Positions 1 through 64,000 of a stretch of 64,000 bases of DNA are shown here, piece after piece. This DNA comes from Candidatus Methylopumilus sp. (GTDB taxonomy: Bacteria; Pseudomonadota; Gammaproteobacteria; Burkholderiales; Methylophilaceae), in the NCBI GenBank assembly GCA_024640945.1, contig JAHEEA010000008.1, positions 8,816 to 72,815 of the forward strand, written 5' to 3'. The notes under the pieces are model-generated. The model was not told where the DNA came from. It saw only the letters and a program-made list of their open reading frames with translations, and ran no database searches. The position numbers were made by a program, and so were the translations under genes. Positions within the stretch are counted from its first letter, which is position 1. Each line of letters begins with the position of its first letter.

Positions 1-120
1 ATACTGCTTGATGATGTAATGACAACAGGTGCAAGTTTGAACGCCTTGGCAAAAGCAGTGAAAGCAAAAGGCGCGGCTCATGTAGAATGTTGGCTTATTG
101 CAAGGACACTCCCTAAATAA
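1..120 (+). CDS. comF: ComF-type phosphoribosyltransferase, 3' end only
   Basis: Only the last 39 codons are inside the window; the frame is open from base 1 to a TAA at 118-120. The visible part begins with [12 protein letters not shown], the PRPP-binding loop of type I phosphoribosyltransferases, which in the ComF family (amidophosphoribosyltransferase-like competence proteins) lies near the C-terminus. That position fits the short tail seen here. trmL begins two bases after the stop, so the two are probably cotranscribed. The N-terminal zinc-finger region of ComF cannot be checked, so the family call rests on the loop and its position. Confidence 0.75.
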
Positions 121-122
121 TC

Positions 123-587
123 ATGTTTGATATTGTTTTATTTGAACCAGAAATCCCGCCCAATACAGGCAACATTATTCGCCTATGCGCCAACACCGGG
201 GCGCAATTACACTTAGTGAAGCCACTAGGATTTGAATTAGAAGACAAACAACTTAAGCGCGCAGGATTGGATTATCACGAATTTGCCACGCTCAAAGTCC
301 ACGAAAATTGGGATGACTGCAAAGCAGCCTTGGCAGGCAAACGTATGTTTGCAATTACCACCAAAGGCAGCACCACACATAGCGAAGTAACATTCAAAGC
401 AGGGGATGTTTTTGTATTTGGCCCAGAAACACGCGGGCTACCAGAAGAAATACGTAATGAATTTTCAGCAAGCAATCGACTCAGATTGCCAATGCTGCCT
501 GACAGCCGCAGTTTGAATTTATCAAACTCAGCCGCAGTATTGCTATATGAAGCTTGGCGGCAAATTGGTTTTGAGGGCGGCGTTTAG
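123..587 (+). CDS. trmL: tRNA (cytidine(34)-2'-O)-methyltransferase TrmL
   Basis: The 154-residue product is a SPOUT-class methyltransferase that 2'-O-methylates the wobble base of tRNA-Leu isoacceptors using S-adenosylmethionine. The start [20 protein letters not shown] is the family signature, followed by [14 protein letters not shown]. The C-terminal trefoil-knot elements are FGPETRGLP and [18 protein letters not shown]. Length matches TrmL/YibK exactly. It starts two bases after the comF stop, and its stop is 14 bases from the convergent gpsA stop. Confidence 0.95.
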
Positions 588-601
588 CGCCTAAAAAGAC
601 A

Positions 602-1591
602 CTAAAACGACTCTTCTTTTTGATCGCGACCTAGTAAATCCATCACTGCATCGCGCGGCGATTTACCGTGAGACAACACTTGATCAACTTCATGCGTAAT
701 CGGCATATCCACACCTAAGTCTTGCGCACGCTTCACCACTTCACGAGCGGTATAGACACCTTCAGCCACATGACCCAAAGTCTCTAAAATTTCAGCCAAA
801 GGCTGGCCACTCGCCAACTGCAAACCCACTTCACGGTTACGTGAATATTGACCAGTACAAGTTAGGATTAAGTCCCCAGCCCCGGCTAGTCCCATGAAAG
901 TATCTTTTTGACCACCAAGCGCGATACCAAAACGGGTCATCTCTGCCAAGCCACGGGTAATTAAAGCTGCACGCGCATTGTTACCAAACTGCATCCCATC
1001 TGAAATGCCTGCAGCAATCGCCATGACGTTTTTTAACGCACCACCAACAGCAACCCCTGCAACATCCGTGCTGGTATAAACACGCAAATTACCACCATGA
1101 AGTGCAGCACCTGCCATTTGTGCGAACTCAGGATGATTAGCCGCTAAAGTCACTGCTGTAGGCAATCCACGCACCAATTCTGCTGCAAAACTAGGGCCAG
1201 ATAATGCACCCCAAGCCTGCGCATCTCCGAGCTCCTCAAATGCAACCTCATGAGGAAGTTTTGCACTCACAGGCTCAAGACCTTTATTCGCCCAAATCAC
1301 TGGCACGTTGATGCCAAGCTTTTTAATATCTTGCAAAATTGCGCGGAAACCAGATGTTGGCACCACAGACAAAATAAAGTCAGCGCCTTGCAACGCAATT
1401 GCTAAATCAGATTCAACACTTAAACGATCATTAAACTTAAAGTCACCTAGATATAATGGATTGGAACGTACTTTACGCATGCCATCGACATGCGAAGTTT
1501 TACGCGCCCATAAACAAACATCGTGTTTATGACTGATATGCATAGCCAGAGCGGTTCCCCATGCGCCAGCACCTAACACAGCAATTTTCAT
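602..1591 (-). CDS. gpsA: NAD(P)+-dependent glycerol-3-phosphate dehydrogenase
   Basis: The enzyme reduces dihydroxyacetone phosphate to sn-glycerol 3-phosphate for phospholipid synthesis. The N-terminus shows the Rossmann loop AVLGAGAWGTALA; later GALKNVMAIAAG contains the catalytic lysine region, and MGLAGAGDLILTC is a family signature. The 329-residue length is normal. I use the ATG at 1589-1591 because AAAGGA lies six bases upstream; a TTG one codon earlier is too close to that site. secB lies upstream on the same strand but is separated by a terminator-like hairpin at 1623-1653. Confidence 0.95.
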   Translation of the reverse strand: MKIAVLGAGAWGTALAMHISHKHDVCLWARKTSHVDGMRKVRSNPLYLGDFKFNDRLSVESDLAIALQGADFILSVVPTSGFRAILQDIKKLGINVPVIWANKGLEPVSAKLPHEVAFEELGDAQAWGALSGPSFAAELVRGLPTAVTLAANHPEFAQMAGAALHGGNLRVYTSTDVAGVAVGGALKNVMAIAAGISDGMQFGNNARAALITRGLAEMTRFGIALGGQKDTFMGLAGAGDLILTCTGQYSRNREVGLQLASGQPLAEILETLGHVAEGVYTAREVVKRAQDLGVDMPITHEVDQVLSHGKSPRDAVMDLLGRDQKEESF

Positions 1592-1622
1592 CAATAATCC
1601 TTTAGTTGCTTATCCAGAAATC

Positions 1623-1653
1623 AAAAAGCGAGACTATCGCTAGCCTCGCTTTT
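1623..1653 (-). terminator. Rho-independent terminator between secB and gpsA
   Basis: A nine-base stem (AAAAGCGAG with CTCGCTTTT) encloses a 12-base loop. Read on the minus strand it ends in a T-run, so it should terminate transcription coming from secB before gpsA. Confidence 0.6.
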
Positions 1654-1691
1654 GAATTTTGAATTTTGCATTTAACACCACCACTCAAAAA

Positions 1692-2192
1692 TTAGTGTGT
1701 TGTTTTATCAGCTTCAGCTTGCGCTTGTTGTTGCTTCTGTTGCGCATACAAAGCTTCAAAGTTAATTGGGCTTAACACTACTGATGGGAAGCCAGCACGT
1801 ACTGACAAATCAGAAACAACTTCACGTGCATACGGGAATAGAATATTCGGGCATGTGATGCTGAAAATGATTTCCAAGTTATCTTCTGGCACATTGTGCA
1901 CTTGGAAAATACCTGCTTGAGCAACTTCAATCAAAAATACTGTTTTGTCTGCAAGCTTAGAAGTTACAGTAATCGTTAACACGACTTCATAAACGCCTTC
2001 ATCTAATTTGCTTGCTGAGTTACTGATCTCGATGCCCACTTGAGGCACTTCACGCTCCGTAAAAATTTGAGGTGCATTAGGAATCTCTAATGACAAATCT
2101 TTCACATACAATTTTTCAATGCCGAAACCAGGTTGTGGCATTTGGCCTTCTGCTTGGGTTTCTGCTGTTTGGTCTGCTGCACTCGTTGCCAT
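1692..2192 (-). CDS. secB: Protein-export chaperone SecB
   Basis: This 166-residue cytoplasmic tetrameric chaperone keeps precursor proteins unfolded and delivers them to SecA. Typical segments are KLYVKDLSLEIPNAP near residues 25-40, the FLIEVAQAGIFQV strand, and NILFPYAREVVSDL. The N-terminus (about 20 residues) and C-terminus (Gln/Ala rich) are low-complexity tails, common in this family. grxC lies 94 bases upstream on the same strand; grxC-secB-gpsA is a common order in proteobacteria. Confidence 0.95.
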   Translation of the reverse strand: MATSAADQTAETQAEGQMPQPGFGIEKLYVKDLSLEIPNAPQIFTEREVPQVGIEISNSASKLDEGVYEVVLTITVTSKLADKTVFLIEVAQAGIFQVHNVPEDNLEIIFSITCPNILFPYAREVVSDLSVRAGFPSVVLSPINFEALYAQQKQQQAQAEADKTTH

Positions 2193-2286
2193 AACTAATC
2201 CTAAAATTTAATAATGAGAGGTTATTGGATAAATCAAAAACGCTATTTTAACTGATGATGCTAGTAATTGCTTAGAATCGCAATTT

Positions 2287-2547
2287 TTATGCTTGAGCTA
2301 ACAAAGGATCCAAGCCACCAGCCTGATCCAAAGCACGCAAATCATCAAATCCACCAACATGATGATCCCCAATGTAAATCTGCGGCACAGTACGACGGCC
2401 AGTTTTTGCCATCATGATATCTCTTTGCTCGGGATCTAAATCGATTCGAATTTTCTCGATATCTGTCACGCCCTTACTGTTTAAAAGCTTTTCTGCATTT
2501 AAGCAAAATGGACAACTTGCGCTTGTAAACATCACAATCTTCGACAT
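2287..2547 (-). CDS. grxC: Glutaredoxin 3
   Basis: A small thiol-disulfide oxidoreductase of 86 residues. The active site CPFC follows the first strand (KIVMFTSASCPFC), and later RTVPQIYIG (cis-Pro glutathione site) and HHVGGFDDLRAL complete the fold. I chose the ATG at 2545-2547 because an AGGAA site precedes it; an earlier in-frame ATG at 2577 would add ten residues that are not part of the glutaredoxin fold. It lies upstream of secB on the same strand and is divergent from gpmI. Confidence 0.93.
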   Translation of the reverse strand: MSKIVMFTSASCPFCLNAEKLLNSKGVTDIEKIRIDLDPEQRDIMMAKTGRRTVPQIYIGDHHVGGFDDLRALDQAGGLDPLLAQA

Positions 2548-2748
2548 GAACTTTCCTTTTTTAAATAAACAAATCAATTATCAGCCCAGAATTGTACAGA
2601 AGAATTGGCATATCACATCAACGAAGGTTAAAGAAAGAAGCCTAAATGCTTATAAAATCAGCGACAACAGAAAAATTAATGCAGATTTATTAGTCGAAAA
2701 TCACTAAAATAACATATCAAACTCAATAGCCTTTGGAAATTCAAAAGT

Positions 2749-4302
2749 ATGCACGTCACACCTGTTGTTTTACTCATTCTGGATGGATTTGGTTATCGCG
2801 AAGACATCACTGACAACGCGATTGCTCAAGCCAACAAACCAAACTGGGTCAAACTCTGGGAAACTTATCCTCACACTTTAATCAATGCTTCAGAAAGCTT
2901 TGTCGGATTGCCAGAAGGCCAAATGGGCAACTCTGAAGTTGGGCATCTTAACATTGGTGCTGGACGTATCGTGTTTCAAGAATTTGAGCGTATCAATAAC
3001 GCTATCAGCAGCGGTAGTTTTTTCAAAAATGACGTATTGATTGAAGCAACGAATAAAGCCAAACAAAACGACAAAGCGCTTCATATACTAGGGTTAATCT
3101 CAGATGGCGGTGTCCATAGTCACCAAGATCATATCCATGCCATGATTAAAATGGCGGCAGCTCAAGGCCTCACTAAAATTTACGTTCATGCATTCTTAGA
3201 TGGACGAGACACCCCGCCAATCAGCGCTAAACCTTATCTTGAAAAATTAGAGCAAGAGATCGCAAAAATAGGCGCAGGCAAAATTGTCTCTGTCTGCGGT
3301 CGCTACTATGCAATGGATAGAGATAAACGTTGGGAGCGTGTGCAACCAGCTTACCAACTACTGACCGAAGGCACGGCAGAATTTACAGCGGAAACTGCAA
3401 CAGAAGCATTAGCACAAGCTTATGCACGAGGTGAAAATGATGAGTTTGTGAAAGCAACTGCAATTCGTGCAAATGGTGAAACTCCTGTTTTTGTAGAAGA
3501 TGGGGACGTAATTGTTTTCATGAACTTCCGCTCAGATCGCGCACGTCAAATGACAAGCTGCTTTTTAGATCCTAATTTTGATGGGTTCAAACGAAACAAA
3601 CTCCCTAAGCTAGCAGGTTATTACACCCTCACCATGTACGACAAAAACGAAGTGAATGCAAAAGCTGTGTTTCCACCTAGCGATGTCAATAACACCTTTG
3701 GTGAATATATCTCCGGACTCGGTCTCAAGCAATTACGTATCGCAGAAACTGAAAAGTATCCACACGTCACTTTCTTTTTCAACGGCGGCGAAGAAAAGGT
3801 ATTCAATGGAGAGGATCGCATCTTAGTCCCATCGCCTAAAGTGGCGACTTACGATTTACAACCCGAGATGAGTGCATTTGAACTCACCGACAAATTAGAA
3901 GCCGCAATTCTCAGTAATCAATATAGCGCGATCATTTGCAATTACGCTAACTGCGATATGGTTGGTCACACTGGCATCATGTCTGCGGCAATTAAAGCGG
4001 TTGAGACTTTAGATACTTGTATTGGGCGCATCGTAAAAGCGGCACAAAGTGTTGGCGGTGAAGTCATTATTACTGCAGATCACGGAAACGTTGAAATGAT
4101 GCAAGACGTTACGAATAACCAACCACATACGCAACATACGACTAATTTAGTGCCTATGCTATACATTGGTCGCCCAGCAACAGCTGCAGCATCAGGGGCG
4201 CTTTCTGATTTATCCCCAACACTTTTAAAAATGATGGGCTTGCCACAGCCGGCTGAAATGACAGGTCATGCTTTAATTCAATTTAATGACACACATGCTT
4301 AA
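2749..4302 (+). CDS. gpmI: 2,3-bisphosphoglycerate-independent phosphoglycerate mutase
   Basis: A cytoplasmic Mn-dependent enzyme that interconverts 3- and 2-phosphoglycerate. At 517 residues it has the usual length. The N-terminus VVLLILDGFGYRED carries the first metal ligand, and GQMGNSEVGHLNIGAGR holds the catalytic serine that is phosphorylated. HSHQDHIHAM and AFLDGRDTPP are substrate-domain motifs, and ITADHGNVE near the C-terminus carries further metal ligands. The last 17 bases overlap envC, a pairing common in proteobacteria. Confidence 0.96.
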   Translation: MHVTPVVLLILDGFGYREDITDNAIAQANKPNWVKLWETYPHTLINASESFVGLPEGQMGNSEVGHLNIGAGRIVFQEFERINNAISSGSFFKNDVLIEATNKAKQNDKALHILGLISDGGVHSHQDHIHAMIKMAAAQGLTKIYVHAFLDGRDTPPISAKPYLEKLEQEIAKIGAGKIVSVCGRYYAMDRDKRWERVQPAYQLLTEGTAEFTAETATEALAQAYARGENDEFVKATAIRANGETPVFVEDGDVIVFMNFRSDRARQMTSCFLDPNFDGFKRNKLPKLAGYYTLTMYDKNEVNAKAVFPPSDVNNTFGEYISGLGLKQLRIAETEKYPHVTFFFNGGEEKVFNGEDRILVPSPKVATYDLQPEMSAFELTDKLEAAILSNQYSAIICNYANCDMVGHTGIMSAAIKAVETLDTCIGRIVKAAQSVGGEVIITADHGNVEMMQDVTNNQPHTQHTTNLVPMLYIGRPATAAASGALSDLSPTLLKMMGLPQPAEMTGHALIQFNDTHA

Positions 4303-5692
4303 CTCAAAAAAATTAATTAAACAGCTATTGTTTATAAGCCTTGTCCTTCCGCTGTTAAGCATCAGCTTGGGTGGACATGCGGCCAACAAATCAGAAAATA
4401 CCAAAGTAGAGAAATCAAAAAAAGCCGAAAAAACACAGCATAAAAAGTCAGCGCCTAGAAAAATGGTGCCTGATGAAAAAAATGCAAAGAAAATATCTAA
4501 TGAAAAACCAAAAGAAAGTTTATCTAACATCCATGAGCGCATAGAAAAACTCAAGAAAGATTTAGATCAAACTAAAGAAGCGCATGCCGACGTCGCTGAT
4601 GCGCTGAAAAAAAGTGAAAAAGCGATTAGCGAAACCAATCGAAAACTTTTTGAGATTAAACAAGATCATCAAAAATACAGCGAGACTCTACAAGTACTAC
4701 AACAAAAAAAATCAAGTTTAGAAAGCAGGCTTGGTCAGCAACAAGCGCAACTCAGTAAACAACTTTACCAACAATACGTCCATGGTGAAACGCAATATTT
4801 GCCGATTATTTTAGATGCCAAAAATCCAAGTGAGATTTCCAGACAACTACAATATTTGTCTTACGTTGGCCACGCGCGCAGCGATTTAATAGACTCCATG
4901 CAACATAATTTGGGCAAGGTTACAAAGCTCAATGAGGAAACAGCAACCACGCTTAAACAAGTCGCTGAATTAAAAAACCAACAAGAAGCTGCTAAGCAAA
5001 ATTTAGAAAAAGAGAAAGAAAATAAAGCAAAAGTGTTAGAAACACTTTCGTCAAAAATTGATGCTCAACGCAATGAAATTAGTAAGCTAAAACGTGATGA
5101 AAAAAATCTATCAGATTTAGTTGAGAGACTCGCAAAAGCTGCACAAACAAAAGCTTCCCCTAAGAAATCAACAGCATCAACGAGCAAATCAGATCAGACT
5201 TCAGTAGCGTCCCGTACTGAAGAAAAAATGCCTAGCCAACCAATCACCGTTGCTAAGAACGAAACGCTACCAAGTGCTGGATTCGATGGTGGTGACTTTT
5301 CAGCACTTCGTGGCAAGCTACATCTGCCAGTCAGAGGAGAGGTTAGCAATCGCTTTGGTGCAACGCGTGAAGACACTGGCGTCACCTGGAAAGGTTTGTT
5401 TATTCGCTCGCCAGAAGGTAGCGAAGTGAAGTCTATTGCGAACGGGAAAATTGTATTTGCTGACTGGATGCGAGGCTTTGGTAATTTACTCATCATCGAC
5501 CACGGAGATGGCTACATGAGCTTGTATGGTAATAACCAAGCACTACTCCGAAAAATGGGGGATACCGTTAAGTCTGGAGACACCATTGCTTCTGTAGGGA
5601 ATAGCGGCGGAAATGAAACTGCTGGTTTGTATTATGAATTACGCAAACAAAGTAAACCATTTGATCCGATGAGCTGGAGTGTTGCTCGCTAA
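4286..5692 (+). CDS. envC: Murein hydrolase activator EnvC
   Basis: A periplasmic activator of the amidases that split septal peptidoglycan. A signal peptide (about residues 1-35) is followed by a long Lys/Glu-rich coiled coil (about 75-290), a Ser/Thr-rich linker and a C-terminal LytM domain (about 345-468). The LytM active site is degenerate: the usual HxxxD and HxH are replaced around GVTWKG and LYYELR. This fits EnvC as a non-catalytic activator. The ATG at 4295 is an equally possible start. The stop abuts the convergent pyrD stop with no gap. Confidence 0.88.
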   Translation: MTHMLNSKKLIKQLLFISLVLPLLSISLGGHAANKSENTKVEKSKKAEKTQHKKSAPRKMVPDEKNAKKISNEKPKESLSNIHERIEKLKKDLDQTKEAHADVADALKKSEKAISETNRKLFEIKQDHQKYSETLQVLQQKKSSLESRLGQQQAQLSKQLYQQYVHGETQYLPIILDAKNPSEISRQLQYLSYVGHARSDLIDSMQHNLGKVTKLNEETATTLKQVAELKNQQEAAKQNLEKEKENKAKVLETLSSKIDAQRNEISKLKRDEKNLSDLVERLAKAAQTKASPKKSTASTSKSDQTSVASRTEEKMPSQPITVAKNETLPSAGFDGGDFSALRGKLHLPVRGEVSNRFGATREDTGVTWKGLFIRSPEGSEVKSIANGKIVFADWMRGFGNLLIIDHGDGYMSLYGNNQALLRKMGDTVKSGDTIASVGNSGGNETAGLYYELRKQSKPFDPMSWSVAR

Positions 5693-6709
5693 TTAAGCAA
5701 GCGCTTTTGCAACCTCACGCACTAGAGATGGACCGCGATAAATTAGGCCACTATAAACTTGCACCAAACTAGCACCAGCTTCAATCTTCTCAATTGCATC
5801 AGCGCCACTCATAATTCCACCCACACCAATAATTGGCAACTCTCCAGCCAATTGATTGGAAAGGTGACGAATCACTTGACTGGATTTATCTCGCACAGGT
5901 GTGCCAGATAAACCGCCAGTCTCAGCGCCATTCTTCATACCCTCAACACCCTCACGCGACAGTGTTGTATTCGTTGCAATTACCGCATCGAATTGATGTG
6001 CTTTTAACAAATCTGCGATTTCAATAATCTGCTCATATTCTAGATCCGGTGCAATTTTTAGAGCAATCGGTACATATTTTCGATGCTTTTGTGTCAATGC
6101 AGTTTGTTCGGCCTTTAAGGTTCCTAACAAAGCATCCAAGGCTTCTTTTTCTTGCAGCTGCCGTAAATTTTTAGTATTAGGCGAAGAAATATTGACCGTA
6201 ATGTAACTTGCGTAACGGTAAACTTTACGCATGCAAATCAAATAATCATCAACAGCTCGCTCATTCGGCGTATCAAAATTCTTACCAATATTAATACCAA
6301 GAATACCTCGATATTTCGAGGCTTTAACATTCTGAATAAGCTGATCAACCCCTAGATTATTAAATCCAAAACGATTGATGATTCCTTGCGCTTCTTTCAC
6401 TCTAAATAACCTAGGCTTTGGATTTCCAGGCTGTGGTCGTGGCGTCACAGTTCCGACTTCAATAAAGCCAAAACCTAATGCAGCCATGCCATCAATGAAT
6501 GCGCCATTTTTATCTAATCCTGCAGCGAGTCCTACTGCATTAGGAAAAGTCAGCCCCATCACTTGACGAGGGATACCATGCACTGGATTATATAAGCTGC
6601 TGAGCAAGCCAATCTGCTCAGCAAGCTTAAGGCTCTTAAGAGTTAAATCATGTGCGTATTCAGCATCAAGCTGGAATAAAAATGGCTTTACGAGAGAATA
6701 TAGATTCAT
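5693..6709 (-). CDS. pyrD: Dihydroorotate dehydrogenase (quinone), class 2
   Basis: The membrane-associated flavoenzyme oxidises dihydroorotate to orotate in pyrimidine synthesis and passes electrons to quinone. The 338-residue length and N-terminal helices ([19 protein letters not shown]) identify the class 2 type. FMN-site motifs include [25 protein letters not shown] (catalytic Ser region), IATNTT and [11 protein letters not shown]. It starts about 50 bases below the PII-like gene of the metal-efflux operon, but nothing links the functions. Confidence 0.96.
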
Positions 6710-6759
6710 AGGATTATTTTACTTGAAAACTCGAAAATCACCTTGAGTTCAAATACTGA

Positions 6760-7101
6760 TTAATCACACTCATGGACAATAATTTGCTCTGATAGTCGAA
6801 TCATACGTTCAACAGGCGTCACCCAAACAATGCCGTCGCCAACCTGACCTGTATGTCCAACCTCAACCAAAATTTGAAGTGCTCCCTCAACTAACTCGTC
6901 CGGCAAAACCATTTCGATGCGCACCTTAGGGCTGTAATCAGTCAGCTCTTCAATAATGCCTTGAGAAGGTTTTGCACAATGCGGGCCACATCCATCTACT
7001 TTAGATATAGTCATCCCAGGAAAACTTTTAATATTTCTAAAAGCCGATCGCACTTTAGCTAATCGGTTGGGCTGTATCACAGCTTTAATTTCTTTCATCA
7101 T
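6760..7101 (-). CDS. PII-like protein of a heavy-metal RND operon
   Basis: At 113 residues it matches the length and fold pattern of PII (GlnB/GlnK) trimers: the start KEIKAVIQPNRLAKVRSAF, the strand KVRIEMVLPDELVEGAL, the B-loop GHTGQVGDGIVWV and VERMIRLS. The T-loop is different. The uridylylated tyrosine region of GlnB is missing, and C38, H41 and C42 lie there (GCGPHC), with a further H and C at the very C-terminus (HECD). It lies 18 bases after the CzcA-like gene, so it is the last gene of the efflux operon. A metal-sensing or transporter-modulating role is inference from position and these residues. Confidence 0.75.
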   Translation of the reverse strand: MMKEIKAVIQPNRLAKVRSAFRNIKSFPGMTISKVDGCGPHCAKPSQGIIEELTDYSPKVRIEMVLPDELVEGALQILVEVGHTGQVGDGIVWVTPVERMIRLSEQIIVHECD

Positions 7102-7119
7102 TTTTGAAATTTCCTTTAA

Positions 7120-10100
7120 CTAAGCTTCGATTCTTTTTTCTTCAAATTTACGATACAGAGTTGGCACAACCACCAAGGTAAGCAAAGTAGATGTAATCAA
7201 ACCACCAATCACTACGATCGCCAACGGCCTCTGAATTTCAGACCCTGGCCCCGTTGCAAACAAGAATGGGACTAAAGCTAACATAGCCACTGTCGCCGTC
7301 ATCATCACAGGTCTAAAACGTTGTTGGCAGCCACGAATAATCGCTTCTGTTTGGCTCATGCCATCGTCACGCAAATGACGAATGTAAGACACCAACACAA
7401 CCCCATTTAAAACAGCAATGCCCCATAAGGCGATAAAACCAACAGATGCTGGAACAGATAAATACTCACCTGTAACAAACAGTGCAAAAATACCGCCAAT
7501 AGAAGCAAAAGGAAGGACCATGATAATCATCGTAGCGTAACGCACAGAGTTAAATAATAAGAACAGTAAAAAGAAAATTGCACCAATAGTAATTGGAATA
7601 ATCACCGCCAAATGACTTAGTGCTCGCTCCATATTCTGGAATTGACCACCAAACTCCAAATAATATCCATCGGGTAATTTTAATTTACTATCTAAGTCTT
7701 TTTGTAACTCCGCAACAAAGCCACCCAAATCTCGATCTTTCACGTTCACGCCAACAACAATTCGACGTTTAGCAAGTTCTCGACTAATTTGTGCTGGACC
7801 ATCTCGAACTTCAATCTTAGCCAAGTCACGTAATGCAACGCGACTACCATTAGGTGATGTTAATAAAATATCACCAATAGCCTCTGCGTTATTACGGAAG
7901 CTTTCTGGATATCGAACTGCCGCACTAAAACGTCGCTGACCTTCAAATACCTCAGTCGCAACTTTACCGCCAATCGCAGTTTCAATGACATCATGGACAT
8001 CTGAAGCATTGATACCATGACGTGCAATTTCATTACGATCAATTGTGATATTCAAATATTGCTGACCTGATACTTTTTCAACACGCATATCAGTTGCACC
8101 ACGAATTTCACCGGCCAGTTTGGCAATCTCTTCGGCTTTCGCTTTTAATACCGCCATATCTTCACCGAAAATTTTCACAGCCACATCAGAACGAACACCC
8201 GTCAACAACTCGTCTACACGATCAGAAATCGGTTGAGCCATGACCACTTGCGCGCCTGGTAAAACACGTAAGCGATTTTGAATTTCAGCAGCAATCGTGT
8301 CCTGAGTCCAACCCTTAGGCCATGTATTACGTGGATTCAAACTCACAATAGGTGATGACTCATTTTGACTTTGTGGGTCAGCAGGACTCTCGCCTCGACC
8401 CAAACCTGAAACGGCAGATTTCACACCAGGAATTTTAGAAATAATTGCCATGGCATCCATTTCCATTTTGATGGACTCATCTAATGAAATATTAGGAACA
8501 CGAATCACATTAGGAACAATCGAGCCTTCTTTCATTTCAGGGATAAAAGATGTCCCTAATAATGGAACCGTCAACAATGAAACAACGAAAACCGAGACTG
8601 CGGTTGTAATCGTTTTTTTGTCATTATTTAATGCCCAATTAAGCATTTTTAAATATGGCTTTTTCATGAACTGAATGAAACGTGTATCTTCACCACTACC
8701 ACCCTTTAATACATATGAACAAAGCACTGGAGAGAGTGTTAAAGAAAGTATCAGTGAAACAAATAAAGCAATCGCGATAGTCAAAGCCAAAGGCGCAAAC
8801 ATTTTGCCTTCCATGCCTTCTAGCGTCATTAACGGTAGAAAAACTAAAATAATTATTCCTACACCAAACAGCACTGGAGTTCCGACTTCTGTTGCAGCTT
8901 CTAGAACGACACGAATCTTACTTTCACCTGGCCGATGTCCTAACTGATGAAAAGCGTTCTCAACAACCACGACAGAACCATCAACCATCAAGCCTATCGC
9001 AATCGCCAAGCCCCCAAGCGACATTAAATTCGCTGATATTCCGTAATGGTTCATGGCCATAAAAGTGATAAGCGGGGTCAATACCAAAGTCCCTACAACA
9101 ATCAAACTAGAGCGCACATCACCTAAAAATAAAAACAAAATCACAATCACTAAAATGATGCCTTCGATAAGCACTTTAGTGACCGTATGCAAGGCTGCAT
9201 CGACTAATTCACTACGATCGTAGAAGGGAGTAATTTGCAAACCACCAGGTAAAATACCTTTAGCATTAACTTCAGCAACACGCTCCTTAATGCGACTCAC
9301 AACCTCTTTCGCATTACCGCCACGCATCATCATCACAATGCCACCGACTGATTCTGTTTCACCGTTTTTAATCAAGGCACCAACACGCACTTCACTGCCC
9401 AATTTAACTTCGGCAACATCACGCATATAAACTGGTACGCCGTTTTGCTCTTTCAAAACGATGCTAAGAATATCATCTAGGTTCTGAATTAAACCTACAC
9501 CGCGAATCAAATATTGTTCTGCATAATGCGGTAAAACACCACCACCACTATTCGCATTATTTCTAGCTAATGCCGCATAAATATCATTTAACTTAAGGCC
9601 GTAATAATTCATACGGTCCGGATTAACCAGTGCTTGATACTGCTTAACATAACCGCCTTGGGAATTGATTTCAGCAACCCCAGGAATGCCACGTAACAAA
9701 GGACGCACCACCCAATCTTGCACTGAGCGACGCTCTGTTAATTCTTCAACAGATAACGCTTTTTTTCCGTCTGTTTTTTTATCGAGCGTAAATTGATAAA
9801 CCTCACCTAAGCCAGTCGAAACAGGCCCAAGAATAGGTGTCACACCCTGCGGCATTTTGTCGGCAACTTCCATCAAACGCTCCATCACTAACTGCCGAGC
9901 AAAATAAACATCCGTGCTTTCAGTGAATACTAGCGTGATTAAAGACAAGCCGTTTTTATTGAGCGACCGCATTTCAGTCAACCCAGGCAAGCCGGTCATG
10001 CCGATTTCTAGAGGTACTGTAATGAATCGTTCTACTTCTTCAGGGGACTTTCCTGTTGCCTGTGTTGCAATAAGCACCTGCACATTCGTCACATCAGGAA

Positions 10101-10215
10101 ATGCATCAACAGATAACTTCTTCACTGCAAAAATACCAGCCACCATTAAAGCTAAAGCAATAACGATAACAATCAAACGCTGCTTAAGCGCTCCACGTAT
10201 TAAGGATTCAATCAT
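7120..10215 (-). CDS. CzcA/CusA-family heavy-metal RND efflux pump
   Basis: A 1031-residue inner-membrane proton/substrate antiporter of the HME-RND family. One membrane helix lies at the N-terminus, clusters of five or six helices lie at about 340-540 and 860-1025, and two large periplasmic loops lie between. The helix-4 proton-relay region reads AIGLMVDGSVVVVEN, unlike the DFG-type sequence of typical Czc pumps and the AIGxxxDAAxxxIEN type of Cus pumps, so the exported metal cannot be assigned. It follows the adaptor gene by three bases and precedes the PII-like gene by 18. Confidence 0.92.
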   Translation of the reverse strand: MIESLIRGALKQRLIVIVIALALMVAGIFAVKKLSVDAFPDVTNVQVLIATQATGKSPEEVERFITVPLEIGMTGLPGLTEMRSLNKNGLSLITLVFTESTDVYFARQLVMERLMEVADKMPQGVTPILGPVSTGLGEVYQFTLDKKTDGKKALSVEELTERRSVQDWVVRPLLRGIPGVAEINSQGGYVKQYQALVNPDRMNYYGLKLNDIYAALARNNANSGGGVLPHYAEQYLIRGVGLIQNLDDILSIVLKEQNGVPVYMRDVAEVKLGSEVRVGALIKNGETESVGGIVMMMRGGNAKEVVSRIKERVAEVNAKGILPGGLQITPFYDRSELVDAALHTVTKVLIEGIILVIVILFLFLGDVRSSLIVVGTLVLTPLITFMAMNHYGISANLMSLGGLAIAIGLMVDGSVVVVENAFHQLGHRPGESKIRVVLEAATEVGTPVLFGVGIIILVFLPLMTLEGMEGKMFAPLALTIAIALFVSLILSLTLSPVLCSYVLKGGSGEDTRFIQFMKKPYLKMLNWALNNDKKTITTAVSVFVVSLLTVPLLGTSFIPEMKEGSIVPNVIRVPNISLDESIKMEMDAMAIISKIPGVKSAVSGLGRGESPADPQSQNESSPIVSLNPRNTWPKGWTQDTIAAEIQNRLRVLPGAQVVMAQPISDRVDELLTGVRSDVAVKIFGEDMAVLKAKAEEIAKLAGEIRGATDMRVEKVSGQQYLNITIDRNEIARHGINASDVHDVIETAIGGKVATEVFEGQRRFSAAVRYPESFRNNAEAIGDILLTSPNGSRVALRDLAKIEVRDGPAQISRELAKRRIVVGVNVKDRDLGGFVAELQKDLDSKLKLPDGYYLEFGGQFQNMERALSHLAVIIPITIGAIFFLLFLLFNSVRYATMIIMVLPFASIGGIFALFVTGEYLSVPASVGFIALWGIAVLNGVVLVSYIRHLRDDGMSQTEAIIRGCQQRFRPVMMTATVAMLALVPFLFATGPGSEIQRPLAIVVIGGLITSTLLTLVVVPTLYRKFEEKRIEA

Positions 10216-10218
10216 GGC

Positions 10219-11361
10219 TTACTCCAACTCTTTACGCTTGCGTTCATTATTGACATGGAATGCGCCTTCGCCCACCACAACTTCACCAGAATCCACGCCA
10301 TTCACCACCGCTACCATGCCTTGATATTCAGACCCTAATACCACCTCACGTAAGCGATATTTATTGGGCGCAACTTTTACAAATACATGATCTTTATCAT
10401 TTTCACGAACCACTGATTGCACAGGCACAGATAGACGCGATACTGGTTTTGATTGTACTAACATTGAAACAAGCATTTCCGGCTTAATCGCGTGACTAAG
10501 ATTTTTAATTTCACTACGCACTGTAACAGTCCGTGTTTGTTGATTCACGACATCGGCGACATAAATCAATTTTCCTTTGATTGGCTTATCATTCAAAGAA
10601 GGAATATCAATATCAACCTCTTGCCCTTTTTCAATCAAATCCACTTGACGTTCAGGAACTTCAGCGACCGCCATAACATGTGATAAATCTGCAACAACAA
10701 ATAACTCATCGGCTGGCTGAACCACTTGCCCCACATTAATCTTACGGCTAATCACAGTACCTGCGAGCCTTGCTGTCACGGAGCTGAATGAGTCCATCTG
10801 AATAGATCTAGAAAGTTTAGAAATGCTGGCATCAGACATTCCCAACACAATAAGCTGATTGCGAGCCGCGATGAGATCTGCTTTTGCACTACTCAACTCA
10901 GCCTCACGGCGTTGTAATTCAGCAGCACTAATCACATCCGCTTCCAATAAAACTTTGGCGCGCTCAACGGCTTTACTTTGCAGCGTAATTTGTTGCAAAG
11001 CCTTAATGTAGGAAAGTTGGTTCTGAGCCAATTCCGTACTATTAACAGTCGCCAAGACTTCTCCACGTTTTACTTGCTGACCTAATACTGCATCAATATC
11101 GGTAATTCGACCCGTCACTGGAGAGCCAATTTTTGCCATGCGTTGTTCATCCACTTGAATGCTGCCAGGAATTCGTAAAATTTCACGAATCTCAGCATCA
11201 CCAACTGTGATTAATTTCACCTGCTTTTGTAATGCAGGTGAAAGCTCAACCAAATTAGGATCTACTGCTTCTGCTTTTGTTTCTGGTGCTGGGCTGCTGG
11301 GCTTGCAAGCGATTAAGCTTAAAGCGATTAGCAAAGTAGAAAATTTAAGAATTTTATTCAT
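10219..11361 (-). CDS. RND efflux periplasmic adaptor (CzcB-like lipoprotein)
   Basis: A membrane-fusion protein of 380 residues that links the RND pump to the outer-membrane channel. The N-terminus has a lipoprotein signal ending LIALSLIAC. Half-barrel and lipoyl segments (GRITDIDAVLGQQVKRGEVL and AGTVISRKINVGQVVQPADEL) flank a helical hairpin at about 105-175, followed by a beta-barrel domain (VDIDIPSLNDKPIKGKLIYV). The ATG at 11361 is used because AAGGAA lies nine bases upstream; two earlier in-frame ATGs lack a properly spaced site. It starts 13 bases below the TolC-like gene. Confidence 0.9.
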   Translation of the reverse strand: MNKILKFSTLLIALSLIACKPSSPAPETKAEAVDPNLVELSPALQKQVKLITVGDAEIREILRIPGSIQVDEQRMAKIGSPVTGRITDIDAVLGQQVKRGEVLATVNSTELAQNQLSYIKALQQITLQSKAVERAKVLLEADVISAAELQRREAELSSAKADLIAARNQLIVLGMSDASISKLSRSIQMDSFSSVTARLAGTVISRKINVGQVVQPADELFVVADLSHVMAVAEVPERQVDLIEKGQEVDIDIPSLNDKPIKGKLIYVADVVNQQTRTVTVRSEIKNLSHAIKPEMLVSMLVQSKPVSRLSVPVQSVVRENDKDHVFVKVAPNKYRLREVVLGSEYQGMVAVVNGVDSGEVVVGEGAFHVNNERKRKELE

Positions 11362-11374
11362 GTTATTCATTTCC

Positions 11375-12697
11375 TTATGATGATTCGCCAGGCACAACTT
11401 CAGCACCTAATAAGCGCTCAATTTCAAGCATCGCACTAATGTAATCGTAGCGAGCTGAGAGATAATCTTTTTTAACTGCTCGGTGAGTTCTCTGAGCGTC
11501 GAGATACTCCAAAATGCCACGCTCACCAAATTTATAAGCAGCTTCTGCCACTTTAAGAACAGATTCAGCTTGAGTTAATAAGCCATTCTCGAATGCAGCT
11601 ACTTGAGCTTGCGCAATCAAATAACGCTGATAAGCTGCTTCAAGATCACGATTCAAAGCTAATTCCCTGTCACTCAAAATAGCTTGCACTTGGCGAACAT
11701 TGGCTGAGGCTTCAGCAATTTGACCTTGCCGTTGATTCCACAAAGGCAGAGGAATAGCCAAGCCCAATCTAAAACTCGTCAGATCAGGATCTTGATCAAC
11801 ACCTGCTTTTAAAGTTAATCCTGGATTACGTAAGCGCTCTTCCAATTTCAACCTAGCCTCAGCTGTTTCAGAAGCTGCGCGCACTTGTTGCAACTGTGGG
11901 CTTTGGGAAACTAGGTCACGTAAAGACTGAATGGTCGGCAAGCTATTCGCCAAAGGTAACTCACCTAGTAAATCAAACTCTGATGGCATAGCCGTTCCAA
12001 CCAAGCCATGCAAAATCGCTTTTGCCTCAACGACTCGAACAAACGCTGTTTGGTAATCACGTTCAGCAGCTAAGGACTCTGTATCTGCCTTAATCAATTC
12101 ATATTTAGGTGATTCACCAACATCAACGCGCAACTTTACGCGTTCTTTAATTTGCCTAAGCAATTGCCTGTCGTCCTCAACAATTTTTAAAATTGCTTGG
12201 CGTTGCAAAACAGCATAAAAAGAATTTTTAACCAAGGCTCTCAGTTCCAATTTAGTTAACTCAGCACTTGCGCCTGCAACTTTGACATTGGACTCAGCAA
12301 TTTCTCTACGTGCAGTTCTAACATCTAAAAACTCTAGCGGCTGAGATAAAGCGACACCCCAATTATTTTTCGTATCGTTGTTGCCAGAACGATAGCGACT
12401 TGGTCCTGCGCCGACTTCCAGCTCAGGATTAATATAAGACTTAGCAGAAATCACCGCAGCCGCAGCTGCATCCTCTTGCGCCTTAGCAATACGCAAACTG
12501 GGGTTCTGCTGCAATGCTAAATCCATTACTTGGGACAAGGTATATTGATTAGCCGCTTGTACTTGATGCACATAACAAATCATTAATGCACCAAATAACA
12601 ACATCGTACAAATCAAACGGAGTGAAGCTTCGCCAAAGCGTGCACCAACTTTGTGCGTTTGATATTTAAATTGTGACTTCATTTTGATTCTTTTCAT
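11375..12697 (-). CDS. TolC-family outer-membrane efflux protein (CzcC-like)
   Basis: The outer-membrane channel of the tripartite metal exporter. A signal sequence ends near VHQVQA, then YTLSQVMDLALQQNPSLRIA opens the first OEP repeat; the second repeat has AIPLPLWNQRQGQIAEA, typical of CzcC-type proteins. Long coiled helices fill the rest. The start is uncertain: a TTG at 12721 and ATGs at 12697 and 12682 are in frame and none has a strong ribosome site; I use 12697. It is followed at 13 bases by the adaptor gene. Confidence 0.88.
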   Translation of the reverse strand: MKRIKMKSQFKYQTHKVGARFGEASLRLICTMLLFGALMICYVHQVQAANQYTLSQVMDLALQQNPSLRIAKAQEDAAAAAVISAKSYINPELEVGAGPSRYRSGNNDTKNNWGVALSQPLEFLDVRTARREIAESNVKVAGASAELTKLELRALVKNSFYAVLQRQAILKIVEDDRQLLRQIKERVKLRVDVGESPKYELIKADTESLAAERDYQTAFVRVVEAKAILHGLVGTAMPSEFDLLGELPLANSLPTIQSLRDLVSQSPQLQQVRAASETAEARLKLEERLRNPGLTLKAGVDQDPDLTSFRLGLAIPLPLWNQRQGQIAEASANVRQVQAILSDRELALNRDLEAAYQRYLIAQAQVAAFENGLLTQAESVLKVAEAAYKFGERGILEYLDAQRTHRAVKKDYLSARYDYISAMLEIERLLGAEVVPGESS

Positions 12698-12816
12698 TTC
12701 CCGAGGTGAATTTAAACTCAATAAAACAAGCTAATCTTGAGCTCACTGAATAATTGAGCGCGAGATGCTAAGCAAATAGAAGCAATTGCCGCGCCAAGCG
12801 CTCAATAATTATAAAT

Positions 12817-13113
12817 TTAAATCGAGGGAGGACGAATCAACCTGCGTTGACTCGGAGACAAATAGAATGCAGTAAGGATAAAAGTAATGACAAAAAATGG
12901 TACGTAAAAAATTAAATACGCGGGTGGCAACAAAAATTCATCATTCACATCAAAATTATCCGCCAATGGCTGATCAACATCAACGACGTCCGTCACTGCT
13001 ACTAAATTAAGTTCAAAAAAATCATTTTGATCATGGTGTTTTGTCAAAAAACAGAGACACAAGCTCAATGCAAGCATGATGGCAATGACTCTCTGATAAA
13101 AAATATTCGACAT
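12817..13113 (-). CDS. Small two-helix membrane protein upstream of the metal-efflux genes
   Basis: A 98-residue product I do not recognise. One hydrophobic helix lies at about residues 8-23, then a roughly 40-residue loop beginning KHHDQND and rich in Asp/Glu, a second helix at about 63-84, and a basic tail (SQRRLIRPPSI). The charge pattern puts the acidic loop in the periplasm. It starts four bases after the cysS stop and ends 119 bases before the CzcC-like start. Position suggests a small accessory protein of the efflux system, comparable in place to CzcI, but I see no sequence match. An upstream ATG at 13167 would overlap cysS. Confidence 0.6.
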   Translation of the reverse strand: MSNIFYQRVIAIMLALSLCLCFLTKHHDQNDFFELNLVAVTDVVDVDQPLADNFDVNDEFLLPPAYLIFYVPFFVITFILTAFYLSPSQRRLIRPPSI

Positions 13114-13117
13114 TAAT

Positions 13118-14482
13118 TTAAGCTCTACGCCAAGTTGTACCTTGAGGACTATCTTCCAGTATAACACCGTCAGCTAAAAGCTCTTGGCGGATACGATCCG
13201 CTTCAGCGAAGTTTTTAGCTTGTTTTGCTTCTGCACGCGCCAAGATGAGTTGTTCAATCTTTGAGACATCATCACTATCTGCATTACCAGCCTGCAAGAA
13301 AGATTCAGGATCCCGATTTAACAAACCCAAAACGTTAGCCAAACCTTTCAATTGAGCAGCCACTTTCACGTCACGCGTTTTATTTAATTCATTTGCTAAA
13401 TCAAACAATACTGCCACTGCTTCAGGCGTATTGAAATCATCATTCATTGCAGCTTTAAAATTTATAGCACTTACATCTTGCTCATCATGCTTAGCATCAC
13501 TGCTAATTCCACGCAAAGACGTATATAAACGAGTCAATGCTTGTTTAGCATCATCCAAATGTTTATCTGAATAATTAAGTGGGCTACGATAATGCGCACG
13601 CAATATGAAAAACCTAACAACTTCTGCATCATACTTTTTCAAGACATCACGAATCGTGAAAAAGTTGCCTAAAGATTTAGACATTTTTTCATCATCAACA
13701 CGCACGAAACCATTGTGCATCCAATAATTCACAAAAGTACAATCATGCGCAGCTTCTGATTGTGCAATTTCATTTTCATGATGCGGGAATTGCAAATCTT
13801 GGCCGCCGCCATGAATATCAAAATGATTGCCTAAATGGCATTCACTCATCACAGAGCATTCAATATGCCAGCCTGGACGACCTTTACCCCAAGGAGAATC
13901 CCAACTTGGCTCATTAGGCTTTACTGACTTCCATAAAACAAAATCCATAGGATCGCGTTTAAAGGTATCTACCTCAACACGTTCACCAGCACGCAAATCT
14001 TCTAAAGACTTACCAGAAAGCTTGCCGTAAGTTTTAAAACTATTCACCGAATAAAAGACATCGCCATTATCAGCATGGTATGCATGGCCTTTTTCTATTA
14101 AGGCGCTAATCATGTCAATCATGCCTTGAATATGGGCGGTGGCACGAGGCTCAATATCTGGACGTAAAATCCCTAAAGCGTCAGAATCTTCATTCATTGC
14201 ATCAATAAAACGCTGGGTTAACTCAGTAATCGACTCACCGTTTTCATTTGCACGTTTAATAATCTTGTCATCAATATCCGTGATATTTCGAACATAATTC
14301 ACATCGAAACCCGAGCTGCGCAACCAACGATTCACCATATCGAACACAACCATCACGCGTGCATGACCCAAATGACAAAAGTCATAAACAGTCATACCAC
14401 AGACGTACATACTGACCTTACCTGCCACAATTGGCACAAAGGTTTGTTTTTCTCTAGCGATGGAATTGTAAATTTTAAGCAT
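13118..14482 (-). CDS. cysS: Cysteinyl-tRNA synthetase
   Basis: A class I aminoacyl-tRNA synthetase of 454 residues, standard length. The HIGH-type motif is in [10 protein letters not shown] (about residue 34) and the KMSKS motif in [10 protein letters not shown] (about 268). Zinc-binding residues include C28, the cysteine in WHIECSVMS and the histidines in FPHHENE. The gene is divergent from the TPR-protein gene at 14576. Confidence 0.97.
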
Positions 14483-14575
14483 TGTTAAATTTAAGCATTA
14501 AGAATTTTTGTAGAGCTTGAGTAGGCTTTTTGATAGAATCGTGGGTCCCAACTCAAACGCAAAAAGTATATCACA

Positions 14576-15562
14576 ATGCCTATCACACGCGCTTTATCGA
14601 TTAGCTTTGCACTACTCATCAGCCTTGCATCAATCTCACTACTGCATGCTGAAGACTTAAAAGAGATTGCTGCGCAATCTAGCCAAGGCCAACACAGTGC
14701 CGCTATGGAGCGCATTAACAACCATATCAAGGCACATCCTAACGATGTCCAAGCACTATTCATGCGCGCTGTTATGCTTGCTGAGCAAAATCGAAAAGAT
14801 GACGCAATAAGAGCATTTACTGAAATTACTGAAAAATTTCCAGCTTTACCCGAGCCATATAACAACTTAGCAGTGCTATATGCTGACCAAGGCCAATTTG
14901 ATAAAGCTAAAAAAGCACTAGAAAGCGCGATTAAAACTCACCCAAGTTATGCAACAGCGCATGAAAACCTAGGTGATATTTACGCAAAAATGGCAACAGA
15001 AGCCTACGGCAAAGCCTTACAACTAGATAACACGAATGCAAGCGCTCAAAACAAACTAGCACTAATAAAGGATTTATTTAGCGCGACAAATAAACCATTA
15101 CAAATGGCTAGCGCAAAACCAACGACAACACCTGCAGTAAATCCGCCGCCGCCAAACAATGTCAGCAAGCCTGAGCCTGTAGCTACTAATAAAGCTGCCG
15201 ACACCAGCGAACCAGCGACTGAAAACAAACGTGTTGCTGATTCAGTTAATCAATGGGCAAAGGCATGGGCAAGCAAAGATATTGATGGCTACTTAAGCAG
15301 CTACGCGCACAGCTTTAAAACACCAGATGGCCTAAGCCGTGACGCTTGGGAAGAGATGCGTAAAAGCCGCATTAACAAACCACAAAAAATTAGTGTTTCT
15401 ATTAACAACTTATCTGTTGAAATGATTGACAGCACACACGCAAAAGCTAAATTTAAACAAGACTATCGTGCAGGCAGCTTAGTTGCTAAAACGCCTAAAA
15501 CATTAGACCTTGTTAAATCAGGCCAGCGCTGGTTGATTGAGCAGGAGCGCACTGGTCGCTAA
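14576..15562 (+). CDS. Secreted TPR protein with Cds6/NTF2-like C-terminal domain
   Basis: A 328-residue exported protein: signal peptide to about residue 25 (SISLLHAEDL), three or four tetratricopeptide repeats at about 30-160 (for example EPYNNLAVLYADQGQFDKAK and ATAHENLGDIYAKMA), a Pro/Thr-rich linker at about 180-215, and an NTF2-like domain at about 220-328 (VNQWAKAWASKDIDGYLSSY). The next gene, an L,D-transpeptidase, ends in a related domain, so the two probably act together on the cell envelope. The enzymatic role of the domain is unknown. Confidence 0.8.
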   Translation: MPITRALSISFALLISLASISLLHAEDLKEIAAQSSQGQHSAAMERINNHIKAHPNDVQALFMRAVMLAEQNRKDDAIRAFTEITEKFPALPEPYNNLAVLYADQGQFDKAKKALESAIKTHPSYATAHENLGDIYAKMATEAYGKALQLDNTNASAQNKLALIKDLFSATNKPLQMASAKPTTTPAVNPPPPNNVSKPEPVATNKAADTSEPATENKRVADSVNQWAKAWASKDIDGYLSSYAHSFKTPDGLSRDAWEEMRKSRINKPQKISVSINNLSVEMIDSTHAKAKFKQDYRAGSLVAKTPKTLDLVKSGQRWLIEQERTGR

Positions 15563-15582
15563 ATTTTAACGACCTTTCACAT

Positions 15583-16800
15583 ATGCTTAAAAATAAGATT
15601 TACCTTGTCACTTTATTAGCATTGGTGACTGTGATGCCATGGAACGCGACGGCTTTTAACCGTGGCGACCATATTGCCGCAAAAATCAGCGGTCACATCC
15701 TGTCAAATCAAATTGAAGATCTACTTGCAGCCAGCTTAACCGCAGTCACTGCAGGCCAGTTCGACCAAGCCATTCAGTCTTTGGACAAGCTGATCAGCAT
15801 TGCACCTAATTTTAAATTAGCACATCTCGTCAAAGGTGATTTGCTAATGGCTCGTGCCCAACGCTTTCAAGGCTTCGGTAGTCCATCACCAAATTCAGAA
15901 GATGTTAGCGGTTATCGTGAAGAAGCACGCAAACGTTTAGAGCGTCACTTCGCAAAAGACTTAAGTAATCAAATTCCATCAGCAGTTTGGCAACTAGATG
16001 ATAACCAGCCCTACGTGTTTATTGTTGATGCAGAGCAATCTCGCTTATTTGTTTATCGTAACGAAAATAATGCGCCTAAATATGTCACTGATTTTTACAT
16101 CACAATAGGCAAAAACGGTAGCGAGAAGAAATCACAAGGTGACAAACGCACACCTTTGGGCGTTTATTTCACGCAAACACAACTAAAACAAAAACTAGCT
16201 GATATGTATGGCGATGCAGCTTATCCCTTAAGTTATCCAAATGAATGGGATCAGCATCAAGGTAAAACTGGTAACGGTATTTGGCTACATGGTACGCCAA
16301 GTGATACGTACAGCCGACCACCACAATCAAGCGATGGATGTATTGTGCTAAGTAACCAAGATTTAAAAACACTGAGCCCGATTTTGCAGCAAGGCAATAT
16401 TCCTGTGATTGTGGCTAAAAATGCAGAATGGTCAAAAGAGGATAACGCCTCAAAAGAAAAAGAAAGCTTAATCAACAGTATTGAGAAATGGCGCAGTGAC
16501 TGGGAAGCGCAAGCAACAGACCACTACCTCGCGCACTATGCAAACGCGTTCTTTAGCGATGGCATGAATTTAAAGCAATGGGCAGATTACAAACGTAAAA
16601 TCCAGGCTAGTAAACCAAATGTGGATATTAAACTGACCAATATCAGTGCATTTAACTATCCCAATATTGGTCAAAAAATGGTAGTGGTCACATTTGATCA
16701 ATCATTCCGCAGCAATGCATTAAACAATAAAATGCGCAAACGCCAATATTGGATTTTAGAAAATCAAAGCTGGAAAATCATTTACGAAGGTAGCGCTTAG
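15583..16800 (+). CDS. L,D-transpeptidase (YkuD) with C-terminal Cds6/NTF2-like domain
   Basis: A 405-residue periplasmic enzyme expected to cross-link peptidoglycan or attach proteins to it. A signal peptide ends near residue 24 (NATAFNRG), a short TPR-like helical part lies at about 40-90, and the YkuD domain spans about 140-275 with the catalytic set IWLHGTPSD and [10 protein letters not shown] (His and Cys). The last 110 residues ([20 protein letters not shown] onwards) match the C-terminal domain of the upstream gene. The two genes are 20 bases apart. Confidence 0.88.
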
Positions 16801-16853
16801 GCAACAATTTAAAATACTTACAACTTATATCAACACAATTTAAAGGACTTAAC

Positions 16854-17345
16854 ATGGTAAAACTACACACTAATTTTGGCGTCATTGGTATTGAACTAGA
16901 CGCAGAAAAAGCACCAATTACAACAGCCAACTTTCTAGCTTATGTAGAAAGCGGTTTTTACAATGACGTCATTTTCCATCGTGTGATTGATGGCTTCATG
17001 ATTCAAGGTGGCGGCTTTACTACTGCCATGAGCCAAAAGAAAACAAATCCAGAGATCAAGAACGAAGCTAATAATGGATTAAAAAACGATAAGTACACTA
17101 TTGCAATGGCACGCACACCGAACCCAGATTCAGCAAGCAGCCAGTTCTTCATCAATGTGAATGACAACGACTTCTTAAACTTTAGCGCACCGACTGCGCA
17201 AGGCTGGGGTTACTGCGTGTTCGGTAAAGTCGTTGAAGGCACTGAAGTGATCGATAAAATTGCTAAAGTAAAAACTGGCAGCCGCAACGGCCATCAAGAT
17301 GTGCCAGTTGAAAACGTCATTATTGAACGTGCTGAAGTTGCTTAA
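16854..17345 (+). CDS. ppiB: Peptidyl-prolyl cis-trans isomerase B (cyclophilin)
   Basis: A 163-residue cytoplasmic cyclophilin with no signal peptide. Active-site motifs are [15 protein letters not shown] and [16 protein letters not shown], with the FGKVVEG strand near the C-terminus. AAGGAC precedes the ATG by six bases. It lies between the L,D-transpeptidase and lpxH on the same strand. Confidence 0.95.
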
Positions 17346-17390
17346 ACCAATAAACGTTTAACTCAACTAGCGTACAAAGACCAATCGGAA

Positions 17391-18143
17391 ATGCATACAA
17401 ACCATCAAAGCTATAGTTTGTTCATTTCCGATTTGCATTTATGTGATGCAAGACCAGCAGTGACTTCTGCTTTCATTCGTTTTCTACAAAGCGAAGCAAA
17501 AAATGCCGAGAACCTTTTCATCCTAGGCGACTTGTTTGAATATTGGGCGGGCGACGATGATATCGATAATCCACATCATCAGTCAGTCATCCAAGCACTC
17601 AAAGCATTATCAGATCAAGGCACCAAAACTTTCTTTATTCATGGCAACCGTGATTTTTTAATTAGTACGAAATTTTCAACAAATGCAGGCATTACCCTGT
17701 TAGCGGATCCAACCATGCTTGAGCTTTACGACAAGAAAGTATTGCTGAGTCATGGTGATGATTTATGCACCGATGATGTAGCCTACCAGGCGTTTCGTGA
17801 GCAAGTGAGAAACCCTGAATGGCAGAACCAATTTCTAGAGCAGTCATTAGCAAGCCGCAAAGCTCAGATTAAGGCCTTACGTATGCGTAGTGAAGATGAG
17901 AAATCTGGAAAACCGCTGATGATTATGGATATCAATCAAACAGCACTGGAGAAGTTAATCATTAATTACGATTACCCTCCCTTATTTATCCACGGCCACA
18001 CACATAGGCCCAAGGTTCACAATCTAAACATTAATGATCATGAATGCCAACGGATTGTACTTGGCGACTGGTATGATCAAGGCAGTTGCTTACGTTTAGA
18101 TAAAGATGGCTTTCAGTCAATCGCAGTCAATATTCAATCATAA
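17391..18143 (+). CDS. lpxH: UDP-2,3-diacylglucosamine diphosphatase LpxH
   Basis: A metallophosphoesterase that hydrolyses UDP-2,3-diacylglucosamine to lipid X in lipid A synthesis, at the inner face of the membrane. The di-metal motifs are in order: SDLHLCDARP, GDLFEYWAGDD, HGNRDFL, SHGDDLCTDD and IHGHTHRPKVH. The 250-residue length is typical. It is 45 bases after ppiB and is followed at once by a strong terminator. Confidence 0.95.
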   Translation: MHTNHQSYSLFISDLHLCDARPAVTSAFIRFLQSEAKNAENLFILGDLFEYWAGDDDIDNPHHQSVIQALKALSDQGTKTFFIHGNRDFLISTKFSTNAGITLLADPTMLELYDKKVLLSHGDDLCTDDVAYQAFREQVRNPEWQNQFLEQSLASRKAQIKALRMRSEDEKSGKPLMIMDINQTALEKLIINYDYPPLFIHGHTHRPKVHNLNINDHECQRIVLGDWYDQGSCLRLDKDGFQSIAVNIQS

Positions 18144-18172
18144 AAAAAGCAGCTTATTCAGCTGCTTTTTTT
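18142..18172 (+). terminator. Rho-independent terminator after lpxH, usable on both strands
   Basis: The GCAGC/GCTGC stem has a seven-base loop, a run of seven A before it and seven T after it. It lies directly after the lpxH stop and 24 bases from the convergent nusB stop. Confidence 0.85.
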
Positions 18173-18195
18173 ATGAACTTATTTAGTAAATCAAA

Positions 18196-18660
18196 TTAGC
18201 GCGTCACTTCATTCGGTCTAGCTTCAGCAGCTAATTTATCCAACACACCATTCACATATTTATGACCATCAGTGCCGCCGTAAGATTTTGCTAATTCAAC
18301 ACCTTCATTTATCGCAACGCGATATGGAATGCTGACATCAAAAATCAATTCATAGGCTGAAATCAATAAGACCGCATGCTCAATTGGACTAAGCTCAGCA
18401 ATCGGACGATCTAAGAATTTAGTAATGCGGCTATCCAACTCTGGAATTTGACCGTAAACCCCTTCCAACAAACTTCTAAAGTAAGTTTCATCAGCACGAG
18501 CAAACTCGGCCTCATCCGCCATCTCGCGCACGATTAAACGTAGCTCTTTAGGGCTTAATAAATATTGATACAAACCTTTAAGCGCAAGCTCACGAGACTT
18601 TCTACGATTGCCTGCTGGTTTACTGCTTTTTACAGCAGATTGTTTTTTTTTATCACTCAT
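18196..18660 (-). CDS. nusB: Transcription antitermination factor NusB
   Basis: A 154-residue all-helical RNA-binding protein that acts with NusE (S10) in rRNA antitermination. The N-terminus [14 protein letters not shown] and the C-terminal [32 protein letters not shown] are characteristic. The start overlaps the ribH stop by four bases (ATGA), so the two are translationally coupled, a common arrangement. Confidence 0.95.
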
Positions 18661-19106
18661 ATTTGCTTCAGTAAGTTAACCATTTCAATTGCGACTTCCG
18701 CCGCTTCTGCACCTTTAACATCAATACGCGCTAAAGCCTGCTCATCATTTTCAGTTGTCAAAATCGCATTTGCGACCGGCACACCATATTGCAATTGCAC
18801 TTCAGAAACGCCACGTGCGGATTCATTTGATACAACTTCGAAGTGATAAGTCTCACCACGGATAATTGCGCCAAGCGCAATTAATGCATCAAACTTTTCA
18901 CTATTAGCCATGGCCTGTAAAACGACTGGTGTTTCTAAAGCACCAGGAACAGTTGCCAATGTAATATCTTCTGCTGCAACACCTAATGCCAAAAGCTTAG
19001 CTTCACATGCTGTTAATAAACCTTGACCAACATCACTATTAAAGCGAGACAAAACAATCCCGATTTTCAAGCCTTTACCATTCAAATCTATTGCGATTTT
19101 ATTCAA
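18657..19106 (-). CDS. ribH: 6,7-dimethyl-8-ribityllumazine synthase
   Basis: The penultimate enzyme of riboflavin synthesis, of 149 residues. Motifs: [17 protein letters not shown] (substrate binding), [33 protein letters not shown] with the catalytic histidine, and [20 protein letters not shown]. It is upstream of nusB in a two-gene unit; no riboswitch is evident in the 180 bases before it, which are shared with phoB. Confidence 0.96.
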
Positions 19107-19208
19107 AACGCACTCCTTTATTTAAGGCATACCACAGTTTCATCAATGCGTAATAATACCACTAAGCCCAGCTTGCTTCGAAGGCAATGTTTTAAGTAAT
19201 TGCAAGCA

Positions 19209-19226
19209 ATGTCATCAAACTGTCAT
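19209..19226 (+). promoter_or_regulatory. Pho box upstream of phoB
   Basis: Two direct repeats ATGTCAT (19209-19215) and CTGTCAT (19220-19226) are spaced 11 bases start to start, the PhoB-binding arrangement. The box lies 61 bases before the phoB ATG, so phoBR is probably autoregulated under phosphate limitation. Confidence 0.8.
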
Positions 19227-19286
19227 ATTTTCTTCATATAGTAAGTAAAGTTGTGATAAAACATTAGAACTGAAAAGAGAAAAACA

Positions 19287-19973
19287 ATGGCTGCAAATAT
19301 ATTAATTGTAGAAGATGAACCAGCAATTCAAGAGTTATTAGCGCTTAATATTATTCAAGCAGGGCATCAACCTATTCGCGCTTTAACTGTTGAACAGGCA
19401 CAACTCATTATGCAAGATACTATTCCAGATTTAATTCTATTAGACTGGATGTTGCCAGGGATGAGTGGAATAGAGTTCGCTCGCAAATTAAAAGCTGACG
19501 AAATCAGCAAAAGCATCCCGATTATCATGCTGACTGCACGCGGTGAAGAAGCCGATAAGATTCGTGGTTTAGAAGTCGGTGCTGATGACTATGTTACTAA
19601 ACCATTTAGCCCAAGAGAACTCAACGCAAGGATTAAAGCAGTATTGCGTCGCAGAGCACCGCAAATGACAGAAGATCCAATCGATGCAGGTGGCCTAAGA
19701 CTAGACCCAACAACTCATCGAGTCACTGCGAATAACAAAACGATTGATTTAGGTCCAACTGAATTCAAACTATTGCATTACTTTATGTCAAACGCAGAAC
19801 GCGTTCACTCTCGGAGCCAACTGCTCGACCGAGTTTGGGGAGACAAAGTGTTTGTTGAGGATAGAACTGTTGACGTCCACATTCGCCGCCTACGTTTAGC
19901 ACTAGAGGCTTCTGGCCATGAAAATTTAATTCAAACTGTACGCGGTGCTGGCTACCGCTTCTCGGCACAATAG
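19287..19973 (+). CDS. phoB: Phosphate-regulon response regulator PhoB
   Basis: A 228-residue OmpR/PhoB-type regulator. The receiver domain (1-120) has the acidic pair VEDEP, the phosphoacceptor Asp in LILLDWMLPGMSG, and the conserved Lys in VTKPFSPREL. The winged-helix domain (130-228) ends RTVDVHIRRLR and VRGAGYRFS. A Pho box lies upstream and the sensor kinase gene follows by 38 bases. Confidence 0.95.
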   Translation: MAANILIVEDEPAIQELLALNIIQAGHQPIRALTVEQAQLIMQDTIPDLILLDWMLPGMSGIEFARKLKADEISKSIPIIMLTARGEEADKIRGLEVGADDYVTKPFSPRELNARIKAVLRRRAPQMTEDPIDAGGLRLDPTTHRVTANNKTIDLGPTEFKLLHYFMSNAERVHSRSQLLDRVWGDKVFVEDRTVDVHIRRLRLALEASGHENLIQTVRGAGYRFSAQ

Positions 19974-20011
19974 CTCATAATAGTAGGGTCAAATATTAAG
20001 AGTCACTCATC

Positions 20012-21328
20012 TTGCAAGATATTCGTTGGAGAGCTTTTTGGCTCATTGTTAGCCTTACTTTTGTTTGCCTAATTGTCTGGGCAGCATCAGATGCGGAAAC
20101 TGCTCTCATCAGCTTTTCTGTAGGTATCACTTTATATCTCTTTGGCCACTTGCATTGGCTTAACCAACTTATCAAATGGTATCGAAAACGTGATCTTGCA
20201 ACTATGCCGCTCGGTGGTGGTATTTGGGAGGATTTATTCGCTGCCATCTACCACGAGCAACGTCGTCATATTCGCAGCCAAAGTCAATTAAGCTCAGCCC
20301 TCGATCGTTTCCGCCATGCTGCCAGCGCCCTACCTGATGGCATTGTTCTCTTAGATGACGATAACAAAATTGAATGGTGCAACAAACCTGCAGAACGACA
20401 ATTAGGTTTGTCTCTCAAGCAGGATTTGGATCAGCCGATTGTTTATCTAGTTCGTAACACCGAGTTTATTCAATATTTAAAACATCACGTTGATATTGAC
20501 CCTATCAAACTAAAGTCTTGGATAAGCGCAGACACCACTTTAGAAGTTCAACTAGTTGCCTTTGGTAGCAACCAAAAATTACTCATCTGCCGCGACGTCA
20601 GCCAAGTCGAAAAACTTGAGCATATGCGCCGTGATTTTATTGCTAACGTCTCTCATGAACTACGCACACCTTTAACAGTAGTTGGCGGGTTTTTAGAAAC
20701 CTTAAGTGATATGGATGGTGCAATTCCAGAAAACATTCGTAATTATTTCGGCATGATGCAAGATCAAACCAGCCGCATGCGACTGTTGATTGAGGATTTA
20801 CTGACACTATCTCAATTAGAAAATGGTGCCACTTCACCTGATGAAGCAGAGCTTGATGTAGCAGCCCTACTAAATGCCATACTGATCGAATCAAAGAGCC
20901 TAAGCAATGGGCGTCACATCATCAGCCTAGAAGCAGACCCAACATTAGCACTCATCGGGTCTAGCCAAGAATTACACAGTGCTTTTGGTAATTTAGTCAG
21001 CAATGCGATTCGCTATACACCAGAAGGCGGAAGCATCTCTATGAACTGGCAACTGCTTAATCACGAAGCGGTATTTAGCGTGACAGATACTGGATTAGGT
21101 ATTGAACAACAACATTTAGATCGCCTGACGGAAAGATTCTATCGTGTTGATCGCAGCCGCAGCCGTGAAACTGGCGGCACAGGATTAGGATTATCAATCG
21201 TTAAGCACATTCTCAGTCGCCATCAAGGCCGCTTAGAGATTACCAGCGAATTTGGCAAAGGTAGTACGTTTAAAGCTGTATTCCCAAAATCTAGAATCGT
21301 TAACAAACAAATTACTTTATTTAAATAA
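20012..21328 (+). CDS. phoR: Phosphate-regulon sensor kinase PhoR
   Basis: A 438-residue inner-membrane histidine kinase that phosphorylates PhoB. Two membrane helices lie near the N-terminus (about 7-45), a PAS-like region at about 95-195, the H-box FIANVSHELRTPLTVVGGF, N-box LVSNAIRYTPEGG and G-boxes DTGLGIEQ and GGTGLGLSIVKHIL. The start appears to be TTG at 20012, since no ATG precedes the first membrane helix; an AAGAG lies about ten bases upstream. It follows phoB on the same strand. Confidence 0.92.
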   Translation: MQDIRWRAFWLIVSLTFVCLIVWAASDAETALISFSVGITLYLFGHLHWLNQLIKWYRKRDLATMPLGGGIWEDLFAAIYHEQRRHIRSQSQLSSALDRFRHAASALPDGIVLLDDDNKIEWCNKPAERQLGLSLKQDLDQPIVYLVRNTEFIQYLKHHVDIDPIKLKSWISADTTLEVQLVAFGSNQKLLICRDVSQVEKLEHMRRDFIANVSHELRTPLTVVGGFLETLSDMDGAIPENIRNYFGMMQDQTSRMRLLIEDLLTLSQLENGATSPDEAELDVAALLNAILIESKSLSNGRHIISLEADPTLALIGSSQELHSAFGNLVSNAIRYTPEGGSISMNWQLLNHEAVFSVTDTGLGIEQQHLDRLTERFYRVDRSRSRETGGTGLGLSIVKHILSRHQGRLEITSEFGKGSTFKAVFPKSRIVNKQITLFK

Positions 21329-21347
21329 ACGATATCTCATCATCAAT

Positions 21348-21386
21348 AAAAAAGCGCGGCATCTTTACAGATAACGCGCTTTTTTT
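21348..21386 (+). terminator. Rho-independent terminator between phoR and the convergent oxidoreductase gene
   Basis: An 11-base stem AAAAAAGCGCG/CGCGCTTTTTT has A- and T-runs on both sides and so should work in both directions. Confidence 0.8.
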
Positions 21387-21418
21387 ATTTATTACACTTA
21401 CTGATCACATCAAGCTGA

Positions 21419-24400
21419 TTACAACAGGACTTTTTCTATCCCGCCGTTATTCGCTTTTTCAACATACTGTTGCATCCAGTCATCACCCAATAAATGCTTA
21501 GCCATCTCAACCACGATGTAATCAGACTTAATCCCAGTATCTTCACCGTAACGAGATAAGCCTTGCAAGCAACTTGGACATGACGTCAGAATTTTAACTT
21601 CTTCTTCTGGCGCGCCCGGGGTTAAACCAAGCTTAGCCATGCCTTTTTCCAGCTCTTCTTGCTTACGCATTTTGACTTGTGTCGCAATGTCAGGACGACT
21701 CACCGCAAAAGTACCAGACTCACCACAACAACGCTCATTCAAGGCAACATCCTGGCCCATCAGCGCGTTAGTGACTTTCAGTGGTGCATAGGTCTTCATT
21801 GGGCTATGGCAAGGGTCATGATACATATAACGTGTACCAGTAACACCTTCAAGCTTCATGCCTTTTTCCATTAAATATTCGTGGATATCAAGTAATCGAC
21901 AGCCAGGGAAAATCTTCTCAAACTCATACTTTTGCAACTGATCCATACAAGTACCGCAAGAGACAATCACCGTCTTGATATCAAGGTAGTTTAAGGTGTT
22001 CGCAATACGATGGAATTGAACACGGTTCTCAGCGGTAATTTGCTGGCCCTTGTCATGATTGCCACTCGCAGTTTGTGGATAGCCGCAACATAAGTAACCT
22101 GGCGGCAACACCGTTGTTGCACCTACTTCATACAACATTGCTTGTGTCGCTAAACCAACAGTTGAGAACAAACGCTCAGATCCACAGCCAGGGAAATAGA
22201 ATACCGCGTCACCATCTTCACCTGCTTTGCTAGGGTTGCGAATCACTGGCACCATCTTGTCATCTTCAATACCTAATAAGGCACGAGATGTCTTAGTCGG
22301 CATCGCTTTTGGCATTGGGCGATTTAAGAAATGAACTACTTGCGCTTTAATTTCAGGCTTGCCAAGCGTAGATGGTGGGCGTTTTTTAAATCCAGTTAAT
22401 AAACCTAACTTCTTAAACACCGCATGACCTAGACGCTGAGCTTTATACCCAACACCAACCATTAAAGTCCGCATTAATTTAATCGTTGCAGGATCTTTAA
22501 TATTCAAGAAAGTCATCGCAAGCGACGTGCCCGGATTAAAGTGCTTCTTACCTTGCTCACGTAAGAAATTACGCATCGCAATTGAAACATCACCAAAGTC
22601 GATATCAACCGGACATGGGTTATAGCACTTATGACAAACCGTACAGTGATCAGCAACATCGTTGAATTCATCAAAATGCTTAAGTGAAATACCGCGACGC
22701 GTCTGTTCTTCGTATAAGAAAGCTTCAATCAATAAGGACGTGCCAAGAATCTTATTACGTGGGCTATAAAGCAAGTTAGCGCGGGGCACATGCGTCGTAC
22801 ACACAGGCTTACATTTACCACAACGCAAGCAATCGCTAATTGAATCTGCAATATCACCAATCGCAGATTGCTCCATGATGATGGACTCTTGTTCAAGCAA
22901 ACCGAAGCTAGGCGTATAGGCACTATCTAAGCCTGAGCCTGCAATCAACTTACCTTTGTTAAAGCGACCTTCAGGATCTACTTTTTGCTTGTATGCGGCA
23001 AACGTAGTGATGGTTTTCTCATCCAAGAATTCCATTTTAGTGATGCCAATACCATGCTCACCAGAAATCACGCCATCTAAATCACCAGCAAGCTTCATGA
23101 TGCGTTCAACTGCACCATGCGCTGCTTGCATCATTTCATAGTCGTCTGAATTAACTGGAATATTGGTATGCACATTGCCGTCACCTGCATGCATATGCAA
23201 AGCAACGAACACGCGACCTTTAAGTACTTGCTGATGAATCTCATCGCAACGCTCAATAATTTTTTGATACTCACGGCCTGCAAAAATAGATTGCAATGGC
23301 TTCTTAAGATCACGCTTCCAAGAAATACGCACTTGATGCTCTTGTACTGCTCGGAACACATTTTCTACCGCAAGGTTAGCGTATTCTTGACCCAAGCTTG
23401 AGACTGGCAAATCTAAACTTACCAACACTTTCAGCCAATGCGCTTTTACGTCATGTACAAGCTTCAATGCTTGTGCTTTTTTGCCGACCAACATCTCTTG
23501 ATCAACTTGCGTGTCATCATCTTCATTGAGTGGCAAATCACCACCCAAGAAAGACTCTAAGGCATCGACTAATTTCAATTTATTGTTAATTGAAAGCTCG
23601 ATATTGATACGCTCAATGCCATCTGAGTAATCACCCAAACGTGGCAACGGAATAACGACATCTTCATTGATCTTGAAAGCGTTCGTGTGTTTAGCAATCG
23701 CAGCTGTACGAGCACGATCTAACCAGAATTTTTTACGCGCTTCAGCAGAAACCGCAATAAAACCTTCACCGCCACGGGCATTCGCAAGACGCACAATATG
23801 AGATGCAGCTTCGCCCACTGCATTTTCATCATCACTTGCAATGTCAGCAATCAACACCATTTTTGGACGTTCGCTACGATTTGCCTTAGTCGCATATCCA
23901 ACGGCTTTAATGTAACGTTCATCCATATGCTCTAAACCTGCAAGCAATGTAGATTCCGTGCCATCTAAATAATCTTTAATCTCGACAATGGCTGGTACAG
24001 CGAGTGCCACATGGCCAAAGAATTCCAAGCAAACAGTACGCACATGTTTAGGCATACGATGCAAGATGAAAGTCGCTGAAGTAATCAGGCCATCACAGCC
24101 TTCTTTTTGAATACCTGGCAAGCCTGATAAGAATTTATCGGTCACATCTTTACCAAGGCCAACCTTACGGAAACTAGGGCCTGGTATTTCTAAAACTTCA
24201 GGCTCACCAATTAGCGTTTTGCCATCAATATCAAAACGGCTAATACGGAATTTAGCGACATCGATATCATGGATTTTTCCAAGATTGTGATCTAAACGTT
24301 CAACTTCCAACCAGTTTGCATCTGGCGTCACCATGCGCCATGACGCTAAGATATCTAAAGCCGTACCCCAAAGCACCGCTTTTTTGCCGCCTGCATTCAT

Positions 24401-25231
24401 CGCCACGTTACCGCCAATACAACAAGCATCAGCAGAAGTTGGATCACAAGCAAACTCAAGACCAGCTTCAGTTGCCGCCTCCATCGCGCGACGGGTAACG
24501 ACACCAGCGCCACAATGTAAGGTTGGAACCTGGCGGGCAACGCCTGGCAAAGTACGCATTTCAACACGACTAATCGTGTCTAGTTTTTCTGTATTAATAA
24601 CGGCCGAAAGTTTAGTGAGCGGAATAGCGCCGCCGGTATAGCCAGTACCGCCTCCACGAGGAATAATTGTTAAACCTAATTCAATACAAGCTTTTACAAG
24701 CGCAGCAATTTCAATTTCCGTGTCTGGGTTAATCACGACAAACGGATATTCAACACGCCAATCAGTAGCATCCGTCACATGAGAAACACGTGCCAAACCA
24801 TCAAATTGAATATTATCTTTACGCGTAATCTTGCCAAGCTTAGCCATGGCTTTCTTACGTAAAATTTCCGTCTGTTTAAACTCTTCTTCAAAGGCATCTA
24901 CTGCCTGACGCGCTGCAGCGATCAACTTTAATACCAAAGGATTTTCTTGCGAGCGCTCTTGAATTGCATGGATACGATGATTAAGGGCTGTAATCAGCTC
25001 TTGCCTGCGCTTCTTATTAGCGAGCAAATCATCTTGTAGATATGGATTGCGCGTGACTACCCACAAATCGCCCAAAACCTCGAATAACATACGAGCGGAA
25101 CGGCCTGTTTTACGCTCTCCGCGAAGTTCGTTCAATACATTCCAAATATCTTCCCCTAAAAATCGAATAACGATTTCACGGTCCGAGAATGAGGTGTAGT
25201 TATATGGGATTTCGCGTAAGCGGCTAGCCAT
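21419..25231 (-). CDS. DUF3683 FAD-linked oxidase fused to Fe-S/CCG oxidoreductase
   Basis: A 1270-residue fusion. Residues 1-150 are the DUF3683 region; about 160-780 form a GlcD/DLD-type FAD-binding oxidase ([51 protein letters not shown]); about 815-930 hold two [4Fe-4S] clusters ([11 protein letters not shown] and [11 protein letters not shown]); the rest carries CCG-type motifs ([23 protein letters not shown]). The layout resembles glycolate or D-lactate dehydrogenase GlcD and GlcF joined in one chain. The substrate is not known. It stands alone on its strand. Confidence 0.85.
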
Positions 25232-25402
25232 GAGTATTCACGTCAAATTAAAGATGCAATTATATCATGCAGACAAGCTGCAATTAAACGGGTGCTTGAT
25301 TGTGGGTATATATCAGCATAAGCGCTAATGACATTCTGAGTAAAAAACCGCACAATGACCAATTATCAGTCACATTAATATGATTTTCTGCAAAGCAAAA
25401 AT

Positions 25403-25906
25403 ATGAAATCGTTTTTCAACTCTCCGATTAAAATCTTATTACCTATCGTGATTATTGGCTTAGTGATTAGCTTAGCGCTTAATCTCAAGCAAAAACCACA
25501 AGCCCCAAATGTGATGTTCAACACGATTGATGCCAAACAATTCTCAATGCAGTCTTTGCAAGGAAAAATGGTTTTAGTGAATTTTTGGGCAACCGATTGC
25601 CCGGGCTGTATTGAAGAAATGCCTGCACTCATTGAAACGTACAAAACATATCGTGATAAAAATTTTGAGTTAGTTGCGGTTGCAATGCCACACGACACAC
25701 TCAGCCAAGTGATCAACTACTCAAAATTAAATGCTTTACCCTTTCCCGTCATTCACGATGCATCGGGCACTATCGCAGAACAATTTAATGATGTTCGTTT
25801 AACACCGACAGCCTTTATCATCGATAAAAAAGGCCACATTATTGGCAAATCAATTGGAACGTTAAATTTCGCTGCATTGCATCAAATACTAGATGCTAAT
25901 CAATAA
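25403..25906 (+). CDS. TlpA-family membrane-anchored thioredoxin-like protein
   Basis: A 167-residue protein with one N-terminal membrane anchor (about residues 9-26) and a thioredoxin fold with active site NFWATDCPGC, so the CxxC lies in the periplasm. Later elements are VAVAMPHDT and the cis-Pro segment RLTPTAFIID. It probably reduces periplasmic disulfides or serves cytochrome maturation. It begins a run tlpA-hemJ-membrane protein with gaps of only about 13 bases. Confidence 0.85.
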   Translation: MKSFFNSPIKILLPIVIIGLVISLALNLKQKPQAPNVMFNTIDAKQFSMQSLQGKMVLVNFWATDCPGCIEEMPALIETYKTYRDKNFELVAVAMPHDTLSQVINYSKLNALPFPVIHDASGTIAEQFNDVRLTPTAFIIDKKGHIIGKSIGTLNFAALHQILDANQ

Positions 25907-25919
25907 AAGAGAATAAATA

Positions 25920-26333
25920 ATGGAAATGATCAAAGCGTGGCATATTATTTTTATGGTGACTTGGTTCGCCGCACTGTTTTACTTGCCAAGACTATTTGTT
26001 TATCACGCGATGTCAGATGACAAAATCAGCCAGGAGCGATTCAAGGTCATGGAGCGCAAACTGTTCTACGGCATCATGACCCCAGGTGGCATTATTACGA
26101 TTGCATTAGGCATGTGGCTTTGGCTTGGCTATGGCTTTAGCGGAGGATGGCTGCACGCAAAAGTCACCTTGGTAGGCGCCTTAGTGATTTATCATATTTA
26201 CTGCGGAAAACTACTCTTAGATTTTAAGCATGATCGCAATAAACACAGCCACGTTTTTTACCGCTGGTTTAATGAAGCTCCGGTATTTGCACTCATCGGA
26301 ATTATCATTCTGGTTGAACTTAAACCATTCTAA
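25920..26333 (+). CDS. hemJ: HemJ-type protoporphyrinogen oxidase
   Basis: A 137-residue membrane protein of the HemJ/CopD-like family that oxidises protoporphyrinogen IX to protoporphyrin IX in heme synthesis. Four hydrophobic helices are visible. KAWHIIFMVTWFAALFYLPR holds the conserved histidine, and YGIMTPGGI and GWLHAKVTL are further family motifs. It is 13 bases after tlpA and 12 bases before the next start. Confidence 0.9.
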   Translation: MEMIKAWHIIFMVTWFAALFYLPRLFVYHAMSDDKISQERFKVMERKLFYGIMTPGGIITIALGMWLWLGYGFSGGWLHAKVTLVGALVIYHIYCGKLLLDFKHDRNKHSHVFYRWFNEAPVFALIGIIILVELKPF

Positions 26334-26345
26334 TTAGTGCCTGCC

Positions 26346-27104
26346 ATGAATATCCTCAACTCAGAATGGCTCATCAATATGCTGAAGAAATCTGGCAATA
26401 CGCCAGAAGCTCGCATTTTGAATGCTTTCAACATTTTGTCTGACTGGATATCAGCACCATCAATCGCACAGAACCTTGAACCCAGCCAATTTGAGAGTTC
26501 GCTTCCTAATAGACTTCTTGAATACATTTCGAATGAAGCAAAAACAGCCGGTATAGAAACGCCAGAATTGCTAGCCCAACAAATCGTATTCTTAATCCTA
26601 AGTGGCTTACGTGATGAATTAAACAACGCTGACAGCAATGCCTTGCATCATGCAAAGCAAGCAGCTCAAGCACTCATCACCGTGCAATCGACAAAAGAAA
26701 AAGTTGCTGAAAAATATAAGCGCCCTGCTGCCTACATCGCGCTAGGTGCATTTGTTGGCATTGCTGCAATTGCGGGACTCATTGCGTTTGAGAACAAAAC
26801 CACAATGAATGTGATTGAAAATATACAAGCCAACTCAACTGAAACCCCAGCAATGCAAGAAGATATGCCTGCAAACCCCAAAGCAACAGCTGATCTGTAT
26901 GCGTCTTACGAGACCATGCGCGGTGGAGAATGCCAATATATTGAAGCGCTACAAATTCCAGATGCTGATAAGAAAATCTATCTAGAAAATGTGGTTGGCG
27001 GAGAAGTGCCGAGCAACGCACACGACCAACTGATTGCCCAAAAATATTTACAAAAAATTCGCTGTAATTACACACCGATGCTGATGAAAAATTCCACAAA
27101 CTAA
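26346..27104 (+). CDS. Membrane protein with TetR C-domain-like cytoplasmic part (module copy 1)
   Basis: A 252-residue protein of unknown function. Residues 17-112 resemble the C-terminal domain of the TetR regulator encoded next: residues 60-111 align without gaps to its residues 130-181 with about 20 of 52 identical, and 20-38 align to 77-95 (P, F, W and P conserved). No helix-turn-helix is present. One transmembrane helix lies at about 127-149, then a periplasmic domain with C196 and C240. It begins with the KSGNTPEAR motif also found in copy 2 (34958). I use ATG 26346; a GTG at 26337 is possible. A membrane-bound partner of the regulator is inference. Confidence 0.7.
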   Translation: MNILNSEWLINMLKKSGNTPEARILNAFNILSDWISAPSIAQNLEPSQFESSLPNRLLEYISNEAKTAGIETPELLAQQIVFLILSGLRDELNNADSNALHHAKQAAQALITVQSTKEKVAEKYKRPAAYIALGAFVGIAAIAGLIAFENKTTMNVIENIQANSTETPAMQEDMPANPKATADLYASYETMRGGECQYIEALQIPDADKKIYLENVVGGEVPSNAHDQLIAQKYLQKIRCNYTPMLMKNSTN

Positions 27105-27267
27105 TTTATACAACTCAGTATAAATAAAAGCCCTACGAACTAAACAAGTATTTCATCTTCCCTTTAATTTAATTAGATTATTTTACAAAAGTCATTTTTA
27201 TACTTTTAGAAAAAAGACAGAATAGTCGATATAGCAACTCTGCTTTTTTAATGTTAAAGTGGCATTT

Positions 27268-27837
27268 ATGTCAGCATTACGTGAAAAAATTCTAACTGTC
27301 GCTACTGATCTATTTCAGACGCGCGGTATCAATTCGACTGGTGTTGACACCATTGTTGCCGTTGCAGGCACAACCAAAATGACGCTTTACAAATATTTCA
27401 AATCCAAAGAAATATTAATTCTAGAAGTACTCCAACAAGGGCATCAAGAATTCCAATCTTGGTTAAATGCGAAATTAGATCAATCTAGCAAAAAACCAGC
27501 TGAAAAATTACAAAAGCTTTTTGATTTTGTTGAAGAGTGGGTGACGTCGCCGGATTTCCGCGGCATGGCTTTTATGAAAGCTTCTGCAGAATTCCCAAAT
27601 GAAGAAAACATCATCCACAAACTTTCAGCAGAACACGCAAAAGAGTTTAGAAGTTATATTGCCGATATCGCATCACAAGCTGGCGTAATCGAAGCAGAAG
27701 CGCTTGCTCTACAGTTATCAATGTTAATTGAAGGCGCAATTCAAGCCGAACAAATGAAACGCGGCTCAGGTGCTATCAAATACGCAAAAAAAGCAGCTAA
27801 AGTTCTTATCGACGCTGCGCCAAAAAAACCTCAATAA
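27268..27837 (+). CDS. TetR-family regulator (module copy 1)
   Basis: A 189-residue repressor-type protein. Residues 4-50 form the TetR DNA-binding domain (REKILTVATDLFQTRGIN, then AVAGTTKMTLYKYFKSKE), and 70-185 form an all-helical effector/dimer domain. It is colinear and clearly related to the regulator at 35678. A GTG at 27259 is in frame, but ATG 27268 aligns with the start of the second copy. It follows the membrane-protein gene by 163 bases, enough for its own promoter; an AGACAG half-site at 27215-27220 lies there. Targets are unknown. Confidence 0.88.
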   Translation: MSALREKILTVATDLFQTRGINSTGVDTIVAVAGTTKMTLYKYFKSKEILILEVLQQGHQEFQSWLNAKLDQSSKKPAEKLQKLFDFVEEWVTSPDFRGMAFMKASAEFPNEENIIHKLSAEHAKEFRSYIADIASQAGVIEAEALALQLSMLIEGAIQAEQMKRGSGAIKYAKKAAKVLIDAAPKKPQ

Positions 27838-27920
27838 CACAGCTAGATTCCCCATCTATTGCTTGCTCATGGCGATGCCTAAGCTGATAATACAGCTTTC
27901 AAAATAACGAAGTTTTATTC

Positions 27921-28877
27921 ATGCAAATTCTGATCTGTGGCTCTATGGCTTTCGACACCATCATGGTGTTTCCCGATAAATTTAAACATCACATTCTTCC
28001 TGAGAAAACACACATGCTTAATGTGGCGTTTTTAGTGCCAGAAATGCGCAAAGAGTTTGGTGGAACAGCTGGCAATATTGCTTACAACCTAAATTTATTG
28101 GAAGACAAGCCTGTCATTATGGCAACCGTCGGCGATGACTTTGGTCCTTACGATACATGGTTAGCACATAACAAGATCAGCACCACTCATATCAAGAAAA
28201 TTCAAGGCAGCTTTACTGCTCAAGCCTTTATTACAACCGACATGGACGACAACCAGATTACTGCGTTTCATCCAGGCGCAATGAATGAGTCTTATCAGAA
28301 CAGCGTTAATGATGCTAAAGGCGCGACACTTGCCATCATTGCCCCAGATGGACGCGACGGCATGTTCAAGCATGCACAAGAATGTTTTGACGCAGGCATT
28401 CCTTTCTTATTTGACCCAGGCCAAGGCCTACCAATGTTTAATGGCGAGGAATTGCTACAGTTCATTGAAATGGCTGAGTACATGGCAGTCAATGATTATG
28501 AAGCGCAAATGCTACAAGAAAAAACCGGCTTAACTTTAGAAACACTCGCAACTAAAGTTAAATCACTCATCGTGACACTAGGTGGCGATGGCTCACATAT
28601 TTATGCAGATGGTCAACGCTATGAAATTCCATGCGTTAAAGCTTTTGAGTTAGTAGACCCAACTGGATGTGGCGATGCTTACCGCGCTGGCTTACTTTAC
28701 GGCATTTCACGCGGTTGGGATTGGCCAACTTGTGGAAGATTAGCTTCAGTTATGGGCTCAATTAAAATAGGTAGCAGAGGCGGCCAAAATCACACGCCAA
28801 GCAAAGCTGAGATTGAACAAATTTATAGCCAAGCTTTGGTTGATGAAACAATGGCCAATCAATCATTAGATATTTAA
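27921..28877 (+). CDS. PfkB-family carbohydrate/nucleoside kinase
   Basis: A 318-residue ribokinase-fold kinase. The N-terminus ILICGSMAFDTIM and FGGTAGNIAYNL are the substrate-side motifs; the anion-hole/catalytic motif is DPTGCGDAYRAGLLYG, with Cys in place of the usual Ala of GAGD but the catalytic Asp kept. The sequence is nearest in feel to adenosine-kinase-like members; the substrate cannot be assigned. It starts 83 bases after the TetR gene and is followed by a lipoprotein gene at 17 bases. Confidence 0.85.
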   Translation: MQILICGSMAFDTIMVFPDKFKHHILPEKTHMLNVAFLVPEMRKEFGGTAGNIAYNLNLLEDKPVIMATVGDDFGPYDTWLAHNKISTTHIKKIQGSFTAQAFITTDMDDNQITAFHPGAMNESYQNSVNDAKGATLAIIAPDGRDGMFKHAQECFDAGIPFLFDPGQGLPMFNGEELLQFIEMAEYMAVNDYEAQMLQEKTGLTLETLATKVKSLIVTLGGDGSHIYADGQRYEIPCVKAFELVDPTGCGDAYRAGLLYGISRGWDWPTCGRLASVMGSIKIGSRGGQNHTPSKAEIEQIYSQALVDETMANQSLDI

Positions 28878-28894
28878 CCCAAGAGGAATTTATC

Positions 28895-29350
28895 ATGAGA
28901 TTCACAAAATTAATTTTAGTCAGTGCAATGGCAGCGACACTTGGTGCTTGTGCCACCTCTAACTCAGGTGACGTTTATTCAAGAGAAGATGCACGCAAGG
29001 TTCAAACTGTTCGCATGGGCGTGGTTGAAGGCGTGAGACAAGTAAAACTAGAAGGCACTAAATCCCCTGTTGGAACGATTGCAGGTGCTGCAGTAGGCGG
29101 TATTGCAGGAAGCACAGTGGGCGGCAATGATAAAGTATCAGCCATTGCAACCGTGATTGGTGCTGTTGCAGGTGCTGTCGCAGGCGCGGCAATTGAAGAA
29201 GGCGTTACCCGAGAAGATGGCATTGAAATCACAGTAAAACTTGATAACGGAACATTGATCGCGATTGTTCAAGAAGCAACTGACAAATTCACCCCTGGTG
29301 AACGTGTACGCTTAATTGAAAGTAACGGCAATACCCGCGTTAGCCACTAA
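28895..29350 (+). CDS. Glycine-zipper outer-membrane lipoprotein (SlyB/Pcp-like)
   Basis: A 151-residue lipoprotein with a type II signal ending in the lipobox LGAC. Residues about 55-100 are a Gly/Ala-rich zipper (GTIAGAAVGGIAGSTVGG, then AVAGAVAGAAIEEG) of the 2TM SlyB type, followed by a small beta domain (GIEITVKLDNGTLIAIVQ). AAGAGG precedes the ATG. Such proteins stabilise the outer membrane; the exact role is unknown. Confidence 0.85.
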   Translation: MRFTKLILVSAMAATLGACATSNSGDVYSREDARKVQTVRMGVVEGVRQVKLEGTKSPVGTIAGAAVGGIAGSTVGGNDKVSAIATVIGAVAGAVAGAAIEEGVTREDGIEITVKLDNGTLIAIVQEATDKFTPGERVRLIESNGNTRVSH

Positions 29351-29359
29351 ATAAGATTA

Positions 29360-30118
29360 ATGTCGAAGGCATCACACCCGATAGTCCGCACCTATCGCAT
29401 CTCACGTATTGTGATGCATATTCTGTACGGGCTATCAGTGAGCGCCCTCATATTAAAACGCCTCAATCAACATCAGCGCCATTTAATCATCAAGCGCTGG
29501 TCAGAAAAACTACTCAACATCCTCAACGTCAAGCTGACCGTCGAGGGTTCCCCTCCTGGTCAAAAACTAAGCAATGCCATGTTTGTTGGCAACCATATTT
29601 CTTGGCTGGATATATATGCGCTCAATAGCGTTCATCCAGTTAGATTCATTGCAAAATCTGAAGTTGCCCGCTGGCCTATATTGGGTTGGCTAGCCAGACA
29701 AGCTAATACGATGTTTATTGAACGTGCACAAAAGAAAGATGCAAAGCGAGTTGCGATTGAAGCAACAGAAAGTCTTAGTAAGGGAGATTGTTTATGTTAT
29801 TTCCCAGAAGGCACGACTAGCGATGGCACTGAGTTACTGCCTTTTAAATCCAGCCTCATGCAAGCATCTATCAACGCTAACGCCGAAGTTTGGCCGCTAG
29901 CAATTCATTATCCAAATCAAGATGGCAGTGCAAATACTCGCATGGCTTTTGCTGGAGAAACAACATTCATAGACTCAATGTGGCAGATTATTTCTTTACA
30001 TCAATCAGAAGTTAAACTGCATTTTTTACCAAGCATTAAGCCGGATGGGTACGAACGCAGAGAATTAACACAGCATATTAAAAGCGCCATTGCAGCGCAT
30101 CTTAAATTTAATCTTTAA
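29360..30118 (+). CDS. PlsC-type lysophospholipid acyltransferase
   Basis: A 252-residue membrane-bound acyltransferase. The catalytic block GNHISWLDIYAL is the Hx4D motif, IAKSEVARWPILGW follows, and FPEGTTSDGTELLPFKSSL is the substrate-binding block. One hydrophobic segment lies near the N-terminus. It probably acylates 1-acylglycerol-3-phosphate or an ornithine-lipid precursor; the sequence does not decide. It overlaps the convergent apaH by four bases. Confidence 0.88.
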   Translation: MSKASHPIVRTYRISRIVMHILYGLSVSALILKRLNQHQRHLIIKRWSEKLLNILNVKLTVEGSPPGQKLSNAMFVGNHISWLDIYALNSVHPVRFIAKSEVARWPILGWLARQANTMFIERAQKKDAKRVAIEATESLSKGDCLCYFPEGTTSDGTELLPFKSSLMQASINANAEVWPLAIHYPNQDGSANTRMAFAGETTFIDSMWQIISLHQSEVKLHFLPSIKPDGYERRELTQHIKSAIAAHLKFNL

Positions 30119-30951
30119 TCAGTAAAATCAAGCTTTAGTGGCGCGTCATCAGGATGACATGGCACCTGAAAAATTTGCCTATCTTCCAATCGCATCGCAC
30201 TTAAGTGTCCGCCCCATAAGCAGCCTGTATCTAGAGAATAAACATTATTCTTATGTTGCAACCCTAGTGCTGACCAATGCCCAAAGACAATCGGCGTATT
30301 AACTGAAGCTCTGTGGCTCAACTCGAACCACGGCTGATATCCATCAGGGATATTTTGAAGTTCACCTTTAAACTTAAACTCCATTTCTCCATCCGCAGAA
30401 CAAATACGCAAACGCGTCATCGCATTCGTAATCACCCGCAAACGGTCCCAGCCAGTCAAACCATCATCCCAACGCTTAGGGTCGTTGCCATACATATGCT
30501 GTAAAAATTCACGATAATTAGGTGCCTGCAAAGCCAATTGCACTTCGGCCCCTAATGCCAAAGCCTGATCAACAGTCCACGCTGGCAACAAACCAGCGTG
30601 CACCATCAAATAACCATGCTCAAAATGTACCAAGGGTTGCTGTCGCAACCAGCCAAGTAATTCTGGCGCATCTGGCGCATCCAAGAGAGCCTGAATAGTG
30701 TCACTGCGATGTGCTGAAACGAATCCTTCAGCGACCACCAAAGTATGAAGGTCATGGTTACCTAAAACAGTCACCACAGAAGATTGATGCTCCAACATCC
30801 AACGCATCACATCTAATGAACCAGCACCACGATTAATCAAATCCCCCACTAACCATAGCCGATCATGCGCAGGATTAAATTGAATTTTTTTGAGTAAGGC
30901 TTGAAAAGAAAAGAAGCAACCTTGAAGGTCGCCGATGGCGTAGGTAGCCAT
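30115..30951 (-). CDS. apaH: Symmetrical bis(5'-nucleosyl)-tetraphosphatase ApaH
   Basis: A 278-residue cytoplasmic metallophosphoesterase that cleaves Ap4A to two ADP. The metal motifs are IGDLQGCFFSF, VGDLINRGAGSLD and VLGNHDLHTL; VHAGLLPAW and VFGHWSALGL are later ones. The length is normal. Confidence 0.95.
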   Translation of the reverse strand: MATYAIGDLQGCFFSFQALLKKIQFNPAHDRLWLVGDLINRGAGSLDVMRWMLEHQSSVVTVLGNHDLHTLVVAEGFVSAHRSDTIQALLDAPDAPELLGWLRQQPLVHFEHGYLMVHAGLLPAWTVDQALALGAEVQLALQAPNYREFLQHMYGNDPKRWDDGLTGWDRLRVITNAMTRLRICSADGEMEFKFKGELQNIPDGYQPWFELSHRASVNTPIVFGHWSALGLQHKNNVYSLDTGCLWGGHLSAMRLEDRQIFQVPCHPDDAPLKLDFTD

Positions 30952-30954
30952 TAG

Positions 30955-31000
30955 CTAAAAAAAATGGCGATACAGCGTTGTTCGCTAATAATCGCCATTT
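30955..31000 (-). terminator. Terminator of the cytochrome c gene
   Basis: A ten-base stem AAATGGCGAT/ATCGCCATTT encloses a smaller hairpin (AGCG/CGCT). On the minus strand it ends in eight or more T, about 30 bases after the cytochrome stop. Confidence 0.75.
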
Positions 31001-31029
31001 CCATGGATATCAAATGATACGACAAAAAA

Positions 31030-31527
31030 TTAAGGAGCTTTAAAGTTTGCACCCGCTTGATTCGCCATGTAAGCAACTGCATTAGCCACTTCACCATCTG
31101 TTAAATCTGCGTTACCACCACGTGCAGGCATAGAACGAATACCAGCAATCGCATGTTTTACTAAAGTTTCATAACCTTGAGAAATACGTGGTGCCCATGA
31201 AGCTTTATCACCAATTTTTGGTGATCCCAATGCACCCACTGCGTGACATGCTGAACAAACAGCTTTCACAACTTCTTCACCGCTTTTATTAACATGAGGA
31301 CCTGTTTCAACAGTCGCCAAGTCAACTTTTGCAACTGGAGCGATACGCTCTTCAACTTTAGCTGCAGCAGCTTTAGGATCAGTATCAGGAATATGTGAAG
31401 CTTCAATACCAATCAACAATCTAACAATCATAACAATCACCAATAAAGGTGCAAACAAGCCGCCTAAAACAGCAAGCACCACTTGGCGAACTGTAGTTTT
31501 TGGGAAATCGAATTTGTGGTCACTCAT
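31030..31527 (-). CDS. Membrane-anchored c5-type cytochrome c
   Basis: A 165-residue protein with one N-terminal membrane helix (about 12-40), a flexible Ala/Lys-rich linker and a single-heme domain at about 80-165. The heme site is CSACHAVG, and the distal Met ligand is probably the one in IRSMPARGG. This is the cytochrome c5 pattern of periplasmic electron carriers that serve terminal oxidases. It is monocistronic, with a terminator after it. Confidence 0.88.
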   Translation of the reverse strand: MSDHKFDFPKTTVRQVVLAVLGGLFAPLLVIVMIVRLLIGIEASHIPDTDPKAAAAKVEERIAPVAKVDLATVETGPHVNKSGEEVVKAVCSACHAVGALGSPKIGDKASWAPRISQGYETLVKHAIAGIRSMPARGGNADLTDGEVANAVAYMANQAGANFKAP

Positions 31528-31681
31528 GACAATCCATTCTCTAAATAATGAAAAACAAATAGTAAAAAAAATGTATCGCTAATTATACTGACAACACCCA
31601 ACTCTTAAAAGGATATTGTCTTAGCAATCGGACAAGGCAAAGCCCATTTGCTATAATCCACCGGCTTTTTATCACTCATAC

Positions 31682-31758
31682 GCGCCCGTAGCTCATTTGG
31701 ATAGAGTATCGGTTTCCGAAGCCGAGGGTAGTGGGTTCGAATCCCGCCGGGCGCGCCA
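31682..31758 (+). tRNA. tRNA-Arg (anticodon CCG)
   Basis: The cloverleaf can be drawn fully: acceptor GCGCCCG/CGGGCGC, D-arm GCTC...GAG, anticodon stem with loop TTCCGAA (anticodon CCG), T-arm GTGGG-TTCGAAT-CCCGC, and an encoded CCA. Confidence 0.95.
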
Positions 31759-31763
31759 AATAA

Positions 31764-31786
31764 AAAAGCCAGTAAAACTGGCTTCA
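31764..31786 (+). terminator. Hairpin after tRNA-Arg
   Basis: The eight-base stem AAGCCAGT/ACTGGCTT has a three-base loop and begins seven bases after the tRNA CCA end. The T-tract is short, so it is a weak terminator or a processing stem. Confidence 0.5.
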
Positions 31787-31813
31787 TTCAAAACTCATCA
31801 ACGCATAAAAAAC

Positions 31814-32095
31814 TTAAGAACGATCTTTCTTGAGAAACTCTGGGATATAAACATCCGTTTTATCGACAACTGAAGATGAAAGCAAAGAACGCTCATCCAT
31901 CCGTTTACGATTACCTGACACAATATCAAGCACCCAAACAGCATCCTCGCAAACGGCAACTAAATTAGTACCTTCTATTGAGGCTTCTTTCAGCTTAGAG
32001 ACAAAAAACGATTTGCTTTGATTCGAGCTAAGGTTAGAAACCTTAACGAGCGATTTCACGCAATCAATCAAATCGATTTTCCAAGCAGAACTCAA
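31814..32095 (-). CDS. Hypothetical 93-residue protein
   Basis: I do not recognise this small soluble protein (SSAWKIDLIDCVKSLVKV at the start; EDAVWVLDIVSGNRKRMDE in the middle). The start is set by the ribosome site: GGAGG on the minus strand lies five bases before a TTG at 32093-32095. A TTG four codons earlier contains part of that GGAGG and is unlikely. There are no membrane helices or signal peptide. It is convergent with tRNA-Arg and lies downstream of the yqhA-like gene. Confidence 0.55.
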   Translation of the reverse strand: MSSAWKIDLIDCVKSLVKVSNLSSNQSKSFFVSKLKEASIEGTNLVAVCEDAVWVLDIVSGNRKRMDERSLLSSSVVDKTDVYIPEFLKKDRS

Positions 32096-32212
32096 AAAAA
32101 CCTCCAAAATTAGTTATATTTTTAACAAAACTATTAAATCCTAGATTTGCCTTAAAAAATATACCCAAAAAGGGAGGTTTTTTAAAAAATTACAAAATAT
32201 TACATGGAAAAA

Positions 32213-32728
32213 TTAATGATGATTAGAGTCAGCTAATTTATCCATCAAGGCAAATAACACACCTGAAAGAATTAAGGTGAAGTGAATGCCAACCATCCAT
32301 GCCATCTGACTATTAGTCAAATGTTCGATGTTGGGAGTCGATTGATGCATAAACGCTTTCAACAAATCAATTGCAGAAATCGCAACGATAGAACCAATCA
32401 ATTTCAGCTTCAATCCTGAGTAATCAACTTTACCCATCCAATCAGGCCTGTCCTCATGATTTGCAACATCAATTTTTGAAACGAAGTTTTCATAGCCACT
32501 AAAAATCACCATGATTAATAAGTTAGCCACCAGCGTAATATCAACCAAACCTAAGATTGATAAAACGACTTCCTTCTCTTCGGAAATCAAAATATGGCTA
32601 AAGATATGAACAAACTCTTGAACAAACTTAATCATCATCATGACCAAGCCGCCCACCAGCCCCAAATACATCGGCGCCAAAATCCAACGACTACGGAACA
32701 TCAAGGTTTCTAAGATTTTTTCCATCAT
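32213..32728 (-). CDS. YqhA/UPF0114-family membrane protein
   Basis: A 171-residue inner-membrane protein with four hydrophobic segments (about 14-37, 53-77, 107-127 and 138-160). The start MFRSRWILAPMYLGL, the segment DITLVANLLIMVIFSGYENFV and the IHF..LILSG end are the hallmarks of the UPF0114 (TIGR00645) family. The function is unknown; suggested links to ion transport are not proven. Confidence 0.88.
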   Translation of the reverse strand: MMEKILETLMFRSRWILAPMYLGLVGGLVMMMIKFVQEFVHIFSHILISEEKEVVLSILGLVDITLVANLLIMVIFSGYENFVSKIDVANHEDRPDWMGKVDYSGLKLKLIGSIVAISAIDLLKAFMHQSTPNIEHLTNSQMAWMVGIHFTLILSGVLFALMDKLADSNHH

Positions 32729-32828
32729 TTAAATTCTTTTCTGTCTTTGTTAAATATCATTTGAAATTAAAAAAACGAACTGCGCTTAATGATTATAACG
32801 GCACAAAAATTTTAATGCTAAGTATGAA

Positions 32829-32853
32829 TAAAAAAGAGCGCACTAGGCGCTCT
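32829..32853 (-). terminator. Terminator after the 46-residue small ORF
   Basis: A perfect seven-base stem AGAGCGC/GCGCTCT with a five-base loop; on the minus strand it is followed by a run of T. It lies 59 bases below the small ORF stop at 32912. Confidence 0.75.
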
Positions 32854-32911
32854 AAAAGGGAGATAAAAAGCAATGGAGAGTAGCTCCTTATCGACAAAAA
32901 GAACAAAGCAT

Positions 32912-33052
32912 TTAACCGATACCTAACCAGCTTTGCTCTTCATGTGTTCTGCGCGTATCGAATGTTTTTCTACTGATTGAAACCTTTGTTTCGATACTAA
33001 AAAATTTAGTGATGTATTGCTTCCAAGCGTAAATCTTTTCCCAAGTTTTCAT
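32912..33052 (-). CDS. Small ORF, 46 residues, with its own promoter and terminator
   Basis: A short gene whose product I do not recognise. It begins MKTWEKIYAWKQY and ends EEQSWLGIG; it is basic and Trp/Lys rich in the first third and has no signal peptide or membrane helix. Support comes from its flanks: AAGGG eight bases before the ATG, a promoter (TTGGAT, 18 bases, TATGAT) at 33086-33115, and a clean terminator downstream. It lies between the PepSY gene and the yqhA-like gene on the same strand. Confidence 0.55.
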   Translation of the reverse strand: MKTWEKIYAWKQYITKFFSIETKVSISRKTFDTRRTHEEQSWLGIG

Positions 33053-33085
33053 ATTCTTAACCCTTAAGTCACATCCTTAGAAAAC

Positions 33086-33115
33086 ATCATACGGGCAGCT
33101 AATTAATTAATCCAA
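33086..33115 (-). promoter_or_regulatory. Sigma-70 type promoter for the 46-residue ORF
   Basis: On the minus strand TTGGAT (33110-33115) and TATGAT (33086-33091) are separated by 18 bases, about 35 bases upstream of the small ORF start. An AT-rich TAATTAATTA lies in the spacer. Confidence 0.5.
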
Positions 33116-33163
33116 TTGTATGTTTTAATGTTTTTAATAAGCTTTGCTTATCACCACCAGGCT

Positions 33164-33194
33164 AAAAAAAGGGGGGGGGAATCCACCCCTTTTT
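33164..33194 (-). terminator. Terminator of the PepSY gene containing a G9 tract
   Basis: On the minus strand AAAAAGGGG, a short loop, and a run of nine C then seven T form a hairpin that can slip in register because of the long C run. It begins 14 bases below the PepSY stop. Confidence 0.65.
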
Positions 33195-33208
33195 ATTATT
33201 GAGAATAA

Positions 33209-33529
33209 TTAATCTCTATCTATACTATCTTCAACGATTTCAGCCGTATTAACATCACACTCAATATCCCAAGTTTTACCATCTTTAGCTTGGATATCAA
33301 TATCAAAAACCCAACGGCCATCCTCTTTCTCAAGCTCCACTTCCATTAAAGCACCAGGATGCTTTTCAAAAGCCTTGGCAACGCATGCATTCATATTTTT
33401 GTTATGTGCTTCAGCATCTAATACTTGAAGCCTTTGCTCGCGACCTTCGTAGCCGCTCTTGTAATGAAGCGCCAAACCGCCTAAGACAAACGAAACAACT
33501 GCAATAAGCAAAACGATTGATTTTTTCAT
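33209..33529 (-). CDS. PepSY-domain protein with membrane anchor
   Basis: A 106-residue protein: an N-terminal signal anchor (residues 3-20), a short linker, and a PepSY domain at about 45-104 (AFEKHPGALMEVELEKEDGR, then FDIDIQAKDGKTWDIECDV). It is acidic and probably periplasmic; PepSY domains often act as inhibitors or sensors. The ATG at 33527-33529 is used because AAAGGA is eight bases upstream; a TTG two codons earlier is too close. It is bounded by terminators on both sides and so is monocistronic. Confidence 0.75.
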   Translation of the reverse strand: MKKSIVLLIAVVSFVLGGLALHYKSGYEGREQRLQVLDAEAHNKNMNACVAKAFEKHPGALMEVELEKEDGRWVFDIDIQAKDGKTWDIECDVNTAEIVEDSIDRD

Positions 33530-33555
33530 TCTCAATATCCTTTCAGAATCTCAAA

Positions 33556-33587
33556 ATAAAAAAGGGGAGTTTAGTACTCCCCTTTTT
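33556..33587 (-). terminator. Terminator between pqqA and the PepSY gene
   Basis: The 12-base stem AAAAAGGGGAGT/ACTCCCCTTTTT with a five-base loop begins 19 bases after the pqqA stop, and T-runs occur in both directions. Confidence 0.85.
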
Positions 33588-33605
33588 CGGAATAATCACG
33601 AATGA

Positions 33606-33677
33606 TTATTTGTTCATTACGTACATTGTTACTTCGAAACCGAAACGCATTTCAGTAGCAGCTGGTTTTGTCCACAT
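33606..33677 (-). CDS. pqqA: PqqA, coenzyme PQQ precursor peptide
   Basis: A 23-codon gene. The peptide starts [14 protein letters not shown] and continues EVTMYVMNK. The conserved E-x-x-x-Y (Glu15 and Tyr19) is the pair that PqqE and later enzymes fuse into pyrroloquinoline quinone. AGGAG lies seven bases before the ATG. No pqqB, C, D or E is next to it: upstream is an operon terminator and downstream its own terminator, so this is an orphan, separately transcribed copy. PQQ is the cofactor of periplasmic methanol dehydrogenases, which fits a methylotroph. Confidence 0.92.
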
Positions 33678-33705
33678 AATATTTCTCCTAAATTTGGTTT
33701 AACTA

Positions 33706-33727
33706 AAACAAGCAAAATTGCTTGTTT
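33706..33727 (-). promoter_or_regulatory. Perfect inverted repeat in the pqqA leader
   Basis: AAACAAGCAA and TTGCTTGTTT form a perfect ten-base inverted repeat with a two-base centre, 29 bases upstream of the pqqA ATG. It could be an operator or an mRNA hairpin; the sequence does not decide. Confidence 0.5.
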
Positions 33728-33821
33728 GTTAAATACAGATACTACGCTCAGATTTAAAAGTCACCCTATTGATGTTCATGAATGACGACTAAGTGTTTTC
33801 ATTAACTTTAAAGAGAAGTTC

Positions 33822-33861
33822 AATAATAAAAGCGACAACTGAATGGCCCCAGTTGTCGCTT
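33822..33861 (-). terminator. Terminator of the ferredoxin/membrane-protein operon
   Basis: The 12-base stem AAGCGACAACTG/CAGTTGTCGCTT has an eight-base loop and the minus-strand tail TTTTATTATT, 15 bases below the stop of the 38-residue ORF. Confidence 0.8.
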
Positions 33862-33875
33862 CGATTTAGATTCTA

Positions 33876-33992
33876 TCAATATTCATATATTGAGTAATAC
33901 ATCAGACTGATCTTGACCGTATTAATGGTAAAGATTTCAAACAGCTTAATAAATAAGCTTATAGGTAAAGTAGCAATCTTAATCAAAGACAT
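33876..33992 (-). CDS. Small membrane peptide, 38 residues
   Basis: A tiny ORF that begins MSLIKIATLPISLFIKLFEI and ends YYSIYEY; it is almost all hydrophobic and long enough for one membrane helix. The ribosome site is very strong: GGGAGGGAG five bases before the ATG. It starts 31 bases after the stop of the four-helix membrane protein and ends 15 bases before a strong terminator, so it is the last gene of the operon. I do not recognise it; a small subunit of the membrane protein is a reasonable guess. Confidence 0.6.
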   Translation of the reverse strand: MSLIKIATLPISLFIKLFEIFTINTVKISLMYYSIYEY

Positions 33993-34023
33993 GACTCCCT
34001 CCCTGAATATGCAATAATTTGAA

Positions 34024-34413
34024 CTAGGCAATTGCGTGTTGAAGAAGCGTATAAGCAATCCACATAAAGCCAACTGAAGATACAGTGAAACTTAATGCAG
34101 TAAATATCTTCCACTTTTTCTTGCTCCAGAAATTAGTATCAAAAGCTGCAATCGTGAAAATCGTTGGATTAGTAAATCCGCCAACCGCAACGCACCAACA
34201 AGCAACCACTGGAAGCTCTACGCCAGAACCATAAAAACCTAAGCCAAAAAGCGCCATCAAAGCATAATCAACGTGCGCCCTAATCATGGTTTTATAATCA
34301 ATCACAAACTCATCTACACCAGGAATCGGAAACCATTTAGCAAAGGTCATTAACCAAGCTGATGAAATCAAAGCTGTAATACATGCTGCTGAACCAATTA
34401 ATAAAATCTCCAT
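34024..34413 (-). CDS. Four-helix membrane protein
   Basis: A 129-residue integral membrane protein with hydrophobic segments at about 4-25, 48-66, 68-92 and 103-126. The segment MIRAHVDYALMALFGLGFYG with its polar His/Asp, and CWCVAVGGFTNPTIF, look distantly like styrene-oxide-isomerase-type proteins, but I would not assign that function. It is the middle gene of an operon with a [2Fe-2S] protein upstream and a 38-residue peptide downstream. A GACAG/CTGTC palindrome lies just before it. Confidence 0.6.
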   Translation of the reverse strand: MEILLIGSAACITALISSAWLMTFAKWFPIPGVDEFVIDYKTMIRAHVDYALMALFGLGFYGSGVELPVVACWCVAVGGFTNPTIFTIAAFDTNFWSKKKWKIFTALSFTVSSVGFMWIAYTLLQHAIA

Positions 34414-34460
34414 TACAAATCTCCCTTAATTGTTAAAATAAAAAACGCACTTTTATTGTA

Positions 34461-34476
34461 AAGACAGGTCTGTCTT
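34461..34476. promoter_or_regulatory. Palindrome, candidate TetR operator, site A
   Basis: AAGACAG-GT-CTGTCTT is a perfect seven-base inverted repeat with a two-base centre. It overlaps the stop codon of the [2Fe-2S] gene and lies 47 bases upstream of the four-helix gene. A near copy lies at 34866-34881. Confidence 0.5.
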
Positions 34477-34786
34477 ATTTCAATCTATTTTTTAAAAAAT
34501 TAATAATCTTTGGAAAGCCATCCATAGAAACCTCATTCCAAACATGACCTCCCATGAGAGATTTTTTTCCATCTTGGACGAATTGAACATTAGGCCCATG
34601 CTCACAGAGCAGCAGACATTTAGTCGCAATAACATCAACATCTAAATGATGTACCAAAACTTCAGTTTTAAGTTGTTCAAGCAATTCCATACTTCCACTA
34701 TTTCCACAACTTACAGGGTTAGGTCCTTGGCGTATTTGTGTACAAACATGAAGCTGATCGCCGCAAAGAGTATTTTCAGAAGACAT
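34475..34786 (-). CDS. Thioredoxin-like [2Fe-2S] ferredoxin-domain protein
   Basis: A 103-residue soluble protein. Four cysteines are placed as in thioredoxin-fold [2Fe-2S] proteins: HVCTQIRQGPNPVSC and, after about 40 residues, ATKCLLLCEHGPNV. The core MELLEQLKTEVLVHHLDVDV fits the fold. It is probably an electron carrier or redox partner; the substrate is unknown. It is the first gene of a minus-strand operon that is divergent from module copy 2, with a candidate operator in between. Confidence 0.8.
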   Translation of the reverse strand: MSSENTLCGDQLHVCTQIRQGPNPVSCGNSGSMELLEQLKTEVLVHHLDVDVIATKCLLLCEHGPNVQFVQDGKKSLMGGHVWNEVSMDGFPKIINFLKNRLK

Positions 34787-34865
34787 ATATGCTCACTTTT
34801 ATTGATTAATCATCGAAAAGCTACTTACCTAAGATTGCTTATAAGCTGTTAAAAGAATAACATAT

Positions 34866-34881
34866 CAGACAGATCTGTACG
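34866..34881. promoter_or_regulatory. Palindrome, candidate TetR operator, site B
   Basis: CAGACAG-AT-CTGTACG has a perfect ACAGATCTGT core and shares AGACAGrTCTGT with site A at 34461. It lies between the divergent starts at 34786 and 34958, where a local TetR regulator would be expected to bind. Confidence 0.5.
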
Positions 34882-34957
34882 TTTGATTCTCCAATCCTTT
34901 TTCAAACACACAGCAATACGATGAAGAACTCAGCAATAAAACTATAGGAATTATTTT

Positions 34958-35656
34958 TTGGATTTAGAGTATTTAAAAAATCAGATTAATAAATCTGGAA
35001 AAACACCTGAAGCTAGATTAAAAGGCTTATCTTTAGCCCTTAAAAAATGGAATCAAGAGCGAATAGAAAATTCCTTAAATAGTTCAAGAAGTGATTTGTC
35101 TGAAGCTCAGATAGACGCACTAAAACAACTGGTCCAAGTAGAAACATCAAAGCTTAGTAAGAAGGAAGCTGATGTCGTAGCAGAGCAAATTTTGTTTCTG
35201 CTAATTGGTGCAATCAAACTTCAATCCCAGAATGACTCTAGTAACATGTGGGAAATGGTAGATAAGGGAATTGCTACTTTTATTCAACCTCAAAGATCTC
35301 TAGGCAACGTTATAAACTTAATATCAATCACCGTATTAGGGATTGCGCTTGTAGCAATTTCTGCAAATCTAGCATTGCGTAAAGAAATTAAAAGCAAAGC
35401 ATATACAGAAGAAATGTATGCGGATGAAAGTAAAAATGCAACCGTTAACAATTTGGTTAGTCTTTATAACGAAATGAAAAAAGGTAGCTGCCAACTTCCT
35501 CAAGCGGCCATGTTACAAGAAAAAGAAAGAGAAACATTTATCACTTTTATTAATGACGGCGTAGTCAATATTGACTCTGCTGAAGATTTGAAAAATGCAT
35601 TAGCACATGTGAATTGCTTATACCCTCAAAAACTTATGAATAAGCCATTAAACTAG
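34958..35656 (+). CDS. Membrane protein with TetR C-domain-like cytoplasmic part (module copy 2)
   Basis: A 232-residue paralogue of the protein at 26346. The N-terminal motif KSGKTPEARL is shared, helices at about 15-110 follow the TetR C-terminal pattern (VVAEQILFLLIGAI against TLAQQLAIIFEGGA of the next gene), one membrane helix lies at about 115-140, and the periplasmic part keeps two cysteines, C178 and C220 (GSCQLPQAA and VNCLYPQKLM). The start is TTG with AGGAA about eight bases upstream. The TetR gene follows by 21 bases, so the two are cotranscribed. Function unknown. Confidence 0.68.
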   Translation: MDLEYLKNQINKSGKTPEARLKGLSLALKKWNQERIENSLNSSRSDLSEAQIDALKQLVQVETSKLSKKEADVVAEQILFLLIGAIKLQSQNDSSNMWEMVDKGIATFIQPQRSLGNVINLISITVLGIALVAISANLALRKEIKSKAYTEEMYADESKNATVNNLVSLYNEMKKGSCQLPQAAMLQEKERETFITFINDGVVNIDSAEDLKNALAHVNCLYPQKLMNKPLN

Positions 35657-35677
35657 CGAAATATCGAAGGATTACGA

Positions 35678-36235
35678 ATGAAAAATGTAAGAGAAAAAAT
35701 ATTAGAAGCCGCGACAGATTTATTTGATACCCGAGGAATTAATGCTTCAGGAATCGATTTAATCATCGCTCAATCAGGAATTGCTAAATCAAGCTTGTAT
35801 AAGTACTTCCCAAGTAAAAATCAGTTGATAGTTGAATACCTAAAAGAAAAATCTGCACGTTTCTACAGCTGGTTAAATACGAAACTAGAAACTCAAAAAG
35901 CCACCTCAGCCGAAATACTTTTTGAATTATGTGAATTACTGGAACAGTGGATTTCAACCCCAGAGTTTCAGGGCTTACCTTTTCATATAGCTTCTGTTGA
36001 GTTCCCAGATCCTACGCATCCCGTAAACAACTGTTCAGTTGAGTTATCGAAAGAGCTACAAAATTACTTGGCAGATATAGCTAAAGAAGCTGGAGTTAAA
36101 GAAGCATATACTCTCGCTCAGCAACTTGCGATTATTTTTGAGGGTGGCGCCATGTTGGAAAGATTAAGCCCTGGCTCAGGTGCTGCTAAAAAGGCCAAGA
36201 GTGCAGCAATAACCCTAATAAAATCTTACTTATAG
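35678..36235 (+). CDS. TetR-family regulator (module copy 2)
   Basis: A 185-residue regulator with a DNA-binding domain at residues 4-50 (REKILEAATDLFDTRGIN, then AQSGIAKSSLYKYFPSKN) and a helical effector domain. It lines up with the copy at 27268 without gaps to about residue 185, but the recognition helix differs (IAKSSLYKYF against TTKMTLYKYF), so operators probably differ. It is 21 bases after its membrane partner and near the divergent [2Fe-2S] operon, its likely target. Confidence 0.88.
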   Translation: MKNVREKILEAATDLFDTRGINASGIDLIIAQSGIAKSSLYKYFPSKNQLIVEYLKEKSARFYSWLNTKLETQKATSAEILFELCELLEQWISTPEFQGLPFHIASVEFPDPTHPVNNCSVELSKELQNYLADIAKEAGVKEAYTLAQQLAIIFEGGAMLERLSPGSGAAKKAKSAAITLIKSYL

Positions 36236-36333
36236 CCAACAAACGTCAATTCTTTAAGCAATTCCCCACGAAGATAATCAGGTAAAATGCCCCACTTGGT
36301 GCTGAGTGATGTGCCACAAGAATTTTTAGACGT

Positions 36334-36356
36334 AAAAAAAACCTACCATTTGGTAA
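36334..36356 (-). terminator. Terminator after tRNA-Leu
   Basis: On the minus strand CTTACC-AAAT-GGTAGG is followed by eight T, 15 bases below the tRNA. The stem is short with one G-T pair. Confidence 0.55.
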
Positions 36357-36370
36357 GCTCTTAATTTACT

Positions 36371-36457
36371 TGGTGCCGGGGGGGGGAATCGAACCCCCAT
36401 GAAGTTGCCCTCGCTGGATTTTGAGTCCAGTGCGTCTACCAATTCCGCCACCCCGGC
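36371..36457 (-). tRNA. tRNA-Leu (anticodon CAA)
   Basis: An 87-base class II tRNA with encoded CCA: acceptor GCCGGGG/CCCCGGC, anticodon loop CTCAAAA (anticodon CAA), a long variable arm, and T-arm GGGGG-TTCGATT-CCCCC. Confidence 0.95.
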
Positions 36458-36492
36458 AGCGAAGAACGAGATTATAACAAACACTGGCGATT

Positions 36493-37521
36493 ATGCGAAC
36501 TACTGATTTTGATTTTTATTTACCTGATGAACTGATTGCACAATTCCCTGCCACGGAAAGAACGGCAAGCAAATTATTAAAATTAGACGGTAAAACAGGT
36601 CAATTACGTGATGAGAAATTCATCGATTTACCGCAGTTTATTGCCCCTGGTGATTTGTTAGTTTTCAATAATACTAAAGTGATTAAAGCGCGTTTGGCTG
36701 GCGCCAAAGCAACTGGCGGTCAGATTGAAGCTTTAATTGAGCGAGTGCTTGATACTCACCACGCTTTAGCGCACATTAAATCATCTCGCTCACCCAAGCC
36801 TGGTAGTACGCTTTTATTTGCCGATGCCTTTGAAGCAGAGGTAATCGAACGACAAGATGATTTGTTCTTACTCAAAATCCACAGCGAAACCGATTTATTA
36901 GATCTGCTAGATCAATACGGTAGCTTGCCATTGCCGCCTTATATTACCCACGCAGCAGATGCGCATGATGACGAACGTTATCAAACCGTATTCGCAAAAC
37001 AACCCGGTGCAGTTGCCGCGCCAACTGCTGGCTTACATTTTGACGATGCAATGTTAGAACGCTTAAAAGCACACGGCGTTAATTTTGCTTACGTTACGCT
37101 TCACGTGGGTGCTGGCACATTCCAACCTGTGCGGGTGGATGACATTCGTGAACACAAAATGCACACCGAGCTTTACTCAGTGCCCGCAGAAACCGTAGCA
37201 CTTATTCAAGCCACGAAAGCGCAAGGTAAAAAAGTAACTGCAATTGGCACCACAGCGCTACGCGCCTTAGAAAGTGCAGCACGCTCAGGCGAGCTAATAG
37301 CAGGCGCAGGTGAAACTGATATCTTCATTACACCGGGCTATCAATTTAAAGTGGTAGAAAGACTACTCACTAATTTTCATTTACCAAAAAGTACCTTGCT
37401 CATGCTGGTTTCAGCTTTTGCTGGCCTAACGCATATTCAACAAGCTTATCAACATGCGATTGCTCAAAAGTATCGTTTCTTTAGCTACGGTGATGCCATG
37501 CTGATAGAACGTGACCAATAG
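36493..37521 (+). CDS. queA: S-adenosylmethionine:tRNA ribosyltransferase-isomerase QueA
   Basis: A 342-residue enzyme that adds the ribosyl moiety of SAM to preQ1 in tRNA to give epoxyqueuosine. Motifs: [58 protein letters not shown] and [19 protein letters not shown]. Standard length. Its usual neighbour tgt is not here. Confidence 0.96.
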
Positions 37522-37595
37522 TACGGAACTCATTCCCAATTAAAATGCCTATCGTTTAGAATGTATTTATAAGTCAGTCCAGCGAGATCAACACC

Positions 37596-38477
37596 ATGAA
37601 ATTTCAATCCACTATTTTATTTACAGCCATCGGCTTTAGCTTGGCGCTTAATGCCAATGCCGCAGTTCTTCCAGAAGCGAGCACTGCAATTAAAATTGCA
37701 ATGGCAAAAAAACCAACTTCTAAACCGATGTCGATTGCTTATGTACCGATCTATGAACGTTATTACGTTGCAGATGGTGGCTTAGCGCCAACCCCTGGCG
37801 ATGCAGAAGCGGCTGTGTCGAAATCTGAAATCCATGTTTACGATGCCGAAGGTAAATATGTGCATTCAGCAAAACCTGGTTATGACAATCGCTCTATCTA
37901 CTTTAACCAAGATACCAAACAACTAGAGACTGTGACTTACAACATCTCTAGCAATGCTGGCTTCTCACCAAACACTGGTGTATTTGCTTTAGATTTAGAT
38001 GACAAAGGCAATTTAAAAGAAACATCTAAAGATGTATTTGGATTTAATGCCGCATTTGGTGATGCTTCTACCATCCCAACTTACGACCACGAAAAAAAGC
38101 GCTATTTTGCAAAACAAGGCCGTAGCAATTTGGTTTGGGTGATTGATTTAAATAAAGATGAAAAAATCGAAGAAATCAAACTAGATTTAACAGCCGCCAA
38201 TGTGCAATTTGATGACATTGCTGACTACCATGTTGCTTATACCGGAATTAAAGGTGAAGAATTAGCGATTCTAGATGTCGACCACAAAGCAGTATTGGTA
38301 TTTGATATTAAAGGGAAGTTTGTTGCTAAAAGCGCTTTGCCTAGCCACTTAAAACTACGCGCACAAAACCATATCGCTGGCTTAGGTTACTCTGATGGCT
38401 TGTTCTTTGTATATAACGAAACTGAAGGTGATTTTGGCACATTCTACGGTTTTAAAATTTCAGATATCGCTCAATAA
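37596..38477 (+). CDS. Secreted protein with propeller-like repeats, function unknown
   Basis: A 293-residue exported protein: signal peptide ending near NANAAVLP (residue 22), then alternating strands with repeated short segments such as IHVYDAEGKYVHS, LVWVIDLNKDEKI and VLVFDIKGKFVAK, spaced as in beta-propeller blades. No catalytic motif or lipobox is seen. I do not recognise a family. It stands alone between queA and a terminator. Confidence 0.7.
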   Translation: MKFQSTILFTAIGFSLALNANAAVLPEASTAIKIAMAKKPTSKPMSIAYVPIYERYYVADGGLAPTPGDAEAAVSKSEIHVYDAEGKYVHSAKPGYDNRSIYFNQDTKQLETVTYNISSNAGFSPNTGVFALDLDDKGNLKETSKDVFGFNAAFGDASTIPTYDHEKKRYFAKQGRSNLVWVIDLNKDEKIEEIKLDLTAANVQFDDIADYHVAYTGIKGEELAILDVDHKAVLVFDIKGKFVAKSALPSHLKLRAQNHIAGLGYSDGLFFVYNETEGDFGTFYGFKISDIAQ

Positions 38478-38495
38478 TCACAATGGCTTTAAAAC

Positions 38496-38522
38496 AAAAA
38501 ACCGCCCGAAGGCGGTTTTTTT
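38496..38522 (+). terminator. Terminator after the secreted protein gene
   Basis: AAAACCGCC-CGAA-GGCGGTTTTTTT, a strong GC stem with a tetraloop and a T-run. It also faces the convergent DUF1097 stop at 38544 and may serve both. Confidence 0.88.
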
Positions 38523-38543
38523 ATGAGTAAAAGTCTTGAAGAC

Positions 38544-39044
38544 TTATTTACCTAACATGCCTGCTAATTTGCCAGAAAGCATGCCGAACACTGCGCCAAC
38601 TGCTGATGACACTGCGATCAACAATACTGGGTTAGTTAAATCCGTTGCTGTTACTGCAACATTGTTTGTTGAAAGTGCATAACCTGCAGTTGCTGCATAG
38701 CCATAAACATTGGCTGGAACAGATGATAACAAGTTAGTACCTGCAACGATCACTAAGAAAAATACTGTGACGCCGATATAAACTGCGGCAGCAACAGCGC
38801 CTTCTAATCCCAAAGGATTAGCGCCAACTAAATGTAAAGCAATGCCGGCCAAAACTGCACCGTAAATCATCCCTGCAATGGTTTTTTGTAATGCGGCATT
38901 GTCGCCTCCATTGTTGAAGTAAGCACCCCAAGCAATGAAACCTACCCACACCAAAACAGAACCGGCTAACGGACCTAAGGCTAGATACGCCCACAGACCA
39001 CCGAGTAAAGCGATACTTACAGATAATGCAGTTACTTTTGACAT
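38544..39044 (-). CDS. DUF1097-family membrane protein
   Basis: A 166-residue inner-membrane protein with five or six hydrophobic segments and many Gly/Ala residues. WVGFIAWGAYFNNGGD and LGAN/LHLVGANPLGLEG are characteristic of the DUF1097 family (E. coli YcdZ-like). The ATG is preceded by AGGAGA. Function unknown. Confidence 0.85.
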   Translation of the reverse strand: MSKVTALSVSIALLGGLWAYLALGPLAGSVLVWVGFIAWGAYFNNGGDNAALQKTIAGMIYGAVLAGIALHLVGANPLGLEGAVAAAVYIGVTVFFLVIVAGTNLLSSVPANVYGYAATAGYALSTNNVAVTATDLTNPVLLIAVSSAVGAVFGMLSGKLAGMLGK

Positions 39045-39259
39045 ACTTATCTCCTCTAGTTGTACTTCTATTTCTTCTAAGTTTTATAACAAAGTTTTTA
39101 ATAGAACAGCTATAGCGATTTGTACAAGGCCATGTAAGACCTGAAGTGACCCTGCAATTACAAAACCGCTGAACGAGATACTAGTACGAAAAAGTACAAG
39201 ATGTAAACTTTTTGTAAGCCTAAATTATTAAGTGATTGAAAGTATTAAATTTAATATTT

Positions 39260-39511
39260 TCAATTATGCTGATTTTTTGAAAAATTCCAGTTTTTATGCC
39301 AAGCATTGAGCACAGATTTAGGATATTGCGGTTGACCAAGACTACCGTTATATCGTCCTAGCGCACGATATAAATCACCATGTTCTACATCTAAATAATG
39401 TCTCAAAATGGTACAGCCATAACGTAAATTTAAACGCAGATGGAATAAATCATGTTCAGGTACGCCAATGCTTTTAGTCCAAAATGGCATAAACAGGAAT
39501 GCGCCAAAGCG
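39260..39511 (-). pseudogene. Remnant of a lytic transglycosylase
   Basis: Only the C-terminal half of an SLT domain remains: MPFWTKSIG, LRYGCTILRHYLD, LYRALGRYNGSLGQPQYP and VLNAWHKNW. In whole enzymes the catalytic Glu lies roughly 30 residues before the MPFW segment; here the frame reaches a stop eight codons upstream, and only about 30 bases remain before the proS stop. The gene has therefore lost its signal peptide and active site, probably by a deletion that ended next to proS. Confidence 0.7.
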
Positions 39512-39539
39512 TCATGTTTTGAATCTTAAGGCCTAAATC

Positions 39540-41252
39540 TTAAGCAAGCGCTTTCAAGATAAAACTAGCAATCTCGTTCAAAGCAACAGATTGTGCTTCT
39601 GTTGAAGTACGCGCCTGATATTCCACTTGGTTTTCTTTCAAACCACGGTCACCAATGACAATGCGATGTGGAATACCAATCAACTCCATCTCTGCAAACA
39701 TGACGCCTGGACGCTCGCCACGGTCATCCAACAACACATCAACGCCAGCAGCTAATAAGTCCTCATAAAGTTTAGTTGCAGCCTCTTTAACCGCATCACT
39801 CTTATCCATGCCAATTGGCGCAATTGCTACTTGGAAAGGTGCAAGACTGGTTGGGAAGACAATGCCGCGTTCATCATTACCTTGTTCAATCGCAGCACCC
39901 ACAATGCGTGACACGCCAATGCCGTAACAACCCATTTCCATCACTTGAGTTTGGCCTTGCTCATCAAGATAAGTCGCGCTCATCGCTTGTGCATATTTAG
40001 TACGCAATTGGAAAATGTGACCTACTTCAATACCGCGACATAAAGCCAACACGCCTTTACCATCTGGGCTTGCATCGCCATCAATCACGTTACGAATATC
40101 TGCTACCAAACTTAGCTCTGGTAAATCACGGCCAAAGTTCACACCTGACAAATGCAGTTTTGGTTGATTTGCACCACAAATAAAATCACTCATCGCCGCT
40201 ACTGTGCGGTCAGCAATCACCGTTACATTCGCACCCACTTTTACAGGGCCGATAAAGCCTGGTGGGCAGTCATTTAAGTTTGCACGCACTTCTTCAGGCG
40301 TTGCAAAACGGAACTCAGCCAAGCCATCTAACTTACCGACTTTAATTTCATTCAAGCTGTGGTCACCACGGAGCAAGAGCAAGTAAAACTTGTCGTTTGC
40401 TATCAAAGCAATCGACTTCACTGTGCGTTGCAAGCTCACACCTAGCAACTCTGCCACGGCTTCACAAGTCGTTTGCTTAGGCGTTTCGACCAACTTCATT
40501 TCTTCACTAGCTGCAGCACGTGGCGTACTTGGTGCTAAAGCCTCAGCCAACTCAACGTTCGCTGCATAATCTGAATTTGGGCAATAAGCCAAACCATCTT
40601 CACCTGAATCTGCAAGCACATGGAACTCATGCGAACCATCACCGCCGATTGCGCCAGTGTCAGCACGTACCGCACGGAACTCTAAACCCAAGCGAGTGAA
40701 AACATTTGAATACGCTTGATACATACGATCATAAGTTTGCTCAAGCGAAGCTAAATTAGTGTGGAAAGAATAAGCATCTTTCATCATAAATTCGCGTGCG
40801 CGCATCACCCCAAAACGTGGGCGAATTTCATCACGGAATTTAGTTTGTACTTGGTAAAAATTAAGCGGTAATTGTTTATAACTTTTAATTTCACGACGTG
40901 CGATGTCAGTAATCACTTCCTCGTGCGTCGGGCCAAAACAGAACTCTCGTTCATGGCGGTCTTCAATCTTCAACATTTGCGGACCAAATACAGCCCAACG
41001 GCCTGTTTCTTCCCAAAGCTCTTTTGGCTGTACTGCTGGCATCAATAATTCAAGCGCACCAGCCTTATTCATTTCTTCTCGCACTACCGCTTCCACTTTA
41101 CGCAACACACGTAAACCAAGTGGCATCCAAGTGTAAAGGCCAGAACCTAAACGCTTGATAAACCCAGCCCTTAACATTAAGCGATGGCTAGCCAACTCCG
41201 CTTCTTGTGGAGCTTCTTTTTGAGTGGCGATAAAAAATTGTGAGGCGCGCAT
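39540..41252 (-). CDS. proS: Prolyl-tRNA synthetase
   Basis: A 570-residue class II synthetase of the bacterial type with an inserted editing domain at about 225-385 (YbaK-like, [20 protein letters not shown]). Class II motifs include [19 protein letters not shown] and [10 protein letters not shown]; the anticodon-binding domain is at the C-terminus. Normal length. Confidence 0.97.
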
Positions 41253-41325
41253 AAAGACTTTTTTCAGATAACTAACGAAGGGATAGGATTTTATAGGGAA
41301 ATAATGGCTAAGTCAGCCTATAGTT

Positions 41326-41991
41326 TTAGCTGACGACAAGGTTCTGCAAGGTGGCTTTTGCCAAACACAAATCTGCCCAAGCTTTGGCTTTATCTTGGGT
41401 GTGTATCATTAAATGTGCAGGTGAATAACTTACTACTAAAGCCACACCTTGATAATCATGCACTTTGCCACGTAATTCATCGAGTGACACTTTTGATTGC
41501 GTGAGTGTTTGGGCGGCAATTTCACCAAATGCAAAAATCAGCTTTGGTTGTATGAGTTGAATTTGGCGATTTAAATATTCAGCTTGTGAAAGGTAAGTCA
41601 GAAATACATTCTTGCTTCGTTGCAACTGAATTGCGATGAGCATTTTATCGAGCAGCTGACCTGCTTGGCCAGCAAATGGATGACCAGCTTGCAAGTCATC
41701 AGGACTCGGCGCATCTGCAATAAATAACCAGTCCGCTTTTGCATCGCCTGAACCCATTACGTATTGATTGAGCGTTGCCAAATCCATATTAGCGACGTCA
41801 GGTGTTTTTTCTACTTGGGATTGCTCTGTCTGAGGCTCTTGAATAATTGGTTCTGGTACTGTTTCAATTGAAGTAGCAGTTTCTGGCATTGGAGCTGCTT
41901 GAGTCAGTTCAGCCTTTGGCAACGGGGCATTTAAGCGCCAAGCAGGGAGCAACTCTAATTCACGCAACATATCTTCACGCGTCAAACTCAT
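41326..41991 (-). CDS. Degenerate uracil-DNA-glycosylase family 4-like protein
   Basis: A 221-residue protein with a Pro/Glu-rich N-terminal stretch (about 25-68) and a UDG-fold domain at about 80-215. It keeps GHPFAGQAGQLLDKML and KAWADL, but the catalytic GEAPG is ADAPS, the usual HPA-type motif is SPAHL, the only cysteine is in ADLCLA near the C-terminus so the four [4Fe-4S] cysteines are absent, and the PPGN segment is replaced. It overlaps rimI by four bases in a tsaB-rimI-UDG cluster common in betaproteobacteria. Glycosylase activity is doubtful. Confidence 0.7.
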   Translation of the reverse strand: MSLTREDMLRELELLPAWRLNAPLPKAELTQAAPMPETATSIETVPEPIIQEPQTEQSQVEKTPDVANMDLATLNQYVMGSGDAKADWLFIADAPSPDDLQAGHPFAGQAGQLLDKMLIAIQLQRSKNVFLTYLSQAEYLNRQIQLIQPKLIFAFGEIAAQTLTQSKVSLDELRGKVHDYQGVALVVSYSPAHLMIHTQDKAKAWADLCLAKATLQNLVVS

Positions 41992-42452
41992 AGTGCTACT
42001 CCCATTAATAAAGCATCTTCACGGCCATTGTGTGCAGGGTAATATCCTGGACGTAAACCCATTTCATTAAAGCCTATGCTTTCATACAATGTAATGGCAG
42101 AAGTATTAGAAGTCCGCACTTCTAAAAACATATTCAGACCACCTTTATCTTGCCCAACTTGCATCATGTGATTAAGCAAATGACGTCCCCAACCTTTGCC
42201 TTTACAGCTAGGTGCAACACTAATGTTCAGCAAATGCGCTTCATCGAGCACCATCATCAAAATGGCGTAACCAATAACGGTCTCATCCATTTTCAAGACA
42301 ACACAGTAGTGCCCGGATGTAATGGAGTCTTTAAAATTACCCACTGTCCAAGGAAAAGGGAAATTCACTTTCTCAATCTGAATGATGGCATCTAAATCAT
42401 CCAATTGCATTTCTCGAAAGCTGATATTCGGCTGCTTCAATTGCGCATTCAT
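41988..42452 (-). CDS. rimI: Ribosomal-protein-alanine N-acetyltransferase RimI
   Basis: A 154-residue GNAT enzyme that acetylates the N-terminal alanine of ribosomal protein S18. Motifs are NISVAPSCKGKGWGRHLLNH (acetyl-CoA loop) and EVRTSNTSAITLYESIGF. I use ATG 42452, one base after the tsaB stop; a GTG at 42473 overlapping tsaB is possible. The next gene overlaps its stop by four bases. Confidence 0.92.
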   Translation of the reverse strand: MNAQLKQPNISFREMQLDDLDAIIQIEKVNFPFPWTVGNFKDSITSGHYCVVLKMDETVIGYAILMMVLDEAHLLNISVAPSCKGKGWGRHLLNHMMQVGQDKGGLNMFLEVRTSNTSAITLYESIGFNEMGLRPGYYPAHNGREDALLMGVAL

Positions 42453-42453
42453 G

Positions 42454-43143
42454 CTAACGATTTTCTCGCTCACTCATTTTGAGAGCGACTTTATTACGAA
42501 TATAAATCGGTGCGACTTCATGCGCTGCTTTAGCTTGGCCTGACTTAAATACTGGCAAAGCGATTTCCGCAATGGCAGTCGCTGTTGGATGTGAACTGTG
42601 ATCTAGTTTAGGTAGCTCAAGTAAATGATCTTGATACACTTGATTCAACACTTCTGGATAAGCTAACCAACCAGTACCAACACCAACCCAGTCATTACCT
42701 TGTATTGTTGGCGCTTGTTCTGGTTTAAATAAAGCAGGCGCAATGACCTCAAGCCATGCATCATCTTTTTTCTCATAAGCAGCATAGTAAATCTCGCCCA
42801 TGCGCGCATCTAAACAAGCAATCACTTTGTTAGCACCACTCTGTTGTGCCAGTGCTTGGAGAGTGCTCACTTCAACCACTGGCAAGCCCGCGCCAAACGC
42901 TAGACCTTGTGTTACGCCGCAAGCAATACGCAAACCTGTAAACGAACCTGGGCCTGCACCAAAAGCGATGCCATGCAGGGCTTCTAAATCCAACTTAGCT
43001 TCATTAAGTAACTCACGCAAGGTCGGTAAGATTTGTTGGGAGTGGCTTTGGCCCGCATGAATATCACGCGTCAATACACGGCCATCCAGCCATAAAGCGA
43101 GTGACAAATATTCAGTGGAGGTGTCAATAGCGAGGATTTGCAT
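42454..43143 (-). CDS. tsaB: tRNA threonylcarbamoyladenosine synthesis protein TsaB
   Basis: A 229-residue ASKHA-fold protein that partners TsaD in t6A37 tRNA modification. Motifs: ILAIDTSTEYLSLAL, GIAFGAGPGSFTGLRIA and VIACLDARMGEIYYA. Standard length. It is the first gene of tsaB-rimI-UDG. Confidence 0.95.
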   Translation of the reverse strand: MQILAIDTSTEYLSLALWLDGRVLTRDIHAGQSHSQQILPTLRELLNEAKLDLEALHGIAFGAGPGSFTGLRIACGVTQGLAFGAGLPVVEVSTLQALAQQSGANKVIACLDARMGEIYYAAYEKKDDAWLEVIAPALFKPEQAPTIQGNDWVGVGTGWLAYPEVLNQVYQDHLLELPKLDHSSHPTATAIAEIALPVFKSGQAKAAHEVAPIYIRNKVALKMSERENR

Positions 43144-43170
43144 AAAACAAGGAATTCCGTAAGGCCTAGA

Positions 43171-43593
43171 TCAATTATCAGCGCCCATTTTGCCATAAGC
43201 CAGCTTGCCTCGGTTCGCTTTGATTTCACTGCGCTGTGTTTTTGTTTCTAAGCGACGTTTTTTGGAGCCTAAGGTTGGACGTGTTGCACGACGAATTAAG
43301 GGTGGTGCCGCTACACTATTCACCAGCGCATGCAAACGTGCAATGGCATCTTGCTTATTTAATTCTTGGCTACGAAATTGCTGCGCCCTGATAATGATGA
43401 TGCCTTCTGCCGTCACACGAGAATCACGCAATGCAAGCAAGCGCGCTTTGTGTCCGTCATTTAAAGAAGACGCCCGAATATCAAAACGCAAATGAATCGC
43501 GCTCGATACTTTATTCACATTTTGCCCACCAGCGCCTTGGGCACGCATGGCTGTTAATGTGTATTCATATTCAGGAATGGTAATTTCGGTCAT
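43171..43593 (-). CDS. arfB: Peptidyl-tRNA hydrolase ArfB (ribosome rescue)
   Basis: A 140-residue release-factor-like protein that frees stalled ribosomes. The catalytic GGQ lies in RAQGAGGQNVNKVSSAIHL, and the C-terminus is basic (KKRRLETKTQRSEIKANRGK), the tail that enters the empty mRNA channel. Length matches ArfB/YaeJ. Confidence 0.93.
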   Translation of the reverse strand: MTEITIPEYEYTLTAMRAQGAGGQNVNKVSSAIHLRFDIRASSLNDGHKARLLALRDSRVTAEGIIIIRAQQFRSQELNKQDAIARLHALVNSVAAPPLIRRATRPTLGSKKRRLETKTQRSEIKANRGKLAYGKMGADN

Positions 43594-43695
43594 AAAGTCG
43601 CTTTATTCGGCACGTTCAATTTTAGCAACAAATGCCATCTAGCAATCAAACAAAAGACTGATAAACTTGAGACCATTCCAGTTAAGCCTTAAGCC

Positions 43696-43905
43696 ATGCA
43701 GCCAGAAGATCTTAAAAAATTAGTGAGTCTTGAAATGCCTTTTGGTAAACACAAAGGTAGATTGATTGCCGATTTACCTGGTAACTATCTGAATTGGTTT
43801 GCGCGTGAAGGTTTTCCACCAGGAGAAATCGGTCGATTGTTACAACTGATGCAGGAAATCGACCATAACGGTTTATCAGATTTATTAAAACCGCTTAGAA
43901 AGTGA
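43696..43905 (+). CDS. DUF3820-family small protein
   Basis: A 69-residue soluble protein with the family core MPFGKHKGRLIADLPGNYL and NWFAREGFPPGEIGRLL. DUF3820 proteins occur as single small genes or as domains next to exonuclease domains; the function is unsettled. It is convergent with the helicase gene, 17 bases away. Confidence 0.85.
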   Translation: MQPEDLKKLVSLEMPFGKHKGRLIADLPGNYLNWFAREGFPPGEIGRLLQLMQEIDHNGLSDLLKPLRK

Positions 43906-43922
43906 TAATTAATTAAAAGTGC

Positions 43923-45887
43923 TTACTCAAAAAATGCGAGCACGTCGGCCAACACCCGCGTACGCTTAAAGGGCGGCAAGCTTTGCCAAATTCTGCGACC
44001 GTAAGGCTTAGTAATTAAACGTGGATCGCAAATCATGAGCACGCCTCTATCAGCCTCGTCACGAATCAATCGACCTGCACCCTGTTTGAGGGTAATCACA
44101 GCATAAGGTAATTGATATTCCATAAAAGCATTTTTGCCTTCGGCATTCAGCTTATCAATTCGCGCAGAAAGCACTGGGTCATCAGGCGGTGCGAATGGGA
44201 GCTTGTCGATAATCACACAAGATAAGGCTTCACCCCGCACATCGACACCTTCCCAAAAACTTTGACTGCCAACTAACACCGCATTACCACGCTTACGGAA
44301 TCGTTCTAACAACTCAGTGCGCGAGCTTTCACCTTGCATAAGTAAAGGATACTCAATGCCATTTTGTTCAAAAGCCTCTTTAAGTAAGGCATGAATTTCT
44401 CGCATCGCACGTAATGAAGTACATAGCACAAAAGCGCGGCCTTGGCTGGCTTGAATCACAGGTAAAGCGGCAGCAGCAACTGAAGCTGAATAGCCCGGAC
44501 TATTCGGATCGGGCATATCAGGTGGCGCATAAAATAAAGCTTGTTTATCGTAATCAAAGGGGCTGCTCCAATAGCCTGTATCTGCATTGGTCAAACCCAT
44601 TTGGTTCACATAATGACTAAAGTCGCTCTTCACTGCCAAAGTTGCAGATGTAAAAATCCAAGCACGCGGCTGTGCGTTGAGTTGCTTGCCGAATCCTTCC
44701 GCCACAGAAAGCGGCGTTGCATGCAATTGAACACTTTGTGTGAACACTTCCACCCAACGGACTAAATTGGCATTCTCTGCCCCCAACCAACGTTGCAACT
44801 GCACCATTAAAGCCGCACCGCGTTGCCAACAATTTTCTAGAGCTGGGTCACGTGCCGCCTGGGTTTCTAATACGTCAGTGAGTGCTTTTAGCTTTTCTTG
44901 CATGTCGGCGTAAGCAGTATCAAAGTTTTTAAGTGCGAGTGCTTTTTGCACTGGCATGCGTGAGCCTTCGTAAGCAAACACTAATCTAAAATCACGCACT
45001 GATTTTTCTAACTTGTTAGCGGCTTCTTGCAAAGCCGGACAATCTTTTGCCGTGGTGATGTATTCGGCTTCAGCATCGCGTGCCAATTCTAATAATTGGC
45101 TCGTCGAGACATCCTCACCAAAGAACAAGCCAGCAACTTCTGGTAATTGATGGGCTTCATCAAAAATCACGGTATTAGCGGAAGGTAATAATTCAGCTAC
45201 GCCTTCATCACGCAGCATCACATCTGCAAAAAACAGATGATGATTCACCACAACCACATCTGCCGCTAATGCACGTTTTCTAGCCTCCATCACGAAGCAG
45301 TCTTTGTAATAATTACATTCCTGGCCCATGCAGTTATCTCGCGTGGAGGTTACAGAAGGCCAAATCGTGGCATTTTCTGGCACTTCCGTTAATTCAGCTT
45401 TGTCGCCCGTGCTGCTGTTTTCCATAAAATTACGGATGATATGCACATAGCCCGCATCTTCACGCGAAACAAAACGGCCTTCATTAGCCGCCCGCTCTAA
45501 ATGAAAATGACACACATAATTCGCACGACCTTTTAACATCGCAACCGTCACTGGCACTTTTAGTGCATCACGGACTGCTGGCAAATCGCGGGTATAAAGT
45601 TGATCTTGCAGGGTCTTAGTGCCTGTAGACACAATGACCTTGCCGCCAGAAAGTAAGGCAGGAATTAGATAGGCAAAGGTCTTCCCCGTCCCTGTTCCCG
45701 CCTCGGCCACTAACTGTTTATTACCTTTAATTGCCGCTTCAATTGCCAATGCCATTTCCAGCTGCTGCTGACGCATGCGATAACCCGAAATCGTTTCTGC
45801 CAAGGGACCTTGGTCAGAAAAAACTTGGATGAGTTTAGAGTGGCTTTTTGGAACAGATTCGGACAAAACTGACTTTCGAATGGGCAA
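43923..45887 (-). CDS. DinG/YoaA-family ATP-dependent helicase
   Basis: A 654-residue Fe-S superfamily 2 helicase. Walker A is EAGTGTGKTFAYLIPAL, the DEAH box FDEAHQLPE, and motif VI KQGAGRLIRDEADRG. Cluster cysteines lie between motifs I and II (YVCHF and CMGQECNYYKDC). The length and lack of a nuclease domain fit YoaA more than DinG. The start appears to be TTG at 45887 without a good ribosome site, so the first residues are uncertain. Confidence 0.9.
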   Translation of the reverse strand: MPIRKSVLSESVPKSHSKLIQVFSDQGPLAETISGYRMRQQQLEMALAIEAAIKGNKQLVAEAGTGTGKTFAYLIPALLSGGKVIVSTGTKTLQDQLYTRDLPAVRDALKVPVTVAMLKGRANYVCHFHLERAANEGRFVSREDAGYVHIIRNFMENSSTGDKAELTEVPENATIWPSVTSTRDNCMGQECNYYKDCFVMEARKRALAADVVVVNHHLFFADVMLRDEGVAELLPSANTVIFDEAHQLPEVAGLFFGEDVSTSQLLELARDAEAEYITTAKDCPALQEAANKLEKSVRDFRLVFAYEGSRMPVQKALALKNFDTAYADMQEKLKALTDVLETQAARDPALENCWQRGAALMVQLQRWLGAENANLVRWVEVFTQSVQLHATPLSVAEGFGKQLNAQPRAWIFTSATLAVKSDFSHYVNQMGLTNADTGYWSSPFDYDKQALFYAPPDMPDPNSPGYSASVAAAALPVIQASQGRAFVLCTSLRAMREIHALLKEAFEQNGIEYPLLMQGESSRTELLERFRKRGNAVLVGSQSFWEGVDVRGEALSCVIIDKLPFAPPDDPVLSARIDKLNAEGKNAFMEYQLPYAVITLKQGAGRLIRDEADRGVLMICDPRLITKPYGRRIWQSLPPFKRTRVLADVLAFFE

Positions 45888-46000
45888 ATCAAGAAAGGCA
45901 TCATTGTAATGCTTTTATATTACGTCGGCCTGTACACCAGCTTAATTTTTAACAGGTACAATTAAAGCCATCTTATTTATTTTATTTGTAGGCCGTCATC

Positions 46001-47071
46001 ATGGAATACCGCAAGCTCGCCCATACCGATTTAAATGTTTCTGCTGTGTGTTTAGGTACCATGACTTATGGTGACCAAAACACTCAAGCCGAAGCTTTTG
46101 ATCAGCTCGACTATGCCGTGGCGAACGGAATTAATTTTATCGATACGGCTGAAATGTATCCTGTACCGCCTAAAGCAGAAACTTACACCCGTACAGAAAT
46201 CATCATCGGCAATTGGCTTAAAAATCAACAGCGCGACAAAATTATATTAGGTGGCAAAGTGGCAGGGCCAAGACGCGGCATGGATTGGATACGTGGCGGC
46301 CCACCATGTTTAGATCGTGCCAACATCCGTGAAGCGATTGAGGGTTCGCTCAAACGTATGCAAACCGATTATATCGATGTCTATCAACTGCACTGGCCTG
46401 AACGCAATGTGCCAATGTTTGGGCAATATCTATTCGACCCTGCCAATGAATATGTTTCTGGCAAATATCAAGAAGGCGAACGCAAAGCTTGGGTATCGAT
46501 TCACAACCAACTTGAAACATTGGCCATACTGATCAAAGAAGGCAAAGTGCGTTATGTAGGGCTATCTAATGAACAGCCTTGGGGCTTGATGGAGTTTTTG
46601 CGGATTGCAAAAGAATATGATTTACCTCGTGTCGCAACGGTTCAGAACTGCTACAACCTGCTCAATCGCGGCATGGAATTTGGGATGTCAGAAGTGTTAT
46701 ACCGAGAAAATGTAAGTTTACTTGCCTACTCCCCTCTCGCATTCGGCCACCTAACGGGTAAATATATTGATGACCCCGCAGCATCTGGACGAGTGACTAT
46801 GTTTCTGGGTTATGCACAGCGCTATAAAAAACCTAACGTTACGCCGGCAAGCAAGGCTTATGCAGAACTTGCACGAGCGCATGGACTAACCCCAACACAA
46901 CTGGCACTCGCTTTTGTGTATCACCGCTGGTTTGTGACAAGCACCATTATTGGCGCAACCAATATGACGCAACTAAAAGAAAACATCGATGCTTGGAATA
47001 CGCAATTATCTCCAGACGTCATGCTTGAAATTGAAGACCTGCATTTGCGGATGATGAATCCAGCACCTTAA
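46001..47071 (+). CDS. Tas-like NADP(H)-dependent aldo-keto reductase
   Basis: A 356-residue TIM-barrel reductase. The start RKLAHTDLNVSAVCLGTMTYG, FIDTAEMYP (catalytic Asp and Tyr), YIDVYQLHWPERNVP and VATVQNCYNLLNRG match the Tas group (about 346 residues). The NADPH site is in TSTIIGATNMTQLKENIDA. The substrate is unknown. Confidence 0.92.
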   Translation: MEYRKLAHTDLNVSAVCLGTMTYGDQNTQAEAFDQLDYAVANGINFIDTAEMYPVPPKAETYTRTEIIIGNWLKNQQRDKIILGGKVAGPRRGMDWIRGGPPCLDRANIREAIEGSLKRMQTDYIDVYQLHWPERNVPMFGQYLFDPANEYVSGKYQEGERKAWVSIHNQLETLAILIKEGKVRYVGLSNEQPWGLMEFLRIAKEYDLPRVATVQNCYNLLNRGMEFGMSEVLYRENVSLLAYSPLAFGHLTGKYIDDPAASGRVTMFLGYAQRYKKPNVTPASKAYAELARAHGLTPTQLALAFVYHRWFVTSTIIGATNMTQLKENIDAWNTQLSPDVMLEIEDLHLRMMNPAP

Positions 47072-47094
47072 ATATAATGTAAGTGGCTTTTAGT

Positions 47095-47136
47095 TGATAA
47101 TGATTCTCATTTACTATAAGATGAGAATCATTATCA
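47095..47136. promoter_or_regulatory. Double Fur box upstream of the TonB receptor
   Basis: TGATAATGATTCTCAT (47095-47110) and its exact inverse (47121-47136) form a perfect 16-base inverted repeat with a ten-base spacer. Each arm matches the GATAATGATnATCATTATC Fur consensus closely. It lies 22 bases before the receptor ATG and should shut the gene off when iron is plentiful. Confidence 0.88.
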
Positions 47137-47157
47137 TTTACACCCAAAAGTCACACA

Positions 47158-49308
47158 ATGAAAAACCTTCCATTAAGCCCTGTTGGATACTTAACATTTG
47201 CAATATTCGGCGCATCAGCAGTTCAAGTGCATGCCGAAGAATTACAAGTGGCCGCACTCAACATTAACAAGGTTGAAGTTGCGTCTAAAAGGATAAGCGA
47301 TACAAAACCAGTCAAAGGTTACCAAGCAAAAAAATCTTCATCCGCTACAAAAACAGACACCCCGCTGATTGATATTCCTCAATCTTTATCTGTTATTACT
47401 CAAGAACAAATTAACGATCAATCAGTACAAAGCATGTCTGATGCCGTTCGTTACGTGCCTGGCGTCACCGCATCACAAGGTGAAGGAAACCGAGATGCAC
47501 TTAACTTCCGCGGAAGCGGTGTGACAACAGGTGACTTCTATTTAGATGGCATGCGTGATGACATTCAGACCTATCGAGATTTTTACAATACAGATCGTAT
47601 AGAGGTACTTAAAGGGCCTAATGGCATGATTTTTGGCCGTGGCGCATCGGGCGGTGCGATTAATCGCGTATCAAAAGAAGCTGGCTGGGACCCTGTTAGA
47701 GAAATCAAGCTAACTTATGGGGCTTACAACCAAAAACGAAGCAGCATTGATATTGGCAATGCGATTAATGATTTCGCTGCTTTTAGACTGAATGCCGTTT
47801 ATGAAGAGTCTGACAGTTATCGGAATGGCGTTAGCCTAAATCGTTACGGTGTTAATCCAACGTTCACTATTACGCCAACTGACAACACCAAAATTACCAT
47901 TGGCGCTGAGTACTTTAAAGATGAACATATTGGTGACCGTGGCATTCCATCAATTGGTAGCGGATTAAACAATCGTCCATATCGTTTGCAGGACTACCAA
48001 ACGTTTTATGGCAACGCCAAATTAAGTCCAAACGAGACTGAAACAAAAGCATTCAACGTAATGATTGAGCATGCTTTTAACGATAAGCTAAGCATCCGAA
48101 ATCACACACGCTACGCAAGTTACGATAAGTTTTATCAGAATGTATATGCCAATAGCGCTGTTACAAATAATGCCTTTAATGTCGGCGCTTACCGTGACAC
48201 AACAGATAGGGAAAATTTCATCAATCAAACAGATGTTATTTACAAAATCACTACTGGTGGTTTGGAGCATCAACTCTTAGCGGGGATGGAAATTGGCACG
48301 CAAAAAACCAATAACTCAAGATTCATTGCTGGCACATCCGAGAATATTCCGAATGGATTTTCTGCGCTAAACCCAACTTACAGACTCCCGATTAATCTAA
48401 ACAACCAATCACGCAACCAAACCAGCGACATCGATATTTTCGCAGTTTATTTGCAGGATCAAATTAAAATTAACGAGCAATGGCAAGCGATTATTGGGAT
48501 CCGTCATGATCAATTCAAAACACATTACGACAATATAAAAACCAATCAAATAATCGAGGTTTCAGACAATCTTATTTCACCACGCGCCGGATTGATTTTT
48601 AAACCAGTCGAGAATCTCTCCATTTATGGCTCATATAGTCTTTCTTATGTGCCTCGCGCAGGCGACCAATTGATTAGTATCACGGCAACTACTAGCAGCT
48701 TGGAGCCTGAAAAATTTGTGAACCAAGAAATTGGAGCGAAATACGACGTCACACCCAACCTATCTCTAACCGCTGCAGCCTACAAACTTGAACGCAAAAA
48801 CGTAGCCATTACCGATCCAGCAAACACGTCTCAAAATATGATTGTTGATAGCCAAGAAACAAAAGGTGCTGAATTAGGTATTGCGGGGAAAATCACTGAC
48901 CATTGGAGTATGTTTGGTGGTTATAGCTATCAAGATGCGGTATTCACTAAATCGATGATAATAAGCGGCTCAAGCTATTTGGCAGGTACAACACTGGGAC
49001 AAACGCCAACCCATACATTTTCATTATGGAACCGCTACGAATTCAATGAAAAATGGGGCGCTGCAATAGGTGTGATCAGTAGATCTAATATGTATGCGCT
49101 CACGCCGACCACCACAGCTAGCACGCTGCTTCCTGGTTACACACGTTTGGATGCGGCCATTTTTTGGAAAGCTTCACCAAAAATAAAAGTGCAACTGAAT
49201 ATAGAAAATCTAACAGATAAAGACTATGTGGCTAGCGCGCATACTAATAACAATATTACGCCTGGCGCACCAATTAATGGGCGCGCAACATTGATATACA
49301 ACTTTTAA
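47158..49308 (+). CDS. TonB-dependent siderophore receptor
   Basis: A 716-residue outer-membrane receptor. A signal peptide ends near VQVHAEEL; the plug domain at about 65-165 has DIPQSLSVITQEQINDQ, the SMSDAVRYVPGV motif and RIEVLKGPNGMIFGRGASGG; the rest is a 22-strand barrel that ends in the terminal Phe (INGRATLIYNF). The type is the ferric-siderophore family (FhuE/FpvA/Fiu-like); the ligand is not known. No siderophore synthesis or ABC genes are nearby, so it may take up foreign siderophores. Confidence 0.92.
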   Translation: MKNLPLSPVGYLTFAIFGASAVQVHAEELQVAALNINKVEVASKRISDTKPVKGYQAKKSSSATKTDTPLIDIPQSLSVITQEQINDQSVQSMSDAVRYVPGVTASQGEGNRDALNFRGSGVTTGDFYLDGMRDDIQTYRDFYNTDRIEVLKGPNGMIFGRGASGGAINRVSKEAGWDPVREIKLTYGAYNQKRSSIDIGNAINDFAAFRLNAVYEESDSYRNGVSLNRYGVNPTFTITPTDNTKITIGAEYFKDEHIGDRGIPSIGSGLNNRPYRLQDYQTFYGNAKLSPNETETKAFNVMIEHAFNDKLSIRNHTRYASYDKFYQNVYANSAVTNNAFNVGAYRDTTDRENFINQTDVIYKITTGGLEHQLLAGMEIGTQKTNNSRFIAGTSENIPNGFSALNPTYRLPINLNNQSRNQTSDIDIFAVYLQDQIKINEQWQAIIGIRHDQFKTHYDNIKTNQIIEVSDNLISPRAGLIFKPVENLSIYGSYSLSYVPRAGDQLISITATTSSLEPEKFVNQEIGAKYDVTPNLSLTAAAYKLERKNVAITDPANTSQNMIVDSQETKGAELGIAGKITDHWSMFGGYSYQDAVFTKSMIISGSSYLAGTTLGQTPTHTFSLWNRYEFNEKWGAAIGVISRSNMYALTPTTTASTLLPGYTRLDAAIFWKASPKIKVQLNIENLTDKDYVASAHTNNNITPGAPINGRATLIYNF

Positions 49309-51224
49309 GATTTAACTCTGGGAATAAACTGCAAAGGCTGTGGTGGCAGCATTTGCAGTACAGGCTTACGAATCTTACCCATCACGTGCATTTCACAAGG
49401 TTTGCAATCAAACTTAAGTGTAAATTTATCGTTGCCGTTGATTAAGGTCATCGGCTCAGCCGTGACAGTGCCTTGCACACCAATCACGCCCTTTGCTTCT
49501 TTAGGGCACATGCCATGACTAAAGCGTAAGCAATGCTTGGTAATCATCAATGGCACCTCGCCTAACTCTTGATTAGCCTCATAAGCTGCGGCAATCATTC
49601 TAACGCCGTGCTTTTCGTAAAAAGCGCGTGCTTTTTTATTGTAAACATTCGCGAGATAGCTCAACGTATCTTCAGGATAGATTGCAGGGGGGACTAAGGG
49701 TGCTTTTTGGGCAGGACGCTGATAACTAACAAGACGCACTTGAATTAATTGCTCAATCGCATCACGACGCAGTGCATTCACAGCAGATGCTGGCACAAAC
49801 CAAGCTTGAGAAATAGATAGGCTCAAGTCACGTACTGAAAAATCTGTGCCGCCCAATTTTGTAAGATTCTCGCGTAAATTAGTTTCTGCCTTTTCTAAAT
49901 TTTGCGCCGGCTGTTTTTCTTGCTGTATGAGGGCTGTCGCGCTACAACCATCTTCATCAGTTACGCTTAAAGCAAATCCATCTGGCGTTTCATAAAAATT
50001 TAAATCAACATCAATTTTTCGAGCAGCAGAATCTTTTTCCAATAAACGCATAAAAGCATGATCACGATTACGAAATAGCGTCATGCCACGACGCATATCT
50101 TCGGGCATTTCGTTTGGTGTTAATCGATTACCGTCAACGGTATTAATGCGCATCCCAACTAATTCTTTATGTACATCAAAGAAACATAAACCATCGCCGT
50201 TATGTAACTCAACTGTGCTAGTCATTTCAAAGAAGTCTTTACCAACTTTAGTAACTTTACCTACTTCTTCACCAGCAAATTTAGGAGTATCGAACGCACC
50301 GATATCGGCTTTTCTACCATTCACAAAATAATCTGTGGCACTACGGTTAAAAGTCTTTTCTGGCTGCGGAGTGAAAGTGTAACTACATGAGCCCGATGAT
50401 GATTTCGCGAACTCAGGCATGTCATTCAAAATCTCATCAATTAATTGACGATAATGTGCTGTCGCATTTTTAAGATAAGGCAAATCTTTATATCTGCCTT
50501 CAATTTTGAAAGAACTAATCCCAGCATCAATCAAGGCTCTGAGGTTTGCGCTTTGATCATTATCTTTCATCGACAAATAATGTTTGTCGTTACCGATTAC
50601 TCGACCTTGTGCATCTTCTAAACGGTAAGGCAATCGACACTCTTGTGAACATTCACCGCGATTGGCACTTCGACCTGTATGGGCGTGGCTAATAAAACAT
50701 TGCCCGCTAAAAGCTACACACAAAGCGCCATGCACAAAGAATTCTAAATTGCAGCTAGTCGCATCTGCGATTTGCTGTGTGGTTTTTAAATCTAATTCAC
50801 GCGCCAACACAATTTGTGAAAAACCCACCTGATCTAAAAACTGTGCTTTTTCTACGGTACGAATATCAGTCTGCGTACTTGCGTGCAGCTGAATAGGTGG
50901 CAAATCCATTTCTAATAAACCCATATCCTGCAAAATTAAAGCATCAGTACCAATTTCATAAAGTTGCTGAACAATTTCTCTCGCACCTTCAAGCTCATTG
51001 TCATGAAAGATTGTATTTAAGGTCACAAAAACTTCAGCATGATAACGATGGGCGTGCTTCAGTAAGCGTTCAATATCAGCAACTGTATTAGGCGCTTTGG
51101 CACGTGCTCCATAAGCTGGTCCGCCAATGTAAATCGCATCAGCACCATGATTAATGGCTTCAATGCCATAGTCGGCATTTTTTGCTGGCGAGAGTAATTC
51201 AAGGTGACGGCGGGAAGGTTTCAT
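49305..51224 (-). CDS. rlhA: 23S rRNA 5-hydroxycytidine synthase RlhA (peptidase U32 family)
   Basis: A U32-family protein of 639 residues from the chosen start, matching E. coli RlhA/YdcP (about 650) closely: HLELLSPAKNADYGIEAI, GADAIYIGGPAYGARA, QLHASTQTDIRTVEKAQFL and IKHIGKIRKP-like end. Cysteines that may hold an Fe-S cluster are in CVAFSGQCFISH and NRGECSQECRLP. It hydroxylates C2501 of 23S rRNA. ATG 51224 is used because the homologous N-terminus starts there; ATG 51293 would add 23 residues. It overlaps the end of the receptor gene by four bases. Confidence 0.88.
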   Translation of the reverse strand: MKPSRRHLELLSPAKNADYGIEAINHGADAIYIGGPAYGARAKAPNTVADIERLLKHAHRYHAEVFVTLNTIFHDNELEGAREIVQQLYEIGTDALILQDMGLLEMDLPPIQLHASTQTDIRTVEKAQFLDQVGFSQIVLARELDLKTTQQIADATSCNLEFFVHGALCVAFSGQCFISHAHTGRSANRGECSQECRLPYRLEDAQGRVIGNDKHYLSMKDNDQSANLRALIDAGISSFKIEGRYKDLPYLKNATAHYRQLIDEILNDMPEFAKSSSGSCSYTFTPQPEKTFNRSATDYFVNGRKADIGAFDTPKFAGEEVGKVTKVGKDFFEMTSTVELHNGDGLCFFDVHKELVGMRINTVDGNRLTPNEMPEDMRRGMTLFRNRDHAFMRLLEKDSAARKIDVDLNFYETPDGFALSVTDEDGCSATALIQQEKQPAQNLEKAETNLRENLTKLGGTDFSVRDLSLSISQAWFVPASAVNALRRDAIEQLIQVRLVSYQRPAQKAPLVPPAIYPEDTLSYLANVYNKKARAFYEKHGVRMIAAAYEANQELGEVPLMITKHCLRFSHGMCPKEAKGVIGVQGTVTAEPMTLINGNDKFTLKFDCKPCEMHVMGKIRKPVLQMLPPQPLQFIPRVKS

Positions 51225-51380
51225 TCGGTGTAAAAGCTTTGACAGAGCCGAAACTATAGCAGTTTTCAAGCTTTTATTCAGCCTACGACACATAAAATCT
51301 CAATTGAAAAATCATCTTCCAATAAACAATTCAAGTACTTACGACTTGCAATCAAAGTAAAAGTCTTTTAGAATGCAACG

Positions 51381-51965
51381 ATGTTAAAAATTAAAAACCT
51401 ATTTTTGGTGCTTGTTTTAAGCCTAAGCCAAGCTGCCTTTGCAGCTGACTTTAGCTTGTTCGGCTTAAATGATGATGCTGAAAACAACGCGCCTGAAGCA
51501 CCAGCTGAAGCTGCACCTTCACGTAGCGCTAACTCATGGTCAGCAACGGTACAAGAAATTATCTTAAGTGCTCTTAGCCAAACTGGGGTTAAGTACTCTT
51601 ATGGTGGCAATAGTCCTGAAGGTGGCTTTGATTGCAGCGGTTTCGTCCGTTATGTATTTCAACAAGCAGCTAATTTAACCCTACCGCACGGTGCTCGTGC
51701 TATTAGTCAATTGGGTCAAACAGTCAGTCAGCGCGAACTAAAACCTGGTGATTTGGTATTTTTCAATACCGTGAGATCAACTTTCTCACACGTTGGCATT
51801 TACATTGGCAACAACCGATTCATTCATTCCCCAAGTGCTGGCAGCGCAATTAGCGTGACAGACATGGGCGATTCATATTGGGCAAAACGCTTTACTGGTG
51901 CCCGCCGCTTAGATGCAAAAGAATTAGCTTCTCTAGAAGCTAACGGCGGAAAATCAATCAAGTAG
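51381..51965 (+). CDS. NlpC/P60 (C40) peptidoglycan endopeptidase
   Basis: A 194-residue secreted hydrolase: signal peptide to about residue 21 (SQAAFAADF), an Ala/Pro/Glu-rich linker, and the NlpC/P60 domain at about 55-175. The catalytic Cys is in GGFDCSGFVRYVF and the His in FSHVGIYIG; LKPGDLVFF is the family signature. It cuts stem peptides in the cell wall. It overlaps the convergent SelW-like gene by eight bases. Confidence 0.9.
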   Translation: MLKIKNLFLVLVLSLSQAAFAADFSLFGLNDDAENNAPEAPAEAAPSRSANSWSATVQEIILSALSQTGVKYSYGGNSPEGGFDCSGFVRYVFQQAANLTLPHGARAISQLGQTVSQRELKPGDLVFFNTVRSTFSHVGIYIGNNRFIHSPSAGSAISVTDMGDSYWAKRFTGARRLDAKELASLEANGGKSIK

Positions 51966-52239
51966 TTCTGTCGCTGTGACCTAAATCGCGATCTGGATCA
52001 ATCCGGTCGCGTACCAACTGTTTTAATTCCTTAGATTCTGGAAACCGTGATTGCTCTTTTCGAGAAAAAATCACTTCTCCATTCAATCTCACTTCAAAAA
52101 TACCAGCCGTCCCAGGAACTAGACTCAAACTCGTGATGTCTGATTCGAACGTTGTCAGTAGCTCCTGTGCTAGCCAAGCTGCACGAAGCAACCAGCGACA
52201 CTGGGTACAATATTCAATTTCAAGCCGGGTATTTTGCAT
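51958..52239 (-). CDS. SelT/SelW/SelH (Rdx) family protein
   Basis: A 93-residue thioredoxin-like protein with the CxxC site in EIEYCTQCRWLLRAAWLA and the GxFEV strand GTAGIFEVRLNG. Both cysteines are ordinary codons, so no selenocysteine is implied. The role is probably redox, but the substrate is unknown. Confidence 0.88.
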   Translation of the reverse strand: MQNTRLEIEYCTQCRWLLRAAWLAQELLTTFESDITSLSLVPGTAGIFEVRLNGEVIFSRKEQSRFPESKELKQLVRDRIDPDRDLGHSDRTT

Positions 52240-52395
52240 ATTTTCCTTATAATTTTGCTGTTTTTACTATTTAAACCATTGTGAATTAACTAAAACTAAC
52301 ACGAAAATAGTCAGCTACAAATTAATAAACGAATCTATAATATCGCAAGATATTTTTATACATCAGAGTAACGTCGATTAAGGAATTATTATTAC

Positions 52396-53796
52396 ATGCG
52401 CTCAAAATTTGAAAAAATCAGCCTCATCACCATTGGCGCTGTATTGGGTATTACCTTAAGTCTCAATTACCCTGCAATTGCAGAAAAAAATACTAAACCT
52501 CAACTCCCTCTGGACGAATTACGTACATTTGCTGAGGTCTACGGAAAAATCAAAAGTGATTACGTAGAAACAGTTGAAGATAAAAAACTAATTAACGAAG
52601 CCATCAACGGCATGCTGACTGGATTAGATCCACATTCATCATTTTTAGACGTTGAAGGATTCAAGGACTTACAAGCTGGTACTCAAGGTGAGTTTGGTGG
52701 CCTGGGCATTGAAGTTGGCATGGAAGACGGCTTAGTGAAAGTAATTTCACCTATCGAAGATTCACCAGCATTTAAAGCAGGTATCAAATCAGGCGATTTG
52801 ATTATGCAATTAGACGAGAAGCTAGTAAAAGGCATGTCACTCAATGATGCCGTTAAAATCATGCGTGGCAAGCCAAACACGCCGATCAAATTAACTGTCT
52901 TACGCAAAGGTGAGAACAAGCCACTTTACATCACGCTAACGCGCGCAATCATTAAAACACAAAGCGTGAAATACAAATTAAGTGAGCCTAACTACCCTTA
53001 CTTGAGAATTACTCAATTCCAAGAACACACAGGTGAAGATTTAGCTAAAGCGATTAAAACTTTAAGGGAACAAAACAAAGGCCCATTTAAAGGCTTAGTT
53101 TTAGACTTGCGCAACAACCCAGGTGGCCTATTAAACGCGGCTGTTGGTGTGAGTGGTGCATTCATTCCTAAAGATGCTTTAGTTGTGTATACAGAAGGCC
53201 GCACGCCAGATGCAAAAATGCAACTCACTGCTAATCCAGCTAATTACTCACGTGGTGGTGAAAGCGCAGATTACTTAAAAGACTTACCAGCAGATATGAA
53301 AAATGTACCTATGGTCGTTATTGTTAACGGTGGTTCGGCTTCAGCTTCTGAAATTGTTGCAGGCGCATTACAAGATCATAAACGTGCAGTGATTATGGGT
53401 ACACAAAGCTTTGGTAAAGGCTCTGTACAAACGATCTTGCCAATGAATAATGGCACAGCGATCAAATTAACGACGGCACGTTATTTCACGCCTAATGGCC
53501 GCTCAATTCAAGCCAAAGGCATCGTGCCAGACATCATTGTTGAAGATCCATCAAATCCTTCTGACGCAGGCCTAAATCTTCGTGAAGCTGATTTGAGCCG
53601 TCATCTTTCAAATCCTAAAGAAGCGGAAGCTCCAGCAAAAACTGAAGCTGCCAAACCTGCATCAACTAAAGAAGAAAGCAAAGAAAAACCTGTAGATTTC
53701 AAACCAATCGAAGCAGGCACTAAATCTGACTTCCAATTCATGCAGGCGATTAACTTACTCAAAGGCATGGATATCATTCAATCAGGTAAGAAATAA
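52396..53796 (+). CDS. C-terminal processing peptidase (S41, CtpA-like)
   Basis: A 466-residue periplasmic protease: signal sequence or anchor to about residue 29 (NYPAIAEKN), a PDZ domain at about 90-170 (GGLGIEVGMEDGLVKVISP), and the S41 domain at about 180-380 with Ser in NGGSASASEIVAG and Lys in QSFGKGSVQT. A Lys/Glu/Pro-rich linker precedes a short conserved tail. It is followed by coq7 at nine bases. Confidence 0.92.
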   Translation: MRSKFEKISLITIGAVLGITLSLNYPAIAEKNTKPQLPLDELRTFAEVYGKIKSDYVETVEDKKLINEAINGMLTGLDPHSSFLDVEGFKDLQAGTQGEFGGLGIEVGMEDGLVKVISPIEDSPAFKAGIKSGDLIMQLDEKLVKGMSLNDAVKIMRGKPNTPIKLTVLRKGENKPLYITLTRAIIKTQSVKYKLSEPNYPYLRITQFQEHTGEDLAKAIKTLREQNKGPFKGLVLDLRNNPGGLLNAAVGVSGAFIPKDALVVYTEGRTPDAKMQLTANPANYSRGGESADYLKDLPADMKNVPMVVIVNGGSASASEIVAGALQDHKRAVIMGTQSFGKGSVQTILPMNNGTAIKLTTARYFTPNGRSIQAKGIVPDIIVEDPSNPSDAGLNLREADLSRHLSNPKEAEAPAKTEAAKPASTKEESKEKPVDFKPIEAGTKSDFQFMQAINLLKGMDIIQSGKK

Positions 53797-53805
53797 GACT
53801 CCAAG

Positions 53806-54432
53806 ATGCTTGATCGATTAATTGTTGAATTTGATAAAGGCCTTAAAACGCTGACCGCAAATGCGCACAGCGTTAGGCCTCACCCAGATCAGAACATCAA
53901 TCAAACAGCAGATGATTTGACTAGCGTAGAGAAACGTCACGCCGCTTCTTTGATGCGAATTAATCATTGTGGAGAAGTCTGTGCTCAAGCCCTATACAAC
54001 GGACAGGCACTCACCGCAAAAAATCCAGAAACGGTCAAAGCCTTAGAACAAGCTTCAAAAGAAGAAACAGAGCATCTAGCTTGGTGTGAAAAACGCATAC
54101 AAGAATTAGGTGGTCACACCAGCTTTTTAAATCCAATCTGGTACGCCAGTTCATTTACTTTAGGTGCGATTGCTGGCGCATTAGGTGATAAATGGAATTT
54201 AGGTTTTCTGGCAGAAACTGAGCGTCAAGTAGGCAAGCATCTCAACCATCACTTAGAAACGCTTCCAACTAATGACGCAAAAAGTCGAGCAATTCTAGAA
54301 CAGATGAAAATTGACGAGGCAGAGCATGCAAAAACTGCTGTTCATCTTGGCGCAGCTGAATTACCTGCACCTATTAAAGCAGCAATGCAAAGCATGTCTA
54401 AAGTCATGACAAAAACTACTTATCATTTATAG
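53806..54432 (+). CDS. coq7: Demethoxyubiquinone hydroxylase Coq7
   Basis: A 208-residue di-iron monooxygenase of ubiquinone synthesis (2-polyprenyl-3-methyl-6-methoxy-1,4-benzoquinone to the hydroxylated product). Iron ligands lie in MRINHCGEVCAQALY, EETEHLAWCEKRI, ETERQVGKHLNHHL and IDEAEHAKTAVHLGA. The membrane-binding hydrophobic segment is SFTLGAIAGALGD. Length typical for betaproteobacterial Coq7. Confidence 0.95.
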   Translation: MLDRLIVEFDKGLKTLTANAHSVRPHPDQNINQTADDLTSVEKRHAASLMRINHCGEVCAQALYNGQALTAKNPETVKALEQASKEETEHLAWCEKRIQELGGHTSFLNPIWYASSFTLGAIAGALGDKWNLGFLAETERQVGKHLNHHLETLPTNDAKSRAILEQMKIDEAEHAKTAVHLGAAELPAPIKAAMQSMSKVMTKTTYHL

Positions 54433-54445
54433 ACATAGAAAACCC

Positions 54446-54763
54446 ATGAAAAAATTTAGTGATTTTTTAGCAGAACTTGAAACAACAGATCAAATTCAAA
54501 AAATTGAATTAATGAACCCTGCTGGCGAAATCGTTGGTTTGATAGAAAACAAACCAGGCAGCCAAGGCTCTATAAGAGTGTTTAATCATTTATTTAAAAA
54601 ATGGGGCAGCATCACTAAAGATGCAGCAAAAGATGGCTTAAAAATCTACGCCGAACACGCCGCTGACGCTGAAGAGAACCCTGGCAAACACCCTAATATT
54701 GACAGGCTATTGAATGTGATTGAAACAGCTGAAGTCCTCACTGTCTCAATCACTAATTCTTAA
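54446..54763 (+). CDS. DUF2322-family protein
   Basis: A 105-residue soluble protein of unknown function (FSDFLAELETTDQIQKIEL, then GSQGSIRVFNHLF and DGLKIYAEHAADAEENPGKH). The pattern fits DUF2322. It is 13 bases after coq7, and its stop abuts the convergent OsmC stop. Confidence 0.8.
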   Translation: MKKFSDFLAELETTDQIQKIELMNPAGEIVGLIENKPGSQGSIRVFNHLFKKWGSITKDAAKDGLKIYAEHAADAEENPGKHPNIDRLLNVIETAEVLTVSITNS

Positions 54764-55186
54764 CTAGACCTCTGACTCCACGATTTCAAAATCGTGGCTC
54801 ATCTGCGCAGCTTTTCCTAACATAATAGAAGCTGAACAATATTTCTCAGCAGATAAATTCACTGCACGTTCAACCTGCACAGGATTCAATCCCTTACCAG
54901 TCACCACGAAATGTACGTGAATTTTCGTAAATACTTTAGGGATTTCGTCTGCACGTTCAGCAGTAATTTCTGCAACACAATCAGTAATAGGTTGACGTGA
55001 TTTTTTAAGAATCGTCACCACATCAATTGAAGAACAGCCGCCCATTCCAACAAGCAACATTTCCATTGGACGCATGCCTAAATTACGACCGCCTACTTCC
55101 GGTGAGGCATCCATAATAACTGCATGGCCGCTTTCGGTTTCACCCATAAAACAGACATCTTCAACCCATTTCACTCTTGCTTTCAT
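54764..55186 (-). CDS. OsmC-family protein
   Basis: A 140-residue protein of the OsmC/YhfA group. Two cysteines are placed as in peroxide-reducing members (GGCSSIDVVTIL at about residue 51 and EKYCSASIMLG near 117). YhfA-type members are dimers of unclear substrate, so organic peroxide reduction is possible but not certain. Confidence 0.88.
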   Translation of the reverse strand: MKARVKWVEDVCFMGETESGHAVIMDASPEVGGRNLGMRPMEMLLVGMGGCSSIDVVTILKKSRQPITDCVAEITAERADEIPKVFTKIHVHFVVTGKGLNPVQVERAVNLSAEKYCSASIMLGKAAQMSHDFEIVESEV

Positions 55187-55218
55187 TACATTGCCTTTAT
55201 CGTCTAACAGAGTTTAAA

Positions 55219-55677
55219 TTATTTAATGCCTAATAACTCAACATCAAAAATCAAAGTGGCATTTGGAGGAATTACACCGCCCGCACCATAAGCTCCGTAA
55301 CCCATGTGTGGCGGAATAATCAAAGTACGTTTACCACCAACCTTCATCCCTTCAAAACCTTGATCCCAACCTTGAATAACTTGGCCAGCTCCCAAGAAAA
55401 AAACAAATGGCTCATGACGATCAACCGAACTATCAAATTTAGTACCTTTACCGTCAGATTTGCTTGGATCATATAACCAACCTGTGTAATGAACCGTCAC
55501 GTTAAAACCAGGCTCAGCTTCACGCCCTTCGCCAACTAAAGTATCTTTTTTAATCAGATCAGTTACATTTTGTGTCATAGCATTTTCCTTCGTTGATGAT
55601 TTTGAATCGGCTTTACAACCGCTGATTGCAAGCATTGCGACTAGCAATGCACTTGCGAATATCGTTATTTTTTTCAT
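55219..55677 (-). CDS. FKBP-type peptidyl-prolyl isomerase lipoprotein
   Basis: A 152-residue protein with a lipoprotein signal (SALLVAMLAISGC) and one FKBP domain (FNVTVHYTGWLYD, FDSSVDRHEPFVFFLGAGQV, GWDQGFEGMKVGGKRTLIIP, GGVIPPNATLIFDVELL). It folds envelope proteins. ATG 55677 is chosen because AAGGA lies six bases before it; the ATG at 55695 would spoil the signal sequence. Confidence 0.92.
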   Translation of the reverse strand: MKKITIFASALLVAMLAISGCKADSKSSTKENAMTQNVTDLIKKDTLVGEGREAEPGFNVTVHYTGWLYDPSKSDGKGTKFDSSVDRHEPFVFFLGAGQVIQGWDQGFEGMKVGGKRTLIIPPHMGYGAYGAGGVIPPNATLIFDVELLGIK

Positions 55678-55733
55678 ATTGCATCCTTCATTCAATAAGC
55701 TGTCGATGATACCCGAGAATTTAATTTTACCAA

Positions 55734-57134
55734 TTATTTTTGCTGGTCAATCCAACTCAATAAAGCATCTTGCGCTGGTTTAGTTGCGCCGGCATTTTCA
55801 CCATTCACCAGAACCACCATGACCCAACGGCGACCTTTTGCATCGAGCACATAACCAGCAATTGTGCGTACACCATCTAATGAACCCGTCTTTAAATGTG
55901 CTCGCCCATAAAGCGGACTATCTTTTCTGGATTTTAATGTTCCATCCACGCCATAGATGGGTAAAGATGCCATCAACTCCGGCATCACAGGGCTGTGATA
56001 AGCACTCACCAATAAAGCACCTAAATGTTCAGCACTAATGCGCTCAACTCTAGATAAACCTGCGCCATTTTCTAAAACCAATTCAGGGAAAATTAAACCT
56101 TTATTTTTTAACCAGGCTTTAAGCACTTGTTCACTTTTAGCTTTCGTAGCGATTTGAGTTTCGTCACCTGCTCGACTTAAACTTAAGTACATAGAGCGAG
56201 CAATCACATTATTGCTACTTTTATTCATTTCACGCATTGCTTCGGCTAAAGTTTCTGAAGCGTGCTCAGTCAACAAAACTGCGTTCTGCGGAACACTTGC
56301 AGTTTTAATGGTAAATGCCGATTTTTTAAGCCAACGACCGCCAACGTCTTCCCAAATACTGGCTAAAACATTGCCAAAATAATCACCACCATCTAACCAA
56401 TTAATATCGATATATTTATCGCCGCAACTTTTAGGAAAGCTACCCTGCACAGTTAAGGTCTGACCTTCACGTTTAATCTTGAGTGCATTTTTCCAATCAC
56501 TACAATCAGCATCAGTGAGTTTCACATCGATATTTTTAATCAATGTTTTCCATTGCGGATAAACCACTGCTACTAGTCCGTTGGCACTCGGTGAAAACTG
56601 GAGACGGACAGCCTGCTGATTCAACATAACAGCTTCGGCAGGAGCGTTATAAGCACGATAAGGCTTAGCATCAAAGGCAGCCGCATCAAAACTTTGTTTT
56701 GCATAAGCTGTTTGGTCTAACACGACATCACAACAAATTTCATTTAGGTTGTACTTTTGCTTAAGCTCACTTGCTACTTCATTCAAAGCAGCAGTATTCA
56801 TTGTTGGATCACCAGAACCTTTAACCCACAAACCGCCGTCCAACACACCTTGTTTTGGATAGTTCAAACCATAGAACTGAGTTTTCCAGCGATATGAGGG
56901 GCCAAGCAAATCTAATGCTGCATAACTCGTTAGCAATTTCATGACTGATGCAGGATTACGTGGGATCGCTGCTTGATGACTTAATAAAGGCTGAGTTTCA
57001 TCGATACGCTGAACAAAAACACTGACATTTTCAGGTGCAACGTTTTCTGCTTTTAATGCCGTCAAAACAGTTTCGGGCAATTGCGCATGAGCTGCAAAAG
57101 AACACAGTAAGAAAAGAAATGGAGTTAAGCGCAT
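55734..57134 (-). CDS. dacB: D-alanyl-D-alanine carboxypeptidase/endopeptidase (PBP4)
   Basis: A 466-residue periplasmic class C penicillin-binding protein. Signal peptide to about residue 17 (SFAAHAQLPE). Active-site motifs are PASVMKLLTSYAAL (SxxK), KSSNNVIARSMYL (SxN) and HLKTGSLDGVRTIAGYV (KTG). A DacB-type insert lies between SxxK and SxN. It overlaps bioA by ten bases. Confidence 0.93.
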   Translation of the reverse strand: MRLTPFLFLLCSFAAHAQLPETVLTALKAENVAPENVSVFVQRIDETQPLLSHQAAIPRNPASVMKLLTSYAALDLLGPSYRWKTQFYGLNYPKQGVLDGGLWVKGSGDPTMNTAALNEVASELKQKYNLNEICCDVVLDQTAYAKQSFDAAAFDAKPYRAYNAPAEAVMLNQQAVRLQFSPSANGLVAVVYPQWKTLIKNIDVKLTDADCSDWKNALKIKREGQTLTVQGSFPKSCGDKYIDINWLDGGDYFGNVLASIWEDVGGRWLKKSAFTIKTASVPQNAVLLTEHASETLAEAMREMNKSSNNVIARSMYLSLSRAGDETQIATKAKSEQVLKAWLKNKGLIFPELVLENGAGLSRVERISAEHLGALLVSAYHSPVMPELMASLPIYGVDGTLKSRKDSPLYGRAHLKTGSLDGVRTIAGYVLDAKGRRWVMVVLVNGENAGATKPAQDALLSWIDQQK

Positions 57135-58432
57135 GCTAGTACCAAAGATTTAGTAGTGCTCAACATAAAGTCAATTTCAGACTCATTAATTACATAAGGC
57201 GGCATGAAATAAACGGTATTTCCAATCGGCCTTAATAACAAACCTTGTGAAACTGCCTGCTGATAAAAGTCTTGCTGGAATTTAGACGAGCTTGTTATGA
57301 CATCAAATGCCCAAATCATACCTTGATGACGTAAATGCTTAATTGGCATATCACCCCACGTAGCCAACTGGGCGTTGATATAAGCCTGCGTTTTTTGATT
57401 TTTCATCAAGACTTGGTCTTGCTCAAAAATCTCCAAGGTCGCTAGAGCCGCACTACAAGCTAGAGCATTACCAGTATAACTATGCGAATGTAAAAAGCCT
57501 CGCGCCACACTATCATCATAAAAAGCTTGGTAAATCTCATCTGTAGTTAGCGTGACAGAAAGCGGTAAATACCCACCGGTGATACCTTTAGAAAGACAAA
57601 TAAAATCCGGCTTAATCTCGGCTTGCTCGCAAGCGAACATGCTGCCAGTCCGACCGAAGCCAACCGCAATTTCGTCTGCAATTAAATGTACCTGATATTT
57701 TGAGCAAATCTCACGAACCCGTTTTAAATAAACTGGCGAATACATACCCATGCCACCAGCACACTGTATAAGTGGCTCAACGATAAACGCAGCAATTTCC
57801 GCATGATGGTGAGATAAGTATTTTTCAACAAACTCTGCACAGCGCACGGCGTAGGCCTCAGCAGTTTCATCGGCATCAGCTAAGCGTGCATCGGGCGATG
57901 GCATTTGCATACTTTGCTGCAATAACGGCGCATAAGTATCTTTAAAAATAGCCACGTCAGTCACCGCAAGCGCACCTATGGTTTCACCGTGATAACTGTT
58001 TTGCAAACTCAGAAATTTAGTTTTATTAGGAAAGCCTGAATTTCGCCAATAATGAAAACTCATTTTCAAAGCAATCTCAGTCGCAGAGGCACCATCCGAT
58101 GCATAAAAACAATGCCCTAAACCTGTCAACCGTCCTAATTTTTCAGAGAGCTGCACCACTGGCTCATGAGTAAAGCCTGCCAACATCACATGCTCTAATT
58201 GATCGAGTTGACGGCTAATAGCCGCTTTGATTCTAGGCTCATTGTGCCCAAATAAATTGACCCACCAAGAACTCACGCCATCAAGATATTTTCGGCCATC
58301 AAAATCTTCGAGCCAAACTCCTTTTGCACGCGCAATAGGCAGTAAAGGCAAATGCTCATGCGCTTTCATCTGTGTGCACGGATGCCAAACAGATTGAAGA
58401 CTACGTTGTAATAAATCCTGATTTTTATTCAA
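57125..58432 (-). CDS. bioA: Adenosylmethionine-8-amino-7-oxononanoate aminotransferase
   Basis: A 435-residue PLP enzyme of biotin synthesis that forms 7,8-diaminopelargonate with SAM as amino donor. Motifs: WHPCTQMKAHE, GVSSWWVNLFGHNEP, YASDGASATEIALKMSFHYW, LIADEIAVGFGRTG and CLSKGITGGYLPLSVTL with the PLP lysine. The other bio genes are not in the window. Confidence 0.95.
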   Translation of the reverse strand: MNKNQDLLQRSLQSVWHPCTQMKAHEHLPLLPIARAKGVWLEDFDGRKYLDGVSSWWVNLFGHNEPRIKAAISRQLDQLEHVMLAGFTHEPVVQLSEKLGRLTGLGHCFYASDGASATEIALKMSFHYWRNSGFPNKTKFLSLQNSYHGETIGALAVTDVAIFKDTYAPLLQQSMQMPSPDARLADADETAEAYAVRCAEFVEKYLSHHHAEIAAFIVEPLIQCAGGMGMYSPVYLKRVREICSKYQVHLIADEIAVGFGRTGSMFACEQAEIKPDFICLSKGITGGYLPLSVTLTTDEIYQAFYDDSVARGFLHSHSYTGNALACSAALATLEIFEQDQVLMKNQKTQAYINAQLATWGDMPIKHLRHQGMIWAFDVITSSSKFQQDFYQQAVSQGLLLRPIGNTVYFMPPYVINESEIDFMLSTTKSLVLACA

Positions 58433-58446
58433 AATATTTTTTCAAA

Positions 58447-59043
58447 TTAATGGACGATATGCTGAGAATTCACTTGTGGCAACATGAAATGACGACTTTG
58501 TAAACTAATATCCCATCCAGCTTCTTTTGTCGCTAATTGCAACATATTAGCGAAAGCAATTTTTAACTCCATACTTAAAGCCACGCGAGCACGCTTCGCA
58601 TCTCTAGAACTTAAATCCAAAACAAATTGTGTTTGCGTATCTTCAACAATCTCACAATTAACGGCCAACAAAGGAGCATCTAACATTGGCGTGCGATTTT
58701 CTTGATATTGATATTGAGATTTAAAATCGATATTAGGCGCAGCACTATTAATTAAAGTCTCAGCATTTACTTGCTGTGGCGTCATTAACTGCGGTGAAAC
58801 ATTATCAAGCCCACCTTGAGCATTCATCGTAAAAACTTGCAATGCCGGTTCTTCTGCTACATGTGTTCCATGTAGCCAAGTCCAAATCGATTTAGCAATT
58901 CGACGTGTCAGCCAAATCGCCAACTCGGAGTTATCTGTCAAACCGACTTTAAGTAACAATCTGTCTTGATCTGCATCATAAGCAAGATTAAGTTGCTGTA
59001 TAGTAACAGCTGTCGCATTGTTTTTTTCTAGTGTTTCCGTCAC
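58447..59043 (-). CDS. Hypothetical 198-residue protein
   Basis: I do not recognise a named family. Residues 13-60 (QLNLAYDADQDRLLLKVGL, ELAIWLTRRIAKSIWTWLHG) look like a small strand-helix domain. A Gln/Asn/Thr-rich middle follows, then a strand-rich part (NCEIVEDTQTQFVLDLSS) and a helix ending HFMLPQ. It has no signal peptide and is likely cytoplasmic. It lies 14 bases above bioA and may be cotranscribed with it and dacB. Confidence 0.7.
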   Translation of the reverse strand: MTETLEKNNATAVTIQQLNLAYDADQDRLLLKVGLTDNSELAIWLTRRIAKSIWTWLHGTHVAEEPALQVFTMNAQGGLDNVSPQLMTPQQVNAETLINSAAPNIDFKSQYQYQENRTPMLDAPLLAVNCEIVEDTQTQFVLDLSSRDAKRARVALSMELKIAFANMLQLATKEAGWDISLQSRHFMLPQVNSQHIVH

Positions 59044-59138
59044 GCCACAATCTCCGCACCACTAAGTCTTAAATTACATTATCGCTTAATGTGCCACTTT
59101 TATTCTCAAAATAATTGAGAAAAATTTTGAGTTAAGCA

Positions 59139-59166
59139 CTTGAAAAGCTAAAACAAGACCCCCATA
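59139..59166 (+). promoter_or_regulatory. Sigma-32 heat-shock promoter of groESL
   Basis: CTTGAAA (59139-59145) and CCCCATA (59160-59166) are separated by 14 bases, the heat-shock sigma pattern, just upstream of the CIRCE-like element. Confidence 0.75.
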
Positions 59167-59167
59167 A

Positions 59168-59194
59168 CTAGCAGTCTCGGGGTATGAGTGCTAA
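59168..59194 (+). promoter_or_regulatory. CIRCE-like element (HrcA operator)
   Basis: CTAGCAGTC, nine bases, then GAGTGCTAA. The right arm is perfect CIRCE; the left arm has two changes from TTAGCACTC. The spacing of nine is exact. It lies 55 bases before groES and indicates dual sigma-32/HrcA control. Confidence 0.75.
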
Positions 59195-59249
59195 AATTCG
59201 CCCCACAGATTTTTTGTTTTTATTTAGATTTATTTTTAAGGAGCAATTC

Positions 59250-59540
59250 ATGAAGATTCGTCCTTTACACGATCGCGTTATTGTTAAACGTTTAGAAGAA
59301 GTTCGCACTACGGCATCAGGCATTGTGATTCCTGATACAGCAACGGAAAAACCAGACCAAGGTGAAGTTGTTGCTGTTGGTCCTGGTAAAAAAGATGACA
59401 ACGGCAAAGTGATTGCACTTGACGTTAAAGTTGGCGACAAAGTGTTGTTCGGCAAATACGCTGGTCAAACTGTAAAAATTGACGGCAACGAATTATTAGT
59501 AATGACTGAGTCAGACTTAATGGGCGTAATCGAGGCTTAA
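59250..59540 (+). CDS. groES: Co-chaperonin GroES
   Basis: A 96-residue cap protein of the GroEL cage. The start [16 protein letters not shown] and the mobile-loop region [18 protein letters not shown] are typical; the end is [23 protein letters not shown] precedes the ATG at 59250. An ATG 22 codons upstream lies within the CIRCE region and is not used. Confidence 0.97.
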
Positions 59541-59586
59541 TTAGCCCGCCTTTTTTAAGCGTAATTTTAAGCAATTAAATAAGTAA

Positions 59587-61254
<1,668 letters not shown>

Positions 61255-61270
61255 TCCTTGCTTTTAAAGC

Positions 61271-61310
61271 ATTGAAATAAAAACCCGCCTCGGCGGGTTT
61301 TTATTTCAAT
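61271..61310. terminator. Bidirectional terminator after groEL
   Basis: A perfect 19-base inverted repeat with a two-base centre and core AAAACCCGCC/GGCGGGTTTT. It has A/T runs on both sides. Confidence 0.9.
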
Positions 61311-61410
61311 TGCCAATCTTGTGAAGCGTATTACATGAAATACTGATTGCTAGCCCAAGCCCGCAAGGGGCTTCCCCAATTTACTAAGCCAGTAAACTGG
61401 CAAGTAAAGT

Positions 61411-61540
61411 GTGAAAAAAACCCCGACCTAAGGGGATTAAGGTCGGGGCAAACTAGCCTATAAAGGCTCCACACTAAGGGAGGGAAGTGTGGGACTTGCA
61501 TATGACAACTCTGAAAGCCACATGCAACTCATGTGAATAT
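61411..61540 (-). ncRNA. Candidate small RNA with C/T-rich loops
   Basis: In the 390-base gap between groEL and the helicase gene, the minus strand can fold as four hairpins in a row: 61519-61535 (CACATG/CATGTG), 61469-61492 (CCACACT/AGTGTGG with loop TCCCTCCCTT), 61455-61468 (AGCC/GGCT), and 61421-61448 (CCCCGACCT/AGGTCGGGG with loop TAATCCCCTT), the last followed by seven T. A weak promoter (TTGGGA, 16 bases, TAGGCT) lies at 61543-61570. The loops resemble anti-Shine-Dalgarno sequences. No ORF fits. The rest of the gap (61311-61410) shows nothing. Confidence 0.5.
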
Positions 61541-61647
61541 TGAGCCTAGCTAAATGTAATAAGTTCCCAATCATTATCCTTCAATAATTACTCACTTAAT
61601 CTGTAGTAAGTGTTCTCGAAGTGCGCCTGACCTGCGATAATCTAAGG

Positions 61648-63858
61648 ATGATAAATTCAAGCAATGCAGTTCAAGATTCTCTTCTGACGGGTCTTAACGA
61701 GAAGCAATTAGAAGCGGTGACTTTACCACATCAATCTGCCCTAATTTTGGCTGGCGCAGGCAGTGGTAAAACACGCGTACTGACCACACGAATTGCCTGG
61801 CTGATTCAAACAGGACAAGTCTCACCAACAGGTTTATTGGCTGTGACTTTTACCAATAAAGCAGCCAAAGAGATGCTGACGCGTCTCACAGCAATGTTGC
61901 CAATCAACACACGCGGCATGTGGGTAGGAACATTCCACGGTCTCTGCAATCGTTTATTGAGAGCACATCATCATGAAGCATTACTGCCTGCAACTTTCCA
62001 GATTCTAGATAGCGCCGATCAGCTTTCATCGATTAAAAGATTGATGAAAGTGATGAATGTGGATGATGAAAAATTTCCACCTAAGCAAGTCATGGGCTAT
62101 ATCAATAGCTGCAAAGAAGAAGGATTACGTGCTAATGCTGTCGATGCTTATGACCCTCACTCACAACGTATGCGTGAGATTTTTGAGGAATACGATAAAC
62201 AATGTCAACGTGAAGGCGTGGTCGATTTTGCCGAGTTGCTGTTACGTTGCTATGAGTTATTAAGTCGCGATAAAAATATCCGCCAACATTATCAAGAACG
62301 TTTTAAATACATCTTGGTTGATGAGTTTCAAGATACCAACAAGCTTCAATACATGTGGCTCAAGCTTTTTGCTGGCATAGGTAAAGAAGAGCCCAACAAC
62401 TGCATTTTTGCTGTGGGTGATGACGATCAGTCTATCTATGCTTTCCGTGGCGCACGTGTCGGCAACATGCGAGATTTTGAGGTGGATTTTAAAGTCCAAA
62501 ATATCATCAAACTAGAACAGAACTATCGTTCACACAGCAATATTTTGGATGCGGCAAATGCCATTATTTCAAACAACAACAATCGGCTTGGTAAGAACTT
62601 GTGGACGGCCGCAGGTGCTGGCGAGCCAGTACGTGTTTACCAAGCTTATAACGATATTGATGAAGCAAGCTTTATCGTTGATGAAGTCAAAATGCTGCAT
62701 AGTGATGGCTGGGCATTGAACGACATCGCTCTCTTATATCGATCTAACGCTCAGTCTCGTGTGATTGAGCATGCTTTATTCTCAAATAATATTCCGTATC
62801 GCGTTTATGGTGGGTTACGCTTCTTCGAGCGTGCTGAAATTAAACATACTATGGCTTATTTAAGGCTCGTCAGCAATCCTGAAGATGATGTAGCGCTGCT
62901 TCGTGTCATTAACTTCCCTGCACGTGGCATAGGTGCACGTAGCTTAGAGCAGCTGCAAGAATCAGCCAGAGCGCAAGATTGCAGTCTATGGCAAACGGCA
63001 GTCAATAAAGTCGGCAATGGTCGCCCTGGTAAAGGCATAGAAGGCTTTGTCGCACTCATTAAGCAAATGCAAGAAGATGCAAAAGGTTTAACACTGCCTG
63101 AGATGACCGAAATTGCCAGCACCATGTCTGGCCTTAAAAATTTCTATCAAGGTGAAAAAGAAGGCGAAGACCGCATTGCCAACTTGGATGAGTTGATTAA
63201 CGCTGCCGTCAGCTTTATGAATAATAATGGTGATGCACTCGAAGATAACAGCAATGGACTGACTGAGTTCTTAACCCATGCCAGCTTGGAAGCCGGTGAA
63301 CATCAAGCAGATGTTGGTGCGGATGCCTTACAGCTCATGACAGTACATGCAGCAAAAGGATTGGAATTTAAAGCCGTGTTTATTAGCGGCCTGGAAGAAG
63401 GTTTATGTCCACACGAAAACAGCTTGTACGAGAATAATGGTTTAGAAGAAGAACGCCGTCTAATGTATGTTGCTGTTACGCGGGCAAGACACCGATTATA
63501 TTTAAGCCATGCACAAAGCCGCATGTTGCATGGGCAAATCCGCTATGGAATTGCATCACGTTTCTTAGATGAAATTCCTGAAGGTTTGCTCAAACGTCTC
63601 AACAGTCGCCAAGTTCAAAAACCAAGCATGAGTACTTACGGCAATCAGAATTATAAAACAACCCTCACTTCTAATAGCAGTGAACAAAAATCGGCGATGC
63701 CATGGAAGATCGGCCAATCGGTTTCACATGCTAAGTTCGGTCAAGGTGTGGTAGTAAGCTACGAAGGCAACGCAAGTGATATGCGCATTCAAATTAATTT
63801 TGGACGCGAAGGTTTAAAATGGCTTGCAATTGAATATGCAAAATTAGAAAAGGTATAA
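61648..63858 (+). CDS. uvrD: UvrD/PcrA-type DNA helicase
   Basis: A 736-residue superfamily 1 helicase for nucleotide-excision and mismatch repair. Motifs: ILAGAGSGKTRVLTTRIAWL (Walker A), AVTFTNKAAKEML, LVDEFQDTNKLQY, VGDDDQSIYAFRGA, KLEQNYRSHSNIL, LMTVHAAKGLEF and VAVTRARHRLYL. The C-terminal Tudor-like part (GQSVSHAKFGQGVVVSYEG) favours UvrD/PcrA over Rep. The start is uncertain: ATG 61648 with a poor ribosome site, or GTG 61621. Confidence 0.92.
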   Translation: MINSSNAVQDSLLTGLNEKQLEAVTLPHQSALILAGAGSGKTRVLTTRIAWLIQTGQVSPTGLLAVTFTNKAAKEMLTRLTAMLPINTRGMWVGTFHGLCNRLLRAHHHEALLPATFQILDSADQLSSIKRLMKVMNVDDEKFPPKQVMGYINSCKEEGLRANAVDAYDPHSQRMREIFEEYDKQCQREGVVDFAELLLRCYELLSRDKNIRQHYQERFKYILVDEFQDTNKLQYMWLKLFAGIGKEEPNNCIFAVGDDDQSIYAFRGARVGNMRDFEVDFKVQNIIKLEQNYRSHSNILDAANAIISNNNNRLGKNLWTAAGAGEPVRVYQAYNDIDEASFIVDEVKMLHSDGWALNDIALLYRSNAQSRVIEHALFSNNIPYRVYGGLRFFERAEIKHTMAYLRLVSNPEDDVALLRVINFPARGIGARSLEQLQESARAQDCSLWQTAVNKVGNGRPGKGIEGFVALIKQMQEDAKGLTLPEMTEIASTMSGLKNFYQGEKEGEDRIANLDELINAAVSFMNNNGDALEDNSNGLTEFLTHASLEAGEHQADVGADALQLMTVHAAKGLEFKAVFISGLEEGLCPHENSLYENNGLEEERRLMYVAVTRARHRLYLSHAQSRMLHGQIRYGIASRFLDEIPEGLLKRLNSRQVQKPSMSTYGNQNYKTTLTSNSSEQKSAMPWKIGQSVSHAKFGQGVVVSYEGNASDMRIQINFGREGLKWLAIEYAKLEKV

Positions 63859-63933
63859 GTTTCAAAATCAATCAACTATTTTTATTACGTCGAATCTTGG
63901 CAATCACCACGCTTTTTTCCGTAAAAAAACAAA

Positions 63934-64000
63934 ATGCTAGATGAAAATAATTTAGCAGTAACTAGTCAGGTGAGAGGTGCAGAAAGTGGGCATCGTGTTT
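63934..64000 (+). CDS. Possible 5' end of a further gene
   Basis: An ATG at 63934 opens a frame of 22 codons (begins MLDENNLAVTSQVRGAE) that runs off the window. No ribosome site is clear and the product is not recognisable, so this is only a possible start. Confidence 0.3.
   Translation, partial: MLDENNLAVTSQVRGAESGHRV

Follow-up and report, generated by a model that had tools for sequence, protein, structure and literature searches.

Does the minus strand between groEL and a uvrD-type helicase gene of Candidatus Methylopumilus sp. encode a small RNA (sRNA), and if so, what would switch it on and on what would it act? The stretch of DNA analysed here, 64,000 nucleotides in length, is referred to as the window. 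An initial annotation had placed a candidate minus-strand sRNA with anti-Shine-Dalgarno loops between these two genes, and the flanks are indeed of the kind it named: groEL (59602..61254, plus strand), the convergent neighbour, scores 852.7 bits with NCBIfam TIGR02348, above the cut-off, and the divergent neighbour (61648..63858, plus strand, start codon inferred) is a UvrD-type helicase gene with 1007.8 bits for TIGR01075, under the curated cut-off of 1144.45.

On the minus strand, positions 61530-61413 hold four hairpins, two of them with C-rich loops (UCCCUCCCUU in hairpin 2 and UAAUCCCCUU in the terminator), and end in an intrinsic terminator, much as had been read initially. The minimum free energy of 61570-61411 (minus strand) is -56.8 kcal/mol compared with -37.4 +/- 4.0 kcal/mol for 200 dinucleotide shuffles (z -4.87), none of which was as low; this fold also contains an outer closing helix and a small extra helix upstream. 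The 5' hairpin (GAGTTGCATGTGGC...GTCATATGCAAGTC; 61493..61530, minus strand) is located at the predicted transcription start and varies in sequence in relatives. Hairpin 2 (61469..61492, minus strand), which is supported by fold, loop conservation and covariation, pairs CCACACU with AGUGUGG, and its loop is complementary to AGGGAGGGA-type Shine-Dalgarno sites. It is followed by hairpin 3 (61455..61468, minus strand; AGCCU-UUAU-AGGCU), supported by fold and covariation, and by the terminator (61414..61449, minus strand), composed of the hairpin 4 stem-loop at 61449-61420 and a U-run at 61419-61414 and recognised by terminator scan, fold and homologues. The scan reported this terminator on the minus strand only and the plus strand has no T-run after the stem, which bears out the earlier preference for the minus strand. 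The interval first proposed, 61411-61570, holds for the RNA part, but its first 35-40 nt (61570 to ~61532) are predicted promoter and not RNA; with the start placed from the position of the -10 element, the predicted full-length sRNA is ~119 nt long (61413..61531, minus strand).

After groEL, a hairpin with an A-run and a T-run (61279-61303) could, by eye, terminate both strands; it is absent from the terminator scan output and gives a weak Rfam P9 match (25 bits, cut-off 43). The ~25 nt directly past the sRNA terminator (61412-61387, minus strand, CACTTTACTTGCCAGTTTACTGGCT) are common to congener G020 and not to six other aligned congeners.

Homology to the anti-hemB family

In an Rfam scan of 61200-61700, positions 61494-61413 (minus strand) match RF02837, "anti-hemB", with 48.3 bits (E 2.7e-10), a family that is already in Rfam and had escaped the initial annotation. 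Because the score is 1.2 bits short of the gathering cut-off of 49.5 bits, the window copy is regarded as a homologue and not as a formal member, and a whole-window Rfam scan at gathering thresholds therefore returned two tRNAs only. The three-hairpin consensus with a CUCCC loop and a terminal U-run is present in the window copy. The next RF02837 matches in the same genome reach at most 17.2 bits and were disregarded as further copies, and RF02278, the Betaproteobacteria toxic small RNA, gave 16.1 bits, below its cut-off of 50. No hemB gene lies beside the window copy, and proximity to hemB is apparently the source of the family name and not an Rfam criterion.

Listings of the anti-hemB RNA go back to at least 2012 (PMC3521395), and no function for it was found in the available text of the open-licence papers searched. 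In Burkholderia cenocepacia it is known as ncS04, a 105-nt transcript with a RACE-confirmed 3' end (PMC5688073) that is listed as co-purified with Hfq (PMC4603805). The RNA described here shares with RF02837/ncS04 the CU-loop hairpin, the middle hairpin, the CCCCG terminator and the U-run, whereas it is located at uvrD/groEL and not at hemB/yihA. In addition, the CCCC terminator loop is conserved in Methylophilaceae, while the Rfam consensus has a U-rich stretch there, and the 5' hairpin falls outside the Rfam model; the latter may not be a difference, because inspection by eye shows similar inverted repeats ahead of relatives from other families. The Burkholderia double-hairpin RNAs (RF02278) are likewise betaproteobacterial and are predicted to mask ribosome sites with unpaired stretches rich in C and U (PMC5688073).

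RF02837 matches were obtained in 101 of 150 Methylophilaceae genomes, 88 of them above the cut-off. Along the part compared, the locus of one of these genomes, G017, is identical to that of Methylovorus mays, in which the promoter described below scores 20.4. Among the congeners, G020, G037, G058, G067, G082 and G088 are above it and G049 is below, and G076 and G094 gave no match. Loci of ~3 kb from 91 of the 101 genomes were analysed (ten were left out); the spurious match in G113 (25.4 bits) is included in the promoter-pattern and linkage counts for these 91 loci and was dropped later, and G115 provides only 20 nt upstream. uvrD is found in the same locus in 89/91 cases, the exceptions being one spurious match and one contig end, and the nearest long upstream frame clusters with uvrD in 69 of the 91, always in divergent orientation; groEL is present in 42/91. 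From the uvrD linkage, these are therefore in all likelihood copies of one orthologous gene that stays beside uvrD. All 90 homologues (without G113) have the three hairpins in the same order, with an insertion in G105 altering the middle hairpin, and an extra upstream hairpin of variable sequence is predicted in 85/89 folded homologue transcripts, a few having three pairs only. The loop of hairpin 2 has kept [UC]CCUCCCU in 88/90 homologues and the terminator loop has kept CCCC in 85/90, congeners G049 and G082 being without the latter.

Compensatory base changes in relatives, which the initial annotation had named as a test, were found: 13/14 pairs of hairpins 2 and 3 have changed on both sides (7/8 in hairpin 2 and 6/6 counted pairs in hairpin 3), with 96.1% of cells paired; the structure was derived from these same sequences and then guided their alignment, which favours this result. 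On each of five measures all 500 shuffles stayed lower, and pairing dropped to 8-60% in slid versions. This model-based alignment comprises 101 non-identical sequences, with 19 loci chosen from other families among them; the underlying alignment A3 contains 103 matches from 100 sources (the window, 80 family loci and 19 picked among at least 80 named loci). One of these, an additional weak hit in L133 (20.1 bits), is probably due to chance. The terminator helix was left uncounted because its alignment was shifted. L138, with a large insertion, was excluded from alignment A1, in which one copy per identical sequence was used. Covariance model R2, built with a hand-given structure from 22 family sequences, matches the window at 61493-61413 with 50.5 bits; its predecessor R1 was discarded, as the MAFFT alignment had misplaced stems and just 12 pairs were retained, and an outer-stem swap test was not used as evidence, its own pairing being 1.0 by construction. 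The loops are constant while the stems change, which suggests that the loops carry the function. RF02837 homology, covariation, uvrD linkage and the conserved upstream promoter lend good support to the minus-strand sRNA gene first proposed, and on comparative sequence grounds it is very probable that the stretch does encode an sRNA, one of a catalogued, uncharacterised family.

No credible RF02837 match was seen in genera g13, g14, g21 and g16 (in g16 only the spurious G113), yet rpoE is present in genomes belonging to them; those of g14 and g16 that are complete measure only ~1.3 Mb, which points to an sRNA that was lost or has diverged strongly.

The predicted ECF/sigma-E-type promoter upstream

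The sRNA is preceded by a predicted ECF/sigma-E-type promoter, identified by conservation and matrix score and absent from the initial annotation. Its -35 element, GGAACT, is located at 61562..61567 (minus strand) and its -10 element, CTCAAT, at 61539..61544 (minus strand), 17 nt downstream; the latter is weaker than the GTCTGA, GTCTTA or GTCATA that are common among relatives. The pattern NGAACY-N16/17-NTC is found upstream of the sRNA in 89/89 testable Methylophilaceae loci, the commonest -35 element being GGAACT (47/89) and the -10 element mostly one of the three GTC forms. In its strict form, GAACY-N14-18-GTC, the motif occurs in 66/91 family loci compared with a mean of 0.47 in shuffles, and in its loose form, GAACY-N14-19-TC, in 89/91 compared with 3.2, counts that are not independent since the family loci are related. 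Outside Methylophilaceae, the strict motif precedes 20/29 loci (0.26 in shuffles), taken from 124 genomes with a match among 274 class genomes, and such loci from other families and gene contexts are stronger support for the promoter than the family loci. The shared upstream motif resembles the sigma-E consensus.

The copy in the window, GGGAACTTA-N-GCTCAATA, has the lowest score of eight congeners and lacks the GTC found in most relatives. When its own genus is left out of the matrix training, it scores 13.4 bits, the second-best site on both strands of the window, and sites scoring like it occur at a mean of 1.55 per shuffled window. The sRNA is thus predicted to have an ECF/sigma-E-type promoter at its 5' end, its own copy being weak, so that the weight of this copy rests on position and conservation.

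Both rpoE and hfq are present above their cut-offs in the genome from which the window derives (G000). The strict motif also precedes rpoE itself in 27/30 family loci (0.68 in shuffles), examined in 30 of 137 genomes, with the three exceptions (G017, G035 and G047) belonging to one genus, and a slightly looser motif precedes rpoE in G000 and seven congeners (8/8). rpoE is above the cut-off in 137/150 family genomes, including those of genera without a credible sRNA; its presence therefore discriminates little, and co-occurrence of rpoE and the sRNA was set aside as uninformative. A second protein matching the RpoE model (E <= 1e-20) was found in 14/150 family genomes, so that other ECF factors exist in the family; G000 showed one.

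A pattern scan of named genomes covered at least 80 loci. Among the matches listed, the strict motif was present in 18/81 and the loose motif in 38/81 (0.8 and 4.7 in shuffles), and 45 of 80 upstream regions reached p 0.05 (60 shuffles each). For a comparison by taxon, 56 of the at least 80 named loci were used, namely those with a usable title, names being assigned to families by recall; spacers of 16 and 17 only were allowed, which left L271 (9.3, spacer 18) and L262 (8.3, spacer 15) unscored. Among the matches listed, a promoter score of at least 8 was reached by Rhodocyclales (6/6), Oxalobacteraceae (2/2), Nitrosospira, Gallionellaceae, Hydrogenophilales and Sulfurimicrobium together (3/4) and Methylophilales (2/2, not independent, as they are also in the matrix training set). 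It was also reached by 6/9 records listed with the title Gammaproteobacteria (or a family of it), although metagenome-derived titles of this kind may follow a taxonomy that includes Betaproteobacteria and the six contain one named isolate, Ectothiorhodospira mobilis. Among the same matches, no such score was found in Neisseriales (0/1), Comamonadaceae (0/20) or Burkholderiaceae (0/12), the last having nine weak sites, most of the form GAAACTTT...TATCATA; the ECF-type promoter is thus stronger in Methylophilaceae than in the Burkholderiaceae copies. Reading eleven outside-family loci by eye revealed a HemB-like frame upstream in six and a YihA-like frame downstream in eight, with NCBIfam confirmation for the Nitrosospira locus only. 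Outside the family, the RNA occurs beside such hemB- and yihA-like genes, at several loci together with its promoter, which indicates that the promoter travels with the RNA and not with uvrD.

The upstream regions of the Comamonadaceae loci (L216, L228, L231, L245, L258 and others) look sigma-70-like by eye, which would mean that the promoter has been rewired.

Proposed action and alternative explanations

The best explanation, and in our judgement a fairly probable one, is an RpoE-driven, Hfq-dependent trans-acting RNA that masks Shine-Dalgarno sites with its CCUCCCU and CCCC loops. The sRNA would be transcribed divergently from uvrD by RNA polymerase with an RpoE-type ECF sigma factor, transcription would stop at its own intrinsic terminator and the RNA would be stabilised by Hfq. 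When envelope stress releases RpoE, the exposed CCUCCCU loop, along with the CCCC terminator loop, would pair to purine-rich Shine-Dalgarno sites and so reduce the translation of a group of mRNAs. The sequence of the sigma-E-type promoter in close relatives suggests that the sRNA may tune protein synthesis upon cell-surface damage.

MicA, RybB and VrrA are envelope-stress sRNAs of enterobacteria and Vibrio. The RNA proposed here would resemble them as a short Hfq-type sRNA behind a sigma-E-type promoter, whereas its pairing would use internal loops and its omp targets are putative. MicA is under sigma-E control, and in an rseA mutant the level of the Bordetella RNA CT_532, described as a homologue of MicA, did not rise (PMC12235514), an observation that tells against the proposal. 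For two other Bordetella RNAs, CT_433 and CT_521, whose levels drop without Hfq, RIL-seq pointed to targets in which a motif resembling a Shine-Dalgarno site is complementary to the C/T-rich regions of the two RNAs (PMC12235514), and the sRNA here has regions of this type as well; RpoE control of the two is not reported in the available part of that paper. An encounter between a C/T-rich RNA and motifs of the Shine-Dalgarno kind is thus possible in vivo.

As for putative targets, GGGAGG-N3-12-ATG occurs at 12 sites in the genome of the window and at 15 control sites, thus without excess. The pattern CAGGGAGGA-N3-9-ATG gave 61 matches in 60 family genomes compared with six for a reversed-pattern control, none of them in the window's own genome, an excess that may reflect ribosome sites in general. 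Among 30 translated CAGGGAGGA loci, one per genome, no gene recurs beyond pairs or triples within one genus, and one such triple belongs to g16, a genus without a credible sRNA. Porin ribosome sites are mostly AGGAGA (12 starts found, 20 of 29 loci examined), which pairs partially with the loop; the own-genome porin gave -6.2 kcal/mol. No conserved target emerged from the pattern scans, porin loci and translated candidates. A 38-aa ORF at 33876-33992 (minus strand) has the ribosome site AGGGAGGGA, a ten-pair complement to the sRNA loop (-18.9 kcal/mol); it is not put forward as a target, the peptide not being found in the nine other genomes of the genus.

The absence of a conserved target, together with repeated C-rich loops amid few other sequence constraints, would also fit an RNA acting mainly through protein binding, by titrating Hfq or another RNA-binding protein, instead of through mRNA pairing. 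We consider this improbable, as the loop sequence is of the anti-Shine-Dalgarno type and the Bordetella RNAs are tied by RIL-seq to Shine-Dalgarno-like targets (PMC12235514). Still less credible, to the point of being very improbable, is that the upstream motif and hairpins serve the 5' region of uvrD in its regulation, the minus-strand RNA being a by-product: uvrD is linked to nearly all family loci, as this would predict, but in other families the RNA adjoins hemB-like and yihA-like genes, at several loci along with its promoter, the motif points in the direction of the sRNA and its distance from it hardly varies, and only the minus strand has the U-run terminator.

A more serious contender, though on balance unlikely, is an anti-hemB homologue with anti-Shine-Dalgarno loops that is driven by the housekeeping sigma factor or another ECF factor and not by RpoE. 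The relative in B. cenocepacia, which biofilms express, showed no significant change in any of seven tabulated conditions (PMC5688073), the ECF motif is missing from 20/20 Comamonadaceae loci among the matches listed, and the family does contain the other ECF factors mentioned above. In that B. cenocepacia study, brief exposure to stress, with SDS among the treatments, induced the sRNAs to little extent, and no SDS value is tabulated (PMC5688073). Because Burkholderiaceae carry the weak promoter form, the ncS04 result neither confirms nor excludes control by RpoE in Methylophilaceae. Against a driver other than RpoE stands the -35/-10 pair with 16/17-nt spacing, which is present in every testable family locus and resembles the family rpoE promoters; against the housekeeping factor stands a sigma-70 scan of 60800-62200, in which neither of the two promoter-like sites listed lies directly ahead of the sRNA.

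With RpoE as the preferred driver, what is new here is the ECF/sigma-E-type promoter link, the sRNA itself being an ordinary homologue of a catalogued family. In the open-licence literature, as far as its text was available, no report of an ECF promoter for the RF02837 family was found, so novelty is unproven; the available part of PMC10175445 contains no mention of one. No open-licence paper was found on RF02837 by accession or on an RpoE-dependent sRNA in Betaproteobacteria, and none of the open-licence papers on small RNAs of Methylophilaceae describes such an RNA in its title or abstract opening. Through a conserved ECF-type promoter, the anti-hemB RNA would be connected to a stress circuit that is already known, and its role could be tested directly. 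More broadly, RF02837 may be an unrecognised sigma-E-dependent RNA of Betaproteobacteria and some Gammaproteobacteria, a MicA/RybB counterpart with generic anti-Shine-Dalgarno loops, its promoter rewired in Comamonadaceae (perhaps Burkholderiaceae) and its position at uvrD instead of hemB in Methylophilaceae, a reading on which we are almost evenly divided. If true, Betaproteobacteria would have an sRNA branch of the sigma-E response comparable to the one in enterobacteria, and the family would offer a natural case of one sRNA with its promoter rewired between lineages.

Clusters of two to four RF02837-like RNAs were seen at L196-L201 (class genomes G411, G412, G320, G255, G297 and G299), with the strict ECF motif before 8/16 copies examined and, by eye, a GAAACTT variant before others. 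The best ECF-type promoter-like site in the window, GGAACT-N17-GTCTGA at 52115 (plus strand; 16.5 bits), lies within a 93-aa minus-strand ORF, with a gene for a C-terminal processing peptidase (52396-53796) starting ~280 nt downstream of the site, and possibly marks another member of the same regulon.
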